NCBI RefSeq assembly: GCF_030813595.1
Contig: NZ_JAUSUH010000007.1
Location: 1-64,000, forward strand
DNA: 64,000 nt
Reading direction: 5' to 3'
From: Ancylobacter vacuolatus
GTDB taxonomy: Bacteria; Pseudomonadota; Alphaproteobacteria; Rhizobiales; Xanthobacteraceae
The stretch's first letter is position 1. Each line of letters opens with the position of its first letter. The position numbers were made by a program, and so were the translations under genes. The notes under the pieces are model-generated. The model worked only from the letters and a program-made list of their open reading frames with translations. It was not told the DNA's origin and ran no database searches. Positions 1 through 64,000 of the stretch are shown piece after piece.

Positions 1-770
1 TCGGCGACGGCGGCGGCGGGGTCCTTCTGGATCCACGCATTGGTCTCATCGATGGCGCCGATCAGCGCCGCGATCACCTTGGGGTTGGCTTCGGCGAAGG
101 AGCGCGAGCCGAGATAGAACTGGTAATTTGGCACGATGCCCTCGGCCGTGGTCAAAACACGGGCCTTGCTCGCCACCTCGGCCGAGGCCTGGAACGGGTC
201 CCAGATCACCCACGCATCGATCGCGCCCTTCTCGAAGGCGGCGCGTCCATCGGCGGGCGGCAGGAACTTCACGGTGATGTCGGAAAAGGCGAGGCCGGCC
301 TGCTCCAGCGCCTTCACCAGCAGGAAATGCACGTTCGATCCCTTGTTGAGGCCGACCGTCTTGCCCTTCAGGTCCTTCACCGTCTGGATCGGGCTGTTCT
401 GCGGCACCAGGATCGCCTCGCCCTTCGGCGCCGGCGGCTCATTGGCGAAGTAGACAAGATTGTCGCTCGCCGCCTGGGCGAAGATCGGCGGGGTCTCGCC
501 GGTCTGGCCGATATCGATGGCGCCGGCGTTCAGCGCCTCCAGCATCTGCGGGCCGGCGGCGAACTCCGCCCATTTCACCGACACGCCCAGCGGCTCCAGC
601 TTCTTCTCCAGAATGCCGCGCCCCTTCAGCAGCACCAGCGTTCCATATTTCTGGAAGCCGACGCGCACCTCCGTGGCGGCGGCGAAGGCGGGGCGCAGGC
701 CGGGGGCCGCCAGCGCGGCGGTGAGGCCGGCGGCGCCGGCCAGGATCGAACGACGGGTCAGGCGGGTCAT
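1..770 (-). CDS. ssuA: Sulfonate ABC transporter substrate-binding protein (SsuA type), cut by window edge
   Basis: Periplasmic binding protein that would capture aliphatic sulfonates for the permease and ATPase encoded just upstream. The reading frame starts at ATG 770, preceded by an AAGGA ribosome site, and stays open to base 1, so about 256 residues are visible and the C-terminus is missing. The N-terminus (TRRSILAG, then a hydrophobic stretch and AFA) looks like a signal peptide, possibly Tat-dependent. The mature part has features usual in SsuA/TauA proteins: an early VGFQKYGTL segment, GAIDIGQTGETPP near residues 85-97 and IDAWVIWDPF further on. It is the last visible gene of a seven-gene leftward operon. 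Sulfonate specificity is inferred from the neighbours; nitrate or other NitT-type substrates share the fold. Confidence 0.88.
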   Translation of the reverse strand, partial: MTRLTRRSILAGAAGLTAALAAPGLRPAFAAATEVRVGFQKYGTLVLLKGRGILEKKLEPLGVSVKWAEFAAGPQMLEALNAGAIDIGQTGETPPIFAQAASDNLVYFANEPPAPKGEAILVPQNSPIQTVKDLKGKTVGLNKGSNVHFLLVKALEQAGLAFSDITVKFLPPADGRAAFEKGAIDAWVIWDPFQASAEVASKARVLTTAEGIVPNYQFYLGSRSFAEANPKVIAALIGAIDETNAWIQKDPAAAVA

Positions 771-801
771 GGCAAAAATCCTTGAGCGATGAAAAGGAAG
801 G

Positions 802-1659
802 TCAGCGCAGGGCGCCCCAGCGGCGGACTGTTGCGCTCTCCAGCCCGCGAAAGGCGACCGCCTCGACCAGCAGGCCGATGAGGATCACTGTGGCGAGGCC
901 GGCGAAGACGCGATCGGTGAAGAGTTCGTTGCGGGCGCGGAAGATGAACCAGCCGAGCCCGCCGGAAGACGAGCTGACGCCGAACACCAGCTCGGCCGCG
1001 ATCAGCGTGCGCCAGGCAAAGGCCCAGCCGACGCGCAGGCCGGAAATCAGCGAGGGCAAGGCGGCCGGCACGAGGATGTGGCGGATATAGGCGGGGCCCG
1101 AGAGCCCGTAATTGCGGCCGACAAGCCGCAGCGTCTCGGGCACCGCCTCGAAGCCCTGCAGGGCGGCGAGGGCGAAGGGCCAGATGACGGCGTTGATGAG
1201 CACGAACAGCAGGCTCTTCTCGCCGAGGCCGAACCAGAGCAGCGCGAGCGGCAGCAGGGCGATGGCCGGCAGCGGGTTGAACATCGCCGCCACCGTCTGC
1301 ACGCCATCGCGCACGAAGCTGTTCGACACGGCCAGCGACACCAGCGCGAAGCCGATCAGCACGGCGATAAGATATCCCTTGAGCAGCACGGCCAGCGACC
1401 CGGCGGCGGCAAGGAGCAGCCCGTCATTGAGGCTCGCATCCACGAACGCCTGGAACGTCTCGCCGAAACTCGGCAGCATCAGCGGGTTGGCCTGCCAGCG
1501 GGCGGCGATCTCCCAGCCGAGCGCCAGCAGCGCCAGCACGATGGGGCGCCGGAACGCCAGCGAGCGGAACAGGCGCGCCAGGCGATGGCGGCGCGGCGGG
1601 AGCGCGGCCGGGGCGTGCGCGAGGCCTTCATCCGGCAGCCGGTGCAGAACCTCGCTCAT
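802..1659 (-). CDS. ssuC: Sulfonate ABC transporter permease (SsuC type)
   Basis: Inner-membrane permease of about 285 residues in the binding-protein-dependent family (BPD_transp_1). The start MSEVLHRLPDEG at 1659 was chosen because it overlaps the stop of the ATPase gene by four bases; the frame is open further upstream, but that part lies inside the ATPase gene and reads as low-complexity sequence. Several hydrophobic helices are visible. The EAA loop that contacts the ATPase is recognisable around ETLRLVGRNYGLSGPAYIRHILVPAALPSLISGLRVG. It forms one importer with the ATPase (1656-2468) and the flanking binding proteins. The exact substrate is not decided by sequence. Confidence 0.9.
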   Translation of the reverse strand: MSEVLHRLPDEGLAHAPAALPPRRHRLARLFRSLAFRRPIVLALLALGWEIAARWQANPLMLPSFGETFQAFVDASLNDGLLLAAAGSLAVLLKGYLIAVLIGFALVSLAVSNSFVRDGVQTVAAMFNPLPAIALLPLALLWFGLGEKSLLFVLINAVIWPFALAALQGFEAVPETLRLVGRNYGLSGPAYIRHILVPAALPSLISGLRVGWAFAWRTLIAAELVFGVSSSSGGLGWFIFRARNELFTDRVFAGLATVILIGLLVEAVAFRGLESATVRRWGALR

Positions 1660-2468
1660 CGCCCGCCCTCCGTGGCGCCGAAAAGCGTGGCGTGGACGTC
1701 CTGCACCGCCTTCTCGAAGCGCAGCGTGCCGATGTCGGCGGCGTCGAACCCCGCCGTCTCGAACCGCGCCAGCGTGCGACCGGGATGGGCGCTGAGCAGG
1801 TGCAGCCTTGTGCCGAGCAGCACCGCCTCGTCGATGGCGTGGGTGACGAAAAGCAGGGTGAGCGCCCGCTCCTGCGCGATGTCGAGCAGGTCGCGCTGCA
1901 TCTGCAGGCGGGTGAGCGCGTCGAGCGCGGCGAAGGGCTCGTCCATCAGCAGCACCGCCGGCTCCATCGCCAGCGCCCGGGCGATGGCCGCGCGCTGTTT
2001 CATGCCGCCGGACAGTGTGTGCGGAAACTGGTCGAGCGCGCGCGTCAGCCCCACCCGCGCCAGCGCCGTCGCGGCCTTTTCGCGGGCCGCCGCCGCGGAG
2101 AGCTTGCCGGCCACGCGCAGCGGAAAGGCGACATTGTCCAGCACGCTCTTCCAGGGGAGCAACTGGTCGAACTCCTGAAACACCACGATCCGGTCCGGGC
2201 CCGGACCATGGACCGGCTTGCCGTTCAGCAGCACCGCGCCGGATGACGGCTTCAGAAAGCCGGCGGCCGCCTTCAATATCGAAGACTTGCCGCACCCGGA
2301 CGGCCCAAGCAGCACCAGCCGCTCGCCTTCCTCAAGCGTGAAGTCCACGCCCTCGACCGCCCGCACGGGGCCGCGCTCACCCTGATAATCGAGGGTGAGG
2401 CGACGGGCCTCCAGCACCGGGCAAAGCGCGGCCCGCGCCGCCGAAGAGTGAGGCGTGGGCGCCAGCAT
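1656..2468 (-). CDS. ssuB: Sulfonate ABC transporter ATP-binding protein (SsuB type)
   Basis: Cytoplasmic ATPase of 270 residues that powers the SsuC-type permease downstream. Walker A is GPSGCGKS at residues 55-62, the Q-loop glutamine is near 98, the LSGGM signature is at 152-156 and Walker B VLLMDEP is at 172-178. The length and the NitT/SsuB/TauB-type motif FQEFDQLLPWKSVLDNVAFPLR fit the nitrate/sulfonate/taurine group. It follows the binding-protein gene by four bases and overlaps the permease gene by four, so the three are translationally coupled. It is the second ATPase of this operon; the other is at 3515-4279. Confidence 0.92.
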   Translation of the reverse strand: MLAPTPHSSAARAALCPVLEARRLTLDYQGERGPVRAVEGVDFTLEEGERLVLLGPSGCGKSSILKAAAGFLKPSSGAVLLNGKPVHGPGPDRIVVFQEFDQLLPWKSVLDNVAFPLRVAGKLSAAAAREKAATALARVGLTRALDQFPHTLSGGMKQRAAIARALAMEPAVLLMDEPFAALDALTRLQMQRDLLDIAQERALTLLFVTHAIDEAVLLGTRLHLLSAHPGRTLARFETAGFDAADIGTLRFEKAVQDVHATLFGATEGGR

Positions 2469-2472
2469 CGGC

Positions 2473-3480
2473 TCAGCTTCCCGACTGACCGTGAAGCTCG
2501 GGGAAAGTGTAGTCCTTCCAGCTTCCGGGCTTGGTCTTGATGGCGCCGGTCCGGTAGAGAAAATCGCCGAACACTTCGGTCTTGCTGGGCACCAGCGTGA
2601 AGTCGACCTCGGGGTTCGAGATCACTTCCTCGACGAAGGCGGGATCGAGCTTGGACTGTTCGATCTTGATATAGGTCGCCGCGCCGAGCTTGCGGTCCTT
2701 CGCGGCAATCGCGGTCGCCTCCTCGAAGGCGCGGAAGAAGGCGAGATAGGTCTTCGGGTTCTCGTCGCGCCATTTCAGCGTGGTGTAGGCAACCGTCGGG
2801 GTGAACGGCCCGCCGAGAATGTCGTAGGACGACCAGACCTTGTGGATCTTCGGGTTTTTCAGCGCCTGTTCCTGGAACGGCGAATTGGAGACGTGGCCGG
2901 TGATCTCGGTGGAGCCGGACAGCAGCGCCGCCGTGGCGTCGGGATGCGGCAGCGAGACCTGGAGGGAATCGAGCTTGCCATGGTTGCCGGGGCCGAACTC
3001 CTTCTCGGCCGCGATCTGCAATTCGCGCGCCTGCACCGAGACGCCCGCCGCCGGCGTGGCAATGCGGTCATTCGGCCCGAAATCCTTCAGCGATTTGATA
3101 TCGGGCCTGTTGGTGAGCAGGTAGTTCGGCGTGGCGCCGAAGGCGCCGATGATCTTTACCGCGCCCTTGGTGCGGTCCCACAGCGTGAAGAACGGGCCGA
3201 TGCCGGCGGAAGCGATGTCGACCGAGCCGGAAAGCAGGGCATCGTTGACGGCATTGCCGCCCGAAAGCTTGGCCCACTCGACGGTGATGTCGAGCCCCAG
3301 TTCCTTGCCGTGCTTCTCGATCAGGTTCTGGTCGCGCAGGATGTGAAAGGGAATGTAGAGCGTGCCGAATTGCTGGGAAATGCGGATCAATCCCTCCGCC
3401 GAGGCCGGCACGATGGCGGCGGCACCGAGGAGCGCGGCCAGGGCGGCGCGGCGGGCGAAAGAGCGGAACGCGGCTGTCAT
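2473..3480 (-). CDS. Sulfonate/nitrate-type ABC transporter substrate-binding protein
   Basis: Periplasmic binding protein of 335 residues with an apparent Sec signal peptide (residues 1-28, ending ASA). A GGAGG ribosome site precedes ATG 3480. The mature protein starts LIRISQQFGTLYIPFHILRDQNLIEKH and has the NMT1/SsuA-like motif LLSGSVDIASAGIGPFFTLWDR. It is more divergent from classical SsuA than the partial gene at 1-770, so the two binding proteins probably differ in substrate. It sits between the two ATPase genes (34 bases after one, 4 before the other) and could serve either importer. Confidence 0.85.
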   Translation of the reverse strand: MTAAFRSFARRAALAALLGAAAIVPASAEGLIRISQQFGTLYIPFHILRDQNLIEKHGKELGLDITVEWAKLSGGNAVNDALLSGSVDIASAGIGPFFTLWDRTKGAVKIIGAFGATPNYLLTNRPDIKSLKDFGPNDRIATPAAGVSVQARELQIAAEKEFGPGNHGKLDSLQVSLPHPDATAALLSGSTEITGHVSNSPFQEQALKNPKIHKVWSSYDILGGPFTPTVAYTTLKWRDENPKTYLAFFRAFEEATAIAAKDRKLGAATYIKIEQSKLDPAFVEEVISNPEVDFTLVPSKTEVFGDFLYRTGAIKTKPGSWKDYTFPELHGQSGS

Positions 3481-3514
3481 CTAGGCCTCCGGCGCGGGAT
3501 AAGGATTAAGGCGG

Positions 3515-4279
3515 TCAGCCGCCGAGCAGGCGGCTCAAAATCTGGCCTTCGAGCGCGGCAAGCTCGGGTGAGCCGCGCCGGCGCGGGCGGGGCAGCGGCA
3601 CGTCGAGATCGAGCGCGATCCGGCCATGGTCGATCAGGATCACCCGGTCGGCGAGCGCCAGCGCCTCGGCCACGTCATGGGTCACGAGCACGGCGGTGAA
3701 CCCCTGCTCGCGCCAGATCCGCTCGACCAGCGCCTGCATCTCGATCCGGGTGAGCGCGTCGAGCGCGCCGAGCGGCTCGTCGAGCGCCAGCACGCGCGGC
3801 CCGCTGGCCAGGGCGCGGGCGAGGGCCACGCGCTGGCGCTGGCCGCCCGAGAGCACCGCCGGCCACTCGCCGGCGCGCTGGGCCAGCCCGACCTCGGCGA
3901 GAAGCGCGCGGGCGCGGGCATGGCGGTCCTCGCCCTGCAGCCGCGCGGGGGCGCCGACCTCGACATTGGCCAGCACGCGCTGCCAGGGCAGCAGCCGGGG
4001 CTCCTGAAACATGATCCGCACCGCGGCATCGTCGCGGGCGCCTGTGAACCCGATCGTGCCGCTGGTGGGGGTGTCGAGGCCGGCGAGCAGGCGCAGCAGG
4101 GTGCTCTTGCCGCAGCCGCTCTTGCCGATCACGGCGACGAACTGGCCGGCCGGAATGTCGAGATCGACGCTTTCCAGCACCCGCTTGGCGCCGAAATGCC
4201 GCGACAGGCGCCGGATCGACACGCCAAGACCGCCCGTGGTCGGGGCCGACACACCGGAAAAGGCGGCGGGCGCGTTCAT
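3515..4279 (-). CDS. ssuB: Sulfonate ABC transporter ATP-binding protein, second copy (SsuB)
   Basis: ATPase of 254 residues. Walker A is GKSGCGKS at 52-59, the signature LSGGQ is at 143-147 and Walker B VLALDEP is at 162-168. [19 protein letters not shown] is the usual Q-loop region of SsuB. The start MNAPAAFSG at 4279 was chosen because it overlaps the stop of the permease gene by four bases, while the longer frame runs into permease coding sequence. With the permease at 4276-5118 it forms the first importer of the operon, directly behind the FMN reductase gene, which is the classical ssuE-ssuC-ssuB neighbourhood. Confidence 0.92.
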
Positions 4280-5118
4280 GGCGCGCTCCCGGGGGTCTGG
4301 AAGGCGGGATGCCATTGCAGGCAGGCGCGTTCCAGCTGGCGGGTGAGCACGTCGGCGAGCTTGCCGAGCAGCGCATAGATCAGGATCGCCAGCACGACGA
4401 TGTCGACCAGCAGGAACTCGCGCGCCTGCATCGCCATGTAGCCGAGGCCCGAGGAGGCGGCGATGGTCTCCGCGACGATCAGCGTCAGCCACATGATGCC
4501 GAGGGCGAAGCGCAGCCCGACAAAGATCGACGGCAGCGCGCCCGGCAGGATGATGCGGCGGAACAGGGTGAACGGGCTCATGCCGTAGACACGGCCCATC
4601 TCGATCAGCTGCGGGTCGACGCTGCGCACGCCGTGCAGCGTGTTGATGTAGACGGGGAAGAACACGCCGAGCGAGACGAGGAAGAGCTTGGCCTCCTCAT
4701 CGATGCCGAACCACAGGATGACAAGCGGGATCAGCGCGAGATGCGGCACGTTGCGGATCATCTGCAGCGTGGTGTCGGTGTAGCGGAAGGTGATGTCCCA
4801 CAGCCCATTGGCGATGCCAAGGACGAAGCCGATGAGGCCACCGACGGCGAGACCGGCCAGTGCGCGCAGCGTGCTGACGCCCATATTGTGCAGCAGCTCG
4901 CCGGATTTCAGCGCCTGCCAGCCGGCCAGCGCCACCGCAGATGGGGCCGGCAGCACGTTCGGCGCGATCACCCCGGCGCGGGAGAGCGCCTCCCACAGCA
5001 CCACCAGCAGCAGCGGCAGCACCCAGCCGGCGAGCCGGCCCTCCAGCCCCGCCAGACGGCGACGCAGCGGCACGGTTTTCCGCGCGGCGGGGGGCGAACG
5101 GGTCTCGGCGAGCGACAT
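4276..5118 (-). CDS. ssuC: Sulfonate ABC transporter permease, second copy (SsuC)
   Basis: Permease of 280 residues with about six hydrophobic segments, from [18 protein letters not shown] at residues 32-49 onward. The coupling loop is in [36 protein letters not shown]. The segment [14 protein letters not shown]-like (here [26 protein letters not shown]) is typical of SsuC. Its start codon shares one base with the stop of the FMN reductase gene (TGATG), and its stop overlaps the following ATPase gene, so translation is coupled through all three. Confidence 0.92.
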
Positions 5119-5702
5119 CAGGCGGCCGCCCCCGCCGCGCGGTGGCGGGCCCGCACCCGCCCTTCGGCGGCATGCACGGCTTCTTCCACCAGCCGCTCCA
5201 GCCGCTGCTGGGCCGGCTCGGCGACGATGCGGCCATCGACCAGCTCGCGCTCGGTGAGGAAAAGCCCGGTGCCAAGCGGCTGCGCCTGGAAGAAGGCGAA
5301 GAGCGGGCGCAGCTGGTGCTCGATCGCCAGCGCGTGGCGCTCGCTGCCGCCCGTCGCCAGCAGAGCCACCGGCGTGCCGATCAGGCTGCGATAGTCCACC
5401 AGATCGATGAAATGCTTGAACAGGCCGGAATAGGAACCCTTGTAGACCGGCGATCCGACGATCAGCAGGTCCGCCTGCTCCACGGCCTGCAAGGCCTCCT
5501 CTTCCGGTGCGCCGGCGGCGGCGCGCGAACGCAGCTGGCCGATATCAGGCAGCGCGGCGACATCGATGATGCGGGACCGGGGCACGAGCCCCGCCCTGCC
5601 GCTGGCCCGCGTCACCGCGTCCACGGCAAGCTCGACAAGCGACAGCGTGCGCGAGGGGGAGGACAGGCCTCCGCTCAATCCGACGATGGTAAACTGGTTC
5701 AT
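5118..5702 (-). CDS. ssuE: NADPH-dependent FMN reductase of sulfonate metabolism (SsuE/MsuE type)
   Basis: Flavodoxin-fold reductase of 194 residues that would supply FMNH2 to the SsuD monooxygenase encoded at 6415. The phosphate-binding loop GLSGGLSSPSRTLSL lies at residues 8-22, and GSPVYKGSYSGLFKHFIDLV, the second flavin-contacting segment, is near 80-100. The start MNQFTIVG at 5702 is preferred over one ten codons upstream because of an AGAGG ribosome site and because the fold begins there. It is the first gene of the leftward sulfonate operon and is divergent from the Rrf2 regulator. MsuE of methanesulfonate systems is an equally good family name. Confidence 0.9.
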   Translation of the reverse strand: MNQFTIVGLSGGLSSPSRTLSLVELAVDAVTRASGRAGLVPRSRIIDVAALPDIGQLRSRAAAGAPEEEALQAVEQADLLIVGSPVYKGSYSGLFKHFIDLVDYRSLIGTPVALLATGGSERHALAIEHQLRPLFAFFQAQPLGTGLFLTERELVDGRIVAEPAQQRLERLVEEAVHAAEGRVRARHRAAGAAA

Positions 5703-5802
5703 GGGCGCGTGCCTCTTTGGCCGGGAAGGCAATGCGTGGCATAATCGACCCCTATTGTCTACATTGAATATAGATTATTAGTTTCGGCGACGAGGCGGGC
5801 GG
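5703..5802. promoter_or_regulatory. Divergent promoter region between ssuE operon and Rrf2 regulator
   Basis: A 100-base intergenic region holding both start sites. An AT-rich stretch at about 5752-5783 (ATTGTCTACATTGAATATAG and the bases after it) stands out from the GC-rich surroundings. Related AT-rich stretches with CATT followed by ATAGATT or ATAAATT occur before ssuD (6313-6333) and before tauA (9081-9104). This is a candidate site for the Rrf2 protein encoded alongside; the similarity was aligned by eye. Confidence 0.45.
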
Positions 5803-6252
5803 ATGCTGACCAACAAGGGCAAATACGGGTTGAAGGCGATGGTGCATCTCGCCTCGCTGGAAGCCGGCAAGACGACGATGGGCGCGGAGATCGCGCGGGC
5901 GGAGAACATTCCGAAGAAGTTCCTCGACGCCATCCTGCTGGACCTGCGCAATGCCGGCATCGTGCGCAGCAAGAAGGGGCCCGGCGGCGGCTATTGCCTC
6001 GCGCGGGCGCCGAAGGAAATCCGCGTCGGCCACATCATCCGCACCCTCGACGGCCCGCTGGCGCCGATCGGCTGTGCCAGCCAGAGCGCCTATGTGCCCT
6101 GCCAGGACTGCGAAAACCTTGCCTTCTGCGAGGTGCGGATCGTGATGACGCGGGTGCGGGACGCCCTCTCCGACATTCTCGACCGGATGACGCTGGAGGA
6201 AATGGTCAGCTTCGGGCGGACCCGGCATCCCGACCTCATGTATCACATTTAG
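5803..6252 (+). CDS. Rrf2-family transcriptional regulator with cysteine cluster
   Basis: Regulator of 149 residues. The N-terminal winged helix (NKGKYGLKAMVHLAS, then AEIARAENIPKKFLDAILLDLRNAGIV and the wing GPGGGYCLARAP) is typical of Rrf2/IscR/CymR proteins. Cysteines at 91, 100, 103 and 109 lie where IscR and NsrR carry their iron-sulfur ligands; a further cysteine is at 65. The ATG at 5803 follows GAGGCGGGCGG. Its position, divergent from the sulfonate operon and upstream of ssuD, suggests that it controls sulfonate genes in response to sulfur or cysteine status. This is inferred by analogy with CymR and IscR. Whether it carries a cluster is not known. Confidence 0.88.
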   Translation: MLTNKGKYGLKAMVHLASLEAGKTTMGAEIARAENIPKKFLDAILLDLRNAGIVRSKKGPGGGYCLARAPKEIRVGHIIRTLDGPLAPIGCASQSAYVPCQDCENLAFCEVRIVMTRVRDALSDILDRMTLEEMVSFGRTRHPDLMYHI

Positions 6253-6414
6253 GTTTCGTTCTTTTTTCAAACCTCCGGACATCCGTGTGAAAACGGATTG
6301 CGTCCGCGTTGCGCATTAGTCTATAAATTTTAGCGATAAACTTCTTTGACGGCACGGTCCTGCCCCCGCTGCGGGGCGATCGACGCCGCCCGATGTGAAC
6401 CAACAGGACGCACC
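6253..6414. promoter_or_regulatory. Promoter region of ssuD
   Basis: A 162-base gap between the Rrf2 gene and ssuD. It is locally AT-rich, with CATTAGTCTATAAATTTTAG at 6314-6333, similar to the stretches at 5752-5783 and 9081-9104. No open frame here is convincing. An AGGA ribosome site lies just before the ssuD start. Confidence 0.4.
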
Positions 6415-7602
6415 ATGTCTCACCCCAGCTCCGCACCCGCCGCCAGCGACGGCCTCAACGTGCTCTGGTTCCTGCCCACCCATGGCGACGGGCGCTATCT
6501 CGGCACCTCGGTCGGCGCCCGGGAGACCGATATCGACTATCTCCGCCAGGTGGCGCAGGCCGCCGACCGGCTGGGCTATTACGGCGTGCTGATCCCGACG
6601 GGAAAGAGCTGCGAGGATAGCTGGCTGGTCGCCTCGGCGCTGGCCCCCGTCACCAAGCGCCTGCGCTATCTCGTGGCGGTGCGGCCGGGCCTCGCCTCCC
6701 CCACCCTCTATGCCCGGATGACGGCGACGCTCGACCGCATCTCCGACGGGCGCCTGCTCATCAACATCGTCACCGGTGGCGACCCGGTGGAGAATGCCGG
6801 CGACGGCATCTTCCTCAATCATGACGAGCGCTACGAGGTGACGGACGAATTCCTCACCGTCTATCGCCGCCTGCTGGCCGGCGAGCGCGTCACCTATTTC
6901 GGCAAGCACATCAAGGTCGACGACGCGCACCTCCTGTTCCCGCCGCAGCAGGAGAATGGCCCGGCGCTGTATTTCGGCGGCTCGTCGGAGGCGGCGAACA
7001 AGGTCGCCGCCGAGCATGTCGACAAATACCTCACCTGGGGCGAGCCGCCGGCGGCGGTGGAGGCGAAGATCAAGCAGGTGCGCGCGCTCGCCGAGGCCGA
7101 GGGCCGCACGGTCTCCTTCGGCATCCGGCTGCATGTCATCGCCCGCGAAACCGACGCCAAGGCGTGGGAAGCGGCGGAGGAACTGATCGGCCATCTCGAC
7201 GACGCCACCATCGCGGCAGCGCAGAAAGTGTTCTCCCGCCTCGATTCCGTCGGCCAGTCGCGGATGCAGGCGCTGCATGGCGGGCGGCGTGATAAGCTGG
7301 AAGTGAGCCCGAATCTGTGGGCCGGCGTCGGGCTGGTGCGCGGCGGGGCCGGCACCGCGCTGGTCGGCTCGGGCGAAACGGTGGCGGCACGCATGCAGGA
7401 ATATGCCGATCTCGGCATCGACAGCTTCATCCTCTCCGGCTACCCGCACCTTGAAGAGGCGTACCGGGTGGCCGAACTGGTGCTGCCGCGCCTCAAGCTG
7501 AACCATGGCCTGGCGCAGGGGCCCACCAGCGTCAACACCGGCCCGTTCGGCGAGACCATCGCCAATGACTACCGGCCGGCCGCGCGCGCGTCCGCCTCAT
7601 GA
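6415..7602 (+). CDS. ssuD: FMNH2-dependent alkanesulfonate monooxygenase SsuD
   Basis: Bacterial-luciferase-like monooxygenase of 395 residues. It cleaves the carbon-sulfur bond of alkanesulfonates with O2 and FMNH2, giving an aldehyde and sulfite. [11 protein letters not shown]-type sequence at about 60-70 carries the conserved SsuD cysteine (Cys66 here). RLH in [24 protein letters not shown] matches the conserved catalytic Arg/His region. [25 protein letters not shown] is another family signature. The length is close to E. coli SsuD (about 380). The start [10 protein letters not shown] at 6415 has an upstream AGGA. The last four bases overlap the next gene, so the FAD-binding protein is translationally coupled. 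Confidence 0.95.
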
Positions 7603-9062
7603 GTCCGGCGCAGGCACCGGTGGAGCCGAGCCGCGTGCCAGACCTTCACGTGCCGGTGGCGATCATCGGCGGCGGCTTTTCCGGCGCCGCTGTCGCCTGG
7701 CACCTGCTGCGCCTGCGGCCGCAGCTTGAGCAGGTCGTCCTCATCGAGCCGCGCGCGGAACTCGGGCGCGGTCTCGCCTATTCCGCCGCTGATCCCAGCC
7801 ACCGCATCAACGTGCCGGCGACGCGGATGTCGCTGATCCCCGACCAGCCGACCCATTTCAACGACTGGCTGGAATCGACAGGCGCCCTCGACGCCGACCC
7901 GGCGGCGCGGCGGAGCGAAGGGCGCAATTTCCCCGCCCGTGCGGTGTTCGGCACTTATGTCGCCGAGCATCTGGCCGCGCTCGGCCCGCGCGTGACGCAT
8001 GTCGTCGCCGCGGCCGAGACGGTGGAAGCACGCGGCGACGGCTACCGCATCCGCACCGGCGACGGCGCGATCATCGAGGCCGGCCTCGTCGTGCTGGCGG
8101 TGGCGCATGCGCCGCCAAGCCCGCCCTCCGCCCTCGCCCGCGCGCTGGCCACCCATCCGCGCTTCGTGCCCGACCCCTGGCAGGCCGGGGCGCTCGAAGC
8201 CGTGCGGCCGGACGACCGGGTGCTGATCGTCGGCACCGGGCTGACCATGGCCGATATCGTCGCCAGCCTGGAGCGGCTCGGCCATCGCGGGGAGATCGTC
8301 GCCCTCTCGCGCCGGGGCCTGCGCTCGCGCGGCCATCCGGCGCAGGCGCACGACCCGTTCGGCGACTTCGCCACCGACCCGGCCCGCACCGCCGGCGCCC
8401 TCGTGACGCGCATTCGCGCGGCGGTGGCGCAGGCGGGCGAGGCGGGCCAGAGCTGGCACTGCGTACTCGACCAGGTGCGGCTGCAGGGCAGCCTCATCTG
8501 GAACGCGCTGCCGCCGCCTGAGCGCGCCCGGCTGCTGCGGCATCTACGCCCGTTCTGGGACGTGCACCGCTTCCGCATCGCCCCGCAGGTGGAAGAGGTG
8601 CTGGACCGGCGGATCGCGCTGGGCACACTCGATCTGCGCGCGGCCTCGCTGCGCGAGGTGACGGTGCAGGGGGAGACCATTCTCGTCACCCTGCGCGCGC
8701 GCCACACCGGTGAGGTGACGCGGGAAGCGTTCGACGCCGTCATCACTGCCACCGGCCCGGCGCATGGGCGCGTCTTCGCCGACAATCCGGTGCTGGCGTC
8801 GCTGGAGCGCGCCGGCCTCGCCCGGCCGGACACGCTGCGTCTCGGCATCGAGGTGGCGCCCGACGGGCGCTGCATCGGCGCGGCGGGCGTGCCGACACCC
8901 GGGCTCTATGTCGCCGGCCCGCTGGCGCGCGGCACGGTCGGCGAGCTGATGGGCCTGCCTGACGTCACCAATTACGCCATCCGCATCGCCGGCGAGGTCG
9001 CCGCGCGGCTGGGCGCCGACGAGGGTTTGGTCGGGGCGGCAAGGCTTTACGCCTCCGCGTGA
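7599..9062 (+). CDS. FAD/NAD(P)-binding protein coupled to SsuD
   Basis: A 487-residue protein with an N-terminal dinucleotide motif GGGFSG at residues 24-29, followed by the acidic end of the second strand ([17 protein letters not shown]). A second nucleotide motif ([23 protein letters not shown]) occurs near 208-230, and a late ATG-type motif is in [10 protein letters not shown]. This matches the NAD_binding_9 / HpnW-like group annotated as FAD/NAD(P)-binding or hydroxyacylglutathione-linked proteins. No member with a firm sulfonate role is known to me. The four-base overlap with ssuD suggests that it acts on the same substrates or products, for example aldehyde handling or flavin supply; that is inference. 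Confidence 0.82.
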
Positions 9063-9307
9063 GCTGCCGGATAATAATATACTCATTGCATAGATTTCTA
9101 TTGACCGGCGGCGCACGGTTTGCTCAGATGAATCTGCCGACGTTGCCGCTGCGCCTTCCGCCCAGCCCGCCAACGTCCCGCTACGGGGGCACCTCATGAC
9201 CTGGACCTGTCGACGCCGCTGATCGCGGCCTTCCAGCTTCACCCGAGATTTTAACGGCCGACACGCGGGCGCCGCGCGCCCCGACGGCCTGTCTATGGAT
9301 TTGACCG
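9063..9307 (+). promoter_or_regulatory. tauA upstream region with AT-rich regulatory stretch
   Basis: A 245-base gap without a convincing gene. The first 45 bases are AT-rich (ATAATAATATACTC, then CATTGCATAGATTTCTATTG at 9084-9103). This resembles the AT-rich stretches upstream of the Rrf2 gene and of ssuD and may be a shared operator. The rest is ordinary GC-rich leader sequence. Confidence 0.4.
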
Positions 9308-10312
9308 ATGACCACTCTTTCCCGCCGCGGCCTTCTCGCCGCCACGGCCGCGCTCGGCCTTTTGATCGCCAGTCCCGCCTTCGCAACCGATGTCACCATC
9401 GGCTACCAGACCGGGGCTGACCCGGCGAAGGTGGCGCAGGCTGATGGCACCTATGAGAAGGCGACCAAGGCCAGCATCGACTGGCGCAAATTCGACTCAG
9501 GCGCCGATGTGATCGCCGCCATCGCCTCCGGCGCGATCCAGATCGGCTATGTCGGCTCCTCCCCGCTCGCCGCCGCCGCCAGCCGCGAGGTGCCGATCGA
9601 GACCATCTATGTCGCCGCCCTGCTCGGCGAGGCCGAGGCGCTGGTGGTGCGCAACGGCGCCGGCATCGCCAAGCCCGAGGACTTCAAGGGCAAGAAGGTG
9701 GCCGTGCCCTTCGTCTCCACCACGCATTACTCGCTGCTGGCGGCGCTGAAGCACTGGGGCGTCGATCCGAAGACGGTCGAAATCCTCAACCTGCGCCCGC
9801 CGGAAATCGCCGCCGCCTTCACCCGTGGCGACATCGACGCCGCCTATGTCTGGGATCCGGCGCTGGGCAAGATCAAGGAAAGCGGCACGGTCTTCGCCTC
9901 CTCCGCCGATGTCGCCAAATGGGGCGCGCCGACCTTCGATGCCTGGATCGTGCGCAAGGATTTCGCCAAGGCGCATCCTGAGATCGTCGCCGAATTCGTC
10001 AAGGTGACGGCGGACGCCTATGCCGACTACGCCAAGAACGGTGCCTCCTGGACCGCCGCCTCGCCGCAGGTGCTCGCCATCGCCAAGCTCACCGGCGCCA
10101 AGCCGGAAGAGATTCCCGAACTGCTGAAGGGCAACAAGTTCCCGCTGCTGGCCGACCAGCTTTCCGAAGGGCTGCTGGGCGGCGGCTCGGTGGAGGCCAT
10201 CGTCGCCACCGCGACCTTCCTCAAGGAGCAGGGCCGCATCGAGGCGGTGCTGAAGGACTACGGCCCCTATGTCAGCCGCGCCCCGGCCGAGCAGGCCGCC
10301 AAGCTGAACTGA
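9308..10312 (+). CDS. tauA: Taurine ABC transporter substrate-binding protein TauA
   Basis: Periplasmic binding protein of 334 residues. A signal peptide (SRRGLLAATAALGLLIASPAFA, residues 5-26) precedes the mature start TDVTIGYQTGADPAKVAQADG, which is characteristic of TauA. Other TauA features are GAIQIGYVGSSPLAAAASREVPIETIYVA and IDAAYVWDPALGKIKESGTVF. It would deliver taurine to TauBC encoded immediately downstream. No TauD dioxygenase is encoded in the window, so imported taurine may be desulfonated by another enzyme. Confidence 0.94.
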   Translation: MTTLSRRGLLAATAALGLLIASPAFATDVTIGYQTGADPAKVAQADGTYEKATKASIDWRKFDSGADVIAAIASGAIQIGYVGSSPLAAAASREVPIETIYVAALLGEAEALVVRNGAGIAKPEDFKGKKVAVPFVSTTHYSLLAALKHWGVDPKTVEILNLRPPEIAAAFTRGDIDAAYVWDPALGKIKESGTVFASSADVAKWGAPTFDAWIVRKDFAKAHPEIVAEFVKVTADAYADYAKNGASWTAASPQVLAIAKLTGAKPEEIPELLKGNKFPLLADQLSEGLLGGGSVEAIVATATFLKEQGRIEAVLKDYGPYVSRAPAEQAAKLN

Positions 10313-10383
10313 CCGGCCCTCCTCCTCCCGCTGATCCTTCCGTTCCCGAGCGTCGTGGTGTGTGAGTTCCTCGACGAACCTAA

Positions 10384-10428
10384 GGCCCGGCCTCCGCTCC
10401 CCCAAGGTGCCGAGGTCGGGCCCCTTTT
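10384..10428 (+). terminator. Stem-loop between tauA and tauB, followed by T-run
   Basis: GGCCCGGCCTC at 10384-10394 can pair with GAGGTCGGGCC at 10412-10422, with one G-T pair, around a 17-base loop, followed by CCTTTT. Stem-loops of this kind after binding-protein genes commonly act as partial terminators or mRNA-stabilising elements, keeping the binding protein in excess over the membrane parts. The pairing is seen; the function is inferred. Confidence 0.55.
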
Positions 10429-10469
10429 CCCCGACTCAAATTGGTCTGATCGGCCTGACTGTTCACCTC

Positions 10470-11243
10470 ATGAAACTGACCATCCACCATCTCGGCGTCC
10501 AATTTCCGCAACCGGACGGCGGCGAGGCCCCGGTGCTCGACGGCATTGATCTCGCGATCCCGGCCGGCGAACTCGTGGTGCTTCTCGGCGCCTCCGGTTG
10601 CGGAAAGTCGACGCTTCTCAATGCGATAGCCGGCTTCTTGCCGCCCACCGAAGGCGAGATCTGGGTCGAGCAGCGGCGGGTCACGGGGCCGGGAATCGAT
10701 CGCGGCGTGGTGCTGCAGACCGATGCGCTTTTCCCCTGGCTGAACGCCCGCGACAATGTCGCATTCGGCCTGCGACTGCGCTCTATCCCATTGAAAGAAC
10801 GAAATAATCGCGCTGAGGAGGCGCTGGATCTCGTCGGACTCGCCGGCAAGGGCGACCACGCGACCTGGCAGCTTTCCGGCGGCCAGCGCCAGCGCGTCAG
10901 CCTCGCCCGCGCGCTCATTGCCGATCCGGAAATCCTCTTGATGGATGAACCGCTTGGCGCGCTCGACGCGATGACGCGGGAGCAGATGCAGGACCTCGTG
11001 CTCGAAGTGTGGCAGCGCACCGGCAAGACCATCCTCTTCGTCACCCACGGCCTCGACGAGGCGCTCTATCTCGGCACGCGGCTGGTGGTGCTGGCGGGAA
11101 AGCCGGGCCGGATCGTGCATGACGAGCCGCTCGCCTTCGGCCGCCGCGCCCTTGAAATCGGTAGCAAGGTCAAGTCCTTGCCCGCCTTCGCCACCGCCCG
11201 AGAGCGGCTGCGCGAGGTGATCTTTGCCGGAGCCCCGACATGA
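10470..11243 (+). CDS. tauB: Taurine ABC transporter ATP-binding protein TauB
   Basis: ATPase of 257 residues. Walker A is GASGCGKS at residues 40-47, VLQTDALFPWLNARDNVAFGLRLR is the TauB-type Q-loop region, LSGGQRQR is the signature and [13 protein letters not shown] is Walker B. The start MKLTIHHLGVQFPQP at 10470 was chosen because homologous sequence begins there; the frame is open for 36 further codons upstream, which overlap the stem-loop. It overlaps tauC by four bases. Confidence 0.94.
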   Translation: MKLTIHHLGVQFPQPDGGEAPVLDGIDLAIPAGELVVLLGASGCGKSTLLNAIAGFLPPTEGEIWVEQRRVTGPGIDRGVVLQTDALFPWLNARDNVAFGLRLRSIPLKERNNRAEEALDLVGLAGKGDHATWQLSGGQRQRVSLARALIADPEILLMDEPLGALDAMTREQMQDLVLEVWQRTGKTILFVTHGLDEALYLGTRLVVLAGKPGRIVHDEPLAFGRRALEIGSKVKSLPAFATARERLREVIFAGAPT

Positions 11244-12142
11244 GCTTCCTGTCCCCCTTGCCGGTCGCCGACATCTCCCTGCCGCTGATCGTGCCGGCGG
11301 AAGGCTTCCCCTTCGACGATCAGCTGCGCCCGCGCACGCCGGCGCCCCCGGCGCGAAAGGCCCGCCGGCGCACCGGCGTTCCAGCACGCATCTGGATCCC
11401 GCTCGCCACCCTCGCCGGCTTCCTCGCTCTGTGGTGGGCGGTAACGGCCTTTGGCGCCGTGCCGGCGTTGTTCCTGCCCTCGCCGCAGGCCGTGGCCACC
11501 CGCCTCTCGCGCCTTGTCACAGAAGGGTTTGTCGACGCCACGCTGGCGCAGCATCTGGCCGCCAGCCTGTTCCGCGTCTTCGCCGCGCTGGCGGCGGCGC
11601 TGCTGCTCGGCGTGCCGGCGGGCTTCGCCATCGGGCTGTCGACGGTCGGGCGCGGCATTCTCGATCCCATCGTCGAGTTCCTGCGGCCGATTCCCCCGCT
11701 GGCCTATCTGCCCCTCGTCATCATCTGGGCCGGTATCGGCGAGAGCGCGAAAGTGCTCGTGATCGCCCTCGCCATGCTGCCGCCGATCATCATCGCCACC
11801 GCCGCCGGAACACGGGGCGTGGACGGCAATCGGCTCAATGTCGCGCGGGCGCTGGGCGCGACACGGGCGCAACTGCTGCGGCTGGTGGTGCTGCCCTCGG
11901 CCTCACCGTCCATTCTCACCGGCACCCGCATCGCCCTCGGCGCCGGCTGGTCGACTCTGGTGGCGGCGGAGCTTGTGGCAGCGACGCGCGGCGTCGGCTT
12001 CATGATCCAGTCCGCCGCCAATTTCCTCGCCACCGATGTGGTCGTGGCCGGCATCTTCGTGATCGCCGGCGTGGCCTTCGTGCTGGAACTGGCAATCCGC
12101 CTGTTGGAGCGCGCGTTGGTCGGCTGGGCCGCCCATGCGTGA
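11240..12142 (+). CDS. tauC: Taurine ABC transporter permease TauC
   Basis: Permease of 300 residues with a long cytoplasmic N-terminus (about 50 residues, basic KARRRTGVP), then about six membrane segments from IWIPLATLAGFLALWWAVTAFG. GILDPIVEFLRPIPPLAYLPLVIIWAGIGESAK and the coupling loop LNVARALGATRAQLLRLVVLPSASPSILTGTRIALG are TauC-like. It is the last gene of the tauABC unit; the next 40 kb carry nothing else clearly sulfur-related except the relics immediately downstream. Confidence 0.94.
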   Translation: MSFLSPLPVADISLPLIVPAEGFPFDDQLRPRTPAPPARKARRRTGVPARIWIPLATLAGFLALWWAVTAFGAVPALFLPSPQAVATRLSRLVTEGFVDATLAQHLAASLFRVFAALAAALLLGVPAGFAIGLSTVGRGILDPIVEFLRPIPPLAYLPLVIIWAGIGESAKVLVIALAMLPPIIIATAAGTRGVDGNRLNVARALGATRAQLLRLVVLPSASPSILTGTRIALGAGWSTLVAAELVAATRGVGFMIQSAANFLATDVVVAGIFVIAGVAFVLELAIRLLERALVGWAAHA

Positions 12143-12159
12143 TCGCGCGCCGGCGACGT

Positions 12160-12903
12160 TCAGATGGCGTGAGCGGCATAGAGCTCGGTAAGCACGCCCG
12201 ATTTCATCCGGGCGAGTTCCGGGTCGCGCCGGTCGCGCGCCCCAAGCCCGACCTCGACCAGCAGCGCCGACACGCGCGGCGCGTTCCCCTCGCCGACGCC
12301 GAAGGCGACATTGGCGCGACGTTGAGCCAGGGGAACAGGCGCGGCTCCGGGCAGACGAAGCCGATCTCACGGTTGAGCCCGCTCTGGCGCGTGCCGGCGA
12401 ACACCACCTCGCCCTCATAGTCGCGGTCGAGGCGCGCGATGATGCGCAGCGGCACCCAGGCAAGGCCGGGTATGGCGCGCAGAGCCTGGAAGGTGGGGGC
12501 GAGAATCGATTCCGTCCGCCGGTTCAGCCCGACACGCGCGCCGATCGGCAAAGCGAGCGCGACACCTAGCGCATAGCCTGCCAGCATCCGCGCCGTGCTG
12601 ACCGCGAGATGGGTGACGAGGCCTTGCTGGTAGAGTTCTCGGAAGGTCTCGATGATCGCACTGGGTGGGGCATCAGCCGCGCCGGCACCAGTTTGAGCGC
12701 AACCGAGGCCTCCAGCCCGGCCAGCGCCAGCGCGGGCACCAACAGGCCCCACAGGTTGAGCCGGGTCGGGCTGGTGCGCCCGGGGAGCGGGACCGCCCTC
12801 CCCTCGCGCGCATTGGTTTCCGACAGATCCGTCACTGGCCCTTGGCCTTCGCCTGGGTTTCCACCGCGACGCGATTGGCGATGGCCTCGGCCGGGTTGGC
12901 GAG
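12160..12903 (-). pseudogene. Relic of a sulfonate-type ABC operon (binding-protein tail, permease, ATPase fragments)
   Basis: On the minus strand three broken pieces follow one another. The tail of a binding protein ([22 protein letters not shown] then stop) covers about 12832-12903. A permease starts at GTG 12835, overlapping that stop by four bases ([12 protein letters not shown], then [27 protein letters not shown]), shifts frame near 12660 and resumes as [42 protein letters not shown], stopping making sense near LAWVPL. It runs without a gap into ATPase pieces (IGFVCPEPRLFPWLN, then LLVEVGLGARDRRDPELARM), which shift frame again and end at 12160. Deletions have removed the permease C-terminus and most ATPase motifs. 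It cannot be functional. Confidence 0.75.
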
Positions 12904-13015
12904 GATCGATATCTATCCCGGCGCGACAGTCGGTGGCCGCTTCTTCATAGACCACGGTACTGACGCCGTCATCGGTGAGACCGCCGTGATCGGCGAATCC
13001 AGCAAGACGTTATAA
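12902..13015 (+). pseudogene. Fragment of serine O-acetyltransferase (CysE type)
   Basis: A 38-codon stretch reads [20 protein letters not shown] and continues with [11 protein letters not shown] before running off family similarity to a stop at 13013-13015. This is the left-handed beta-helix segment of CysE/serine acetyltransferase (consensus [27 protein letters not shown]). There is no start and neither half of the enzyme is present. It abuts the sulfonate-transporter relic and lies about 165 bases before repA, suggesting that the replication module landed in or next to sulfur genes. Confidence 0.7.
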
Positions 13016-13138
13016 TGAAAGGAAAATGCGCTGATCTCACGCATGGCGGCTTTCGCGTGCGGGTGCCGGTGATTAACCATTCATTAACCCATATCTCCTT
13101 GCCGAAGCGTCAGAATCATGCGCTATCTTGAGACGGAA

Positions 13139-13157
13139 AGAGCGCGTCTGACGCTCT
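13139..13157. promoter_or_regulatory. Inverted repeat upstream of repA, candidate RepA/RepB operator
   Basis: AGAGCG and CGCTCT flank a seven-base centre, and inside lies the nine-base palindrome CGTCTGACG. It sits 24 bases before the repA start, where repABC operons carry the operator for autorepression by RepA with RepB. A related GCGTCAGA occurs at 13107-13114. The palindrome is seen; the function is inferred from known repABC operons. Confidence 0.5.
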
Positions 13158-13180
13158 AAAACCGTCTTGAGCACGAAGAT

Positions 13181-14398
13181 ATGGCTACTCCTGTAAGGCT
13201 CGGGTTTCAGAATGGGTCTACCGCCGCTTGGATTTCCCAGCGCGCGGAGGCTTTGTCGGCCCGTCTGCGTGCCGTCGGAGAGCTTGCCTTTCCGCCGTCA
13301 GCTGAGAAGTCGCTGCGTTCGTTTACCTCGGGAGAGGTGGCGGAGATTGTCGGCGTGTCGGATGGCTATCTCCGACAATTGTCGCTGGACGGGCTGGGAC
13401 CTGCTCCCGATATTGGCGCCAGTGGCCGGCGTTCCTACACACTTACCCAGATCAATGAACTTCGGGCCTTTCTGGCCTCCACCCGACCGAAAGAGGGGCT
13501 GAAGTTTTGGCCGCGTCGGCGGCCCGGTGACAAGCTTCAAGTGCTCACGGTCGCAAATTTCAAGGGCGGTTCGGCCAAGACAACGACCTCGCTTTATCTC
13601 GCGCAGGGGCTCGCCCTGCAGGGCTTTCGGGTGCTGGCGATTGATCTCGATCCGCAGGCCTCGCTATCCTCCATGTTCGGCTATCAGCCCGAATTCGACA
13701 TTCCGGAGAACGCGACGCTTTACGGTGCGATCCGCTACGACGAGCGGCGCGTGCCGATGAAGGACGTTGTGCGCCCGTCCTATTTTTCCGGAATCAGCAT
13801 CGTGCCTGGCAATCTTGAACTCATGGAGTTCGAACACCAGACGCCGCGTCACATGCTGAATAATCGCGGTGCTGCCGAGGATCTGTTCTTCCGCCGGGTG
13901 GCGGCGGCCATCGAGCAGGTCGAGGCGGATTTCGACGTGGTGGTGATCGACTGCCCGCCCCAGCTCGGCTTCCTCACCATGGGAGCGTTGAATGCGGCGA
14001 CCGGAATGATCGTCACGGTTCACCCGCAGATGGTCGACGTCGCCTCCATGAGCCAGTTCCTGCTCATGACCTCGGATTTGCTGACGGTCATCGAGGAGGC
14101 GGGTGGGGCACTCGAGTTCGACTTCATGAAGTTCCTGATCACCCGGCATGACCCGAGGGATGTGCCGGAACAGGAGATTGTCGGGCTGCTGCGCGATATT
14201 TTCGGTGCTGACGTGCTGGCGGCGACGGCCTGGAAGTCGACGGCCATCGCCAATGCCGGATTGACCAAGCAGTCGCTCTACGAGCTGTCGCGTGGCTCGG
14301 TGGGGCGCTCGGTCTATGATCGGGCGATGGAATCGGTCAATGCGGTGAACCGAGAGGTCATCGAGCAGATTGCGCGTGTCTGGGGACGGGTGCCGTGA
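13181..14398 (+). CDS. repA: Plasmid partitioning ATPase RepA (ParA family)
   Basis: A 405-residue ParA-type ATPase, the usual length for repABC RepA. An N-terminal DNA-binding helix-turn-helix (FTSGEVAEIVGVSDGYLRQL, residues 48-67, then the YTLTQINELR segment) precedes the deviant Walker A KGGSAKTTTS at 128-137, DLDPQASLSSMFGYQPEFD and VVVIDCPPQLGFLTMGAL. It partitions the replicon with RepB bound at parS and represses its own operon. It starts at ATG 13181. GC3 and codon choice are a little less extreme than in the sulfonate genes upstream. Confidence 0.97.
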   Translation: MATPVRLGFQNGSTAAWISQRAEALSARLRAVGELAFPPSAEKSLRSFTSGEVAEIVGVSDGYLRQLSLDGLGPAPDIGASGRRSYTLTQINELRAFLASTRPKEGLKFWPRRRPGDKLQVLTVANFKGGSAKTTTSLYLAQGLALQGFRVLAIDLDPQASLSSMFGYQPEFDIPENATLYGAIRYDERRVPMKDVVRPSYFSGISIVPGNLELMEFEHQTPRHMLNNRGAAEDLFFRRVAAAIEQVEADFDVVVIDCPPQLGFLTMGALNAATGMIVTVHPQMVDVASMSQFLLMTSDLLTVIEEAGGALEFDFMKFLITRHDPRDVPEQEIVGLLRDIFGADVLAATAWKSTAIANAGLTKQSLYELSRGSVGRSVYDRAMESVNAVNREVIEQIARVWGRVP

Positions 14399-14447
14399 CG
14401 GAGCGAGCTCCCCTGCCCTCGACCGGGCCGCTTTTTCGCCAGCCCTT

Positions 14448-14463
14448 GTTGTCTGCGGACAAC
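14448..14463. promoter_or_regulatory. parS centromere-like site between repA and repB
   Basis: GTTGTCTGCGGACAAC is a 16-base near-perfect palindrome matching the repABC parS consensus GTTNNNNGCNNNNAAC. It lies in the repA-repB gap, a known parS location in this plasmid family. RepB is expected to bind it. Confidence 0.85.
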
Positions 14464-14579
14464 CCGGGCTTCGTATGCAATCGAGCGCTTATGCGGCCTG
14501 ATTGGTTGCCAGACGCGTGCCCGCAGTCGGACCGTTCTCGCACAGCGGGCCGGGGCCACGTGCCGATGAGAGAGGCGAG

Positions 14580-15578
14580 ATGAGCAAGCGCACCCAATCC
14601 ATTCGCTCGATGTTCGCCGGGCGCGGCGAAGGTGAGTTGTCAGCTGACAACAAGCCCTCCCTGCCCCGCGTGACCGCCGGGGCGGTTCGTTCGCTGAAGG
14701 AAACCTTCACCGATGTCGAGCGCGATTACCAGGCGCTGCGCGAGCAGCTGTCAAATGGCGCGATCGTGGTGGAGCTCGATCCCACACTCGTGGACCCCTC
14801 GCCTTTTGCCGATCGCATCCATGATCAGGACGAATCCTCTTTCGATGAGCTGAAGCGTTCCATTGCGGAGCGCGGGCAGGAAATCCCCATTCTGGTTCGC
14901 CCCCATCCCTCGTCACCGGGACGCTACCAGAGCGCCTATGGACATCGCCGGGTGCGCGCCGTTGGCGATCTCGGAGGGCAGGTCAAAGCCTATGTCCGGC
15001 CGCTGACCGATGAGGACCTGGTCGTTTCGCAGGGCATTGAGAACTCGGCGCGCGAAGATCTCAGCTTCATCGAGCGGGCGCTGTTCGCGCTCAAGCTGGA
15101 AGATGCCGGTTTCCAGCGGACAGTGGTGCAGTCCGCCTTGACGATCGATCGGGCCGAGGCCTCCAAGCTCATCGCTGTGGCGAAGGCGATACCGGCCGAT
15201 CTGGTCGCAGCGATCGGGCGGGCACCTAAGGTCGGCCGCGGCCGCTGGCAGTCTCTGGCGGAGATTCTCCAGGACGCGGCGCTGGTGGAAAAGGCGCGGG
15301 GGCTTATCGCGCAGCCGGATTTTCGGACGCAATCGACCGGCGAACGGTTTGATACGATATTCGGCCTGCGCAAGGCGCCGGCGCCGCTGGCGCCCGCAGC
15401 GCAGGAACAGACTGTCCGCAGCCGGGATGGAACCGAGCTCGCCACATTGGTGCGATCGAAAAGGATCGTGCGCCTACAGATCGATCGGGAACGGAACGAG
15501 GCTTTTGCAGACTTTGTGCTGCGCAAGCTGCCCGATCTTTACGACCTGTACACGCAGGAAAGGAGCGTTGATGAGTGA
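14580..15578 (+). CDS. repB: Plasmid partitioning protein RepB (ParB family)
   Basis: A 332-residue ParB-type centromere-binding protein. The start MSKRTQSIRSMFAG at 14580 is the family's usual N-terminus (the RepA-interacting end); an upstream extension in frame is not conserved sequence. The nuclease-like N-domain (LDPTLVDPSPFADRI, then RSIAERGQEIPILVRPHPSSPGRYQSAYGHRRVRA) is followed by ENSAREDLSFIERALFALKLEDAGF and a helix-turn-helix around QSALTIDRAEASKLIAVAKAIP. It binds parS and, with RepA, segregates the plasmid. A parS site is embedded in its own coding sequence. Confidence 0.96.
   Translation: MSKRTQSIRSMFAGRGEGELSADNKPSLPRVTAGAVRSLKETFTDVERDYQALREQLSNGAIVVELDPTLVDPSPFADRIHDQDESSFDELKRSIAERGQEIPILVRPHPSSPGRYQSAYGHRRVRAVGDLGGQVKAYVRPLTDEDLVVSQGIENSAREDLSFIERALFALKLEDAGFQRTVVQSALTIDRAEASKLIAVAKAIPADLVAAIGRAPKVGRGRWQSLAEILQDAALVEKARGLIAQPDFRTQSTGERFDTIFGLRKAPAPLAPAAQEQTVRSRDGTELATLVRSKRIVRLQIDRERNEAFADFVLRKLPDLYDLYTQERSVDE
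14636..14651. promoter_or_regulatory. Second parS site, inside the start of repB
   Basis: GTTGTCAGCTGACAAC is a perfect 16-base palindrome fitting the parS consensus, within codons 19-24 of repB. The outer six bases on each side are identical to those of the site at 14448-14463, 173 bases upstream, so the two form a small centromere cluster. Confidence 0.85.
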
Positions 15579-15613
15579 CGATTAGCCGGTAAAGGCCCAC
15601 AGGCTGTAGCCGC

Positions 15614-15665
15614 AAAGAAAAAGGCCCCCGAAACGAATTCCGGAAGCCCTTCTCGATCTTTGGCG
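15614..15665 (-). ncRNA. Antisense RNA (ctRNA, incompatibility RNA) of the repABC operon
   Basis: On the minus strand of the repB-repC gap there is a good promoter: TTGACG (bases 15700-15695) and GATTCT (15677-15672) spaced by exactly 17 bases. Transcription would begin near 15665 and meet a hairpin (about 15646-15623, arms GGCTTCCGGAA and TTTCGGGGGCC with G-T pairs, TTCG-like loop) followed by TTTTTCTTT ending near 15614. The RNA would be about 50 bases, the size known for repABC ctRNAs, which block repC expression and set copy number and incompatibility. Promoter and terminator are seen; exact ends are estimates. Confidence 0.78.
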
Positions 15666-15700
15666 AGTTTGAGAATCGCACTTCCTAGAATCACCGTCAA

Positions 15701-15740
15701 GCCTCTCGTGAGGCTTAGCGCCGTTTCGGCGAGCGTTTTT
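15701..15740 (+). promoter_or_regulatory. Stem-loops in the repC leader (attenuator target of ctRNA)
   Basis: Two adjacent hairpins on the plus strand: GCCTC-TCGT-GAGGC at 15701-15714 and CGCCG-TTT-CGGCG at 15719-15731, followed by AGCG and five Ts (15736-15740). The second looks like an intrinsic terminator just 27 bases before the repC start. In repABC plasmids ctRNA binding to the leader favours such a stem and lowers RepC; that role is inferred by family. Confidence 0.6.
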
Positions 15741-15766
15741 CTTTGCCCAGATCAAGGTGAAGGAAA

Positions 15767-16996
15767 ATGCAGACGCATATCACGACGACGCCCTTTGGGC
15801 GGCGGTCGCTGTCGCTCGCCCATGTGGCAAGCCAGGCCGTGGCAAAGGCACGCCCGCTCGACAAAGCGGTGCACAAATGGAACGTGTTCCGGGCGATCTG
15901 CACGGCGAAAGCGCGCATCGGTGTCTCCGAGCGGGCGCTGGCGGTGCTCGATGCGCTGCTGTCCTTCCACCCGGAGACCGCGCTGACCGGCGAGGACCTC
16001 ATCGTCTTCCCCTCGAACCAGCAATTGTCGCTGCGCGCCCACGGCATGGCGCCGGCGACGCTGCGCCGGCATCTTGCGGTGCTGGTCGATGCCGGGCTGA
16101 TCGTGCGGCGCGACAGCCCGAACGGCAAGCGCTATGCCCGCAAGGACCGGGGCGGCGAGATCGAGCGGGCCTTCGGCTTCGATCTGTCGCCGCTGGTGGC
16201 GCGCGCCGATGAGTTCGAAGCCTGGGCCGAGGAGGTGAGGGCGGAAGAACGGGCGCTCAAGCTGGTGCGCGAGCGCATTACCCTGTGCCGGCGCGACATC
16301 GCCAAGATGATCGCCACCGGCATTGCGGAGGGCGTTCCCACACGTGGACGAGGGCCGGGTCCGGCCGACTGGATGGAGATCCACGGCCTTTTCCGGACCA
16401 TTGTCGAGCGGATTCCGCGCAATGCCATCAGACTGGCGCTGGAGCCAATCGCCGAGGACCTGGCGCTACTCGCCGACGAGATCCTTACCCTGCTGGAAGC
16501 ACACGTGAAAACGTCTGTTTTGAGCGCCAATGAGTCTCAAACTGAGCGCCACAAACAGAATTCAAATCCAGACTCCCCTATTGATCTTGAACCTCGCTTT
16601 CGAGAAAGCAGGGGGGCGGGGACTGAGCTGAAGACGGAACCGCCGCGCCAGCCAGAAGGGGCCTACCCTCTCGGGATGATCCTCGATGCCTGCCCCGATA
16701 TCGTTGACTATGCCCGGGGTGGCATTTCCAACTGGCGGGACTTCATGGCAACCGTCGCCATTGTCCGGCCAATGCTGGGGATCAGTCCCAGCGCCTGGGA
16801 GGAGGCGCAAGCGGCGATGGGCGAGGTGCAGGCGGCCGTGGTCGTTGCCGCCATTCTCCAGCGCGGCACGGCGATCAACAGTGCCGGCGGCTATATGCGC
16901 GATCTGACGCGAAAGGCGGAAGCCGGCGCCTTCTCGATTGGACCGATGCTTATGGCGCTGATCGGCAAGCGGAAAGGCGAGAAGAAACGGGCATGA
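15767..16996 (+). CDS. repC: Replication initiator RepC
   Basis: A 409-residue initiator, the usual length for repABC RepC. Family features are the start MQTHITTTPFGRRSLSLAHVASQ, the winged-helix DNA-binding region DLIVFPSNQQLSLRAHGMAPATLRRHLAVLVDAGLIVRRDSPNGKRYARK, an ERITLCRRDIAKMI segment and the C-terminal domain YPLGMILDACPDIVDYARGGISNWRDFMATVAIVRPMLGISPSAWEEA. AAGGTGAAGG precedes the start. RepC binds the origin inside its own gene; its level is the main control of copy number. Confidence 0.97.
   Translation: MQTHITTTPFGRRSLSLAHVASQAVAKARPLDKAVHKWNVFRAICTAKARIGVSERALAVLDALLSFHPETALTGEDLIVFPSNQQLSLRAHGMAPATLRRHLAVLVDAGLIVRRDSPNGKRYARKDRGGEIERAFGFDLSPLVARADEFEAWAEEVRAEERALKLVRERITLCRRDIAKMIATGIAEGVPTRGRGPGPADWMEIHGLFRTIVERIPRNAIRLALEPIAEDLALLADEILTLLEAHVKTSVLSANESQTERHKQNSNPDSPIDLEPRFRESRGAGTELKTEPPRQPEGAYPLGMILDACPDIVDYARGGISNWRDFMATVAIVRPMLGISPSAWEEAQAAMGEVQAAVVVAAILQRGTAINSAGGYMRDLTRKAEAGAFSIGPMLMALIGKRKGEKKRA
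16503..16612. other. AT-rich stretch inside repC, probable oriV
   Basis: In known repABC plasmids the origin lies within the repC coding region in an AT-rich interval. Here the only AT-rich interval of repC is about 16503-16612, encoding a polar low-complexity linker (VKTSVLSANESQTERHKQNS and on). It includes the repeated pieces CAAACTGAGCGCCACAAAC and TTTTGAGCGCCAATGAG, both containing TGAGCGCCA. RepC probably binds here. This is a location by analogy. Confidence 0.55.
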
Positions 16997-17069
16997 GGAG
17001 GGGCTGCGCGGCTTGAAAGGCCGGGGGGCGTGTAATACTTGTCCGTCAAATGTCCTTACCGGGATTGGC

Positions 17070-17306
17070 ATGATGAGCACGACTGTGACGTCCAAGGGCC
17101 AGGTGACGATTCCCAAGCCGGTGCGCGATCTTCTGGGCATCGTGGCGGGGAGCCGGGTCGATTTTCGGCGCGCACCGGATGGCAGTGTGGTCTTGACGCG
17201 GGTGGACGAAAAGCGCGCGCCCAGTCGTTTCGCCAAACTGCGGGGGCATGCCGGCAAGGGGTTGACGACGGATGCCATCATGGCGCTGACGCGCGGTGAT
17301 GCGTGA
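17070..17306 (+). CDS. AbrB-type antitoxin
   Basis: A 78-residue swapped-hairpin AbrB DNA-binding protein: TTVTSKGQVTIPKPVRDLLGIVAGSRVDF at residues 4-32 is the classical fold signature. The C-terminal part (RFAKLRGHAGKGLTTDAIMALTRGDA) would wrap the toxin. It starts at ATG 17070 or the adjacent ATG 17073, and its stop overlaps the GTG of the PIN toxin gene by four bases. It neutralises the toxin and represses the operon. As part of the plasmid module just after repC it likely stabilises the replicon. Confidence 0.92.
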   Translation: MMSTTVTSKGQVTIPKPVRDLLGIVAGSRVDFRRAPDGSVVLTRVDEKRAPSRFAKLRGHAGKGLTTDAIMALTRGDA

Positions 17307-17713
17307 CGCTGATCGATACGAATGTCCTGCTGGATCTCGTCACCGACGACCCGCGCTGGGCGCAATGGTCGATCGACCAGCTGGAGGCGGCATCCCTGCG
17401 CGGTCCGTTGCTCATCAACGATGTCGTCTATGCCGAGCTCTCGGTTCGCTATGAACGGATCGAGGCTATCGAGGCGGTTCTGAGCGAAACGGGGATAGCC
17501 GTTGCGCCGATGCCGCGCGCGGCGCTGTTTCTGGCGGGCAAGGTCTTTGCCTCCTACCGCAAGGCGGGAGGGACGCGCAGCGGCGTGCTGCCGGATTTTT
17601 TCATCGGCGCGCATGCGGCGGTGAGCGAGCTGCCGTTGCTCACGCGCGATAGTGGCCGCTATGGGCGCTATTTTCCCTCGCTGTCGCTGATCTCGCCGGA
17701 AGCCGGCGGCTAG
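17303..17713 (+). CDS. PIN-domain toxin (VapC family)
   Basis: A 136-residue PIN ribonuclease with a GTG start at 17303. The acidic catalytic residues are D5 (MTLIDTN), E45 (YAELS), D98 (LPDFFIGAHA) and D116 (LTRDSGRY). VapC toxins cleave tRNA or rRNA and stop translation when the labile antitoxin disappears. It is paired with the AbrB antitoxin by a four-base overlap. It differs from the second PIN toxin of this window (18814-19218), which has a Phd-type antitoxin. Confidence 0.92.
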   Translation: MTLIDTNVLLDLVTDDPRWAQWSIDQLEAASLRGPLLINDVVYAELSVRYERIEAIEAVLSETGIAVAPMPRAALFLAGKVFASYRKAGGTRSGVLPDFFIGAHAAVSELPLLTRDSGRYGRYFPSLSLISPEAGG

Positions 17714-17734
17714 AGCAGTGCATGGGCTTTCGCG

Positions 17735-18814
17735 TTACAATCCCGCCGCTTTGGTCAGGTTGACGCGAAAACGGTCGCGCCGGCGCTGGTAGCGGCGGGT
17801 CATTTCGGCGGAGGCGTGGCCGAGCTGTTTCTGCACATAGCGTTCATCCACCTCGGCCGAGGAGGCGAGGCCGGCGCGCAGCGAATGGCCGGCGAATTTC
17901 CCCTCGCGCTCGCCCTCGGAGAGATCACCGCGCACGCCAGCGGCCAGCGCGGCGCGCTTGACCAGGCGGGCGATCTCGCGGTCGTTCAGGCGCTCGGCGC
18001 CGACATTCGTGCCGCCGCCGGTCACCCGCCGGAACAGCGGGCCATGGCCGATACGGGCCAGTTGCAACCAGGTCTTGAGCGCCACCACAGGGCAGGTGGC
18101 ATCCGACGAGCCGCGCCCGATCTCCACCTCGCGCCAGCCGGTTTTGCCGCGCAACGTGACGACCATGCCCTTGTCGAGGATTTCCACCCAGCCGCGCCCG
18201 TCCGGCGTCTGTTCACGCCCGAGATCCAGCCCGACGATTTCGGAGCGGCGCAGGCCGCCGGCGAAACCGATGAGCAGCATGGCCCGGTCGCGCAGGCCGC
18301 GGAGGGACCCGCGGTCAAGCGTTTCCAGCATGGCGCGCAGGTCTTCCGGCAGCACGGCCTCCTTCTGCCGGGGAGGGGCGGCGTGGGTGTTGCGGATGCC
18401 GGCCAGCACGGTGGCGACGTGCCGGTCCTTCCGGTCGAGCGGCGTGCCGCGCTGGGCGTAGTTCCAGCCAATGGCCGAGAGCCGCCGCTCGATGGTCGCC
18501 ACCGAATTCGCCTTGCCGCCGGGAAGCGCCGTGCCCGAGGCGCAGGCAGTGATGTAGAGCCCGACCAGCTGAGGGGAGGGGGGCAGCGGGTCGAGGCCCT
18601 GCCGCCGGCACCAGGAGGCGAAATGCGCCCAGTCGCTGGCATAGGCGCGGCGCGTGTTTGCCGAGCTCGCCGCCTCGACATAGTCCCGCGCACGATCGGT
18701 AAGTTGTTCGAGATGGGCGGGCAGGGCCGATGACGGCTGCACAACAGGCGAGGGGAGGGGGCGGTCCAGCAAGGGATCCTGTGCCTCGATGAAGGGTGGC
18801 TCCGCTCCACTCAT
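17735..18814 (-). CDS. Tyrosine recombinase/integrase
   Basis: A 359-residue site-specific recombinase. The SAM-like N-domain (SSANTRRAYASDWAHFASWCRRQG, residues 50-73) is followed by the catalytic domain with R189 (GLRRSEIVGLDL), K224 (RGKTGWREVE), H310 and R313 (HSLRAG), H333 (LGHASAEMT) and Y342 (RRYQRR), so the active site is complete. The start MSGAEPPFIEAQ at 18814 shares one base with the stop of the upstream VapC gene, which couples them. The likely role is plasmid multimer resolution or integration; which site it uses is unknown, but a perfect 21-base inverted repeat lies about 790 bases away at 19604-19624. Confidence 0.9.
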   Translation of the reverse strand: MSGAEPPFIEAQDPLLDRPLPSPVVQPSSALPAHLEQLTDRARDYVEAASSANTRRAYASDWAHFASWCRRQGLDPLPPSPQLVGLYITACASGTALPGGKANSVATIERRLSAIGWNYAQRGTPLDRKDRHVATVLAGIRNTHAAPPRQKEAVLPEDLRAMLETLDRGSLRGLRDRAMLLIGFAGGLRRSEIVGLDLGREQTPDGRGWVEILDKGMVVTLRGKTGWREVEIGRGSSDATCPVVALKTWLQLARIGHGPLFRRVTGGGTNVGAERLNDREIARLVKRAALAAGVRGDLSEGEREGKFAGHSLRAGLASSAEVDERYVQKQLGHASAEMTRRYQRRRDRFRVNLTKAAGL

Positions 18815-19218
18815 CAATCGGCGTCCCACGGGTTGATGAAGGAGGCGCCGGTATCGTCGAAATCCCTGGCATTGCGGGTGACGAGGATGAGGTCGTGGAC
18901 AATGGCGGTCGCGGCGATCAGCCCGTCAATGTCGCCGCGCGGCCGGAGGGCGGCGATCCGCCCCCACTCGACCGAAATCGAAGCGGAGACGGGAAGAATG
19001 CGGTCGGCATGATCGTGGCGGAGCTTGCGCAGCCACTCGGCGAGGTGTCCCGCGGTTTTGGGATCGGTCTTCTGCTTCAGAGCGATGCCGCGCATGATCT
19101 CGCCAAGGGTCAGGGTGCTGAGATGGACACTGAGCGGATCGACGCTGCGCAGCCAAGCTATCGCCGGCAGTGAGCCGCGCCGCGCTTCCGAGATGACGTT
19201 GGTATCGACCAGATACAT
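18814..19218 (-). CDS. vapC: VapC-family PIN toxin
   Basis: A 134-residue PIN-domain nuclease. MYLVDTNVISEARRG carries D5, GEIMRGIALKQK carries E40, DIDGLIAATAIVHDLILVTRNARDF carries D98 and D119, matching the FitB/VapC subgroup. Its start shares one base with the antitoxin stop and its own stop shares one base with the recombinase start, so antitoxin, toxin and recombinase are read as one coupled leftward transcript. That arrangement would link recombinase production to the toxin operon. Confidence 0.93.
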   Translation of the reverse strand: MYLVDTNVISEARRGSLPAIAWLRSVDPLSVHLSTLTLGEIMRGIALKQKTDPKTAGHLAEWLRKLRHDHADRILPVSASISVEWGRIAALRPRGDIDGLIAATAIVHDLILVTRNARDFDDTGASFINPWDAD

Positions 19219-19472
19219 CAGAACGCGACGTCGCGGCTCGGAGCGCTGGCGCGCCGATCAACAGCCTCGGCGAGGTCCGCGTCCCAGGCCGGTCCAGACA
19301 ATAGATCATCGACCAGACTCGGCCGGCCGGCACGCAGCGCGTCGTAATCGGCGGCGGAGAGCACGACCGCCGCGCGCTCGCCGCGCAGGGTGACGATTTG
19401 CGGTCCCTCGGAGCGTGCCTTCTGCACCACGCGAGAGAATTGGTTCTTGGCATCCTGCAGCGGCCATTCCAT
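19218..19472 (-). CDS. Phd/YefM-family antitoxin
   Basis: An 84-residue antitoxin. The N-terminal DNA-binding half (WPLQDAKNQFSRVVQKARSEGPQIVTLRGERAAVVLSAADYDAL) is typical Phd/YefM. The C-terminal tail (SLVDDLLSGPAWDADLAEAVDRRAS) would bind VapC. It is the first gene of the operon, with the palindrome at 19486-19504 immediately upstream, and probably represses the operon together with the toxin. Confidence 0.92.
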   Translation of the reverse strand: MEWPLQDAKNQFSRVVQKARSEGPQIVTLRGERAAVVLSAADYDALRAGRPSLVDDLLSGPAWDADLAEAVDRRASAPSRDVAF

Positions 19473-19485
19473 CGGCGCAAGCTCC

Positions 19486-19504
19486 TAGCTAGACTGTCTA
19501 GCTA
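19486..19504. promoter_or_regulatory. Perfect palindromic operator of the Phd-VapC operon
   Basis: TAGCTAGACTGTCTAGCTA, a 19-base perfect palindrome around a single central base, lies 13 bases before the antitoxin start and overlaps a TATATA-like minus 10 element read leftward (19503-19508). Phd/VapBC systems repress themselves at such sites. Confidence 0.75.
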
Positions 19505-19603
19505 TATAAGGGGCGGTTCACCACCGTCAACGCCACGCATTCCCATCCAGGAGGGGCGATTCTGGCGCGATACTCGACTGTCTCTATATAAAGAGAGAAA
19601 CGC

Positions 19604-19624
19604 CCGATAATGCAACATTATCGG
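19604..19624. repeat. Perfect 21-base inverted repeat upstream of DUF1403 gene
   Basis: Nine-base arms CCGATAATG and CATTATCGG are separated by CAA. A second small inverted repeat (TCTCT and AGAGA around ATATAA) lies at about 19581-19596. It stands in the AT-rich gap between the toxin-antitoxin operon and the DUF1403 gene. It could be an operator or the crossover site of the nearby tyrosine recombinase; two short arms around a small centre are compatible with the latter. Not assigned. Confidence 0.6.
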
Positions 19625-19704
19625 ATATTGTTATTCGCAGAAGGTAGGTGCGGTTAGTTGCGCTTATGATAGACGGAAGCGCACGCACCCGATAGGCTTT
19701 GGCC

Positions 19705-20658
19705 ATGGACGCCGCGCTGATTCCGCTCTCTCCGCTCCCCTTCGCCGTGCCCATCCTCCCCGGCTGGGCGCTGTCGCGCGGGTCGGTGACGGCTCCCGCT
19801 GAAGCGGCCTTTCTGGCCGGTGCGGCGTTGAATTCCCTTGATAATCTGGTGCGGGCGGATCCGCCCTGGGCCGGTTCCTGGCGCCAGCGCCTCGCCCTGG
19901 CATGTGCCGCCGCCGCCATGCCCGTCGCCGGCCGGGCCGAGGACGAAGCCGCCCTGCGCGATGCGTGGTATCTGCGCCAGCCGGGCGACGATCCGGGCCC
20001 GGCCGGCACTATTCTCGCCGCCTGGAAGCGGCTGGCCGGCCGCTCGCCGGGCGTCGATGTGGAAACCCTGCGATCGGTCACCGGGCTGCTCGGGCTTCGC
20101 TGGAGCGAGGAGCTGGCGACGCTGCCGGAGCGCGTCGAGGCCCTGACCCGCGCGGGAGGTCCCGCGCCTTTTGCGGCTGCCGCGATTGCCCGAGAGGTGC
20201 AGGCACTGCGACCCGACGCCGAGCTGCTCGGATGGTGGTTGGCCGACCAGCTCCTGGCGCTGCGCCTGCGCTGGGCCGTGCCGGTGCCGCTGCTGATGGG
20301 CGAGGCGCGCAGCGCCGTTTTTCGCCGCGCTGGCAGGGGAGGGCGGTTGCGTCCCGGGGACGATGGCTTCGACACGGCCGTCTGTCTCGCCGTGGCCCAA
20401 GGCGCCACGCGGGCCCTGCGCTGCGCGACGGATCTTGCCCCCCGTGCGGCCCGGCTGCAGGCGGTAATGCCCAAGCTGCGTGCCAAGGGGGCCGGGGAGG
20501 CGATCGCCCTTCTGCTCGACGATGACGCGGTGCCGGGCACGCTGACGACACCGACCCTCTCGCGCTGGGGCGCGCGGCGCCTGTTCGAGCGCCTGGAAGC
20601 GCTTGGTGCGGTGCGGGAGCTGACCGGCCGCGCCAGTTTCAAACTCTACGGTCTCTGA
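19705..20658 (+). CDS. DUF1403 family protein
   Basis: A 317-residue cytoplasmic, mostly helical protein of unknown function. The start MDAALIPLSPLPFAVP at 19705 was chosen over a TTG two codons earlier. AAFLAGAALNSLDNLVRADPPWAGSWRQRLALACAAAAM is a characteristic family stretch; the C-terminus (SRWGARRLFERLEALGAVRELTGRASFKLYGL) resembles a winged helix, as in DNA-associated proteins. It is followed after a single base by the ScpB-like gene, an arrangement common on alphaproteobacterial plasmids, so a joint role in DNA organisation is a reasonable guess. Confidence 0.82.
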   Translation: MDAALIPLSPLPFAVPILPGWALSRGSVTAPAEAAFLAGAALNSLDNLVRADPPWAGSWRQRLALACAAAAMPVAGRAEDEAALRDAWYLRQPGDDPGPAGTILAAWKRLAGRSPGVDVETLRSVTGLLGLRWSEELATLPERVEALTRAGGPAPFAAAAIAREVQALRPDAELLGWWLADQLLALRLRWAVPVPLLMGEARSAVFRRAGRGGRLRPGDDGFDTAVCLAVAQGATRALRCATDLAPRAARLQAVMPKLRAKGAGEAIALLLDDDAVPGTLTTPTLSRWGARRLFERLEALGAVRELTGRASFKLYGL

Positions 20659-20659
20659 C

Positions 20660-21370
20660 ATGGCCCGGCGCGCGAAAACTCCGGCGAGCTTCGATGCCGA
20701 GCTCGCACAGCTTCCGCCCGAGCTGCGCTGGCGCGAATGGATGGGCCGGGTCGAGGCGGTGATCTTCGCCTCCCCCACACCGGTGACTCGCGAGGCGCTG
20801 GCGCGTGTGGTCGGCCGCGACTGTAATCTCGACCTCATCATCGACGACATCCGCGCCGAGCTCGCCGGCCGGCCCTATGAGCTGGTGGCGGTTGCCGGCG
20901 GCTGGCAGCACCGCACCCGCAGGAGCTTCACGGATGCGATCCAGCTGGCGACCGGGCTGGGCACCTCCGATCCCAAGCCGCTGTCGCAAGCCGAGGCGCT
21001 GGTCCTGCTGTGCATCGGCTACTTCCAGCCGATCACCCGCGGCGAACTGGGAAAATTCTTCGGCAAGGAGATCAGCCGCGACGTTATCGGCCATCTCCGT
21101 GGGCTCGGCTTCATCGCCACCGGCCCGCGCTCGCCCCAGCCCGGCGCGCCCTATACCTATGTGACCACCCGGGAGTTTCTCAGCCATTTCGGGCTCGATA
21201 CCCTGCGCGACCTGCCGGATATGGAAGCGCTCGAGGATGCGGGCCTGCTCAGCAAGGACCGGCTGCTGGCGGGGGAGTTTCCGCTGGCGTTCATGGAGGG
21301 GGACGGGGACGAGGATGTCCGCGAGATGGACGATAGCGAGCTCGATCCGCTGTCAGAGGCGCCGGACTGA
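20660..21370 (+). CDS. scpB: ScpB-like segregation/condensation protein
   Basis: A 236-residue protein related to ScpB, the double winged-helix subunit of the SMC-ScpAB condensin. Seen: LRWREWMGRVEAVIFASPTPVTREALARVVGRDCNLDLIIDDIRAEL (first winged helix) and LSQAEALVLLCIGYFQPITRGELGKFFGKEISRDVIGHLRGLGFIATGPRSPQPGAPYTYVTTREFLSHFGLDTLRDLPDMEAL (second, with the ScpB wing). Neither ScpA nor SMC is encoded nearby, so it may act with the host condensin or with DUF1403. A broken paralogue lies at 61774-62332 in the same orientation. Confidence 0.88.
   Translation: MARRAKTPASFDAELAQLPPELRWREWMGRVEAVIFASPTPVTREALARVVGRDCNLDLIIDDIRAELAGRPYELVAVAGGWQHRTRRSFTDAIQLATGLGTSDPKPLSQAEALVLLCIGYFQPITRGELGKFFGKEISRDVIGHLRGLGFIATGPRSPQPGAPYTYVTTREFLSHFGLDTLRDLPDMEALEDAGLLSKDRLLAGEFPLAFMEGDGDEDVREMDDSELDPLSEAPD
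20783..21313 (+). repeat. Left copy of a direct repeat of about 530 bases (scpB segment)
   Basis: This segment of scpB is matched by 61774-62304 in direct orientation, by eye over 90% identical with a one-base insertion in the right copy. The copies are about 41.0 kb apart and bracket the accessory and catabolic regions. Identity is too low for a very recent duplication. Confidence 0.85.
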
Positions 21371-21553
21371 TGTCACCGGGCGGGTAAAAGGACTTCCATG
21401 GATACTCAATCGACCGGTATTGATACCGTCTCTACGAAGCAGTTCGAATCCCGCTCGATCCGCCAACCCCGCCGATTCTACGCCATGACGCGATATTCCG
21501 CGCGATGGCTACGCAAAGACCGCCGTTTGCCGCACGATATGTCGTGTGGCCGG
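21371..21553. other. Gap after scpB with a tRNA-3'-end-like stretch
   Basis: No gene is seen. At 21442-21465 GTTCGAATCCCGCTCGAT and the following CCGCCA look like the T-loop, acceptor strand and CCA of a tRNA, but the opposite strands needed for a cloverleaf are absent. Integration of mobile DNA into tRNA genes leaves such fragments, so this may be an attachment-site remnant at the left edge of the accessory block, or chance. Confidence 0.3.
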
Positions 21554-22443
21554 CTATAGAGCCGAGACGAAAGTCTGAAGCCACGTCCGGAGCGCGATGA
21601 TATCGGCACGCTGTTCCAATCCTGTGGCGCAAGCGAAATGATAGGCATCTCCGGCAAGCGATTGCGAGAACGGCTCTTCCAGCACGCCCGCGGCAAGGGC
21701 ATCAGCGACTAGGACCCGACTGACTATGACCACGCCTTGTCCGGCGATGGCGGCCTGGACGGCCAACATACTGTCTGGAAATCGGGGACCGGCTTCCGGA
21801 TTCACCCCAGTGACGCCCGCCTGCGCGCACCAACGGAACCAGTCCGGTTTCGGCGTCGGACGGCTTCGCCCGTCGATATGGATCAAGGTCGAATGCCGCA
21901 AATCGTCCAAATTGGATATACCGAGGGCAGGACTGCACAGAGGCGTTAGCAGGTCAGCGCAAAGGACCACGCTGACCACGCCGGGAAACGGGCCGCTTCC
22001 GTAGCGGATCGCGGCGTCGATACCGCCGGCTGCAACTCCTCCACGGCATTCGACGTCTGCAGCCGCAGATCGACCGTCGGAACGGCCTCGCGCAGCGCGT
22101 CCATCCGCGGCACCAGCCAGTGACTCAGAAATGCCGTCGTGGACGAGAGGGTTATAGTGGTCAGCCCCGTATCGGCGAGCAAGCGCTCGACGATCCTTTC
22201 GATTTCGCCGAAGCCGGAGGCGGTTGCCTCGTAGAGCGCCTTGCCCGGTGAGGTCAGCGTCACGGCTCTGGGCGTTCGATCAAGAACGCGAAAGCCCAGA
22301 TAAGCTTCGAGTTGCCTGATCTGATGGCTGATAGCCGTAGGCGTGACCAGAAGCTCTTCGGCTGCCGCCTTGAAGCTTGCCCGGCGTGCCGCCGCTTCAA
22401 AGGCACGCCGCGAAGACAATGGCGGCAGGCGTTGGCGGAGCAT
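21554..22443 (-). pseudogene. LysR-family regulator interrupted by a frameshift
   Basis: The N-terminal 145 codons (MLRQRLPPLSSRRAFEAAARRASFKAAAEELLVTPTAISHQIRQLEAYLG, then SSTTAFLSHWLVPRMDALREAVPTVDLRLQTSNAVEELQ) are a GcvA-like LysR protein. Near 22025 the frame is lost: a missing G after TTGCAG turns the expected GGIDAAIRYG into unrelated sequence, and the C-terminal effector domain continues in another frame (VSVVLCADLLTPLCSPAL, then IAGQGVVIVSRVLVADALAAGVL) to 21554. One base restores a full protein of about 296 residues, so this is a recent pseudogene or a sequencing error. It is divergent from phzF. Confidence 0.8.
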
Positions 22444-22564
22444 GCTGAATTCAGTTCATCTTCAAGCTGAGAATTTCTATTTTTATTCTTTACAGAAATT
22501 AATTTATGGCCTTCAAACGAGATCATCTAAATAGAGAAATTCATCTAAGGATAGACGTATAGCA

Positions 22565-23437
22565 ATGGTCGAACTGGTTGCTGGCTTGATTGATGTCTTC
22601 GCGGACTCGCCATTAACGGGCAACCCGCTTGCCGTTGTGCAAGGCGCAGACGATCTGACCGATGAGCAGATGCGGCGGATCGCCGGTGAGTTCAATCAGG
22701 CCGAGACCACCTTCCTAATGCGCAGTACGCGGGCTGACTGGAAGCTGCGCTCGTTCACGGCCAGCGGCGCGGAAGTGTTCGGTGCAGGACACAATGCTCT
22801 CGGCGCGTGGCTTTGGCTCGGTGAGCATGGCGATCTTGGTTCGCTGGTTACCGCACGGACGTTCCAGCAGGAGATCGGTTCCGACGTTCTGCCGATCGTC
22901 CTTGAGTCGATCGATGGCCGCGTCCACGGGCGGATGCGCCAGGCGACGTTGCGTTTGTTGGACTCCTTGGAAGATGTCACTCCTCTGGCCGCAGCCCTCG
23001 GCCTCGATCACGGTGACATCCTCTCCGAACCGCAACCGCGTCCCGCCGACACAGGAGCCGCTCATCTGATGGTGCGCGTTCGCAATGCCGACACGGTGGA
23101 CAAAGCCAAGCCGGACGCCGGGGAATTGCTCGCCGTTCTGAAGGGGACATCGGCCGAAGGCTGCTACATCTACGCCTTCGATCCCGATATACCGGAGACG
23201 GCCTACGCTCGGTTCTTCAATCCGACCGTCGGCCTGTGGGAGGATGCGGCGACGGGAACAGCCGCCGGCCCGCTTGCCGCCTATCTCGTAGCCACGGGAA
23301 TTCTGAAGACCCATGAACTGGCGATAGAGCAAGGCACGAAAATGGGTCGTCGCAGCATTCTGCGTATCCGCCTGACGCCTAAGCCCGAACTGTCAGGGAC
23401 AGGGGTCGTCGTGCTCAGAGGTGCCCTGCGCCTTTAA
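22565..23437 (+). CDS. PhzF-family isomerase/epimerase
   Basis: A 290-residue protein of the PhzF/DAP-epimerase fold. Seen: IDVFADSPLTGNPLAVVQGADDLTDEQMRRIAGEFNQAETTFLM with the family's early catalytic glutamate (AET), FTASGAEVFGAGHNALGAWLWL (the usual GHPT is GHNA here) and the C-terminal ATGTAAGPLAAYLV loop. PhzF isomerises dihydro-hydroxyanthranilate in phenazine producers, but most relatives have unknown substrates and no other phenazine genes are present. It is divergent from the broken LysR gene; the 121-base gap between them is strikingly AT-rich. The ribosome site (AAGGATAG) is weak. Confidence 0.88.
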   Translation: MVELVAGLIDVFADSPLTGNPLAVVQGADDLTDEQMRRIAGEFNQAETTFLMRSTRADWKLRSFTASGAEVFGAGHNALGAWLWLGEHGDLGSLVTARTFQQEIGSDVLPIVLESIDGRVHGRMRQATLRLLDSLEDVTPLAAALGLDHGDILSEPQPRPADTGAAHLMVRVRNADTVDKAKPDAGELLAVLKGTSAEGCYIYAFDPDIPETAYARFFNPTVGLWEDAATGTAAGPLAAYLVATGILKTHELAIEQGTKMGRRSILRIRLTPKPELSGTGVVVLRGALRL

Positions 23438-23461
23438 CGCGCCGCGGCCATCGACAAGTCA

Positions 23462-24970
23462 TCACTTCCGTCCGCCGCCGAACACCATGAAGCTGGCCGC
23501 TGCGAGCAACCAGACACTGACGCCGCCATAGAGCATGACCTCGCCGAAACCGTCTGCGAGGGCCTGATGAACGATAGCGTCAGACACGCCTTGCTCCGAT
23601 GAAGCGGCGGTTCCGGCGGCGATTGTCTCCGCGAGCGAACGCAGGCTGGGTGCGTCCGTGTCAATTGGCAGGCTCTTCCTGAGCGACGACAGCACCCCCT
23701 CGACCAGAATGAACCCCATGATGGGAATGTTGATGGCCAGCGAGATCATACGCGCGCTCATGTCGATGCCCGAGGCCATGCCGGAACGCGCAGCGGGGAC
23801 CGCGCCCGTAGTCGTATTGGTGACCGGCGTGTTGGTCAGGCCGAGTCCGACGCCCGCCAGGATGCATCCCGGCAGCATGGTCAGCCAGTTCGAATTCCCG
23901 GCGCTGCTGCCGAGCTTCATCAGCATGAAGCCGAGGCCGATGGTGAACAGGCCGGCCGGAATGACGAGGCGGGGCTGGTGGCGCAGCGACAGGCGCTCGG
24001 CAAACGGCGGCACGACCAGTGCGGGCAGCGTGTAGGCGAGCAGGCCCAGCCCGGCAGCGACGCTGTGATAGCCGAGGCCCGCCTGGAACCAGATCGGCAG
24101 ATAGATCATGAACGGCCAGAAGCTCATGTTCATCGCCGCCGAGCCGATGATCGCGCCGGAAAAAGGTCGGATGCGGAACACGGAGAAGTCGAACATCGGC
24201 CTTGGGGAGAGTTTCTCCACAGCGACGAAGGCGCTGAAACTCGCCACTGACAAGCCAAGGATCGCAAGTCCCCCCGTGCAGGCGAATCCAAGTTCCGGCC
24301 CCTGGGTGATGAAGAACGCGAGGCAGAACACCGCTGCCGACAGAGTGACGATGCCGATGAGGTCGAGACGGATCGCCTCCGGATCGCGCGATTCCCGCAC
24401 GCCGCTGGCCGCCAGCAGAAAGGTCACGATGCTGAGCGCCACGTGGACGAGGAACACCCATTCCCAGCTCCAGAGTGCTACGATGGTGCCGCCGATGATC
24501 GGACCAAATCCCAGACCCACACCCGAGACAATGCCCCACCAGCCGAAGGCCATGCCACGCTCGCGCGCCGTGCGGAACTGGTGCGACAGGATGGCGATCT
24601 GGCATACCAGCATCGCCCCGCCGCTCAGGCCCTGAAGAAAGCGGGCGCCGATCAGCACGGGGACACTTGTCGTCAACCCGCACGCCAGCGAAGCCGCGCC
24701 GAAGGCGACGATGCTGGCGATGAACACGCGTTTGCGCCCGAATCGGTCAGCCAGTGCACCCGTCGCCATCAGCACCATCGTCACGCCGATCGTATAGGCG
24801 TTCATGATCCATTGAAGCTGCCGGAAATCCGCGTGCAGCACCTGTTCCAGAGTCGGAAGTATCGCCGGCACGCTGGAGATCTCCAGCCCGAACATCAGGG
24901 CCGACAGACAAACGGCGGCGAGCGCGATGGCGCTTCTACTGCCGGTTGAGGCAGATGCGGCAAGGGTCAT
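23462..24970 (-). CDS. MFS drug efflux transporter (DHA2, EmrB/QacA type)
   Basis: A 502-residue inner-membrane exporter with about 14 membrane segments. The motif A loop GALADRFGRKRVFIAS and the antiporter motif C-like GIVSGVGLGFGPIIGGTI are clear, and the first helix holds LSALMFGLEISSVPAILP. The start MTLAASASTGSRSAIAL at 24970 was chosen because sequence upstream is basic and not conserved. A divergent LysR gene starts at 25137, an arrangement usual for pumps controlled by their neighbour. Confidence 0.9.
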   Translation of the reverse strand: MTLAASASTGSRSAIALAAVCLSALMFGLEISSVPAILPTLEQVLHADFRQLQWIMNAYTIGVTMVLMATGALADRFGRKRVFIASIVAFGAASLACGLTTSVPVLIGARFLQGLSGGAMLVCQIAILSHQFRTARERGMAFGWWGIVSGVGLGFGPIIGGTIVALWSWEWVFLVHVALSIVTFLLAASGVRESRDPEAIRLDLIGIVTLSAAVFCLAFFITQGPELGFACTGGLAILGLSVASFSAFVAVEKLSPRPMFDFSVFRIRPFSGAIIGSAAMNMSFWPFMIYLPIWFQAGLGYHSVAAGLGLLAYTLPALVVPPFAERLSLRHQPRLVIPAGLFTIGLGFMLMKLGSSAGNSNWLTMLPGCILAGVGLGLTNTPVTNTTTGAVPAARSGMASGIDMSARMISLAINIPIMGFILVEGVLSSLRKSLPIDTDAPSLRSLAETIAAGTAASSEQGVSDAIVHQALADGFGEVMLYGGVSVWLLAAASFMVFGGGRK

Positions 24971-25136
24971 GGTTCGGCCTTTCGGCGTCGGGACCGCAGC
25001 GGCAAATCCGGTCGTGACGGAAGGGCGCATATGCTTCGGTCCGCGGGTTAAGGAGTTGCGGCAAGCTAGCGAAACCTTGACCATAACTGAATTGGATGGT
25101 TGAATATTTCAGAGACAACAATTTCCGATTATTGAC
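24971..25136. promoter_or_regulatory. Divergent promoter region between MFS pump and LysR gene
   Basis: A 166-base gap, AT-rich in its right half (TTGAATATTTCAGAGACAAC at 25101-25120). It contains T-N11-A type elements expected for a LysR protein, but no unique operator can be named. Confidence 0.35.
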
Positions 25137-25991
25137 ATGACCACGCTGGACGTGGACGCCGTCCAGGCGTTCGTCACCATCGCCGACCTTCAGAGCTTCA
25201 CCCGCGCCGCCGAAGCGCTCGGGACGACGCAGGGCGCCATCAGCGTCAAGCTCAAGCGGCTTGAAGACCGGCTCGGTCAGCGGCTGATCGAGCGGACGCC
25301 GCGCTCGGTGCGGCTTTCGGCGCAAGGCGCGGTGTTTCTCACCGGGGCCCGCGAATTCCTGGCAGCCCATGAACGCGCCATTGCTGGTCTCACGTCCACG
25401 CGTCGCCGCTTCGGCCTTGGCATCGCCGCCCATGTCGCGGGGCCGGAGGTCCCGACGCTTCTGGCGCGGCTTAACGCTCACGACCCCGGCCTGACCATCG
25501 AAGTGCGCATGGAGAATTCGCGGGTGCTGCTCGACGCCTTCGATCGTGGCGAACTCGACGCTGCCATCATCCGGCGCGAGGACGACCGGCGCGACGGCGA
25601 GGTACTGGGACCAGAGCATTTCGGCTGGTTCGCCGCTCCCCAATTCGAACATCGTCAGGGCGAGCCTTTGCGGCTGGCTGCGCTCTCGCCCACCTGCGGC
25701 GTACGCGACATCGCCACCCGCGCATTGGACTCTGCTGCCATGGCATGGACGGAAGTGTTTCTTGGCGGCACCTCATCAATGGTGACGGCCGCAGTCTCCG
25801 CTGGCCTCGCCATCTCTGCCTTCTCCTGTCGCCTGGCCCCTCCCGGCACGGTCGAGGTCAGCCATCGCTTTGGCCTGCCGCCTCTGCCCTCCACCGAAAT
25901 CGTGATGTTCTCGACCCTCACCGACGCCAGATCCCGTGAAGCCCTGCGCACGCTCGCCGCCGCCTTCCGCGAACATCGGCCGGGTTCGTGA
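25137..25991 (+). CDS. LysR-family transcriptional regulator
   Basis: A 284-residue regulator. The N-terminal helix-turn-helix (LDVDAVQAFVTIADLQSFTRAAEALGTTQGAISVKLKRLEDRLGQRLIERTPRSVRLSAQG, residues 4-63) is intact and the effector-binding domain follows. It probably controls the divergent MFS pump; the inducer is not predictable. Fourteen bases after its stop begins a truncated hydrolase that may once have been in its operon. Confidence 0.9.
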   Translation: MTTLDVDAVQAFVTIADLQSFTRAAEALGTTQGAISVKLKRLEDRLGQRLIERTPRSVRLSAQGAVFLTGAREFLAAHERAIAGLTSTRRRFGLGIAAHVAGPEVPTLLARLNAHDPGLTIEVRMENSRVLLDAFDRGELDAAIIRREDDRRDGEVLGPEHFGWFAAPQFEHRQGEPLRLAALSPTCGVRDIATRALDSAAMAWTEVFLGGTSSMVTAAVSAGLAISAFSCRLAPPGTVEVSHRFGLPPLPSTEIVMFSTLTDARSREALRTLAAAFREHRPGS

Positions 25992-26004
25992 GGGAGAGAC
26001 CGAC

Positions 26005-26130
26005 ATGACGACCTTCGTCCTCATTCATGGCGCATGGCATGGTGGTTGGTGCTGGGATCGCGTCGCGCCGTTACTGGAGGTCGCCGGTCATCGCGTCGCC
26101 GCGCCCACATTGAGCGGACTGGGGGGGCGT
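26005..26130 (+). pseudogene. Truncated alpha/beta hydrolase
   Basis: The start MTTFVLIHGAWHGGWCWDRVAPLLEVAGHRVAAPTLSGLG is the standard beginning of an alpha/beta hydrolase with the oxyanion HGAWHG. Similarity stops near base 26130 at a run of seven Gs; the frame continues only to 26187 with unrelated residues. The nucleophile elbow and catalytic histidine are missing, so it is non-functional. The break marks a recombination junction. Confidence 0.75.
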
Positions 26131-26405
26131 CAGGAGGTAGGTGCAACTCGGATAGGCACACCGAGGCGAGTTGGTCGGGCGAATTAACAATTCGCCGATG
26201 TTAGGAGAGGCGGGCCAGCCCGCGCTGGAACAAGGCGATCTGCTGGAAGCTCTGCTGCTCTGCGCAGTGGAGCGTCACCAGGCTCTTCTCCCCAAGCGCT
26301 GGCCGCTCCCAACCAGCTCTGTGCATGACACCTCCCAATTCCGTTCCGTTTGAGTAAGACTGTGCCGACGATTGGCACGGCGCTGCGTCGAATGAGATCC
26401 CTCTG
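26131..26405. other. Junction region without recognisable gene
   Basis: This begins at the break of the hydrolase gene. Open frames on both strands are present, but none resembles a family I know. A short inverted repeat, CGAATT-AACA-AATTCG, at about 26179-26194 is the only structure noticed. Confidence 0.4.
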
Positions 26406-27305
26406 ATGGAGATCCAGCCTCTGCTGTCGGCGAACGACATCCTGGCGCAACCGCGCTTCGGGCTGGCGCGCGAGATTTATGTCCGCGACATGCTCGAACT
26501 GCACGAGAACCAGCCGGCCGAGAACCGGCTGCTGATCGATGGTGGCACAGCGACGATCTTCATGAGCGTCATCATCATGGACGCCGGACATCGACCCCAC
26601 GACCGCGCCACATGGCCGACCATGCAACTGCTCAAAGGGCAGATGGAGGCACATGGCATCGCGAGCTGGCGCCGCACTCACGATATCGTCCGCCGTCTTG
26701 CCGATACGGGATACATCTCCGCCTACCGGGCGCCGGATGATCGCCGCGTCACATTGCTGGCGCCCACGGACAAGATGCTAATCCATGATCGCCGCGCGCT
26801 CCGCGTCTATTATCACCCGCTGCACGTCCTCTTTCCGGACCCCGGATATCCCGAACCGGTCAACCACGACCCGGCCTTTCATCGCGTGGCGCGCGATATA
26901 TGCGCCGCGTTCCTGGCCCATGCGCAGCAATTCATCCTGGCCAATCCGGTGATCGCCTTCTTCCTGCCCCGGCAGGCCGGCCACATGATCCTGACCAAGC
27001 TCATGCATGTGTGCGCCCACCAGGACGATCAGGCGGCGCCGCAGGTCTCCTTTCTCAAGATCGGCGACAGCTTCGGCGTGTCCCGCACCCATGTGCGCAA
27101 GTTGCTGCAGGGAGCGGCGGAGCTCGGCTTCGTGCGGCTGTCGGGCAACAGCGTCGACGTCACGCCCACGTGTCGCGCCAGCTTTGACCGATTCCTGGCC
27201 GACACCATGGCTGGCCATGATCTCATTTATCGCATGGCGAAAGCACGCATGGCCCCTGGCGAAGACGCCGCAGCGGTCCCAATCGCGACCGTTGAAGCCA
27301 GTTGA
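26406..27305 (+). CDS. Winged-helix DNA-binding protein, MarR-like, function unknown
   Basis: A 299-residue soluble protein with two likely winged helices. The first lies around residues 70-120 (MQLLKGQMEAHGIASWRRTHDIVRRLADTGYISAYRAPDDRRVTLLAPTDKM), like MarR proteins with the DDRR wing. The second is near 215-255 (VSFLKIGDSFGVSRTHVRKLLQGAAELGFVRLSGNSVDVTP). Two wings in one chain is unusual for MarR itself. It stands alone between a broken hydrolase and a cupin gene, and no target can be named. No good ribosome site is seen before ATG 26406. Confidence 0.65.
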   Translation: MEIQPLLSANDILAQPRFGLAREIYVRDMLELHENQPAENRLLIDGGTATIFMSVIIMDAGHRPHDRATWPTMQLLKGQMEAHGIASWRRTHDIVRRLADTGYISAYRAPDDRRVTLLAPTDKMLIHDRRALRVYYHPLHVLFPDPGYPEPVNHDPAFHRVARDICAAFLAHAQQFILANPVIAFFLPRQAGHMILTKLMHVCAHQDDQAAPQVSFLKIGDSFGVSRTHVRKLLQGAAELGFVRLSGNSVDVTPTCRASFDRFLADTMAGHDLIYRMAKARMAPGEDAAAVPIATVEAS

Positions 27306-27482
27306 CGGTATAAAATAACCTGCAGCGTCGACTTTTGCTTCCCTTTGCCGATGCAGGCGAAAAGTTCCGTAACGCCCCTACGGTGGTGCCTTTAGTGTCG
27401 GTGCGTCGGGACGTGGCGCGCGGCTCATCAGGTGGCCAGCAGCGCCCCGTGGCGATTGGAGCATCAGTATCGGAGGGATGTC

Positions 27483-27905
27483 ATGGTACCCATTGTTGCC
27501 GCCGACACGCTCGCGCGGATCCATGTGCACGGCGCGACGGACCCGTCCGTCAACTGGCTCGGAGCCTTCGCCACCTGCGGCGGGCATGGCGCGAGCCAGT
27601 CCTCCACCATCGTCTATGAGATTCCGTCCGGCGGGCGCCTGGGGTGGCACACCGATGCCACGGAAGAGACCCAATACATCCTCGCCGGGACCGGCGAACT
27701 CCTGATGGAGGACGGCAGCCGCACCATCGGTGCGGGCAGCGTCTTCGCCTTGCCGCCGAACGTGCGGCACGACATCGTCAATACGGGCAGCGAGACGCTG
27801 CATGCGGTGGCCTTCTTCGCGGCGGCCATGTTCACCCAGACCTTCGACCAGGTGATGCTGCCGCCCGATACGCATGTGCTCGGCACGCCGAACCGGGACG
27901 GCTGA
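27483..27905 (+). CDS. Cupin-domain protein
   Basis: A 140-residue single cupin. Motif 1 is in GRLGWHTDATEETQYILAGTGELLMEDG and motif 2 in SVFALPPNVRHDIVNTGSETLHAVAFFA; the metal-binding histidines and glutamate of the fold are mostly in place. The start MVPIVAADTLARIHV at 27483 follows GGAGGG by five bases, better than the longer frame. The substrate is unknown. A strong terminator follows the stop, so it ends its transcript. Confidence 0.82.
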   Translation: MVPIVAADTLARIHVHGATDPSVNWLGAFATCGGHGASQSSTIVYEIPSGGRLGWHTDATEETQYILAGTGELLMEDGSRTIGAGSVFALPPNVRHDIVNTGSETLHAVAFFAAAMFTQTFDQVMLPPDTHVLGTPNRDG

Positions 27906-27909
27906 CTTC

Positions 27910-27934
27910 GGGCGCTGAAGCGCCCTCTCTTTTC
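27910..27934 (+). terminator. Rho-independent terminator after the cupin gene
   Basis: GGGCGCT and AGCGCCC form a perfect seven-pair stem with a GA loop, followed by TCTCTTTT. A second complementary pair, CCTCTCTT and AAGAGAGG, overlaps the tail, so the structure may work in both directions. Confidence 0.8.
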
Positions 27935-28103
27935 TGAGAAGAGAGGCCAGCACTCCTTTGGGTGCACGGGCGCGGGGTGCTGGCCGCCTGCGCGCTGCCG
28001 CCTGAAGCGGCCTTATCTCGGCGTCCACGAAATCGGCAGCAGGCCATCTCTCCTAAGCCGGAGCTGAAAAGGGGCTCAGGTCAGGAGGGATCGGGTTGCA
28101 CCA

Positions 28104-28163
28104 GTCGAGCGCTTCTTCAACAGGATCGAGCAGGTGCCGGGCCTTGCCAACCGCTACGACCGG
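28104..28163 (+). pseudogene. Relic of an IS5-family transposase C-terminus
   Basis: In one frame the bases read VERFFNRIEQVPGLANRYDR. This is the C-terminal signature of IS5-type transposases (VERFFNKIKQCRRIATRYDK in typical members), containing the catalytic glutamate. Flanking sequence on both sides (27935-28324) has no further transposase similarity and no other gene that I can support. The element is dead. Confidence 0.6.
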
Positions 28164-28324
28164 CGCCCAGGCGGAGTTCATCTTGGGACGAACGGTGCCT
28201 TGGTGCGCTGGGGCGATGTGTTCGCCGCTCCGCAGGTCTTCGTCGCTGCGATCGTTTTCGATGCTGGGGCGGGCGCGCGCATGAATGGCCGGGTCGCGCC
28301 AGTGAAGATTCCGCGTTGTTGCAA

Positions 28325-29620
28325 TCAACTGACCGGGCGCATCTGGAGCTCTGCTATCTTTTTCTTCAGCGCCTTCATTTCCTCGAAGCGAGGCGTGATG
28401 TCCCGCAGCACGGCCACCATGCCGGTCACCTTGCCGGCCGCGTCCTTGATCAGGGCGATGGTGAACTCTAGCGAGATTCGCCGCCCGTCCCGCGTGAGGC
28501 CGGGTACGGCGAGCATGTCGCCAGCGCCATAGCGGCTTTGGCCGGAGGCGATGGTCTCGCGGTATCCCTCCCAGTGACGAGCGCGGAACGGCTCGGGAAT
28601 GATGATGTCGAGCGAGCTTCCAAGCGCTTCCTCCTCGGTAAAGCCGAATATGCGCTCAGCGCCTGGGTTCCACAGCACGATGGCCCCCTCGGCGTCGCTG
28701 CCGACGACGGCATCGGCCGGGCTATCGATCAAGGCGTCCCCGATCGCCTGGCGCGCGATGCCCGCACTGCGCGAGCGGCGGGCCGCCACGGTAGTGCTTG
28801 GGGCGGGCGGGGAGGGCGAGGCCGACGGGGAATGGTCGAACAGGTCTTCCACGGTTCCGAAGAATTCGTAATGGAGCCGTTCGGCAGGAACGCCTGATGT
28901 GGCGAGGGCAGGCACGAAGCTCCTGAGGAAGGCCAGTGGACCGCAGAGGAAGTAATCTGCTTCGGTGATCGGGGAATGGGTTTCCAGCCAGTCCAGCGTC
29001 AGGTGTCCGGCAAGGTCGAAGTCTCGCCCGGCAACCTCCTCTTTTCCCGCCCTCGTATGGAAGAAAGTTGTCTCAGCTCCCACAGCGGCGGCAAGCGAGC
29101 GCACATGCTCCCGGAATGCGTGGGTGGCGTTGCTCTGCGTGCAATGAATGAACTGCACGGCGACATTACGTGGCGCGGCGGCAAGTGCCTCCAGCATCGC
29201 CACCATCGGTGTCAGCCCAACGCCGGCGCTCAGCATGACGAGGGGGCGCCCATCGCCGATGGGAAGCACGAAGGTGCCGGACGGTGGCGCGATGTCCAGG
29301 AGCGTGCCTTCGATCGCTTCGTCGTGCAGCCATTTCGACACCGTCCCCTCGGGCTCGCGTTTCACGGAGATGCGGTAGCTTTCGCCATTCGGCGCCGCCG
29401 AGATGGTGTAGTTGCGCTTCTGCCGACCTGCGCCGCCGATATCGGCGAACAGCGTCAGATGCTGGCCGGCAAGGTGTGGGGCGGGCGGGCGGCCGTCGAG
29501 CGGGCGCAGCACGAACGAGGTGATGACGTCGCTCTCCCTGTGGCGGCTCTCGACCGCAAAGGGGCGCGCCGCCTGGCCTGCGTACCCTTGGTCGTCTGTT
29601 TTCGCGCCACTTTCGGTCAT
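28325..29620 (-). CDS. Flavohemoglobin-type FAD/NAD(P)H reductase fused to a probable heme-binding PAS domain
   Basis: A 431-residue two-part protein. Residues about 18-256 match the reductase half of flavohemoglobin (Hmp): FAD-binding RNYTIS at 69-74, NAD-binding LSAGVGLTPMV at 130-140, LCGP at 225-228 and the terminal LHYEFFG at 249-255, usually the end of Hmp. There is no globin. After a Pro/Ser linker (261-285) comes a PAS domain (about 298-408, DSPADAVVGSDAEGAIVLWNPGAERIFGFTEEE). Its IPEPFRARHWEGY segment places H349 where FixL and related PAS domains have the heme-ligating histidine. A short charged helix (411-426) ends the protein. It starts at 29620 with GGAGG before it. It is divergent from nsrR, so nitric oxide detoxification or sensing is inferred. 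Heme binding is a prediction. Confidence 0.85.
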   Translation of the reverse strand: MTESGAKTDDQGYAGQAARPFAVESRHRESDVITSFVLRPLDGRPPAPHLAGQHLTLFADIGGAGRQKRNYTISAAPNGESYRISVKREPEGTVSKWLHDEAIEGTLLDIAPPSGTFVLPIGDGRPLVMLSAGVGLTPMVAMLEALAAAPRNVAVQFIHCTQSNATHAFREHVRSLAAAVGAETTFFHTRAGKEEVAGRDFDLAGHLTLDWLETHSPITEADYFLCGPLAFLRSFVPALATSGVPAERLHYEFFGTVEDLFDHSPSASPSPPAPSTTVAARRSRSAGIARQAIGDALIDSPADAVVGSDAEGAIVLWNPGAERIFGFTEEEALGSSLDIIIPEPFRARHWEGYRETIASGQSRYGAGDMLAVPGLTRDGRRISLEFTIALIKDAAGKVTGMVAVLRDITPRFEEMKALKKKIAELQMRPVS

Positions 29621-29639
29621 GCCTTGCCTCCACTTTAAT

Positions 29640-29658
29640 CATGTATATGCTATACATG
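29640..29658. promoter_or_regulatory. Palindromic operator between reductase-PAS gene and nsrR
   Basis: CATGTATA and TATACATG are perfect inverted arms around TGC, giving a 19-base site. It lies 19 bases before the reductase-PAS start and 35 bases before the nsrR start. Dyad sites of this type (ATGTAT...ATACAT) suit NsrR dimers, so it probably controls both genes. Confidence 0.72.
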
Positions 29659-29693
29659 TATTCGCGGACTGGAAACTGTCCAGACAGTCGACC

Positions 29694-30143
29694 ATGCAAC
29701 TGACACGCTATTCCGACTACGCCCTGCGCGCGCTGCTGTACCTCGCGGCACGTAACGACAGGCTCTGCGCGATTTCTGAAATCGCGGCCGCTTACTCCAT
29801 TTCGCAGAACCATCTGGTGAAGGTGCTGCACGACCTCGGAAGAGCCGGCTATGTCGCGAGCGTGCGCGGCCGGACCGGCGGCTACCGGCTGGCGCGGCCC
29901 GCCAGCGAGATTCGCGTCGGCGCGTTGCTGCGCCACACCGAGGACGATTTCGATCTGGTCGACTGCGCCGGTTGCGCGTTGTCGGGCGGCTGCGGCGTGT
30001 CGCCCGTTCTGGACGAAGCGATGGGGGCTTTTTTCGCCGTCCTGGACAATTACACCCTCGCCAGTGTTGTGGAGCGCAAACACGGCTTCCAGCACTTGAT
30101 CCTCTCTCTCGGCGCCGGCGCTCCGAGGGAGAGGATGGCATGA
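29694..30143 (+). CDS. nsrR: Rrf2-family nitric-oxide-responsive repressor NsrR
   Basis: A 149-residue repressor. The start MQLTRYSDYALRALLYLAARNDRLCAISEIAAAYSISQNHLVKVLHDLGRAGYV is typical NsrR, including the aspartate at position 8 known as a cluster ligand in NsrR. Cysteines 91, 94 and 100 (DCAGCALSGGC) fit the iron-sulfur triad. NsrR releases DNA when its cluster is nitrosylated. The start at 29694 was preferred to longer frames because the winged helix begins there. It shares four bases with a small downstream frame. Confidence 0.92.
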   Translation: MQLTRYSDYALRALLYLAARNDRLCAISEIAAAYSISQNHLVKVLHDLGRAGYVASVRGRTGGYRLARPASEIRVGALLRHTEDDFDLVDCAGCALSGGCGVSPVLDEAMGAFFAVLDNYTLASVVERKHGFQHLILSLGAGAPRERMA

Positions 30144-30220
30144 GCGTAGACGTTTCGTGGTCGTTGATCGCTATTCTGCTGGGCGCGACCCTGCTGTCGG
30201 TACAAGCATATCGCTTGTGA
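30140..30220 (+). CDS. Possible 26-residue membrane peptide after nsrR
   Basis: The ATG overlaps the nsrR stop (ATGA). The product would be MSVDVSWSLIAILLGATLLS plus six residues, one hydrophobic helix. It may be a real small membrane peptide, or the start of a longer membrane protein that was interrupted, because the following frame also encodes hydrophobic segments. No family recognised. Confidence 0.3.
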   Translation: MSVDVSWSLIAILLGATLLSVQAYRL

Positions 30221-30519
30221 TGGAAGCACGCGCACGGACTGACGGGGCTCGCCGGCCAATCGACGCCACCGTCGGTGTCGCCGTCCTCTGCTCAAGTGTC
30301 GCCTTCGCCATTCAATGGCACAGCATGCTCGTTGGGGGCGCGCTGGTTGCCGCCGCGTGCGGTCATTTTCCATTCCGTGATCTCGCGCCCAGCCGACAGC
30401 GCTTGGCTATCTGGAGTTCAGCCGGACCGCTGCTGATCTGTTTCGCACAGCTACGGCTGCGAAATCTTTGCGCCTTAATGACATTCCGGAGGTCGTCGTG
30501 TCCGCAAGCTCCCGCCTGA
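30220..30519 (+). CDS. Possible small membrane protein before the HPP gene
   Basis: A 99-residue frame beginning MEARARTDGARRPIDATVGVAV at 30220, one base into the stop of the preceding peptide. It has two or three hydrophobic stretches (VGVAVLCSSVAFAIQW, MLVGGALVAAACG, LAIWSSAGPLLICFAQ). It overlaps the HPP gene start by 22 bases. It has no recognisable family; it could be a decayed gene or non-coding spacer. The HPP gene's own ribosome site lies inside it. Confidence 0.3.
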   Translation: MEARARTDGARRPIDATVGVAVLCSSVAFAIQWHSMLVGGALVAAACGHFPFRDLAPSRQRLAIWSSAGPLLICFAQLRLRNLCALMTFRRSSCPQAPA

Positions 30520-31538
30520 AACTATTTCGGCCCATTCTGGCCGGCGCCAATTTGCGTGACCGAATGCTGGCGTGCATAGGAGCCTTAGCCGGCATTGCGC
30601 TGACTGGGCTGATCTGCGCTTTCGCCGCGACCGAGCCGCAGCACCTGCTGTGGCTGGTCCCGCCGATGGGGGCTTCGGCGGTGCTGCTCTTCGCGGTGCC
30701 TGCCAGCCCTATGGCGCAGCCCTGGCCGGCGATCGGTGGCAACACGCTCTCCGCGCTCGTCGGCGTGCTGGTGGCGCACAGCCTGCCGCTGTCGCCGCTC
30801 TCCGCCGGGATCGCCGTCGGCGGCGCGATCGCCGTCATGTCGTTGCTGCGCTGCCTGCACCCGCCGGGCGGCGCCGCGGCGCTGGTGGGGCTGTTTGCCG
30901 GCGCGTCCTCCAGCTACGCTTTCCCGTTTCTTCCCGTCGGGGCGAATGCCGTGGTGCTCGTGGCCTCCGCCTGGGTCTATCACCGCTTCTCCGGGCATAC
31001 CTATCCGCATGTGCCAGCACCGCCCGCCAAGCCGGCGACGGAACTGCCCTGGACCTTCAGCAAGTCGGATCTGGCTGCCGCTCTGGAACGGACGGGCGAG
31101 ACCTTCGACATTGACGTGAACGATCTCGAGCGGCTGCTGCGCGAGATCGAGCAGAGGGCGCTGGCGCGCTCCTACCGAGACCTTGCCTGCGCGGATATCA
31201 TGCATCCGGGCGTCGTGGCCGGCCGCGTGACGATGCCGGTGGATGAGGTGCGCGCGCTGCTGGTCCAGCACGACGTCCGCCGATTGCCCATCCTCGACGA
31301 GGACGGCCGGATCGTCGGCGCGATCGGGCTTCGGGAACTCGCGGCTTCCGGCGCCTTGCTGGCAGAAGCGATGACCCCGGCCACCACCGCCGCGCCGGAT
31401 ACGCCCGCCATCAGCCTCCTCGACCGCTTCGCCCTCGACCGTGTCCATGCCGTCTTCATCGTGGACGCCGCACGTCGCCCTGTTGGGGTGGTAACGGAGG
31501 CGGATTGGCTCGCCGTGCTGAGACGCGGTCTGGCTTGA
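30498..31538 (+). CDS. HPP-family membrane protein with CBS domains
   Basis: A 346-residue protein. The N-terminal half is an HPP domain of four membrane segments (LACIGALAGIALTGLICAFA, LLWLVPPMGASAVLLFAVPASPMAQPWPAIGGNTLSALVGVLVA, AVMSLLRCLHPPGGAAALVG, with the name-giving HPP). The C-terminal half has two CBS motifs (ADIMHPGVVAGRVTMPVDEVRALLVQHDVRRLPILDEDGRIVGAI and FALDRVHAVFIVDAARRPVGVVTEADW). The GTG at 30498 follows GGAGG by four bases and was chosen over a TTG ten codons upstream. HPP proteins have been linked to nitrite transport, which fits the NsrR neighbourhood; CBS domains suggest control by adenine nucleotides. Confidence 0.88.
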   Translation: MSASSRLKLFRPILAGANLRDRMLACIGALAGIALTGLICAFAATEPQHLLWLVPPMGASAVLLFAVPASPMAQPWPAIGGNTLSALVGVLVAHSLPLSPLSAGIAVGGAIAVMSLLRCLHPPGGAAALVGLFAGASSSYAFPFLPVGANAVVLVASAWVYHRFSGHTYPHVPAPPAKPATELPWTFSKSDLAAALERTGETFDIDVNDLERLLREIEQRALARSYRDLACADIMHPGVVAGRVTMPVDEVRALLVQHDVRRLPILDEDGRIVGAIGLRELAASGALLAEAMTPATTAAPDTPAISLLDRFALDRVHAVFIVDAARRPVGVVTEADWLAVLRRGLA

Positions 31539-31623
31539 AAACGCGGACCGGCCGGCGGTGATGCGCGTCCTGACGCTGCGGCGAACGGCAGTCCGCAGCC
31601 TTTCCCGGAGGCCGGCCGGGCGA

Positions 31624-32910
31624 TCACGCTTGGAAACGGCCGCTCCCGCCGGACCGGAACCGGGAAAGCCACGCTCGGCAGGCGGCACGACGCCGAAGCC
31701 TCATGAGCCCCCGAGTGCGTGTCCCCGCCCGGCGCGGGTGGGGGGGCGGCGGGTGGCTCAGAACGGCCATGACGCTGGCTTCCAGGTTGATTTTTCCTGC
31801 CTCGACGGGCCGGTCATAGAGGACAGCGTCGAGTTCGGCGGTCTCGCGCCCGCTCACCGGCAGTCCCAGCTCACGCCTTCGGCGAAGGTAGGCGTCAGCT
31901 GCGCGGCGGAGCGCGAAAAGGTCTCCGGAGCGGGCGGCGCGCTTCAGCCGGCGGCGCGTTGGATCGACAGGGGAGAGCCGCCGTAGGGTGCGCAGAAGAT
32001 GCGCCCTTCGGCGCGGCGCCAGCCCGGTGATGCACAGGCCGAGCCCGGTCAATGTCCCCACCATCAGGGCCGCCAGACCCGCCCCCACGTGCCCGGCCGA
32101 CAGCCGGGCGGTGCCGCTGCGATTGTCGTTGAAGCTGGCATAGCCGAAGGGAAGGGCGGGGATTTCCGCTGTCCGCATCGCGCGGGCCACCGTGTCGAAC
32201 CACGCGATGGAGACAGGCGGCAGCACGCCGGGTTCTCCGGTCTTGGGACGCAGATGCCATTCCCACACCAGCGTCGTCACCGGGCCAGCGGGCGTCGGGA
32301 CCATTTCGCGCTGCTCCGGTGCGGCGAAGCTAATGAGCCAGGGCTCGCGCATGGCCGGGCGCGCCGGCAGCATGTGTGGCAGTGTGCCCTCCGCCTTCAG
32401 CGTGACACGGCGCACCAGCGTGTCGCCGTCGCGCAGCGCGCCGGGCGCGGCTGACAGCGTATCCTCGACCGTGAGGCTTGCGGCGGAAAGAGGCGTGCCC
32501 TCGCCGGGATAGGGCGCGACGGCAAGGCTGACCGGCGGCGCCGTCACATCGAGCGGGGCGCGCAGGTTCTTCTCATCGACTACGGTGAGGTGATGCGTCA
32601 CCGGGCCGAGGGATAAGGTCCCGGCTCGCCGGGGGAAGACGGCGAGGCGCCGCTCGAACACCCGGACGGTGCGCCCGTCGATCTCCTCGTCCCGCCACTG
32701 GTCGCGCGCGAGTTGCATCCAGTCGTAATCCTGCGAGCCAGGGAAGCTCAGCGTCTCCAGCGCGATGCGGCTGGTGTATTCGCCCCTCAGCGTTACCGGG
32801 ATCATCTCGCCGACCACCGGCGGCGCGCCGTCCGGCAGCAGCAGCCGCAGGCTGTCGGCACGTGCGTCACTCGCGATCAGGAGAAGAAGCAGGCCGATCC
32901 ATCTCACCAT
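31624..32910 (-). CDS. BatD-like protein of the MoxR-associated operon
   Basis: A 428-residue exported membrane-anchored protein: signal peptide (RWIGLLLLLIASDARA), a large periplasmic beta-rich part (residues 20-270, with SLTVEDTLSAAPGALRDGDTLVRRVTLKAEGTLPHMLPA) and one membrane helix (HVGAGLAALMVGTLTGLGLCITGLA), then a basic helical cytoplasmic region. This layout is that of BatD/BAT oxygen-tolerance proteins. The last 40 residues are rich in Pro, Arg and Gly and may be unreliable. It is the final gene of the seven-gene MoxR operon and overlaps the TPR gene by seven bases. Confidence 0.78.
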   Translation of the reverse strand: MVRWIGLLLLLIASDARADSLRLLLPDGAPPVVGEMIPVTLRGEYTSRIALETLSFPGSQDYDWMQLARDQWRDEEIDGRTVRVFERRLAVFPRRAGTLSLGPVTHHLTVVDEKNLRAPLDVTAPPVSLAVAPYPGEGTPLSAASLTVEDTLSAAPGALRDGDTLVRRVTLKAEGTLPHMLPARPAMREPWLISFAAPEQREMVPTPAGPVTTLVWEWHLRPKTGEPGVLPPVSIAWFDTVARAMRTAEIPALPFGYASFNDNRSGTARLSAGHVGAGLAALMVGTLTGLGLCITGLAPRRRAHLLRTLRRLSPVDPTRRRLKRAARSGDLFALRRAADAYLRRRRELGLPVSGRETAELDAVLYDRPVEAGKINLEASVMAVLSHPPPPHPRRAGTRTRGLMRLRRRAACRAWLSRFRSGGSGRFQA

Positions 32911-33536
32911 TTCTCGCCCTCTTCCGGCCGCAGCAGGCCGAGGCCCGCCCGCCGCTCATATTCCTTGCGTAGGCGCAGGCGCAGGAATTCGCCGGGATCG
33001 TCGGCGAGCGTTTCCAGCCACGCATCGGACGCGGCGAACCCGCGCGCCTCGATCGGCTTTTTCCAGGCGGGGTCGGGCGTGCCCGCCAGGGTGGGGCCGT
33101 CCACCTGCGCCGAGGGGCCGAGACCGCCCTCGCCGGGCAGCCGCCCCGGCACCGTGGTCTCGCCGGTGGTCTTCGGCGCCATGGCATCGACCAGATCGCG
33201 CAGCCGGCGCGCCTCCTCGTCCGAGGGACTGGCGAAGAGCACGGCGTCGAAATAGGCGACCGACAGGGCGTACCGGCCAGTGGCGGCGAGCGTCAGCGCG
33301 CGGTTGAAGGTCTGGCTGCGCCCCGCCTCGGCGAAGGCGGCGTCGGCCGCGGCGTAATCGCCCGCGCGGTACAGGGCGAGCCCGCGTGCCGCCGCGTCGT
33401 CCAGCAGCCGCGCGGCCGCGCCGGGCGCCCCGCTCTGCAATAGCAGGCGTCCCCAGGCGGCGGGGCCGGCAATGAGGACGCAAGCGAGCCCGGCCACGGC
33501 GACGAGAGCGAGGCGCGGGCGCAGGACAGGCGTCAT
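32904..33536 (-). CDS. Exported TPR-like protein (BatC/MxaK type)
   Basis: A 210-residue protein with an N-terminal membrane anchor (LALVAVAGLACVLIAGPAAWG) and two or three helical repeats (LYRAGDYAAADAAFAEAGRSQTFNRALTLAATGRYALSVAYFDAVLFASPSDEEARRL) like tetratricopeptides. The second half is Pro/Gly-rich. In Bat operons a TPR protein accompanies the two VWA proteins; MxaK of methanol clusters is similar in size. It overlaps the VWA gene by four bases. Confidence 0.75.
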   Translation of the reverse strand: MTPVLRPRLALVAVAGLACVLIAGPAAWGRLLLQSGAPGAAARLLDDAAARGLALYRAGDYAAADAAFAEAGRSQTFNRALTLAATGRYALSVAYFDAVLFASPSDEEARRLRDLVDAMAPKTTGETTVPGRLPGEGGLGPSAQVDGPTLAGTPDPAWKKPIEARGFAASDAWLETLADDPGEFLRLRLRKEYERRAGLGLLRPEEGEKW

Positions 33537-34417
33537 GCACGCCTCCGGAAAAGGCCGAGCAGCGGCAGTCCAGCCAGGCCGGCGAGGTAAGGGCCGAGAT
33601 CGAGGAACGCCAGGGTCGCGAGCGCCGGATCCCGCTCCAGCGTCCCCTGCCGCGACAGCCGGCGGAGCACCGGGGAGGGGGCACGGGCGGGAGCCGCGAG
33701 GCTTGCGAGTGCTTCGAGCGCAGTGGCATCGGCTGTGCCGCCCGCCGGGCCGGCCAGGGTGAGCACGGAAAGCCGCACGCCGTCGGCGGCAAGACGCTCG
33801 GCTTCCGCGCGCGTGGCGTCATCGACGCCGCCGCCGTCGGACACCAGAACGAGATCGGCATCCCGACCGCCCTGCAGCATCTGCCGCGCCAGCGCCAGCG
33901 CACTGGCGGGGCGGCTGCCGCTGCCCGGCAGGGTGTCGGCGCCGAGCACGGCGATCTGGCTCTCCAGCGTCGCCGGATCGGCCGTGGGCGCCGCCACTTC
34001 ATAGGCCTCGCCGGAATAGAGCAGCATTCCGACCGGCCGCCCGGACGCCGCCGTCAATAGAGTGGCGGCGGCGGCCTGCGCGTCGGCGAGCGCGGGGCTC
34101 TCCGTCACCGACGGCGACATGTCGAGGGCGATCAGCACCGCCCCACTTCCCGCGAGGAGAGGCGCGTCCGCGCGCGGCATCGCGGGGCCGCAGAGGCCGA
34201 GGCACAGCAGGGCGGCAGAGGCGAGCACGGCCACACCCTGGCGCGCGGCTCTCGCCTGCAGATGCCCCAGCGCCCGCATCGCCGCGAACATGGCCGGCGG
34301 CATCACCCGCTCCCAGCCCCCGGCAGCAGGGCCGCGCCGCCATTGCCACAGCGCCAGAACAAGGAGGAGCGGCAGCACTGCGAGCCACCATGGACGCAGC
34401 AGGACGAGTTCGTTCAT
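33533..34417 (-). CDS. Membrane VWA-domain protein, second of the pair (BatB/MxaL type)
   Basis: A 294-residue protein with membrane helices at both ends (LLRPWWLAVLPLLLVLALWQW and LGPYLAGLAGLPLLGLF) around a von Willebrand A domain. The metal site motif is DMSPS in LIALDMSPSVTESP, so the D-x-S-x-S is kept, and DLVLVSDGGGVDD follows. The start MNELVLLRPWW at 34417 overlaps the preceding VWA gene by four bases. With the first VWA protein it would form a periplasmic assembly served by the MoxR chaperone ATPase. Confidence 0.85.
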   Translation of the reverse strand: MNELVLLRPWWLAVLPLLLVLALWQWRRGPAAGGWERVMPPAMFAAMRALGHLQARAARQGVAVLASAALLCLGLCGPAMPRADAPLLAGSGAVLIALDMSPSVTESPALADAQAAAATLLTAASGRPVGMLLYSGEAYEVAAPTADPATLESQIAVLGADTLPGSGSRPASALALARQMLQGGRDADLVLVSDGGGVDDATRAEAERLAADGVRLSVLTLAGPAGGTADATALEALASLAAPARAPSPVLRRLSRQGTLERDPALATLAFLDLGPYLAGLAGLPLLGLFRRRA

Positions 34418-35352
34418 GTCCGCCTCCACGCGGCGAGCAGCAGCAGCACCAGTGCCGCGCCGCCGGGCCACATCCAGAGCGGGCGCCAGTAGCGCAATGG
34501 CGGGCGCTTCATCGGGTTGGGCTCGAGCTTGTCCAGCGTTGCCGCCATCGCCTCCAGGTCCTCCATGCCGCGCACCCGGAAGCTGGTGCCGCCGCCGACC
34601 TCGGCAATCTCCCGCAAGGCGACGGCGTCCACCGCGTCGCGCGAGGCCGGCTGGCCCTCAAGATCCTCCGGGCCCAGCGCGATGGTGTGCACCCGCACCC
34701 CATGGCTGGCCGCGAGCCGCGCCACATCCGCTGCCTGAACCTTGCCCGACGTATCCATGCCGTCCGACAGCAGGACGACCACCTTGGTCGTGGCGTCACT
34801 TGCCATGATGCGCCGCGTCGCCAGCCCCAGCCCGTCCGATATGGCGGTGGAGCGGCCCGAAATGCCGATCTGGGCGATGTCGATGGCGCGGGCCACCGAG
34901 GCGACGTCGAACGTCGGCGGCTGCGCCACATAGGCCCGGTCGCCGAAGATCACGAGCCCGATCCGGTCGCCGCGACGCGCGGCAACGAAGCGCGCCGCGA
35001 CGCGCTTCACGGCATCGAGCCGCGAGAGCGGCTTGCCGTCGAGCATGAAGTCCTCCTTGAGCATGCTGCCGGAGAGGTCGAGAGCCAGCAGGATCTCGCG
35101 GCCGGAGGCGGTCACCAGCTCACGCGTCGCCGCCACCTGCGGGCCGGCGAGCGCCACCACCAGCGCGACCCAGGCGGCGAGGAGAACCGCGCCTGCCACC
35201 CGATCCCCCCCGCCGCGAGCCGTCAGCGCCGCGGCGAAGGCACCGGGCGCGACGCGCAGCCCGGCCTCCGCCGGCGCCCGACCGGCGAGAAGGAGACGCG
35301 CCAGCAGGGGGAGCGGAAGCAGCAGCAGGGCCAAGGGAAACGCAAGCGTCAT
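34414..35352 (-). CDS. Membrane VWA-domain protein, first of the pair (BatA/MxaC type)
   Basis: A 312-residue protein: two N-terminal helices (FPLALLLLPLPLLARLLL; VAGAVLLAAWVALVVALAG), a VWA domain with an intact MIDAS (LALDLSGSM, then IGISGRSTAISDGLG and VVLLSDGMDTSG) and a C-terminal helix (PGGAALVLLLLAAW). This is the BatA layout. It overlaps its neighbours on both sides by four bases. Confidence 0.9.
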   Translation of the reverse strand: MTLAFPLALLLLPLPLLARLLLAGRAPAEAGLRVAPGAFAAALTARGGGDRVAGAVLLAAWVALVVALAGPQVAATRELVTASGREILLALDLSGSMLKEDFMLDGKPLSRLDAVKRVAARFVAARRGDRIGLVIFGDRAYVAQPPTFDVASVARAIDIAQIGISGRSTAISDGLGLATRRIMASDATTKVVVLLSDGMDTSGKVQAADVARLAASHGVRVHTIALGPEDLEGQPASRDAVDAVALREIAEVGGGTSFRVRGMEDLEAMAATLDKLEPNPMKRPPLRYWRPLWMWPGGAALVLLLLAAWRRT

Positions 35353-35690
35353 CGCCGCGGCCGCCTTGCCTTCAGCGCGATGCGCTCGATCTCTGCCGGT
35401 GCAAGCGGCGGCGCGCTGCCATACGCCATGGCACGCAACCGTGCCGGCAAATGCCCGAGAAGGCGGCCGATCGCCAGCACCCGCTCCTGCGGCGGCATCC
35501 CACGCGTGGCGCGAACAAGCGCCCGCCGCGACGGGCGGTAGGCGAAGAAGGGCGCTGCCAGCAGCGACAGCACCGCCGCCACCAGCAGGCCAGCGCCGAA
35601 CAGCAGCAGCAGGTCGGCGGCGTTCATCTGCGTCAGCGCCGGCGGCAGGCGCCCCTCCGGCAGGGCAGCGATGAGTTCAGCAGGCGTCAT
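35349..35690 (-). CDS. DUF4381-type small membrane protein
   Basis: A 113-residue protein with one membrane helix (ADLLLLFGAGLLVAAVLSLLAAPFF) and a basic cytoplasmic tail. Proteins of this kind sit between DUF58 and VWA genes in MoxR operons. The position, and overlaps of 14 bases with the DUF58 gene and four with the VWA gene, support the call more than the sequence itself. Confidence 0.75.
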   Translation of the reverse strand: MTPAELIAALPEGRLPPALTQMNAADLLLLFGAGLLVAAVLSLLAAPFFAYRPSRRALVRATRGMPPQERVLAIGRLLGHLPARLRAMAYGSAPPLAPAEIERIALKARRPRR

Positions 35691-36516
35691 CGTCCACCAC
35701 CTCCAGGGTCACATTCAGTGCCCGCAGCTGCCGCGCCAGCGCCGCGTGGTCGAAAGGGGCCAACCGCGCGAGGCGGGTGAGCGCGCCGGCCCGGATGGGA
35801 AGCGGCCATGGCGGCGGGGAGGTCTCGAGCGGATCGAGCGGCAGCAGAACCCGTACCCGGCGCCGGCGGGCCAGCCGGGCCAGCGCTGGCTCATCCCCGG
35901 GCGCTAGGCCCTCCGGGCCGGTGGCGAGTATCACCTCGCCGCCGGGCGGCGAGAGGCGCGCGGCGTGGATAAGCGCCTCCTCCAGCGAGGGCCCTTCTCT
36001 CCCGGAGCCGAGCGCCTGGTCGTGGCGGCTGGCGAGCATGTGGCTGATGCGGATCATTTGCGGCGTGCCGCCGCCCAGGGGAACCACCGCGATGCCGTGG
36101 GCGGTGACGCTGATGACAGCCAGGGAGGCGCCCCGCGCCACCGCCTGCCACCCCTGCCGCGCCGCCAGCCGTGCCGCGCGCACCGAGCGCAGCGCGGCGC
36201 CGGTGCCCCACAACATGGGCGGGCGGAAATCCGCAATCAGCAGCAGCGTGTCGTCGCGATCCTCATGAAAGGTGCGGATATGCGGGGCGCCGGTGCGGGC
36301 GGTGGCGGAAGGGTCGATGCGGCGGGCGTCGTCGCCCTCGGCAAAGGCGCGGATCTCGCGCAGATCCATTCCCGCCCCTGGCGGCTTGGCGGGAACGGCG
36401 CCCGGACGGCGCGAGGCGGGCTGTAATCGCTTCGTTCTGAGAGCACCCTCGCGAAGCGCCAGCAACTCGCCGGCGTGAAGCCGGATTCCGGGCCCATCCA
36501 GCGCGGCGCTCACCAT
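35677..36516 (-). CDS. DUF58 protein of the MoxR operon
   Basis: A 279-residue cytoplasmic protein. GMDLREIRAFAEGDDARRIDPSATARTGAPHIRTFHEDRDDTLLLIADFRPPMLWG is the diagnostic DUF58 motif. The start MVSAALDGPGIRLHAGELLAL at 36516 was chosen because it overlaps the moxR stop by seven bases; the longer frame lies inside moxR. In MoxR systems the DUF58 protein links the ATPase to its VWA clients; MxaS of methanol clusters belongs here. Confidence 0.87.
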   Translation of the reverse strand: MVSAALDGPGIRLHAGELLALREGALRTKRLQPASRRPGAVPAKPPGAGMDLREIRAFAEGDDARRIDPSATARTGAPHIRTFHEDRDDTLLLIADFRPPMLWGTGAALRSVRAARLAARQGWQAVARGASLAVISVTAHGIAVVPLGGGTPQMIRISHMLASRHDQALGSGREGPSLEEALIHAARLSPPGGEVILATGPEGLAPGDEPALARLARRRRVRVLLPLDPLETSPPPWPLPIRAGALTRLARLAPFDHAALARQLRALNVTLEVVDDDAC

Positions 36517-37460
36517 GGCTCGACTAGGCGCAATATGTCGCCGACGAGAGTGCGCCCGCTGCGCCCTTCGCCGATGGCGGACCAACTCGGTATCAGCCGG
36601 TGGGCGAGCGCGTCGGGCGCGAGGGCGATCACGTCCTCCGGCAAGACATAGTCGCGCGCCTTCAGCCAGGCCCGCGCCTGCGCGGCGATCGCCAGCGCCA
36701 GCGTGCCGCGCGGCGAGACGGGATGCTCCACCCATTGCGCGATCACCCCGCCAGGGCGCGAGGCCATGACCAGACGGACGATGAAGTCCTTCAGCGCCGG
36801 CGCCAGATGCACCCGTGCCACCTCGGCCTTCGCCGCATGCAGCGCTTCGGCCGAAAGCGGGCTGGCGAGGAAGGCGGGGGCCTCAATCCGCTCGGCGGAG
36901 ACGAGATCGAGAATGGCGCGCTCCTGCTCCGCCTGCGGAAGGCCAAGCGAGAGATGCAGCAGGAAACGGTCCATCTGTGCTTCCGGCAGCGGAAAGGTCC
37001 CTTCATGCTCGATCGGGTTCTGCGTCGCCACGACCATGAAGGGATCGGGTAGCGGGCGACTGATGCCCGCGCTCGTCACCTGTCCCTCGGCCATGGCCTC
37101 CAGTAGCGCCGACTGCACCTTGGGCGGGGCGCGATTGATCTCGTCCACCAGCACCAGCGCGTGGAACAGCGGGCCAGGCACGAAATCGAAAACGCCGCTC
37201 TCGGGGCGGAACACCTGCGTGCCGGTGAGGTCCGAGGGCAGCAGGTCCGGCGTGCATTGGATCCGCGCATGGCTGCCGGGAAGATGGGCGGCAAGCCGCT
37301 TGACCGCACGCGTCTTGGCGATGCCCGGCGGGCCTTCGATCAGCACATGGCCACCGGCGAGAAGGGCGATCAGCAGCCGTTCGACCAATTCCTCATGGCC
37401 GATCAGGCCAGCCGCGACCGCCGTGCCGAGTTGCGCAATGGGACGGCTCATATCGTTCAT
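36510..37460 (-). CDS. moxR: MoxR-family AAA+ ATPase
   Basis: A 316-residue AAA+ ATPase. Walker A is GPPGIAKTRAVK (residues 40-51; the usual GxxGxGKT lysine and threonine are present as AKT), Walker B is ALVLVDEINRAPPKVQSALLEAM, and the sensor region FMVVATQNPIEHEGTFPLPEAQMDRFLLHLSLGLP is typical MoxR. These act as chaperones that assemble or load metals into extracytoplasmic enzymes such as methanol dehydrogenase. It is the first gene of the leftward operon; no methanol dehydrogenase is in the window, so the client is elsewhere or different. Confidence 0.93.
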   Translation of the reverse strand: MNDMSRPIAQLGTAVAAGLIGHEELVERLLIALLAGGHVLIEGPPGIAKTRAVKRLAAHLPGSHARIQCTPDLLPSDLTGTQVFRPESGVFDFVPGPLFHALVLVDEINRAPPKVQSALLEAMAEGQVTSAGISRPLPDPFMVVATQNPIEHEGTFPLPEAQMDRFLLHLSLGLPQAEQERAILDLVSAERIEAPAFLASPLSAEALHAAKAEVARVHLAPALKDFIVRLVMASRPGGVIAQWVEHPVSPRGTLALAIAAQARAWLKARDYVLPEDVIALAPDALAHRLIPSWSAIGEGRSGRTLVGDILRLVEPW

Positions 37461-37564
37461 GCGGCGACCTTCCCTGCCCGATTCTCCGGCCCTTCCAAGG
37501 ATGTGGGTGGACGGAGGAGGGCGCCAGAGAGGCCTTCCCGGCTGACCCGGGAAGATCGCCCGGG

Positions 37565-38890
37565 TCAGAGCGGCAGGCGGGCAAGGGCCCGCATGCCGCC
37601 CTCGACCGGCGTCAACGCGAAGCTGCCGCCGAGAGCATCGACCCGCTCGCGTATGCCAAGCAGGCCGTAGCCGTCGCCGATCGCGCCGTCGTGCCGGGGC
37701 GAGCCATTATCGGTCGCGGCCAGCGTGATCTCGCCGCCGACCTCGATGCGCAGGGCGACGTTGGTGGGGGCGCCGTGCCGGATCGCATTGGTCAGGCATT
37801 CCTGCGCGATGCGGTAGAGGCTGAGCGCGAGATCGTCGGGCACGGCGTCGACGGGGCCGACGAGCTCCAGCTCGAAGCGTACTGCCGGCACGCGTGCGCG
37901 CCAATCGGCCACCATCCTCTCCAGCGCCGGGCGCAGGCCCAGATCGTCGAGATCGGGCGGGCGCAGCCGGGCCAGCTCGGCCCGCAGGCTGTCCATCATC
38001 TGGCCGGTGATCTCGGCGATGCGCGCGCCGTCCCGCGCGGTCGTCTCGCCGGACTGCGCGATCGCGGCCGCCATGGCGCGGGTTGCCGTCAGGCATTGGC
38101 CGAACTCGTCATGCAGTTCACGCGCCAGCGCCCGCCGCTCACTCTCCTGAACCGTGAACAGGCGACGCGTGAGCTCGGCCCGCATGGCCTGCGCCTCCTG
38201 CAACGTGGCCGCCGTGTCGTTCACCGCCGTGCTCAGCCGGTCGAACTCCGCAACCCGCAGGGGCGGCAGGCGGGAGGCGAAATCGCCGCGCTGCAGCCGC
38301 TCGATGCCACGCAACAGGATGCCGAACGGCGCGAGCAGGCGGATCATGAGAAGGCCGGTGAGCAGCGCGCCGCCGATCGCCATCCCCACGGCGACCCGCA
38401 TCAGGTCGCCGGTGCGAGACCATGCGCGGGTGACGATGACGCCGGGATCGGCGATGGCCGTCACATAGACGTCCGAGACGTAGCGCGTGCGGACCGGCAC
38501 GGCGACCGGCTCGGGCACCAGGCCGAGACGCTCCGCCAGCCAGACGAACCAATCCGGCGGCGTGGCTGCCGCCAGATAGGGCCCGCAGCGCCGCTGAATC
38601 GGTTGATCGCGGGGGCCGAGCTCGACGCAGATCCCCGGCGCGATCAGGCTCCAGGCCGGAAATTGCTGCCAGTCGCGGAAAACCGGCGTCGGTGCGACGC
38701 CGCCGAACGCCAGCCCCTCGAAGCTGGGGCGGGCAGCGACGGCGTCGGCGACGAGAGCGGCCGTCGTCTGTGCGTCGCGGCGCGCGGCGTTCGCCGTGTC
38801 CCACAGCACCCAGCCGGCGGCGACGATGACGGTGAGCAGCCCGGCGGCCAGCACCCGCATGACGAGCTGCGGGAGGAGACCGCGCATCAC
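37565..38890 (-). CDS. Sensor histidine kinase, NarX/MoxY type
   Basis: A 441-residue membrane kinase: first helix VMRVLAAGLLTVIVAAGWVLW (10-30), a periplasmic sensor domain of about 130 residues with two cysteines (C88, C102), a second helix (VAVGMAIGGALLTGLLMIRLL), a HAMP linker and a HisKA_3 domain with H260 in RELHDEFGQCL, the N-box QECLTNAIRHG and the G-box GDGYGLLGIRERV. It is coupled to the response regulator by a four-base overlap. Kinases of this class (MoxY/MxaY) control methanol oxidation in Paracoccus; the adjacency to moxR suggests a similar link. Confidence 0.9.
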   Translation of the reverse strand: MMRGLLPQLVMRVLAAGLLTVIVAAGWVLWDTANAARRDAQTTAALVADAVAARPSFEGLAFGGVAPTPVFRDWQQFPAWSLIAPGICVELGPRDQPIQRRCGPYLAAATPPDWFVWLAERLGLVPEPVAVPVRTRYVSDVYVTAIADPGVIVTRAWSRTGDLMRVAVGMAIGGALLTGLLMIRLLAPFGILLRGIERLQRGDFASRLPPLRVAEFDRLSTAVNDTAATLQEAQAMRAELTRRLFTVQESERRALARELHDEFGQCLTATRAMAAAIAQSGETTARDGARIAEITGQMMDSLRAELARLRPPDLDDLGLRPALERMVADWRARVPAVRFELELVGPVDAVPDDLALSLYRIAQECLTNAIRHGAPTNVALRIEVGGEITLAATDNGSPRHDGAIGDGYGLLGIRERVDALGGSFALTPVEGGMRALARLPL

Positions 38891-39522
38891 AGGGCAGGCA
38901 CGAGGCCGGCGCGCTGCGCCTTGAGCACGAGGTCGGCATCGCCCGACGCGCCCAGCTTGGCCCGGATCTGCGACAGGTTGTTCTGGACCGTCTTGGACGA
39001 GAGGTTGAGGTCGAGGGCAATGGCGCGCCCGTTCATGCCGCGCATCAGCCGCAGCAGAATATCGCGCTCGCGCGGCGTGAGGCCGGTGGTCGGGTCTTCT
39101 TCGACCATGGTGCGGGCGAATTCCTGAGCCACATCCGTGGACAGCGCGCGCCGCCCGCCCATCACCGTTCCGATGGCGCGGACAAGTTCGTCCGGCGGGC
39201 TGGATTTCGAGACGAAGCCACGTGCCCCGGCGGCCATCGCCTTTTGCGCGAAGACGGCGCCCTGATGCATCGACACGATAAGGATTCGGGCCTGGGGATC
39301 ACCGGCGAGGATCGCCTCGACCGCCGAAAAGCCTCCACCGCCTGGCATGGAGAGGTCCATGAGCACAATATCGGGCCGGTGCTCGGCGAAGGCAGCCAGG
39401 GCGGCTTCACCGTCTCCGGCTTCGGCCACCACAGAAAGGCCAGGCTGACGTCCGAGCAGGCGGCGGTAGCCTTCGCGCACGATTGGATGATCGTCGACCA
39501 GTAGAATGCGGATGGGGCCCAT
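38887..39522 (-). CDS. NarL/FixJ-type response regulator
   Basis: A 211-residue regulator. The receiver domain has D10/D11, phosphoacceptor D56 (VLMDLSMPGGG) and the lysine in FVSKSSPPDEL. The LuxR-type helix-turn-helix lies at about 147-205 (GLTPRERDILLRLMRGMNGRAIALDLNLSSKTVQNNLSQIRAKL). The start MGPIRILLVDDHP at 39522 is the natural beginning of the receiver fold. With the overlapping kinase gene it forms a two-component system lying upstream of, and codirectional with, the moxR operon. Confidence 0.92.
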   Translation of the reverse strand: MGPIRILLVDDHPIVREGYRRLLGRQPGLSVVAEAGDGEAALAAFAEHRPDIVLMDLSMPGGGGFSAVEAILAGDPQARILIVSMHQGAVFAQKAMAAGARGFVSKSSPPDELVRAIGTVMGGRRALSTDVAQEFARTMVEEDPTTGLTPRERDILLRLMRGMNGRAIALDLNLSSKTVQNNLSQIRAKLGASGDADLVLKAQRAGLVPAL

Positions 39523-39766
39523 GGGCAGACGATAGCGCGGGCAGCTCGGTGGACCAATAGCGACGCTCCGCCCCGCGACGGGAGCATGGCAAGTGTCGGA
39601 CGTGGCTATCCCGTCGTGCCTCCCGCGCCGGGAGGCGGGCTCGTCCTGCTCCCACCTCTGCGCTTGATCATCGCACTGGCCGTCGATCTCGGCGCCAGAG
39701 GCGGAGAAGGTGGCGACCTTGCGTTCCTCAGCGCGACCTTCGGCTCGACACCTTCGGAGATCGCCT

Positions 39767-40861
39767 TCAGCAAATGGATGCCGTCGGCCGAGATGTGCAC
39801 GCGATGGCCACGCATACCGGGCTTCCAATGGCGAAAGGTTCGCCCAAGGGGTAAAGAGCGCCGGTCTGCGGGGCTATCCGCAGGGCGGTCAGTGCATGGC
39901 TGTCCTGATTGGCGATCACCATCGTCCCGCCATCGTCCGAGATGGCGAACTCGCGCGGGGTCCGGCCCCGGGTTGCAAAGGTGCCAAGGAAAGCCGGCAG
40001 GCCCGTCGCCGTGGCCGTGTCGAAGACAGCGATGCTGTCATCGCCCCGGTTCGAGGAGCAGAGGAAGCGCCCGTTCGGATGCAGCCGGATCGCGGCGGAG
40101 CTGCTGGGCACGGCGTGTCCCGGGGCCAGCGTCGGTACATGGCCGAGAAGTTCTGCACCTGATGGCCCGATCTGCCAGGTCGAGACCAGGTTGCCCAACT
40201 CGCTGACCACGAAAAGACGCATGCCATCATGTGACAACGCCATATGTCGTGGCAGCGAGCCCGGAGGAGCCTGCAGCACGAGATCCGGTGTCGCCGCGAC
40301 TGCGTTCGGCCCTGTGAGCCCATAGCGCGCAATCTCGTCCGTGCCGGCGTCGCAGATCCACACATGCGCTCCATCCGGCATGGCAAGCGCGAAATGCGTA
40401 TGCGGGCCGTCCTGCCGGTCGGGGTTGGGGCCATGGCCGGTGCGGCGCAGGACGGTGGGCGTGCCGTGGGGCAGGCCCTGTCCATCCAGCGGCCAGGTGA
40501 CGAAAGAGCCGTCCAGATAGTTGGAGAGGAACAGCCGCGCGCGGCCGGGGTCAAAGCCGATGTGACACGGCCAGGCGCCATGTGCGGGCACCTTCGCCCG
40601 CTGCGTCAGCCGCGCGGCTGACGTGTCGCAGGCGAAGACGGTCAATGTCGCCTCGTCGGCTCCAAGTTCCTCGACCGCGTAGAGAAGCCCGCGGTCCAGC
40701 GCCAGATAGCTGGGATTGCGGATGGCCGCATGCGTGGCCACGAGGCTGAAGCGGCCCGTCGCCGTATCGAGATCGACGAAGGAGATGCCTTCGCCGCGCG
40801 CCTCCACATGGGGCAGCGAATGGGTGTAGGAACCGATGATGAGGCGAAGAGTCTGCGTCAT
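39767..40861 (-). CDS. Lactonase family protein, seven-bladed beta-propeller (6-phosphogluconolactonase/YbhE type)
   Basis: A 364-residue beta-propeller: IIGSYTHSLPHVEARGEGISFVDLDTATGRFSLVA opens the first blade, and GPHTHFALAMPDGAHVWICDAGTDEIARY and SAAIRLHPNGRFLCSSNRGDDSIAVFD are the lactonase motifs with the conserved His and Arg region. It would open a sugar lactone in the cytoplasm. It is the last gene of the GntR-cupin-SDR-oxidase-dehydrogenase-lactonase operon, which fits hydrolysis of the lactone made by the dehydrogenase three bases upstream. No gene is seen in the 244 bases between it and the response regulator. Confidence 0.87.
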   Translation of the reverse strand: MTQTLRLIIGSYTHSLPHVEARGEGISFVDLDTATGRFSLVATHAAIRNPSYLALDRGLLYAVEELGADEATLTVFACDTSAARLTQRAKVPAHGAWPCHIGFDPGRARLFLSNYLDGSFVTWPLDGQGLPHGTPTVLRRTGHGPNPDRQDGPHTHFALAMPDGAHVWICDAGTDEIARYGLTGPNAVAATPDLVLQAPPGSLPRHMALSHDGMRLFVVSELGNLVSTWQIGPSGAELLGHVPTLAPGHAVPSSSAAIRLHPNGRFLCSSNRGDDSIAVFDTATATGLPAFLGTFATRGRTPREFAISDDGGTMVIANQDSHALTALRIAPQTGALYPLGEPFAIGSPVCVAIACTSRPTASIC

Positions 40862-40863
40862 GG

Positions 40864-41778
40864 TCAGGCAGGTCCCTTGGCGAGGTGACGATAGATGTCA
40901 TCCTGTGGCGCATAGCCGAGATAGCGCCGCGCGGCGGCCAGGCTCCAGTCGGTGCCGGCATTGTCGGAGACACCATTGATGATCAGTCCCGGCGCGGGCC
41001 AGCCCGTGGCATCGGCCGTCAGCGCCGCGATCGCCAGCCGTTCGAAATCGCCGTTGGAAATCCACATGTTGCGGAACCAGCGCAAGGCCCGCGCCTCGTC
41101 AGGGGCGGCGGCTTCCGTCGCTCCCTGTCCAGTGGGAGAGCCCGACACGCTGATGTCGCGCGGGTCGTTCGCGCCAGGCAGCGCCCAGCCGATCCGTAGC
41201 GACAGCGTGGTCATGCGCCCGCCCGACTGCGCGGCCAGCATCACGAGAAAGCGCTCGGCAAAGGCTTTCGAGGCGCCATAGGGCGTCGAGTCGATGTCGA
41301 TACGGCCATTGTTCCAGCGCGTGCCGGGGGCGGGCGGCAGGTCCTCGCTCATTCGGCCGCCCGAAACGGTGGCGGCCAGCGGCGGGTCCTTGTAGCCGCC
41401 GATCGCGTGGTTGGACGAGCAATTGACGAAGCGTCTCACGCCGGTCGCCAGGGCGACGAGGCCAAGGTTGAACGTCATGTCGGCCGAGGCCATGGCATCG
41501 GCCCAATCGCTTTCGGGCACAGGATTGACGGCAGCCAAATGCAGCACCGCATCGACGCCTTCCAGATGACGCCGCCAGTCGCCTGCGGCATCGGCCAGAT
41601 CGGCGCCATGAGATGTCACCTTGCCCGAAGGCGGTGGAGCAGGCCGGCGCGGCGAGTGGAGGGCGGTGATCCGGTGACACCAGGGAAGGCGCGACAGGAT
41701 CTCGACCGACTTGGCTCCGAGATTGCCGCCCGCCCCCGTGATCAGAACATGGCGGGGCATCTTGTGGACGTGGGTCAT
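40864..41778 (-). CDS. NAD-dependent sugar/uronate dehydrogenase-like (extended SDR)
   Basis: A 304-residue extended short-chain dehydrogenase/epimerase-fold protein. The nucleotide motif is ITGAGGNLG at residues 13-21. AVLHLAAVNPVPESDWADAMASADMTFNLGL and the catalytic YGASK follow. The closest described group is uronate dehydrogenase (Udh), which oxidises uronic acids or aldoses at C1 to lactones; the three-base distance to the lactonase gene supports that. It overlaps the oxidase gene by four bases. Substrate not determined. Confidence 0.82.
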   Translation of the reverse strand: MTHVHKMPRHVLITGAGGNLGAKSVEILSRLPWCHRITALHSPRRPAPPPSGKVTSHGADLADAAGDWRRHLEGVDAVLHLAAVNPVPESDWADAMASADMTFNLGLVALATGVRRFVNCSSNHAIGGYKDPPLAATVSGGRMSEDLPPAPGTRWNNGRIDIDSTPYGASKAFAERFLVMLAAQSGGRMTTLSLRIGWALPGANDPRDISVSGSPTGQGATEAAAPDEARALRWFRNMWISNGDFERLAIAALTADATGWPAPGLIINGVSDNAGTDWSLAAARRYLGYAPQDDIYRHLAKGPA

Positions 41779-42971
41779 GCCTGCCCTCCGGCTGGCGAGG
41801 TGGAGACGGGGCGAAGTATGTCGGGCCCGAGGTTGCGGATGTCGGTACAGCCGAGGAGGGCAAGGATGCGGTCCACCTCCAGCGCCAGCAGGCGGATGGC
41901 GCGTGCCGCGCCCCTCTCGCCGCCAGCGGCCAGGCCGTAAAGCGTTGCGCGCCCGAGCAGGATGGCGTCCGCCCCAAGGGCCCGCGCCTTGACGATGTCG
42001 CTGCCGCGGCGGAAGCCGCCGTCAATCAGGATGGTCAGGTGGCCTTTCAAAAGGGCGGCGACCTCGGGCAGAACGCCCAGCGGTGAGACCGCTCCGTCCA
42101 GCTGCCGCCCGCCATGATTGCTGAGGATCACGCCATCGGCGCCGATACGCCTGGCCTGTTCGGCATCGCGCGGATCGAGAATGCCTTTCACGATCAGCTT
42201 GCCGGGCCAAAGATCGCGCAGCCAGGCAATGTCCTGCCAGTTCAGCGAGGGGTCGAGTTCCTGCGCCAACACGGCCGAGGCGCCGGCCGCGTGATCCTTG
42301 CCGGGCGGCAGCAACTCGCCGAGATTGCGGAAGCGCGGCATTCCGTCGGGCAGGAAGACGTCGCACAACCAGCGCGGATGACAGGCGGTGTCGAAGAGGT
42401 TGCGCAGAGTCAGCCGTGCCTCCGCGCGGAAGTTGCGCGCATCCCATTCCCGATTGCCATACACCGGGACGTCGGTGGTCACGATCAGTGCCTCGAAGCC
42501 CGCGTGCCGGGCGCGTTCGGCGATGGCGTGCACAAACCGGCGCGATCGGTAGAGATAGACTTGCATCCAGAGCCGTCCGCCGGCCTGCTCCGCAATGTCC
42601 TCAAGCGGCGTGTTCGACACGTTCGACAGCGTGAAGGGCACCCCGGCGGCGGCGGCGGCACGGGCCAGCGCCAGATCGCCTTGTCTCGTCAACATGCCAT
42701 TGAACCCGGTCGGACCGATCAGGAAGGGCGCGGCGATGGCCTGACCGAACAGGTCGATCGACTGCGACCGCCGGGTCACGTCAACCAGGGTGCGCGGCAG
42801 GAAGGCCCAGCGGTCAAAGGCGCCGAGGTTGCGCCGCAGGGTGATTTCATCCTCGGCGCCGCCTTCCAGATATTCCCGGCAGAAATTGGGGATACGCCGC
42901 ACGGCCATGCGGCGCAGTTCCTCGATGCTGCGGGCACGCTCCACGTCGCGGCCAGGGTAGTAGCGTCGCAT
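41775..42971 (-). CDS. FMN-dependent alpha-hydroxy-acid oxidase/dehydrogenase (LldD family)
   Basis: A 398-residue TIM-barrel flavoprotein. Seen: RRIPNFCREYLEGGAEDEITLRRN (N-terminal signature), PFLIGPTGFNGML (FMN phosphate region), LWMQVYLYRSRRFV, KGILDPRDAEQARRIGADGVILSNHGGRQLDG with the catalytic histidine and the arginine, and LIDGGFRRGSDIVKARALGADAILLGRATLYGL. It oxidises 2-hydroxy acids to 2-keto acids. In this sugar-acid context it may oxidise an aldonic or related hydroxy acid, a possible alternative to a dehydratase. That is inference; lactate, glycolate and mandelate enzymes share the fold. Confidence 0.9.
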   Translation of the reverse strand: MRRYYPGRDVERARSIEELRRMAVRRIPNFCREYLEGGAEDEITLRRNLGAFDRWAFLPRTLVDVTRRSQSIDLFGQAIAAPFLIGPTGFNGMLTRQGDLALARAAAAAGVPFTLSNVSNTPLEDIAEQAGGRLWMQVYLYRSRRFVHAIAERARHAGFEALIVTTDVPVYGNREWDARNFRAEARLTLRNLFDTACHPRWLCDVFLPDGMPRFRNLGELLPPGKDHAAGASAVLAQELDPSLNWQDIAWLRDLWPGKLIVKGILDPRDAEQARRIGADGVILSNHGGRQLDGAVSPLGVLPEVAALLKGHLTILIDGGFRRGSDIVKARALGADAILLGRATLYGLAAGGERGAARAIRLLALEVDRILALLGCTDIRNLGPDILRPVSTSPAGGQA

Positions 42972-42972
42972 G

Positions 42973-43707
42973 TCAGGTGATCAGGTAGCCGCCGTCGATC
43001 ACCAGCACGGCACCGGTGACGAAGCTGGCAAGCGGGGAGGAGAGATAGGCCACGCCGCCTGTGAGATCCTCGGGCTTGCCCCAGCGCTCCAGCGGCGTGC
43101 GCGACAGGATGGTGCGCGCGCGGCTTTCGTCCTGTTGAAGTGCGCGGGTCAGCGGTGTGGCGATCCAGCCGGGCGCAATGGCGTTCACGCGGATGCCCTC
43201 TTTCGCGTAGGCGATGGCCAGCGATTTCGTCAGCTGCACCACGCCGCCTTTCGAGGCGGAATAGCCCGGCACCAGTCCGCCGCCGAAAAAGCTCAGCATC
43301 GAGGCTGTGTTGACGATGGTGCCGCCGCTCTTCGCCAGCAGCGGGCGGGCCGCGGCGCAGCTGCGCATGGTTCCGGTCAGGTTGATGTCGACGACATCGG
43401 CAAAAACCTCGGGCTCGCATTCGTCGCCCCGCCGGATGATGCCCGCGCAGTTCACCAGGTGGTCAAGGCGCGGCAGGCCAGCGAACAGAGCACGCACCGC
43501 CGCGCCGTCGCGCACATCGAGAACGCGCGCATCGAGGCCCGGCATCTCGTCGCGGGCGCGGGCGACCTCCGCCTCGGTCGCGCCGGTGACGATGACTCGC
43601 GCGCCTTCGCCCAGGAAGCCCTGTGCGATGGCGGCGCCGATGCCCGACGTCGCTCCCGTCACGACCAGAACCTTGTCGCGAAAACAGTCGTTCGGCCAGA
43701 TTGCCAT
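42973..43707 (-). CDS. Short-chain dehydrogenase/reductase
   Basis: A 244-residue classical SDR: cofactor loop VVTGATSGIGAAIAQGF (15-31), NCAGI, catalytic serine in VNTASMLSFFGGG, YSASK and the C-terminal GAVLVIDGGYLI. It belongs to the 3-oxoacyl reductase/gluconate-5-dehydrogenase-like group widely used to oxidise sugars or sugar acids. It lies one base from the oxidase gene and 24 bases after the cupin gene in the GntR-led operon. Confidence 0.9.
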   Translation of the reverse strand: MAIWPNDCFRDKVLVVTGATSGIGAAIAQGFLGEGARVIVTGATEAEVARARDEMPGLDARVLDVRDGAAVRALFAGLPRLDHLVNCAGIIRRGDECEPEVFADVVDINLTGTMRSCAAARPLLAKSGGTIVNTASMLSFFGGGLVPGYSASKGGVVQLTKSLAIAYAKEGIRVNAIAPGWIATPLTRALQQDESRARTILSRTPLERWGKPEDLTGGVAYLSSPLASFVTGAVLVIDGGYLIT

Positions 43708-43731
43708 GGGTTCACCTCTCGCTGGCGGGGC

Positions 43732-44271
43732 TCAACGGATGAACCGTTCGACATAGTCGGAGCCGAGGCCCACCTCGTCGAAATGCTTCCGGCACAGGTC
43801 GATCTTGGTGAAGACGTCTTCGTATCCAGTTACCTTTCCCCACGGGTCGACGTAGCACATCACGCCGTTGACCTGGAAATAGGTGATCATCTCCTCGACG
43901 TCGTCGGGGACGACAAGGGTATGGGTTTCACCGGGCGGCTCGTAGACATAGCCGCCTTCTTCGGCGACCCAGTCGTGTTCCAGATAGTGCCAGCGCCCTT
44001 TCAGCACCCAGCCATGGACCGGCTGAGGATGGCGGTGGCGCGACAGGACACCCGCCCGGCGCACCTTGAGCAGGTTCATCCAATAGCCCTGCGAACGGTT
44101 GAGGCAGAGTGGGCGGAACCAGACGTTTTCCGCCTGCGGCACCCAGAGCCGCTCGTCGCAATTGGCCGCGTCAGGCAGGACGATTTCCTGCAGCGCGTCC
44201 TTGGGAAAGGGCAGCTGGTAGGGGGTGCGGGCATCGTAGGCTTGGTGCTGAAGGGTCATTGTCTGCGCCAT
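43732..44271 (-). CDS. Cupin of the 2,4'-dihydroxyacetophenone dioxygenase family
   Basis: A 179-residue metalloprotein. The cupin has H-x-H in SRHRHPQPVHGWVLKG and the downstream E and H in EPPGETHTLVVPD. It resembles proteins annotated as 2,4'-dihydroxyacetophenone dioxygenase family, whose founding enzyme cleaves a carbon-carbon bond next to a ketone with iron and O2. Relatives in sugar operons have unknown activity. It is the first enzyme gene after the GntR gene, with an apparent operator five bases before its start. Confidence 0.82.
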   Translation of the reverse strand: MAQTMTLQHQAYDARTPYQLPFPKDALQEIVLPDAANCDERLWVPQAENVWFRPLCLNRSQGYWMNLLKVRRAGVLSRHRHPQPVHGWVLKGRWHYLEHDWVAEEGGYVYEPPGETHTLVVPDDVEEMITYFQVNGVMCYVDPWGKVTGYEDVFTKIDLCRKHFDEVGLGSDYVERFIR

Positions 44272-44277
44272 GTGATA

Positions 44278-44293
44278 GGTAACAGGTCAGTAT
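44278..44293. promoter_or_regulatory. Candidate GntR operator before the cupin operon
   Basis: GGTAACAGGTCAGTAT matches GGTAACATGTCAGATAT at 45126-45142 in all but one substitution and one inserted base. It lies between the GntR gene and the cupin gene. The repetition upstream of both transcription units flanking the GntR gene makes it a likely binding site for that repressor. Confidence 0.6.
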
Positions 44294-44323
44294 CAGAAGC
44301 GTTAGGCCCGCCGGTGGCGGGCA

Positions 44324-44992
44324 TCAGACGCCGGCGAGGAAGGCGTCGTAATAGGCTTCGGTGTGTTCGACGTGCCGGCGCAGGATCGCCTGCAGGCCGG
44401 GTAGGTCCGCGGCGGCCACGCGGTCGCGGATTTCCTGATGCTCGCGGATCGAGAATTCGTTGTGCGGCCGGGCCTGGGCGAACCGGTTGCGTAGCGCGGC
44501 GAAGGCAGAGGAAACCCGTGCGCGGTAGGTGTCGTGCAGGAAGGGAGAGTCGGCGAGTTCGAAGAAGATCAGATGCAGCGCGGTGTCCAGTTGCTGGTAG
44601 GTGTTGTGCTCCTCCCGGCTGAGCGCGACCAGCATCTGCGCGTAATTTTCCGTCACCAGTTGCCGCAGGCGGAGCGGGGCGCGTTGCATCGACAACCGCG
44701 CCGCTTCCAGCTCCAGGGCGATGCGCAATTCGCACAGGGAGCGCAGCGCTTCATGCGTGGGACGGAAAACATAGGTGCCGGACTGGGGGCGTATCTCGAC
44801 GAGGCCCTCCGATTGCAGGCGGCCATAGGCGGCGCGGATCGGCGCCTTGGTGACCTCGTAGGTCTCGGCGAGTTGCTGTTCGGAAATCTTCTCCCCCAGC
44901 TGCAGGACGCCGTTCACGATGTCATCGCGCAGGCGCTCGAGAACAACCTCGTTGATCTGCCGGGGGCGCTCGATCTTGCGCGAAAAGCTCAT
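44324..44992 (-). CDS. GntR-family regulator (FadR/FCD subgroup)
   Basis: A 222-residue regulator. The N-terminal winged helix (NEVVLERLRDDIVNGVLQLGEKISEQQLAETYEVTKAPIRAAYGRLQSEGLVEIRPQSGTYVF) is followed by an all-helical FCD ligand domain with the metal-binding residues D (QLDTALHLIFFE), H (IREHQEI) and H (RRHVEHTEAY). The start MSFSRKIERP at 44992 begins the usual domain. It lies between two operons that carry the same candidate operator and probably represses both until a sugar acid is bound. Confidence 0.92.
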   Translation of the reverse strand: MSFSRKIERPRQINEVVLERLRDDIVNGVLQLGEKISEQQLAETYEVTKAPIRAAYGRLQSEGLVEIRPQSGTYVFRPTHEALRSLCELRIALELEAARLSMQRAPLRLRQLVTENYAQMLVALSREEHNTYQQLDTALHLIFFELADSPFLHDTYRARVSSAFAALRNRFAQARPHNEFSIREHQEIRDRVAAADLPGLQAILRRHVEHTEAYYDAFLAGV

Positions 44993-45255
44993 TGCGGAAG
45001 GTCCCCCGTGTCCCGGCTCGGCGTGGATCGTATGCGACCGAACATAACCGGCCGGTGTCCCTATCGCTACGGCGCAACCTGAACGCATGACCGATCTGCT
45101 CCATCATCTGGCTTGCAATGTAAAAGGTAACATGTCAGATATGCAAGGGCAGATCGCTGCGGTACCGGATTTTGTTCCGGGCGTGAGCGAGGGGAGGAGG
45201 CCGCGCACCCTTGCTGCGCATGGCTTCCCGAACAAAGCCAAAAAAGGAGGAAACC
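44993..45255. promoter_or_regulatory. Divergent control region, GntR gene and first sugar importer
   Basis: A 263-base gap with a candidate GntR operator at 45126-45142 (GGTAACATGTCAGATAT), preceded by TTGCAATGTAAAAG, which may hold promoter elements for the importer. The right end carries AAAGGAGGAAACC, a near-ideal ribosome site for the binding-protein gene. Confidence 0.6.
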
Positions 45256-46203
45256 ATGAAGCTTCTGAAATACGCCGCCGTCGCGCTGGCCTTGTCGACC
45301 GGCGCTGCGCGGGCCGACGAGATATCGATCGCGGGCGTGATCTTCCAGCAGGACATGTTCATGCGCAGCGTCGAGCTCGGCATGAAGGCGGGCGCCAAAC
45401 AGGCCGGCGTCGAGATTCTGACCGCTAATTCCGACAACAAGCTGGAGAAAGAGGCCGCGCTGATCGACACCTATATCGCCCGGGGCATCAAGGCGATCAT
45501 GATCGCGCCGCTCGGCGAAGAAGCGTCGATTCCGGCGCTGCAGCGCGCCGTCAATGCCGGCATCAAGGTCGTGACCTGGACCACGGGCGTGAAGTCCGAT
45601 CTGCCGGTCGCGACCGTCGGCTCGTCCGGTACGAATATGGGCAAGGGCACGGGCGAGGCGGCCGCGGCCTATATCAAGAATCATCTGGGCGGCAAGGCCA
45701 AGGTCGCGCTGATCGGCTTCCGCGCGCAGCTTGCCTCGCTCAGCGATGAGCGGACGGACGGGTTCCTCAATGCGGCCAAGGCAGGCGGAGAACTGGACAT
45801 CGTGTCCCGGCAAGACGCCTGGCTCGCCGAACAGGCCGTGCGGGTGGTGACGGACATGCTGACCGCAAATCCCGACATCCAGATCGTCTATGCCGCCAAC
45901 GAAGGCGGGACAGTGGGCGCGGTGCAGGCCGTGATGCGCGCGGGCCGTCAAGGCCAGGTCTACGTCTTCGGCACCGATGGTTCAGAGCAGATCGTCCGGT
46001 TCCTGCGGGATGAGAAGGGCGCGCTCTACGCCACCACCGCTGCCCAGCCCAAGCTGATCGGGGCAGAGGCCGCCAAGGTCGCCATCGCCGCCGTCAAGGG
46101 CGAACCGGTCGAGCGCCATATCGAAGTGCCGGTCGTTCCCCTGTCGCGCAGCAACCCCGAAGCCATTGCGGCCTATGCGGCGACCTTGGCCAAGACCAAC
46201 TGA
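45256..46203 (+). CDS. Sugar ABC transporter substrate-binding protein (ribose/xylose type)
   Basis: A 315-residue periplasmic protein of the Peripla_BP_4 class. A signal peptide (LLKYAAVALALSTGAARA) precedes DEISIAGVIFQQDMFMRSVELGMKAGAKQAGVEILTANSDNKLEKEAALIDTYIARGIKAIMIAP, the usual RbsB-like opening. ATG 45256 follows AAAGGAGGAAACC, so the start is firm. First gene of an importer with the ATPase at 46238 and permease at 47742. The exact sugar is unknown. Confidence 0.92.
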   Translation: MKLLKYAAVALALSTGAARADEISIAGVIFQQDMFMRSVELGMKAGAKQAGVEILTANSDNKLEKEAALIDTYIARGIKAIMIAPLGEEASIPALQRAVNAGIKVVTWTTGVKSDLPVATVGSSGTNMGKGTGEAAAAYIKNHLGGKAKVALIGFRAQLASLSDERTDGFLNAAKAGGELDIVSRQDAWLAEQAVRVVTDMLTANPDIQIVYAANEGGTVGAVQAVMRAGRQGQVYVFGTDGSEQIVRFLRDEKGALYATTAAQPKLIGAEAAKVAIAAVKGEPVERHIEVPVVPLSRSNPEAIAAYAATLAKTN

Positions 46204-46237
46204 TGCCGCTGCCCGACACTGATGGCCCGAGGCGCCC

Positions 46238-47749
46238 ATGACAGAGGCAAATTCCATAGAGTTGCGCGGGGTGACGAAGGCGTATGGCGAGAATATTGCA
46301 CTGCGCAATGTTTCGCTCTGCTTCGCCCCCGGGCGCGTTCATGCCCTGATGGGCAAGAACGGGTCGGGCAAATCGACCCTGATCGAGATCCTCGCCGGAT
46401 CCATCGCGCCCACGCTTGGAGAAGTGTGGGTCGGCGGGAGACAGGTGGTCCTGATGGGCCCCGGCGACGCCCTGGCTGCCGGGATCGCGACGGTGCATCA
46501 GGAACTGTCGCTGGTGCCGTCCTTGACCATCGCCGAGAACATCTTTCTCGGCCGTCTTCCCCGGCGCCGGCGGTTTGGCGTGACGGCGGTTGATTGGAGG
46601 CGCATCCGCCGCGAGGCGGCCGTCCTTCTCGCCGACATGGAGGTCGATCTTGACGCGGATCAGCGCGTCGATTGCCTGACCGTCGGCCAGCAGCAGGCGG
46701 TCGAAATCGTCAAGGCGGCGGCGAGCAATCCCAAGATCCTGCTTCTGGACGAGCCGACGTCGGCACTTGCCGGTCACGAGGTGGGTCAGCTCTTCGCGCT
46801 GATCCGGCGCCTGCGCGACCGGGGCGTCACGATCATCTACATCTCGCACCGCATGAACGAACTGTTCGAGATCTGCGACACCTGCACCGTGTTGCGTGAC
46901 GGCATGCTCGTGGGGTCGGTCGAACTGGCTCAGTCCAATCCCGCCGAGATCGTCTCGATGATGTTCGGGGAGCGGGCCACCCATCGCATCAACCGGTCCG
47001 ATCTGGTGCGGACGACGCCCGTCCTGTCGGTGGAGGGATTGGCGCGCGGCGGGGTCTTTTCGGACATCTCCTTCGCGCTCTACCCCGGCGAGGTGCTCGG
47101 TTTCGCCGGAATGCTCGGGTCGGGTCGGACCGAGGTGCTGCGGGCGATCTTCGGCGCGGATCGTCCCGATCGCGGACGGATCGTGCTGCGTGGCCAAGAG
47201 GTGCGCAACCCCACGCCGCGGCGGATGCGTGATCTGGGGCTGGCCTACACGCCCGAGGATCGCAAGCATCAATCGCTGGTGCAGACCGCGTCGATTTCCG
47301 ACAATCTCGTCATGGCCAACCTGTCGCGCATCGCGCCCGGCGGGATCCTGCGGCCCCGCCTGCAGCAGGGTCTGGTCGAGCGCCAGATCGCGAATCTGCA
47401 GATCAAGGCGGCCGATCCGGGCCTGCCGGTCTCCTCTCTTTCAGGCGGTAACCAGCAGAAGGTGGTGGTCGGCAACTGGCTGAACACCGGACCGCGGGTG
47501 ATCTTCTTCGATGAACCCACGCGCGGCATCGACCTTGCCGCCAAGCAGCAGATCTTCGACATCGTCGCGGCGCAGTCGGCGGCCGGCGTGGCCTCGGTCT
47601 TCGTCTCCAGCGAGCTGGAAGAAGTCCACAGCATCGCGCACCGCATCCTCGTGCTGCACCACGGGCGGATCGTGGGCGACATCGATCCCCGCCACATCAG
47701 CCTCAGCGACCTGTACAGCTATTGCATGAAAGGAACCCTCAATGTCTGA
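46238..47749 (+). CDS. Sugar ABC transporter ATP-binding protein (RbsA type, tandem ATPase)
   Basis: A 503-residue double ATPase. The first domain has Walker A GKNGSGKST, signature region LTVGQQQAVEIVKAAASNPKILLLDEPTSAL. The second has the degenerate GMLGSGRTE loop usual for the C-terminal domain of RbsA/XylG proteins, YTPEDRKHQSLV and LSGGNQQKVVVGNWLNTGPRVIFFDEPTRGID. It energises the single permease encoded next (eight-base overlap), which works as a homodimer. Confidence 0.94.
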   Translation: MTEANSIELRGVTKAYGENIALRNVSLCFAPGRVHALMGKNGSGKSTLIEILAGSIAPTLGEVWVGGRQVVLMGPGDALAAGIATVHQELSLVPSLTIAENIFLGRLPRRRRFGVTAVDWRRIRREAAVLLADMEVDLDADQRVDCLTVGQQQAVEIVKAAASNPKILLLDEPTSALAGHEVGQLFALIRRLRDRGVTIIYISHRMNELFEICDTCTVLRDGMLVGSVELAQSNPAEIVSMMFGERATHRINRSDLVRTTPVLSVEGLARGGVFSDISFALYPGEVLGFAGMLGSGRTEVLRAIFGADRPDRGRIVLRGQEVRNPTPRRMRDLGLAYTPEDRKHQSLVQTASISDNLVMANLSRIAPGGILRPRLQQGLVERQIANLQIKAADPGLPVSSLSGGNQQKVVVGNWLNTGPRVIFFDEPTRGIDLAAKQQIFDIVAAQSAAGVASVFVSSELEEVHSIAHRILVLHHGRIVGDIDPRHISLSDLYSYCMKGTLNV

Positions 47750-48728
47750 GGCGGCAACCTTCCACGGGCAGGCCCGCGCGCGGCGCGGCTGGTCCTTGCG
47801 TTTCTACATCATGGAAGTCTGCCTGATCGCGCTGATCCTGGCCCTGTTCCTGCTGGCACCGGGCTTCGGCAGTTCGGCCAACCTGCTGAACGTGTTCCGC
47901 AGCGTGTCCATGCTGGGCATCATCGCCTTCGGCATGACGGCGGTGATCATCAGCGGCGAGATCGATCTGTCGGTCGGGTCGGGTGTGGCGCTGGCGGGCT
48001 GCTTCGCGGCCTGGGCGGTGGAGCTTCTGACGCCGGTGACGGGCGATGTCGCCGCCGTGTTGCTGGGAGCCCTGGGCGCGGTGGCGATCGGTATGGCCTG
48101 CGGGCTCTTCACCGGTACGCTGCGGGCGCAGTTCAATGTCCCGAGCTTCATCACGACGCTGGGGCTGTTCACCGCTCTGCGCGGCGCGGCCAACCTGCTG
48201 ACCGACGGCTTCCCTCTGGCCAGCTTTCCCGGCTGGTTCGGCTTCTTCGGCAATGGCAGCGTCTACGGGATTCCCTTTCCGGTCTTCGTCTTCGTGGCGG
48301 TGTTTGCGGGGATGCATTTCCTGATGTCGCACACGGCATTTGGCCGCGCGGTCTATGCGGTGGGCGGCAATGCCGAGGCGGCGCGTCTGTCGGGCATCTG
48401 GGTGGGCGGGGTCAAGACCATGACCTTTGTCATTACCGGCGCGCTGACGGCCATCTCGGGGCTGCTCATCGCCTCGCAGATCGGGTCGGGTACGGGGTCG
48501 ACCGCGGCCGGGCTGGAACTCGACGTCATCGCGGCGGTGATCATCGGCGGTACCGATCTGTTCGGCGGGCGCGGGCGCATCACCGGCACGCTGATCGGCG
48601 TGCTGTTCCTTGGCTTCATCGGCAACGGGATGACACTGATGAACGTGTCGGACTACTGGCAATACGTGGTGCGCGGTGGATTGATCGTGGGTGCGCTGCT
48701 GCTCAACCAGGTGCTGGAACGCCGGTGA
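47742..48728 (+). CDS. Sugar ABC transporter permease (RbsC type)
   Basis: A 328-residue membrane protein with 8-10 helices. IIAFGMTAVIISGEIDLSVGSGVALAG is the conserved RbsC/XylH motif, followed by LSGIWVGGVKTMTFVITGALTAISGLLIASQIGSG and VIAAVIIGGTDLFGGRGRITGTLIGVLFLGFIGNGMTLMNV. It completes the first importer. It ends 33 bases before the convergent stop of the next GntR gene. Confidence 0.94.
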   Translation: MSEAATFHGQARARRGWSLRFYIMEVCLIALILALFLLAPGFGSSANLLNVFRSVSMLGIIAFGMTAVIISGEIDLSVGSGVALAGCFAAWAVELLTPVTGDVAAVLLGALGAVAIGMACGLFTGTLRAQFNVPSFITTLGLFTALRGAANLLTDGFPLASFPGWFGFFGNGSVYGIPFPVFVFVAVFAGMHFLMSHTAFGRAVYAVGGNAEAARLSGIWVGGVKTMTFVITGALTAISGLLIASQIGSGTGSTAAGLELDVIAAVIIGGTDLFGGRGRITGTLIGVLFLGFIGNGMTLMNVSDYWQYVVRGGLIVGALLLNQVLERR

Positions 48729-48761
48729 GGGCGCTGGCGCGGCAGCCGCCATGCCTGGCCT

Positions 48762-49427
48762 TCAGTTCTTGGAGATGTCCTCCACCCCGATCTCATAGGT
48801 TTCCTGGGTGCGTGCCAGATGTGCGTCCAAAATCGCCGACAGCCGCGCCATGTCGCGATCGCGCACCGCTGCCACGATCTGGGTATGTTCGGCCAGCGAG
48901 AGCGCGGTGTGCTGCGGCCGTGCCGCCAGATGGGTGCGCAAAGCCGCGATCTTGCCCACGTAAAGACCGTAGGCGTTCTGGAGATAGGGATTGCCGCAAT
49001 GGGCGAAGAAGGCCAGGTGAAAGGCGGTGTCCAGGTCGAGATAGCGTCGCACATCGCCGTCACCCAGGGCCCGCAACATCTCGCGCTCGATCCGCTCCAG
49101 ATCGGCGAGCAGTTCTCCGGCATTCTCGGCCATGGCGAAGTGCAGCGCCGCCGTCTCGGTGACCCTGCGAAAGGCGCAGATGGCCCGCACCTCGCGTGAA
49201 CTCAAGGTGAAGACCCGCACGCCCGACTGCGGCACGATCGTCACCAGCCCTTCATTGCGCAGCTGGGCCAGCGCCTCGCGCACCGGGGTCTTCGAGACCT
49301 TCAGTTCCGCCGAAATGCTGCGCTCCGAAATCGAGGCGCCCAGCGGCACCTGACCTCGCACGATCATGTTGCGGACATGTTCGGTGACCAGCGCGGTCAG
49401 CGATGGCGGGCGTTCCAGTTCGGCCAT
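48762..49427 (-). CDS. GntR-family regulator (FadR/FCD subgroup), second
   Basis: A 221-residue regulator: winged helix (TALVTEHVRNMIVRGQVPLGASISERSISAELKVSKTPVREALAQLRNEGLVTIVPQSGVRVF) and FCD domain (YLDLDTAFHLAFFAHCGNPY, LAEHTQIVAAVRDRD, ILDAHLARTQETYE). The start MAELERPPSL at 49427 has AAAGGAGG directly upstream, better than the ATG seven codons earlier. Two TGGTGCACCA sites lie in the divergent promoter region to its right, so it likely represses itself and the large operon from 49621 to 61270. Confidence 0.92.
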   Translation of the reverse strand: MAELERPPSLTALVTEHVRNMIVRGQVPLGASISERSISAELKVSKTPVREALAQLRNEGLVTIVPQSGVRVFTLSSREVRAICAFRRVTETAALHFAMAENAGELLADLERIEREMLRALGDGDVRRYLDLDTAFHLAFFAHCGNPYLQNAYGLYVGKIAALRTHLAARPQHTALSLAEHTQIVAAVRDRDMARLSAILDAHLARTQETYEIGVEDISKN

Positions 49428-49448
49428 GACGCCTCCTTTGAGGCTCAT

Positions 49449-49567
49449 CTAGTGATATTTGGTGCACCAGATGTCAATTCGATCGCAGTCCTTCCATCCC
49501 GTCACACGGATCAACAAGCCACTTCCAAGGGAACGTCTGAATTGACAACTGGTGCACCAGATGGCAG
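49449..49567. promoter_or_regulatory. Divergent promoters, each with a TGGTGCACCA operator in its spacer
   Basis: TGGTGCACCA occurs at 49460-49469 and 49550-49559. Each copy follows a TTGACA: leftward at 49477-49472 for the GntR gene and rightward at 49542-49547 for the importer. The two elements are inverted copies of the same block of about 24 bases (GAATTGACA, one variable base, CTGGTGCACCA). An FCD-type GntR dimer recognises TGGTnnACCA-like dyads, so binding between minus 35 and minus 10 would silence both promoters. Confidence 0.78.
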
Positions 49568-49620
49568 TTTGATTCTGCAAGAGGGCGCGGAGACGCCCGT
49601 GCGCCCAAAGGGAGGAAATC

Positions 49621-50679
49621 ATGTTCAGAACTGTCCGGGCCGCCGTGCTGGCGACCCTGTGCGCAACTGCGCCTGTGCTGGCGCAGGATGTTAGCTTGAT
49701 GGACGGCATGTCGCCGCGTGAGGGTGTGAACCCGGTGGTCGCGGCCGGCACCTACGCCAAGCCCGCCCCCTGGAAGATTGGCTTCAGCATCTGGGGGTTC
49801 GGCAACACCTGGATGATCCAGATGGCCCAAGAGGCGGAGTTCGCCGCTTCCCAGAACCCCAAGATCCAGAAATTCCTCGTCACCAACGCCGATTCCAACC
49901 CGACCAAGCAGATCGCCGATATCGAGGATCTGGTCGCCCAGGGTATCGATGCGCTGGTGATAGCGCCGGTCAGCCTCACCGCCGTCTCGCCGGCGATCGA
50001 GAAGGTGACCGCGGCCGGCATCCCCGTCGTCATCCACTCGACCGCCGTGGACACCGACAAGTACACGGTCGAGCTTCAGGGTGACCCCATTCATTTCGGC
50101 AAGGTGATGGGTGATTTCCTCGTTCAGCAACTGAACGGCAAGGGCCGAATTTGGGTGCTGCGCGGCCAGGCCGGCGTGTCTGAGGATCAGCTGCGCTATG
50201 ACGGCCTGGTCGAGGCGCTCAAGGGCACCGACATCACCATCTCGTCAGAGCAGCACGGCGACTGGTCCTATGACAAGGGCAAGCAGGTCTGCGAAGCGCT
50301 GGCCCTCAGCGATCCGACCCCCGATGGCATCTGGTCCTCCGGCGCGGCCATGAGCCATGCCTGCATCGAGGTGTTCCAGGACCTCGGCCTGCCGCTGCCG
50401 CCGATAACCGGCGAGGGCAATAACGGCTTCTTCGGCGTCTGGAAGGCCGCGAACGCGACCTCGATGGCGGCGGTCTTCCCGCCCGAACAGGGTGCGGCGG
50501 CCGTGCGGGCCGCAGTGGCGCTGCTGGAGGGCAGGCCGCTCCACCACCGCTATGTCGGGCGTCCTGCCCCGATCCTGCAGGATCGACGGGACAGCTTCTA
50601 CCGCCCGGACCTGAACGACAACCTCTGGTTCCCCACCGGCCTGCCCGAAGCGAAGCTGCAGGAAATCTTCAAGAAATGA
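49621..50679 (+). CDS. Sugar ABC transporter substrate-binding protein, second importer
   Basis: A 352-residue periplasmic protein: signal peptide (FRTVRAAVLATLCATAPVLA), then a 30-residue extension before WKIGFSIWGFGNTWMIQMAQEAEFAASQNPKIQKFLVTNADSNPTKQIADIEDLVAQGIDALVIAP. Extended Peripla_BP_4 members of this kind are used for oligosaccharides, polyols or modified sugars. A GGAGG lies eight bases before ATG 49621. First gene of a long rightward operon. Confidence 0.9.
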   Translation: MFRTVRAAVLATLCATAPVLAQDVSLMDGMSPREGVNPVVAAGTYAKPAPWKIGFSIWGFGNTWMIQMAQEAEFAASQNPKIQKFLVTNADSNPTKQIADIEDLVAQGIDALVIAPVSLTAVSPAIEKVTAAGIPVVIHSTAVDTDKYTVELQGDPIHFGKVMGDFLVQQLNGKGRIWVLRGQAGVSEDQLRYDGLVEALKGTDITISSEQHGDWSYDKGKQVCEALALSDPTPDGIWSSGAAMSHACIEVFQDLGLPLPPITGEGNNGFFGVWKAANATSMAAVFPPEQGAAAVRAAVALLEGRPLHHRYVGRPAPILQDRRDSFYRPDLNDNLWFPTGLPEAKLQEIFKK

Positions 50680-50735
50680 TGCGCCGGGCGCAGGCGGTCT
50701 CAGCCGCCTGTGCCGGATGGCCGACCGGGGAGGGG

Positions 50736-52265
50736 ATGATGGATCTGCTTGAGGTGACAGGCCTCGCCAAGGCCTATGCCGGGGTGATGTGCCTCGACGA
50801 TGTTTCGCTGCGGGGTCGGGCGGGCTCGGTCCATGCCGTGACGGGGGAGAATGGCGCGGGCAAATCCACGCTGATGAAGATCATCGGCGGTGTCGTGCGG
50901 CCCGACAAGGGGAGCATCCGTCTGCGCGGTGCCGAGGTTCACTTTGCCTCGCCGCTGGATGCGCTGAGGGGCGGCGTGTCGACCGTGTTCCAGGAATTCT
51001 CGCTGATCGAGAATCTGACCGTCGCCGAAAGCCTGTTCCTGGGGCACGAACCGTCGACTTGGTACGGGGCGCTGGACCGTGGGCGGATGCTGCGCGCGGC
51101 GCGGCGCGTGCTTGACGAGGTGGGTCTCGATCTTGATCCCCGCCGCTTCATCGCATCGCTGACCGTGGCCGAACAGCAGATGGTTGAGATCGCCCGCGGC
51201 GTTTCGGCCAATGCCGATGTCTTCGTCTTCGACGAGCCGACAGCCGCTCTCGGGGCGGAAGACGTGGTGAAGTTGACGCGCCTGATCCGCGATTTGCAGG
51301 CGGCCGGGCGGCTGATCTTCTACATTTCGCACCGGCTCGATGAGATCTTCGATCTCTGCGACACGGTGACGGTGTTGAAGGATGGCCGGCTGGTCGACAC
51401 CCGTCCGGTTGCCGGTCTCGATCACGACCGTCTCGTGGCGATGATGGTGGGCCGCAATCTGGAGGACTACTTTCCGGGTGCCGGGACCGCCACCTCCCAG
51501 CCAGCATTGCGGGTGACCGACCTGCACCGGCGCAACTGTTCCTCCCCCGTCTCGCTGGCGGTCAACAAGGGAGAGATTGTCGGCCTCGCGGGCCTGGAGG
51601 GCCAGGGCCAGCGCGAGATCCTGCGCGCCCTCGCCGGCGCCGAGCCCTGCGCCGGTGTGACGATGGAAACCTTCGCTGCCGACGGCGGCGTGCGCCGCCA
51701 CGATCCTGCGCGCGGGGTGGCTGCCCAGGTCGCCGACGGCATCGTCTTCATTCCCGAGGATCGCAAGAAGGAGGGGCTCTACCTCTCGCTCGCCGTCGAC
51801 GAGAACATGGCCCTTGGCCTGTACCAGCAGCGGGGCCTTGGTGCAGTGGCGCGCAGCCATGGCGCACGCGTGACCGAGATGATGCGGATGCTGCGCATCA
51901 AGGCGACCTCGGCGGCTCAGCCGGTGGGAAAGCTCTCGGGTGGCAACCAGCAGAAGGTGATGTTGGGCCGCTGGCTCATCTCGGACGCCCGCGTTCTGCT
52001 GATCGAGGAGCCGACGCGGGGCGTCGATGTGGGAGCCAAGGCCGAGATTTACGCCATCCTGCGCCAATTCGTAGCCCAGGACGGCGGCGCCATCCTCGTC
52101 ATGTCGCGCGAGATGAACGAGCTGATCGGACTCTGCGACCGCATCCTGGTGATCCGCGACGGCCGGATCGTGGCCGGCTTTGCCGCTCGCGAGGCGAGCG
52201 AGGAGAGCATCCTGCACGCCGCCATCGCCGACGCGCCCCGTGAACCGGAACGGAGGGCGTCGTAG
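50736..52265 (+). CDS. Sugar ABC transporter tandem ATP-binding protein, second importer
   Basis: A 509-residue double ATPase. The first domain has GENGAGKST, STVFQEFSLIENLTVAESLFLG and VFVFDEPTAALG; the second has the degenerate GLEGQGQRE loop, FIPEDRKKEGLYLSLAVDENMALG and LSGGNQQKVMLGRWLISDARVLLIEEPTRGVDVG. Start MMDLLEVTGLAKAYAG at 50736 follows GGGGAGGGG; the longer frame to 50676 overlaps the binding-protein stop but is not conserved. It is followed without a gap by two permease genes. Confidence 0.93.
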   Translation: MMDLLEVTGLAKAYAGVMCLDDVSLRGRAGSVHAVTGENGAGKSTLMKIIGGVVRPDKGSIRLRGAEVHFASPLDALRGGVSTVFQEFSLIENLTVAESLFLGHEPSTWYGALDRGRMLRAARRVLDEVGLDLDPRRFIASLTVAEQQMVEIARGVSANADVFVFDEPTAALGAEDVVKLTRLIRDLQAAGRLIFYISHRLDEIFDLCDTVTVLKDGRLVDTRPVAGLDHDRLVAMMVGRNLEDYFPGAGTATSQPALRVTDLHRRNCSSPVSLAVNKGEIVGLAGLEGQGQREILRALAGAEPCAGVTMETFAADGGVRRHDPARGVAAQVADGIVFIPEDRKKEGLYLSLAVDENMALGLYQQRGLGAVARSHGARVTEMMRMLRIKATSAAQPVGKLSGGNQQKVMLGRWLISDARVLLIEEPTRGVDVGAKAEIYAILRQFVAQDGGAILVMSREMNELIGLCDRILVIRDGRIVAGFAAREASEESILHAAIADAPREPERRAS

Positions 52266-53221
52266 TGGCCATCGTCTCGGTTCTGAAGGGAGCCCTTCGG
52301 GGGCAAGCACGCTCACGCCGGGGCGCGCAGGGGCTGGCATTCCTGCTTCTGGTGATCGTTGCCCTGTTTCTTTCGGTGGTCAGCGAACGCTTCACCAGCG
52401 TCGCCAACCTGTCGAACCTGCTGATCCAGATGGCGCCGCTGCTGCTTGTGGCGCTGGGTCAGACGGTGGTGGTGCTGGCCGGCGGGCTCGATGTCTCGGT
52501 CGGGGCGGTGGTCGGGCTTGCCACGGCCATCGTCGCGAGTGCCCTGCCGCCCGAAATCGCCGTGCCGCTGGCGCTGCTGGCCGCGGCGGCGGTCGGCGCC
52601 GTGAACGGCGTTCTCGCCGGGCCTTTGCGCCTTCATCCCATCGTCGCCACCCTGTCAACGGCGTCCATCGTCACAGGGATCGCCCTGACCCTGCGTCCCA
52701 CCCCGGGCGGAAATGTGCCGGACTTCCTGATCGCCAGCGCAAATGAGCGGATTCTGGGGCTGCCGCTGGCGGTGGTGTGGAGCGCGGGTGGGCTCGCCCT
52801 GGCGTGGTGGATTCTGTCGCGCACGCGTCTCGGGCTCCACATCCTGTCTCTGGGCGGGTCGACGCCGAATGCGCGGCTGAACGGCATTGCGGTCCAGCGG
52901 CGGCTGATCGCGGCCTATGTGCTCTGCGCCGTCTTCGCGGCGGCGGGCGGGCTGCTGCTGGCGGGCCGCATTTCCTCGGGCGATGCGATGGCCGGGCTCC
53001 CGCTCACCGTCAGTTCGCTTGCGGCGGTGGCACTCGGCGGCACGCAGCTGACGGGCGGAATCGGCGGTGTCCTTGGCACTCTGACGGGCAGCCTGCTCCT
53101 GGCCATGCTGGCCAACGGGATGAACCTGATGAACGTCTCGCCCTTCCTGCAATCCATCCTCAACGGCGTGCTCCTGCTGATCGCGATCAGCTTCACCCGC
53201 CGTCGGCAGTTCGGCCTGTGA
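52265..53221 (+). CDS. Sugar ABC transporter permease, second importer, subunit 1
   Basis: A 318-residue RbsC-type permease with a GTG start that shares one base with the ATPase stop (TAGTG). PLLLVALGQTVVVLAGGLDVSVGAVVGLATAIVAS is the family motif; LAAVALGGTQLTGGIGGVLGTLTGSLLLAMLANGMNLMNVSPFLQSILNGVLLLIAISF closes the protein. Together with the next gene it makes a heterodimeric channel, in contrast with the first importer. Confidence 0.92.
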   Translation: MAIVSVLKGALRGQARSRRGAQGLAFLLLVIVALFLSVVSERFTSVANLSNLLIQMAPLLLVALGQTVVVLAGGLDVSVGAVVGLATAIVASALPPEIAVPLALLAAAAVGAVNGVLAGPLRLHPIVATLSTASIVTGIALTLRPTPGGNVPDFLIASANERILGLPLAVVWSAGGLALAWWILSRTRLGLHILSLGGSTPNARLNGIAVQRRLIAAYVLCAVFAAAGGLLLAGRISSGDAMAGLPLTVSSLAAVALGGTQLTGGIGGVLGTLTGSLLLAMLANGMNLMNVSPFLQSILNGVLLLIAISFTRRRQFGL

Positions 53222-53232
53222 CGGAGACGGTG

Positions 53233-54213
53233 ATGGCCATGACAGAAACGGCCCCCTGCGTGCGGCATCGGCATCTTCGCATAGCTGGCCTCGTGCAGCT
53301 CTGCCCGCCGTCCATCTGGCTGATCGCCGGCCTCGTCGCGGTGTCGCTGGCGCTGGCCCCCACTCTGCTCTCGCCGGGCTTCCAATGGGTGATCCTGCGA
53401 CAGGCGGCGCCCCTTGGCTTTGCCATTTGCGCCCAGTTGCTGCTGATGCGCTGCAACAGCATCGATCTGTCGCTCGGCGGCGTCTTCCTGCTGACCAACT
53501 ACCTGACGACCAGCTCGCTGCTGTCGCAGATGAATCCGGTGCTGGTCGTGGCGGTGCCGCTTCTGGCCGGGATGCTGATCGGTGCGGTGAACGGCTTCTT
53601 CATCGCGATCCAGCGGGCATCATCCGTGGTGGTGACGCTGGCCATGGGCACGATCCTGACCGGGATGGTCCTCTACCTCTCCAGTGGCAACCCGCCGGGG
53701 TCGGCCCATTCGGCCGTGGTCTGGCTCGGCCGCGACCGGGTGGCCGGAGTGCCGGTGGCCGTCATGGTCTGGCTGGGGGCGATGATCGTGCTGGCGCTGG
53801 CCCTGCGCGGGCTGGTCTATGGTCGGATGGTGAGGGCCATCGGCGCCAACCCGACGGCGGCACTGATTTCAGGCCTGCCGGTGGTGCGGACTTTCTTCGT
53901 CTCCCATGTGTTGGCGGGCCTGTTCGCCGCGACCGGCGGACTGCTGCAGGCCGGCTATATCGGCATGGGCAGCGTCCGGCTGGGCTTCGATGTGGTGATG
54001 GTCTCGATCGCCGGGGCGATCCTGGGCGGCGTCACCTTCGGCGGGGGCCGCCGCTCGATCCTCGGAGCCGTCGCTGCGGCCTATGCGCTGATATTCCTCA
54101 TCAATCTGATGACAACCCTGCGCTTTGCCGAACCCAGCAAGCTGATCGTGCAAGGGCTGGTCATCGCGCTGGCCGCGCTCTTCCCCAACCTCTCGTCTCG
54201 GAACAGGGACTGA
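53233..54213 (+). CDS. Sugar ABC transporter permease, second importer, subunit 2
   Basis: A 326-residue RbsC-type permease: LGFAICAQLLLMRCNSIDLSLGGVFLLTNYLTTSSLL, MVRAIGANPTAALISGLPVVRTFFVSHVLAGLFAATGGLLQAGYIGMGSV and VVMVSIAGAILGGVTFGGGRRSILGAVAAAYALIFLINLM. ATG 53233 was chosen as the first good start after the preceding stop. Sequence between residues 100 and 160 is less conserved than in subunit 1, as usual for paired permeases. Confidence 0.92.
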   Translation: MAMTETAPCVRHRHLRIAGLVQLCPPSIWLIAGLVAVSLALAPTLLSPGFQWVILRQAAPLGFAICAQLLLMRCNSIDLSLGGVFLLTNYLTTSSLLSQMNPVLVVAVPLLAGMLIGAVNGFFIAIQRASSVVVTLAMGTILTGMVLYLSSGNPPGSAHSAVVWLGRDRVAGVPVAVMVWLGAMIVLALALRGLVYGRMVRAIGANPTAALISGLPVVRTFFVSHVLAGLFAATGGLLQAGYIGMGSVRLGFDVVMVSIAGAILGGVTFGGGRRSILGAVAAAYALIFLINLMTTLRFAEPSKLIVQGLVIALAALFPNLSSRNRD

Positions 54214-54215
54214 CC

Positions 54216-55847
54216 ATGCGACACGAGTACTTCGATCACATCGTCATTGGCAGTGGTCCAGGCGGTAGCCTCACGGCCAACCGGTTGGTGACAGAGGCCG
54301 GCGCACGCGTCCTCCTGCTGGAGGCCGGGCCCCACGACAAGGGCGTCCTCTTCCGCATCCCGGCGGGCTTTCTCAAATATTACGTCACCAATCGCTTTTA
54401 CTGGCCCTATGTCGGTGAACCCGAGCCGCAATTGGCCGGCCGCGCGCCGCGCCTTCAGAACGGCAAGGTGCTGGGCGGGGGCAGTTCCGTCAACGCCATG
54501 GTCCATGTCCGCGGCAATCGCGGTGATTTCGACCTCTGGCAGGAAATGACCGGCGATCCCGCGTGGGGGGCCGAAGCGGCCTGGCGCACCTATGCCGCGC
54601 TCGAGGCCAATGAGGTTCTTGGCGCTCCCCATCACGGCGTGACGGGGCCATTACATGTGTCGAACCCTCGCTACACCGATGTCCTGAGCCGCGCCTTCCT
54701 GGCGGCGGCCCAAGGGGCCGGCCACGCCTTCAGCGCCGATTTCAATGGCGAACGGCAGACGGGCGTCGGCTTCTACCAGCTCAATACCCGCAACGCCCGC
54801 CGCTGGAGCGCGGTCGACGCTTTCGTGCGCCCGCTGGCCGCCGACACCAGGCTGACGCTGCGCACCGGGGTCGAGGTGCAACGCATCCTGGTCGACAAGG
54901 GCAGGGCGGTGGGTGTCGTCTACATGCGCGACGGCCAGCGGCACGAGGTGCGGGCGCAAGGCGACATCGTCCTCTCGGCGGGGGCCATCGCCTCGCCCAA
55001 GCTGCTCATGCTGTCCGGAATCGGCCCTGCCGATCACCTGCGCAGCCGCGACATCCCGGTGTTGCACGACCTGCCGGGCGTGGGGGCCAATTTCATGGAT
55101 CATGTCGAGGCGCCGATTGCCGCCTTCACCCGTGACCCGCTGGGCTATTACAAGACCGACAGCGGCTGGCGCAGCTGGCTTGCGGGCCTGCGCTATCTCC
55201 TGTTCAGGGACGGACCCGCGGCCTCGAACGGCGTCGAGGCGGGAGGCTTCGTCCGCTCGGACGGCCGTACCGGGGAGCCGGATCTTCAGCTTTTCGCGGT
55301 GCCGGGCATCTATGTCGACAGGGACACGCCCAACCCGCCCAAGGGCTATGGCATCACACTCAATGCGTGCCTCCTGCGCCCGAAATCGCGCGGCCGGATC
55401 GAACTGCGCTCGGCCAATGCTTCCGACACGCCGCGGATCTTCACCAACTTCCTCAAGGACCCCGAGGATATGGAGACCATGCTGCGGGGGCTCGGCCTTC
55501 TGCGCGAGATCCTGCGGCAGGAGCCGCTCGCCTCGATCGTGCGCGCCGAGGCGCTTCCGGGCGCCGACGTCACCAGCCGCGAGGCCCTGATCCGCCACAT
55601 CGGAACCTTCGCCAAGACCGTCTACCACCCGATGGGCACCTGCCGGATGGGGCGCGCCGACGATCCGATGGCCGTGGTCGACACCGACCTGCGCCTGCGG
55701 GGGATCGAGGGACTGCGGATCATCGATGCCTCAGTCATGCCCGGGCCGATCAGCGGTAACACCGCCAGCGCCACCTATCTCGTGGCCGATACCGCCATGC
55801 GCAAAATGCTGGCGCCCAAGGCCAAAGTTGAAAGGCAAGCGGCATGA
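54216..55847 (+). CDS. GMC-family FAD oxidoreductase
   Basis: A 543-residue flavoenzyme of the glucose-methanol-choline family. FAD-binding VIGSGPGGSLTANRL at residues 10-24, LEAG at 35-38, the signature GKVLGGGSSVNAMVHVRG (83-100), GAIASPKLLMLSGIGP, and the catalytic pair H471 (YHPMGTCRMG) and N515 (SGNTASATYLVAD). It would oxidise an alcohol or sugar hydroxyl with flavin. In this operon a sugar or glycoside is likely. The start at 54216 begins the FAD domain; it has no signal peptide and is probably cytoplasmic. Confidence 0.93.
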   Translation: MRHEYFDHIVIGSGPGGSLTANRLVTEAGARVLLLEAGPHDKGVLFRIPAGFLKYYVTNRFYWPYVGEPEPQLAGRAPRLQNGKVLGGGSSVNAMVHVRGNRGDFDLWQEMTGDPAWGAEAAWRTYAALEANEVLGAPHHGVTGPLHVSNPRYTDVLSRAFLAAAQGAGHAFSADFNGERQTGVGFYQLNTRNARRWSAVDAFVRPLAADTRLTLRTGVEVQRILVDKGRAVGVVYMRDGQRHEVRAQGDIVLSAGAIASPKLLMLSGIGPADHLRSRDIPVLHDLPGVGANFMDHVEAPIAAFTRDPLGYYKTDSGWRSWLAGLRYLLFRDGPAASNGVEAGGFVRSDGRTGEPDLQLFAVPGIYVDRDTPNPPKGYGITLNACLLRPKSRGRIELRSANASDTPRIFTNFLKDPEDMETMLRGLGLLREILRQEPLASIVRAEALPGADVTSREALIRHIGTFAKTVYHPMGTCRMGRADDPMAVVDTDLRLRGIEGLRIIDASVMPGPISGNTASATYLVADTAMRKMLAPKAKVERQAA

Positions 55848-56710
55848 CCGGGGTCGTCGCGCTTCAGGCGGCGCTGGTTCTCGACTGCGCCAATGGCCAT
55901 GGCGAAGGCATTCTGTGGAACCCCGCCGACTGCCGCGTCTGGTGGACCGATATTCAGGGCCAGGGTCTGTGGTGGTTCCGCCCCGATGACCGGCTTTCAG
56001 GGCGCATCGCGCTACCGGCCCGGCTTTGCGCCTTCGCGCCACGCGCCGGGGGCGGTTGGATCATGGCTTTCGCGGACGGGGTGGAACTCTGGTCGGCCGA
56101 CTTCCGACGCGAGGCAAGGCTCCACACCTTCGAGCCGGGCAATCCCCACACGCGGCTGAACGATGGCCGCACCGACCGCCAGGGCCGTTTCGTGGTGGGC
56201 GGGATGAATGAGGGTACCGGGGCTTTCGATTCCTCGGTCATCCGCGTCAATGCCGACCGCTCCGTGGAGACGCTGTTCGGAGGCGTCTCCTGCGCCAATT
56301 CCACGTGTTTTTCGGCGGATGGGTCGACGATGTTCTTCGCCGACTCGCCCCGACGCCAGATCGAGGCCATCGCCTATGGCGGCCTGGCCGAGCGCCGGGT
56401 GTTCGTCGAGACGCCGGGCATTCCCGACGGGTCCTGCGTCGATGCCGACGGCGGCCTCTGGAACGCCGTGTGGGAGGGCGCGGCCGTGATGCGCTTCGAC
56501 GCGCAGGGGCGAGTGACCCACCGGATCGACCTTCCTGCCCGCCGCGCGACCTGCTGCGCCTTTGGCGGTGAGGATCTCGCGACGCTTTACATCACCACTT
56601 CGCGGCTCGGCGCCGACGCGGCGGAACTGGTCGCGACCCCGCGCGCGGGCGGCCTTTTCGCGGCCCGTCCCGGCCTCCTCGGGCTGGCGGACCGGCCCTT
56701 CGCCGGCTGA
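55844..56710 (+). CDS. SMP-30/gluconolactonase family protein
   Basis: A 288-residue six-bladed propeller lactonase. GHGEGILWNPADCRVWWTDIQGQGLWWF carries the metal-binding glutamate; LNDGRTDRQGRFVVGGMNEG and PDGSCVDADGGLWNAVWEGAAVMRFDAQGRV carry the Asn and Asp ligands. It opens sugar lactones such as galactono- or glucono-lactone. It overlaps the GMC gene by four bases and is the second, structurally unrelated lactonase of the region (the other is at 39767). Confidence 0.9.
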   Translation: MTGVVALQAALVLDCANGHGEGILWNPADCRVWWTDIQGQGLWWFRPDDRLSGRIALPARLCAFAPRAGGGWIMAFADGVELWSADFRREARLHTFEPGNPHTRLNDGRTDRQGRFVVGGMNEGTGAFDSSVIRVNADRSVETLFGGVSCANSTCFSADGSTMFFADSPRRQIEAIAYGGLAERRVFVETPGIPDGSCVDADGGLWNAVWEGAAVMRFDAQGRVTHRIDLPARRATCCAFGGEDLATLYITTSRLGADAAELVATPRAGGLFAARPGLLGLADRPFAG

Positions 56711-56727
56711 ACGATCAGGAGACACAC

Positions 56728-57516
56728 ATGGATATGAAACTGAACGGAAAACGTGTCCTCGTCACGGGATCTGCCTCCGGCATCGGGCGGGCGACGGCGC
56801 AGACCTTTCTGGCCGAAGGCGCCGAGGTCATCGTGCATGGCCTGACCGAGGCCGAGGTCGCGACCGCCCGGGAGCAGCTGGCTCCGCTGGGGTCGGTCGC
56901 CGGACTGCACGCCGATCTCGGCACGCCTGAAGGAGCCGATGCCCTGATCGCTTTCGCGGCCAAGGATGGCCCGCTCGATGTGCTGGTGAACAATGTCGGC
57001 ATCTTCTCGGTGAAGGACTTCGCCGCCCTCACCGACGAGGAATGGTTCCACTACTTCAACATCAACGTGATGACCGCGGTGCGCATGAGCCGGGCCTTTC
57101 TGCCCCAGATGCTCGCGCGCGGCACCGGCGCCGTGGTCAACCTTGCCTCGGAAGCCGGGGTGAAGCCTCTGCCGCAAATGGTCCACTACTCCGTCACCAA
57201 GACCGCGATGATCGGCCTGACCCGTGGCATGGCCGAACTGACCAAGGGCACACAGGTGACGGTCAATGCCGTCCTGCCCGGACCGACATGGACCGAGGGC
57301 GTAGCCGCCTATTTCGACGGGCTGGCCGCCGCCAAGGGGCAGCCGGTGGACGACATCATCGACAATTACTTCCGCAATGACGAGCCCACCTCTCTGATCC
57401 AGCGCTTCGTCAAGGCCGACGAGGTCGCGCGCATGATCGCCTTCGTCGCCTCCTCGCCCGCCTCGAACGGCGCGGCCTACCGCATCGAGGGCGGCATCAT
57501 CCGCAGCATTCTCTGA
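56728..57516 (+). CDS. Short-chain dehydrogenase/reductase, galactose-dehydrogenase-like context
   Basis: A 262-residue classical SDR: VLVTGSASGIGRATAQTFL (cofactor loop), NNVGIF, VVNLASEAGVKPLPQMVHYSVTKTAMIGLTRGMAEL with Ser and YSVTK, and LPGPTWTEGVAAYFDGLAAAKGQP. The extended loop after the active site occurs in SDRs acting on larger substrates. Seventeen bases separate it from the lactonase gene. Its product would logically be a keto sugar or lactone. Confidence 0.9.
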   Translation: MDMKLNGKRVLVTGSASGIGRATAQTFLAEGAEVIVHGLTEAEVATAREQLAPLGSVAGLHADLGTPEGADALIAFAAKDGPLDVLVNNVGIFSVKDFAALTDEEWFHYFNINVMTAVRMSRAFLPQMLARGTGAVVNLASEAGVKPLPQMVHYSVTKTAMIGLTRGMAELTKGTQVTVNAVLPGPTWTEGVAAYFDGLAAAKGQPVDDIIDNYFRNDEPTSLIQRFVKADEVARMIAFVASSPASNGAAYRIEGGIIRSIL

Positions 57517-57534
57517 CAACAACAGGAGCCTTCC

Positions 57535-58029
57535 ATGGCCGCCGTCACCTTCAGCCACATCGGCATTACCGTTCCCGACCTCGAGCGCGCGGTCGAGTTC
57601 TACTCCAAGTGCTTCGACTTCTACGTGATCATGCCTCCGACGACCGTGCACCATGATGACAGCGCCATCGGCCAGATGTGCGACGACGTCTTCGGCGAGG
57701 GCTGGGGCAGCTTCCGCATCGCCCACCTCGCCACCGGCGACGGCATCGGGATCGAGCTGTTCGAATTCCCCGCGACGGTTCAGGAGGAGCGCCCGTTTGA
57801 ATACTGGCGCAAGGGCCTGTTCCACTTCTGCCTCCAGGACGAAAAGCTTGAGGAGCGCGTCAAAATGATCGAGAGCATGGGCGGAAAGCAGCGGATGCAG
57901 CAGGTCCGCCACTATTATCCCGGCCAGAAGCCCTATCGTATGGTCTATGTCGAAGACCCGTTCGGCAATGTATTCGAGCTCTACAGCCACTCCTACGAGC
58001 TGACCTATTCGGCCGGCGCCTATGTGTGA
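57535..58029 (+). CDS. VOC-family (glyoxalase/bleomycin resistance fold) protein
   Basis: A 164-residue metalloprotein-type fold: FSHIGITVPDLERAVEFYSKCFDFYVIM with the first metal histidine, RIAHLATGDGIGIELFEF, HFCLQDEKLEERVKMIESMGGKQRMQQVRHYYPGQKPYRMVYVEDPFGNVFELYSHSYE with the last glutamate. VOC proteins include isomerases, epimerases and dioxygenases. In this operon an epimerase, isomerase or carbon-carbon cleaving role on a keto sugar is possible; none can be chosen from sequence. Confidence 0.88.
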   Translation: MAAVTFSHIGITVPDLERAVEFYSKCFDFYVIMPPTTVHHDDSAIGQMCDDVFGEGWGSFRIAHLATGDGIGIELFEFPATVQEERPFEYWRKGLFHFCLQDEKLEERVKMIESMGGKQRMQQVRHYYPGQKPYRMVYVEDPFGNVFELYSHSYELTYSAGAYV

Positions 58030-58041
58030 ACGGGTGCAGCC

Positions 58042-59043
58042 ATGACAGCGAGACCTAAGGTCGTCATTACAGATTACGATTACGGCAATGTCGACATTGA
58101 ACGTTCCATTCTCGAAGCGGTCGGGGCTGAGGTCGTGGCCCTTCAGGCCAAGTCGGAGGATGATCTGATCGAAGTCGCGCGCGACTGCGCGGCGATCATG
58201 AACCAGTATGCCCGCGTAGGCGCCCGCACCATCGGCGCCATGGAAAACTGCAAGGTCATCGCGCGCTACGGCGTGGGCGTGGATATCGTCGATGTCGCCG
58301 CCGCTGCCGACAAGGGCATCCTCGTCACCAATGTGCGCGACTATTGCACCGAGGAGGTCGCCGATCACGCCATCAGCCTGTGGCTGGCTCTGGCGCGGGG
58401 GCTCTTCCCGTATGACCGCGCCACCCACCAGGGCATCTGGCGCTGGCAATCGGCGGCCCCGCTGCATCGGCTGCGAGGGCAGACGGTCGGCATCGTCTCC
58501 TTCGGCAAGATCGGCCAGGCGATCGCTGCCCGAGCCTCGGGCTTCGGTGTCAGCATCGTGGTCTGCGACCCCTACCTCGCTCCCGGCGTGGCCAAAGCGC
58601 ATGGCGCCCGGCAGGTCGACAAGGCCGAGCTGCTGCGCATCGCGGACGTCGTGATGATGCAGGTCCCCATGACGGCGGAGACGCGGCACTTCCTGTCGGA
58701 AGCCGAATTTCGGGCGATGAAGCCCAACGCGCTGGTGATCAACACCGGGCGCGGCCCCACCATCGACAACAGGGCGCTGCACCGCGCCCTGACCGAAGGC
58801 TGGATCGCCGGCGCGGGTCTCGACGACCCGGAAGAGGAGCCGGCCAAGCGAGGAGGATGGGATCCGGCTGACAACCCGATCTTCTCCTTGCCCAACGTGA
58901 TCGTCACGCCGCATGCCGCCTATTACTCCGAGGAATCCATCCGCGCCGCCCGCGAAACCGCGGCGTCGGAGGTGGCCCGCGTCCTGACCGGGCAGCTCCC
59001 TCGCAATCCCGTCAACGCCGTCCCCCCGACCCTCCGCGCCTGA
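58042..59043 (+). CDS. D-2-hydroxyacid dehydrogenase family protein (C-terminal-binding-protein type)
   Basis: A 333-residue NAD-linked dehydrogenase. NAD-binding GQTVGIVSFGKIGQAIAARASGFG, then the catalytic Arg in NTGRGPTIDN, Glu in DDPEEEPAKR and His in VTPHAAYYSEES. It resembles the CtBP-like group, which interconverts 2-keto and D-2-hydroxy acids. Here it may oxidise or reduce a sugar-acid intermediate. It sits 12 bases after the VOC gene and 8 before the RraA gene. Confidence 0.9.
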   Translation: MTARPKVVITDYDYGNVDIERSILEAVGAEVVALQAKSEDDLIEVARDCAAIMNQYARVGARTIGAMENCKVIARYGVGVDIVDVAAAADKGILVTNVRDYCTEEVADHAISLWLALARGLFPYDRATHQGIWRWQSAAPLHRLRGQTVGIVSFGKIGQAIAARASGFGVSIVVCDPYLAPGVAKAHGARQVDKAELLRIADVVMMQVPMTAETRHFLSEAEFRAMKPNALVINTGRGPTIDNRALHRALTEGWIAGAGLDDPEEEPAKRGGWDPADNPIFSLPNVIVTPHAAYYSEESIRAARETAASEVARVLTGQLPRNPVNAVPPTLRA

Positions 59044-59051
59044 GGAAGACC

Positions 59052-59723
59052 ATGCTGAAAGAATTCAATGACTTCGAGCGCCGTCCCGACCTGCTGGCCC
59101 GGTTCGACGCGGTCTTGTCCTGCTATTCCGCCACCGCGGTCTTCGCCGATGTGCAGTACCGCACGGGTGTCATGGACAGCGGTATCAAATCCGCGTTCCG
59201 CGCGAAGATCTGCGGTCAGGCGATCACCGTGCAACTCTCCAAGGGTGACCTCGTCGATCCGCTGCGCGCGCTGGAGATGGGCCATCCCGGCGACGTCATC
59301 GTCGTGGACGCGGGCGGCGACCTGAATACGTCCGTCTGTGGAGGTCTGATGGGCGGGCTGGGGCAGAATCGCGGCATCCGCGGCATGGTGATCGACGGGG
59401 CCGGACGCGACACGGACGAACTCGAGGATATTAACTGGCCGATCTGGGTTCGTGCCGTCACGCCGCGCGGCACGCACACGATGTTCTCGGGCCGTAAGGA
59501 AGAACTGTCGATCAACGTGCCCATTGCCTGCGGCGGCGTGTTGGTGAACCCGGGTGATTTCATCGTCGCCGACTTGATGGGGGTCGTGGTCGTCCCGCTC
59601 CAGCGTGCCGAAGAGGTGGTGCGTCTCGCTGGCGAACAGGCCGAGCGCGAAGAGAAGACACGCGCCTGGGTCCAGCAGGGCAAGACGGTGGAGGATCTCC
59701 TGGCCGAGTTCGGGCGGATCTGA
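59052..59723 (+). CDS. RraA-family protein (aldolase/decarboxylase superfamily)
   Basis: A 223-residue protein: SATAVFADVQYRTGVMDSGIKSAFRAKICGQAITVQLSKGDLVDPLRALEMGHPGDVIVVDAGGDLNTSVCGGLMGGLGQNRGIRGMVIDGAGRDTDEL is the RraA/HMG-aldolase core, with GGLMG-xxQNRGIRGMVIDGAGRD where the enzymes bind metal and substrate (R and D). Members cleave 4-hydroxy-4-methyl-2-oxoglutarate-like acids or decarboxylate oxaloacetate; others bind RNase E. In a catabolic operon an aldolase, decarboxylase or dehydratase-like role is more likely than RNase inhibition. Confidence 0.88.
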   Translation: MLKEFNDFERRPDLLARFDAVLSCYSATAVFADVQYRTGVMDSGIKSAFRAKICGQAITVQLSKGDLVDPLRALEMGHPGDVIVVDAGGDLNTSVCGGLMGGLGQNRGIRGMVIDGAGRDTDELEDINWPIWVRAVTPRGTHTMFSGRKEELSINVPIACGGVLVNPGDFIVADLMGVVVVPLQRAEEVVRLAGEQAEREEKTRAWVQQGKTVEDLLAEFGRI

Positions 59724-59726
59724 CCG

Positions 59727-60635
59727 ATGACGGCAGCGCTGATCGCCCTGGATTGGGGCACCTCGTCCTTCCGCGCTTGGCTGATGGATGGCGCGGGCCG
59801 GGTGCTGGACGAGCTCTCGGCCCCCATGGGTATCCTTGCCGTGCCCGAAGGCGATTTCGATGCGGCGTTCGAGAGTTGGCTGGCTGGTTGGCTGGCTGCG
59901 GGGCCGGACCTGCCCATCATTGCTTCGGGCATGATTACGAGCCGCAATGGCTGGGTGGAGACGCCGTATGCCGCCTTGCCGGTCGACGTGGAGACGTTGG
60001 CAGCGCAGGTGATGCCCCACCGGACACGGCAGGGGCGCGTCGTCCATTTCGTGACCGGCGTAGCGCAAAATCCGGCTGATGGCCTTCCCGATGTCATCCG
60101 GGGCGAGGAGACCGAAATCATCGGGCACCTCGCCGCCTCGGGCGCGCGGGAGGGACTGTTCCTGCTGCCCGGCACCCATAGCAAATGGCTGCGAGTCCGT
60201 GACGGTGCGATCACGGACTTCTCGACGGCGATGACCGGCGAGCTGTTCGCGCTATTGTCCGCCCATTCGATTCTGGGCCGGCTGATGGAACCCGGTCCGC
60301 CTCAGCCAGTGGCCTTCGATCAGGGCGTGGAGGTCGGCCGCAAGGGCGACCTGCCGCTGCGTCTCTTCTCGGCCCGGGCGCTGCCGCTGTTCGGGCGGCT
60401 GCCGGCCGGAGCGGTCTCTGATTATCTCTCCGGCCTGCTCATCGGCGCCGAGATGGCCGCCGCCCTGAACGGCCGCGACACGTCGGGCGGACTGACGATC
60501 GTCGGCCGTGGCGACCTTGCCGAACGTTACGCACGGGCGCTCACCGCCTTCACCATGCCCGCCGCGATCGCCGCGCCCGACATGGCGCGGCACGGACTTG
60601 TGGAAATCGCGACACACGCGGGGCTATTGGCATGA
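59727..60635 (+). CDS. dgoK: 2-dehydro-3-deoxygalactonokinase DgoK
   Basis: A 302-residue kinase. LIALDWGTSSFRAWLMDGAGRVLDELSAPMGI is the diagnostic N-terminus (phosphate 1 loop DWGTS), ASGMITSRNGWVETPY and LLPGTHSKWLRVRDGAITDFSTAMTGELFALLSAHSIL complete it. It phosphorylates 2-keto-3-deoxy-D-galactonate at C6. Four-base overlap with dgoA. This enzyme tells that the operon ends in the De Ley-Doudoroff route or a related one; the same kinase also accepts some related keto-deoxy acids. Confidence 0.94.
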   Translation: MTAALIALDWGTSSFRAWLMDGAGRVLDELSAPMGILAVPEGDFDAAFESWLAGWLAAGPDLPIIASGMITSRNGWVETPYAALPVDVETLAAQVMPHRTRQGRVVHFVTGVAQNPADGLPDVIRGEETEIIGHLAASGAREGLFLLPGTHSKWLRVRDGAITDFSTAMTGELFALLSAHSILGRLMEPGPPQPVAFDQGVEVGRKGDLPLRLFSARALPLFGRLPAGAVSDYLSGLLIGAEMAAALNGRDTSGGLTIVGRGDLAERYARALTAFTMPAAIAAPDMARHGLVEIATHAGLLA

Positions 60636-61270
60636 CGACATGGGAGAGCGCCTTCGCCGCCTGCCCGCTGGTGGCGATTCTGCGTGGGATCACCCCGGAG
60701 GAGGCCGGCCCTGTGGCGGGGGCGCTGGTGGAGGCGGGGTTCACCCTCATCGAGGTGCCGCTGAACTCGCCCCAGCCGCTGGAAAGCATCCGGCGGATGG
60801 TGGCCGCGGTCGATGGACGCGCGGTGATCGGCGCGGGCACCGTGGTGCGGCCCGACCAGGTGGCCGACGTGGCCGCCGCCGGCGCGCGGCTGATCGTGGC
60901 GCCGAATTTCGACCTCGAGGTGGCCGCCGCCGCGAGAGGCCTGATCTACGGTCCCGGCGTGACGACCCCGTCCGAAGCCTTTGCCGCCCTGAAGGCCGGC
61001 GCAGCCTTTCTGAAGCTGTTCCCGGCCGAGATGATTCCCCCCGCTGCGGTCCAGGCGATCCGCACCATTTTGCCGCTCGAGGCGCGGCTGCTGCCGGTTG
61101 GCGGCATCACCCCTCAGGCCATGGCGCCCTACCGCGCGGCTGGCGCCGACGGTTTCGGCCTCGGCAGCGCACTCTACGCGCCGGGACGATCAGTTGCTGA
61201 TGTGGCCGCGCAAGCAGGCGCTTTCCGCCTGGAATGGACAGCGCTGCGGGGACCAACCTCCGCGATCTGA
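60632..61270 (+). CDS. dgoA: 2-dehydro-3-deoxy-6-phosphogalactonate aldolase DgoA
   Basis: A 212-residue class I aldolase of the KDPG/KDPGal type. Glutamate of IEVPLNSPQPL, GAGTVVRPDQV, and the Schiff-base lysine in AAFLKLFPAEMIPP are present; LLPVGGITPQAMAPYRAAGADGFGLGSALYAPG binds phosphate. It splits KDPGal into pyruvate and glyceraldehyde 3-phosphate. It is the last gene of the operon; the next 400 bases hold no gene. Confidence 0.94.
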   Translation: MTTWESAFAACPLVAILRGITPEEAGPVAGALVEAGFTLIEVPLNSPQPLESIRRMVAAVDGRAVIGAGTVVRPDQVADVAAAGARLIVAPNFDLEVAAAARGLIYGPGVTTPSEAFAALKAGAAFLKLFPAEMIPPAAVQAIRTILPLEARLLPVGGITPQAMAPYRAAGADGFGLGSALYAPGRSVADVAAQAGAFRLEWTALRGPTSAI

Positions 61271-61617
61271 ACGGTGATCTACGCGCCCCATGATGCCTGC
61301 ATGTCCCTTTAAGTCGGAAGGTAAGGGCCGGCCGGAAAGCTGCGCGTCATGGGCCAATCATTACCGCCGACTGCTGCCAAGTCTGCTTTCCGTGCTGGAG
61401 TTCGGCTCGAACAATGCGGTCTGGCGACCGGTCTTGTCCGCCCTCGACTGCGGCAGGGCGAGGCTGGATGATGGAGGCCGGTTCGTGCCGCAGAACGATA
61501 TGCCGACAGACGATGACCGGCCTCCTTGACGTCGTGAAGGAAGCGGCCCTCGACACTGGGCTTCCCGATGCGTTCGAGACCTCGGCTCCCGCGTCGCGCT
61601 ACCCAAGGCTGTTTTGA
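61271..61617. other. Gap after dgoA without recognisable gene
   Basis: Several open frames are present on both strands, but none resembles a known family or has a good ribosome site. No strong terminator was found. It probably consists of mobile-element or gene debris next to the following chimera. Confidence 0.4.
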
Positions 61618-62332
61618 AGCAGCCCCCGAATGGACCGGACACGTCCTCCGACTTCGCTAAGAGGTAGGAGTAATGTCGTCTCTATGACTGGTACGATCCC
61701 GAAGAGTGAGGTCCTGCCAGGACCGCAGCGTCGGCGGCGCTGGGCGCCGGCCGAGAAGCTGGCGATTGTCGCGGTGACCCGCGAGGCGCTGGCGCGCGTG
61801 GTCGGGCGCGACTGCAATCTCGACCTCATCATCGACGACATCCGCGCCGAGCTGCGGGGCCGGCCCTATGAGCTGGCGGCGGTTGCCGGCGGCTGGCAGC
61901 ACCGCACCCGCAAGAGCTTCACGGATGCGATCCAGCTGGCGACCGGGCTGGGCACCTCCGAGGCCAAGCCACTCTCCCAGTCCGAGGCGCTGGTGCTGCT
62001 GTGTATCGGCTGCTTCCAGCCAATCAACCGTGGCGAACTCGGCCAGTTTTTCGGCAAGGAGATCAGCCGCGATGTCATCGGTCATCTGCGCTCCCTGGGG
62101 CTTCATCGCCACCGGCCCGCGCTCGCCCCAGCCCGGCGCGCCCTATACCTATGTGACCACCCGGGAGTTCCTCAGCCATTTCGGCTTCGATACCCTGCGC
62201 GACCTGCCGGATATGGAAGCGCTCGAGGATGCGGGCCTGCTCAGCAAGGATAGGCTGCTGGCGGGGGAGTTTCCCCTGGCGTGCATGGAAGGGGACGGGG
62301 ACGAAGAACTGGGCCAGGAAGACGAGGCGTGA
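61618..62332 (+). pseudogene. Transposase OrfA start joined to a frameshifted scpB copy
   Basis: From 61618 (TGAAGCAGCCCCCGAATGGA) the sequence looks like the left end of an insertion element. ATG 61684 opens MTGTIPKSEVLPGPQRRRRWAPAEKLAIV, the N-terminus of an OrfA/TnpA-type transposase protein (IS3 or IS66 families). At about 61774 it switches in frame to scpB sequence (VTREALARVVGRDCNLDLIIDDIRAEL), lacking scpB's first 41 codons. An extra G near 62100 shifts the frame after VIGHLRSLG, so the chimera reads on to a stop at 62253 in the wrong frame while true scpB sequence continues in another to 62332. Both partners are inactive as seen. Confidence 0.8.
61774..62304 (+). repeat. Right copy of the direct scpB repeat
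   Basis: Matches 20783-21313 in the same orientation. It has more substitutions at third codon positions plus one insertion. It marks the right side of the accessory block. Confidence 0.85.
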
Positions 62333-62833
62333 GCGTTGAGACCATCACGATGTGGACGTGGCGGGCGGGCGACCATGGCCAAACCGCTGAACCACTTCCG
62401 TAGGTCCAATCGGCGCGGCTGGCCCTGACTGACTCCGTTGAAGAAGGCGGCGCTGCTCGCCAAGCTCCTCCCGAGCGGGCCACAAATCGGCCCGGCATGA
62501 TCGGAGCCCTCCTCACAGGCCGAGTTTTCAACGTAATCGACCCTTTCCTGACACGCGGAACGTCCGCTGACGGGGATGGTTAAGTCATTGCCAGTCGCTG
62601 GTGGCTCGCCGGATTGTTCAAGGCGACATGCGCCGCGCCGGAGCCGGGCCTCCTGCCCGGGCGATCCTGCCATCAAGGCCAAGTGCCGCCGTGGTAGCGG
62701 CTGTGGGTGGACCTCCGCGTGCCCCTCCACGTGCCCCTCCGCGCGCGGGCGGCGCGATGGCGCACAGGTTATCTATCTGACACGGAGCGGCGCTAATAAG
62801 GCCCGATAGCTTGGTCCAACGAGGGATCCTTCC
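62333..62833. other. Gap before phoA without recognisable gene
   Basis: About 500 bases. Frames exist but are rich in Arg, Pro and Ser and look like shadows. The stretch around 62430-62525 (TTGAAGAAGGCGGCGCTGC and on) has the style of intergenic debris next to transposons, but no element could be named. The last 60 bases contain the phoA ribosome site GAGGGAT. Confidence 0.4.
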
Positions 62834-64000
62834 ATGCGCATTCTAGCGGCGGTCCTTGCCGCCACCACCTGCCTCATCGGCGTGGCCAACGCGGCGAACG
62901 TCTTTCCGATCGACCGCGCCACGATCCTTGCCGGCTCGGCTTTCGACTTCAAGGTCGAGTTTGCCGGTGTCGTGAAGGCGGAAGACGTGTCGATCACCAT
63001 CAATGGCGAGCCCGCCGCCAAGATCCTCGGCAAGGATGTGGCGTTCATCGCGAAAGAAGAGGGTGTCGACGCCTCGGCGGTGCTGCTGCGCGCGGCCAAA
63101 GTGATCAAGCCCGGGCTGTACACGGTGGAAGTCAAGGCCGGCAACGACACCAAGACGGTGCATTGGGACGTTTACGGCACTCCGGACACGCCGAAGGCGA
63201 AGAACATCATCTTCTTTCTCGGCGACGGCATGTCGGTGGCGCACCGCACCGGCGCCCGCCTGCTGTCCAAGGGCATGACCGAGGGCAAGGCCGATGGCCG
63301 CCTCGCCATGGACGACCTCGACCACATGGCCTTCATCGGCACCTCGTCCACCAACGCCATCGCCACTGACAGCGCCAACACCATGTCGGCGCACATGACC
63401 GGCCACAAGACGGCGGTGAACGCGCTCGGCGTTTATGCCGACCGAACCAAGGACCCGCTGGACGATCCGCGGGTGGAGAACGTCACCGAAGCGCTCGCCC
63501 GGACCGGCCGCAAATCGGTCGGCATCGTCACCACCGCCGAGGTCGAGGACGCGACCCCGGCCGCGGTGGTCGCCCATACCCGCCTGCGCGATCGCAAGGC
63601 GGAGATCGTCGAGATGATGTTCGCGCTGAAGCCGGAGGTCGTGCTCGGTGGCGGCTCGGCCTATTTCCTGCCGAAGTCCACCCCCGGCTCGAAGCGCAAG
63701 GACGACCAGGACTTCATCAAGGCCTTCACCGAGGCCGGCTACAGCCTCGCCACCGACGCCGGCGCGCTGCAGGCGGTGGGGCAGGCGAATGCCGGCAAGA
63801 TCCTCGGCCTGTTCCACACCGGCAACATGGACTCGGTGCTCGACCGCAAGTTCCTGAAGAAGGGCACGGTGAACAAGTTCCCCGACCAGCCCGGCCTGGT
63901 GGACATGACCAAGGTGGCGCTGGCCCAGCTCGCCAAGAATCCGGACGGCTTCTTCCTGATGGTGGAAGGCGCGACCATCGACAAGATGTCGCATCCGATG
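62834..64000 (+). CDS. phoA: Alkaline phosphatase (PhoA family), cut by window edge
   Basis: A periplasmic phosphomonoesterase; 389 codons are visible and the C-terminus is missing. Signal peptide (RILAAVLAATTCLIGVANA), then an N-terminal beta-rich domain of about 95 residues (IDRATILAGSAFDFKVEFAGVVKAEDVSITINGEPA) that standard E. coli PhoA lacks, then the catalytic domain: KNIIFFLGDGMSVAHRTGAR with metal ligand D131 and the nucleophile S180 in ATDSANTMSAHMTG. The extra domain resembles that of some phosphatases in marine and soil alphaproteobacteria. It has no link to the sugar operon and may mark the backbone beyond the island. Confidence 0.9.
   Translation, partial: MRILAAVLAATTCLIGVANAANVFPIDRATILAGSAFDFKVEFAGVVKAEDVSITINGEPAAKILGKDVAFIAKEEGVDASAVLLRAAKVIKPGLYTVEVKAGNDTKTVHWDVYGTPDTPKAKNIIFFLGDGMSVAHRTGARLLSKGMTEGKADGRLAMDDLDHMAFIGTSSTNAIATDSANTMSAHMTGHKTAVNALGVYADRTKDPLDDPRVENVTEALARTGRKSVGIVTTAEVEDATPAAVVAHTRLRDRKAEIVEMMFALKPEVVLGGGSAYFLPKSTPGSKRKDDQDFIKAFTEAGYSLATDAGALQAVGQANAGKILGLFHTGNMDSVLDRKFLKKGTVNKFPDQPGLVDMTKVALAQLAKNPDGFFLMVEGATIDKMSHPM

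Follow-up and report, generated by a model that had tools for sequence, protein, structure and literature searches.

The window analysed here is a 64,000-nt stretch of the Ancylobacter vacuolatus genome, and the gene of interest occupies positions 28325–29620 on its minus strand. It encodes a 431-aa protein that reads from an ATG at 29620 to a stop at 28325 with no internal stop in the frame, and a likely ribosome-binding site, GGAGG (29627–29631, minus strand), was recognized by eye six bases 5′ of the ATG. The protein consists of a reductase half (residues 16–259; 28844–29575, minus strand) with FAD and NAD domains and the motifs RNYTIS, GVG, CGP and YEFFG, the last at residues 251–255, a variable linker (residues 260–294; 28739–28843, minus strand; mean pairwise identity 0.295 across 41 fusions), and a PAS domain (residues 295–408; 28397–28738, minus strand) resembling FixL and DosP by sequence. 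Pfam placed FAD_binding_6 at residues 48–117, NAD_binding_1 at 129–233 and PAS at 295–408, all above the curated cut-offs, and the same scan gave no Globin match. The NCBIfam flavohemoprotein model PRK13289 aligned residues 16–259 with profile positions 152–397 of 399 (255.7 bits; model cut-off 432), leaving positions 1–151 uncovered, so the globin portion is missing. These searches agreed with the sequence-only reading, which had described the reductase half of Hmp including its YEFFG motif, no globin, and a PAS domain at the C-terminal end. Among sequences of solved structures, flavohemoproteins were the top matches of the reductase half (3ozu, 2.4e-50; 1cqx, 6.2e-50; 1gvh, 1.5e-43), and its sequence has the characteristics of an Hmp-like FNR-type reductase that binds FAD and NAD(P)H. 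FixL and DosP accounted for the best 13 of 20 phmmer matches of the PAS half; a profile of 31 PAS rows likewise returned FixL/DosP first, its weaker matches including many other PAS sensors, and residues 295–408 are predicted to adopt a PAS fold.

Divergent from the fusion gene, with 73 bp between the two start codons, lies a gene for an NsrR-like Rrf2 regulator (29694–30143, plus strand; PF02082, 2.6e-35). The best NCBIfam match of its product was NsrR at 128.7 bits (cut-off 182), with RirA at 127.1 bits (cut-off 193), and because the score is under the NsrR cut-off the name nsrR denotes a best match rather than a formal assignment. The intergenic gap contains a 19-bp palindrome, CATGTATA-TGC-TATACATG (29640–29658), a putative shared operator; the pattern CATGTATNNNNNATACATG had this one exact match genome-wide and two more sites at 2 mismatches. 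Across 41 fusion loci the regulator was visible at 23 or more, and at 21 or more it was divergent and no farther than 112 bp from the start of the fusion gene; 20 of the 41 fusions showed no divergent adjacent regulator within the flank examined. These neighbour counts are lower bounds because most loci were covered with about 1.5 kb of flank. A similar AT-rich palindrome of the ATGTAT/ATACAT type (ATGCAT/ATGCAT at locus L060) was found at 14 of the 21 loci with an adjacent regulator, Ancylobacter vacuolatus included, and was absent from the other 7 by the test used; GTGTAT/ATACAC palindromes occurred at two loci where the regulator is not adjacent (L063 and L094). The earlier suggestion of a divergent nsrR sharing an operator with the fusion gene was thus upheld as to a divergent Rrf2 gene that recurs at 21 of 41 loci with a putative palindrome, and not as to NsrR identity, for which the score was below the cut-off.

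Downstream of the regulator is a gene for a protein with HPP transmembrane and CBS domains (30468–31538, plus strand), a recurrent neighbour found near the fusion at no fewer than 18 of the 41 loci. On the other side, a 299-aa frame at 26406–27305 matched no Pfam or NCBIfam model at the thresholds applied. A link to denitrification was considered and rejected: copper nitrite reductase was found above cut-off in just 2 of 30 genomes and had no match in the genome of Ancylobacter vacuolatus itself, so that this single test showed no internal source of NO.

The fusion architecture is genuine and is kept in related bacteria: 41 different full-length fusions were counted across 38 genomes from two families of the order. 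At E 1e-60 or better, 35 of 296 genomes of Xanthobacteraceae were matched, one of them (G084) with Hmp only; the other 34 contained 37 full-length fusions, each with both halves in a single frame and no internal stop, and a second family of the same order contributed 4 more (L098–L101). The named genomes nearest to the fusion were Ancylobacter rudongensis (86%), A. aquaticus (78%) and A. polymorphus (77%). A search of the phylum with the PAS half at 1e-30 matched 22 of 398 genomes in 23 rows, and only two genomes (G000 and G022) had a fusion-length frame among these rows. Six loci had long N-terminal frames (L042, L044, L054, L061, L062 and L063), in which no globin was found at E 0.01. The sequence-only reading had allowed for a frameshift joining two separate genes; the 41 single-frame homologues rule out both a frameshift and a chimera.

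The same homologues bear on the idea that the gene is a decayed or truncated hmp fused by accident, for which the missing globin part could be cited. In the reductase tree, 17 Hmp reductases formed one clade (100/99) with all 41 fusions outside it, and in the PAS tree of 87 rows, which has few columns and many open forks, the 41 fusion PAS halves formed one clade (98/93). Both halves are under purifying selection, the PAS more strongly, in the 7 pairs computed out of 40 pairs with the Ancylobacter vacuolatus gene (dN/dS 0.04–0.21 for the PAS and 0.16–0.31 for the reductase). Homologues, clades and purifying selection together refute the idea of decay, which we regard as wildly improbable. In the alignment of the 41 fusions, from which 9 repeat rows were omitted, mean pairwise identity was 0.76 in the PAS, 0.57 in the reductase and 0.30 in the linker. 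All 41 keep S74, G133-V134-G135, C226-G227-P228 and E252-F253-F254-G255 in the reductase, R69 and Y71 being retained in 37 and 38, respectively, and the invariant stretches of the PAS include RxRHWxGY, RYG and LxVP. The tree pattern fits a single old origin of the fusion, which stays unproven because the trees are unrooted. Descent from the hmp-PAS gene pair of Methylobacterium found no support, with the fusion reductases grouping apart from those Hmps; the few-column PAS tree gave no resolution of the order of the fusion PAS and that pair.

His349 (codon 28574–28576, minus strand) lies within RARHWEGY. It had been proposed, from its PEPFRARH-WEGY context, to occupy the position of the heme histidine of FixL-type PAS domains, and alignment with FixL and DosP segments placed it on the proximal-histidine column, that of DosP His77, which we take to be the proximal heme histidine. 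The doubt raised earlier, that His349 might not be conserved among homologues, was dispelled by its invariance in all 41 fusions; it is likewise invariant in all 31 rows of an alignment that combines the Ancylobacter vacuolatus fusion PAS with 30 separate PAS proteins. At other PAS loci, a set unsorted by cofactor, 17 of 19 could be aligned, and the column held a histidine in 2 of the 17 and a gap in 4. The column of FixL Arg220, presumably the distal O2-holding Arg, and of DosP Arg97 is occupied by Leu370 (codon 28511–28513, minus strand), again without exception in the 41 fusions and the 31 PAS rows. DosP Met95, which we take to be the distal residue, corresponds to Asp368, and FixL Arg206, which we take to be the propionate Arg, to Glu355 in the Ancylobacter vacuolatus protein. 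Judged from these columns, the domain has the proximal histidine of FixL/DosP-type heme PAS domains and, in place of the distal Arg of FixL or the distal Met of DosP, Leu370 and Asp368; the proximal side is retained and the polar distal side is not. We lean slightly towards a b-type heme bound through His349. Lack of heme synthesis as an objection was ruled out by the presence of ferrochelatase in all 6 genomes queried, that of Ancylobacter vacuolatus included, three of which are 1.9–2.1-Mb carriers of the separate PAS.

The loss of both the distal Arg and the propionate Arg of FixL could also mean that the PAS is a heme-free docking, dimerization or regulatory module, with the reductase feeding a separate acceptor and His349 serving a structural role or a partner contact. 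The invariant positions, which are many and spread beyond what we judge a heme pocket to need, point the same way, as does the finding, in a survey of 45 loci, of this PAS as a small protein on its own, with neighbouring enzymes of widely differing kinds. However, the nearest PAS domains of solved structure are heme PAS domains, the proximal His column is invariant, and no candidate electron acceptor was seen beside the Ancylobacter vacuolatus fusion gene. A heme-free module is a possibility we take seriously without expecting it to prove correct.

The fusion points to a PAS subfamily that, with its near kin, is spread across 55 of 397 genomes of the order (E 1e-18 or better). In the survey of 45 separate-PAS loci, the best matches among those listed, the neighbours were CoA-transferase family III at 26 loci, a Cys/Met PLP enzyme at 5, and NnrS, complete hmp, HPP and nsrR-like genes at 2 each; the HPP genes are those of L016 and L108. 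The CoA-transferase family III identity was established by Pfam on one example, and we read this neighbour as presumably a formyl-CoA:oxalate transferase. The 26 loci are found phylum-wide (L114–L120, L122–L125, L129, L131–L142, L015 and L016), and none had an Hmp match within the stretch examined. The PAS can therefore function without a fused reductase, since 26 of 45 separate PAS genes adjoin a CoA-transferase with no Hmp match, and it could possibly regulate oxalate breakdown. In 2-Mb genomes the separate PAS gene stands between two CoA-transferase genes (L138, L140, L141; L147).

Other separate PAS genes have neighbours of a different kind. The PAS gene lies directly 3′ of a complete hmp in Methylobacterium soli (L012) and in G623 (L103), and in Methylobacterium aquaticum the plasmid locus L144 has, after hmp, a PAS-coding piece that is shortened before a transposase-like frame; the frames after the shortened PAS (L144:5124–6400) read as integrase- or transposase-like. 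NnrS, presumably a nitric-oxide stress membrane protein, is found beside the separate PAS at L110, where Pfam confirmed it, and at L112, as a 68% identical match. At L113:1–1905 an nsrR-like gene, a group III truncated-globin-like gene, a cyclo-ligase-like gene and the PAS gene stand in a row; the truncated-globin-like gene had no Pfam match at 1e-6, and the cluster is similar to annotated hmp clusters of other Alphaproteobacteria. These neighbours connect the PAS with nitrosative stress in some branches of the tree; in the others it accompanies different enzymes.

Of 30 genomes from the genus, 8 gave a full-length Hmp in searches with an Hmp protein query. The genus has 22 fusion genomes, 7 with a complete Hmp and 15 without; that of Ancylobacter vacuolatus yielded no complete Hmp with this query and no Globin or Bac_globin match, in a Globin screen that overlooked the Hmp of G280 (L145). 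The absence of complete Hmp from 15 of the 22 would suit an enzyme in which a PAS heme has catalytically replaced the globin, acting as an NO dioxygenase or NO reductase and removing NO with NAD(P)H electrons. So would the gene order, the fusion being divergent from an NsrR-like gene just as complete hmp is at L012, L144 and L149. At the last of these (G203), complete hmp takes the place of the fusion opposite the nsrR-like gene, and the HPP gene lies on the far side of hmp instead of after the regulator. Yet complete Hmp coexists with the fusion in 7 of the 22 genomes, at one locus in tandem (L087, genome G103, where the two genes are consecutive on one strand); the PAS accompanies globin-bearing Hmp in Methylobacterium soli and G623; and Leu at the distal Arg column would argue against stable O2 binding. 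An NO-removing enzyme of this type seems to us improbable. The fusion, the regulator and hmp are also neighbours in G001 (L088), and L087:251–2356, beside the tandem pair, contains frames that read as integrase- or transposase-like.

A 160–170-aa globin frame was found about 5.5–7.5 kb from the fusion in seven genomes (G062, G268, G280, G264, G284, G203 and G288). A split flavohemoglobin, with this small globin as a separate partner of the fusion, was dropped because at three loci (L084, L085 and L086) the globin sits among genes that, from their sequence starts, read as being of the nitrate-assimilation type.

The reading that we favour, with somewhat less than even confidence, is that of a NAD(P)H reductase under the control of NsrR, joined by its linker to a PAS domain that senses gas or redox state and probably contains heme. 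NO would inactivate the NsrR-like repressor and thereby turn the fusion gene on, and the PAS domain would take up a b-type heme via His349. The FAD of the reductase may then pass electrons from NAD(P)H to the PAS heme, keeping it ferrous and able to bind gas, a FAD-to-heme transfer that we propose tentatively. If heme is bound, the pocket would be expected to prefer NO (or CO) over O2, because Leu replaces the Arg of FixL. The protein would be foremost a switch that is coupled to NAD(P)H and responds to NO or redox state, or else an NO-binding heme reductase, and not a copy of the globin dioxygenase. We prefer a switch to a copy of the NO dioxygenase because the PAS accompanies globin-bearing Hmp, has no O2-holding distal residue and is elsewhere reductase-free. 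Against the favoured reading count the position of the PAS, C-terminal to the reductase where the globin of Hmp is N-terminal, as well as the fusions without an adjacent divergent regulator (20 of 41) and the palindrome-free loci among those with one (7 of 21). Leu370 and Glu355 at the FixL arginine columns, the separate PAS genes next to a CoA-transferase gene and the lack of a copper nitrite reductase match in the Ancylobacter vacuolatus genome also count against it. A closer analogy to flavohemoglobin, in which a self-reducing heme-PAS regulated by NsrR stands in the place of the globin and senses or processes NO, and the separate PAS proteins are plug-in single-domain heme proteins, is conceivable but rather doubtful. 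The distal Leu, the replaced propionate Arg and the other settings of the PAS subfamily speak against a simple exchange of heme PAS for globin.

Among the open-access papers listed we found no description of an Hmp-reductase/PAS fusion and no report on the cofactor of this PAS subfamily. The flavohemoglobins known to us use a globin, and we know of no heme-PAS sensor with a reductase of its own; a conserved protein in which an Hmp reductase is covalently joined to a FixL-like PAS would bring together, on a single polypeptide, the supply of NAD(P)H, the binding of gas and stress from NO. The fusion shares with Hmp (1gvh, 3ozu, 1cqx) the FAD/NAD reductase half and the divergent pairing with an NsrR-like gene. 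In contrast, Hmp has an N-terminal globin, whereas the fusion has none and carries a PAS at its C-terminal end, with a reductase that falls outside the Hmp clade. FixL (1d06, 1y28) resembles it in the PAS sequence, the PEP-x-R-x-x-H motif and the proximal His column; FixL is, however, a kinase, whereas the fusion lacks a kinase, has a reductase attached, and has Trp after the His, Leu for Arg220 and Glu for Arg206. Similarity to DosP/EcDos (9cdr, 1v9y) likewise extends over the PAS and the His77 column, but DosP is a phosphodiesterase, which the fusion is not, and Met95 and Arg97 are replaced by Asp368 and Leu370. The one passage of PMC3820574 found to treat a PAS domain concerns DevS and DosT. 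FG214, as described in PMC13060918, is a heme-PAS one-component regulator with an HTH effector and chiefly bis-His ligation, for which a gas or redox switch was proposed; it provides a heme-binding PAS outside a two-component kinase, as proposed here for the fusion, although FG214 as described there is without a reductase.
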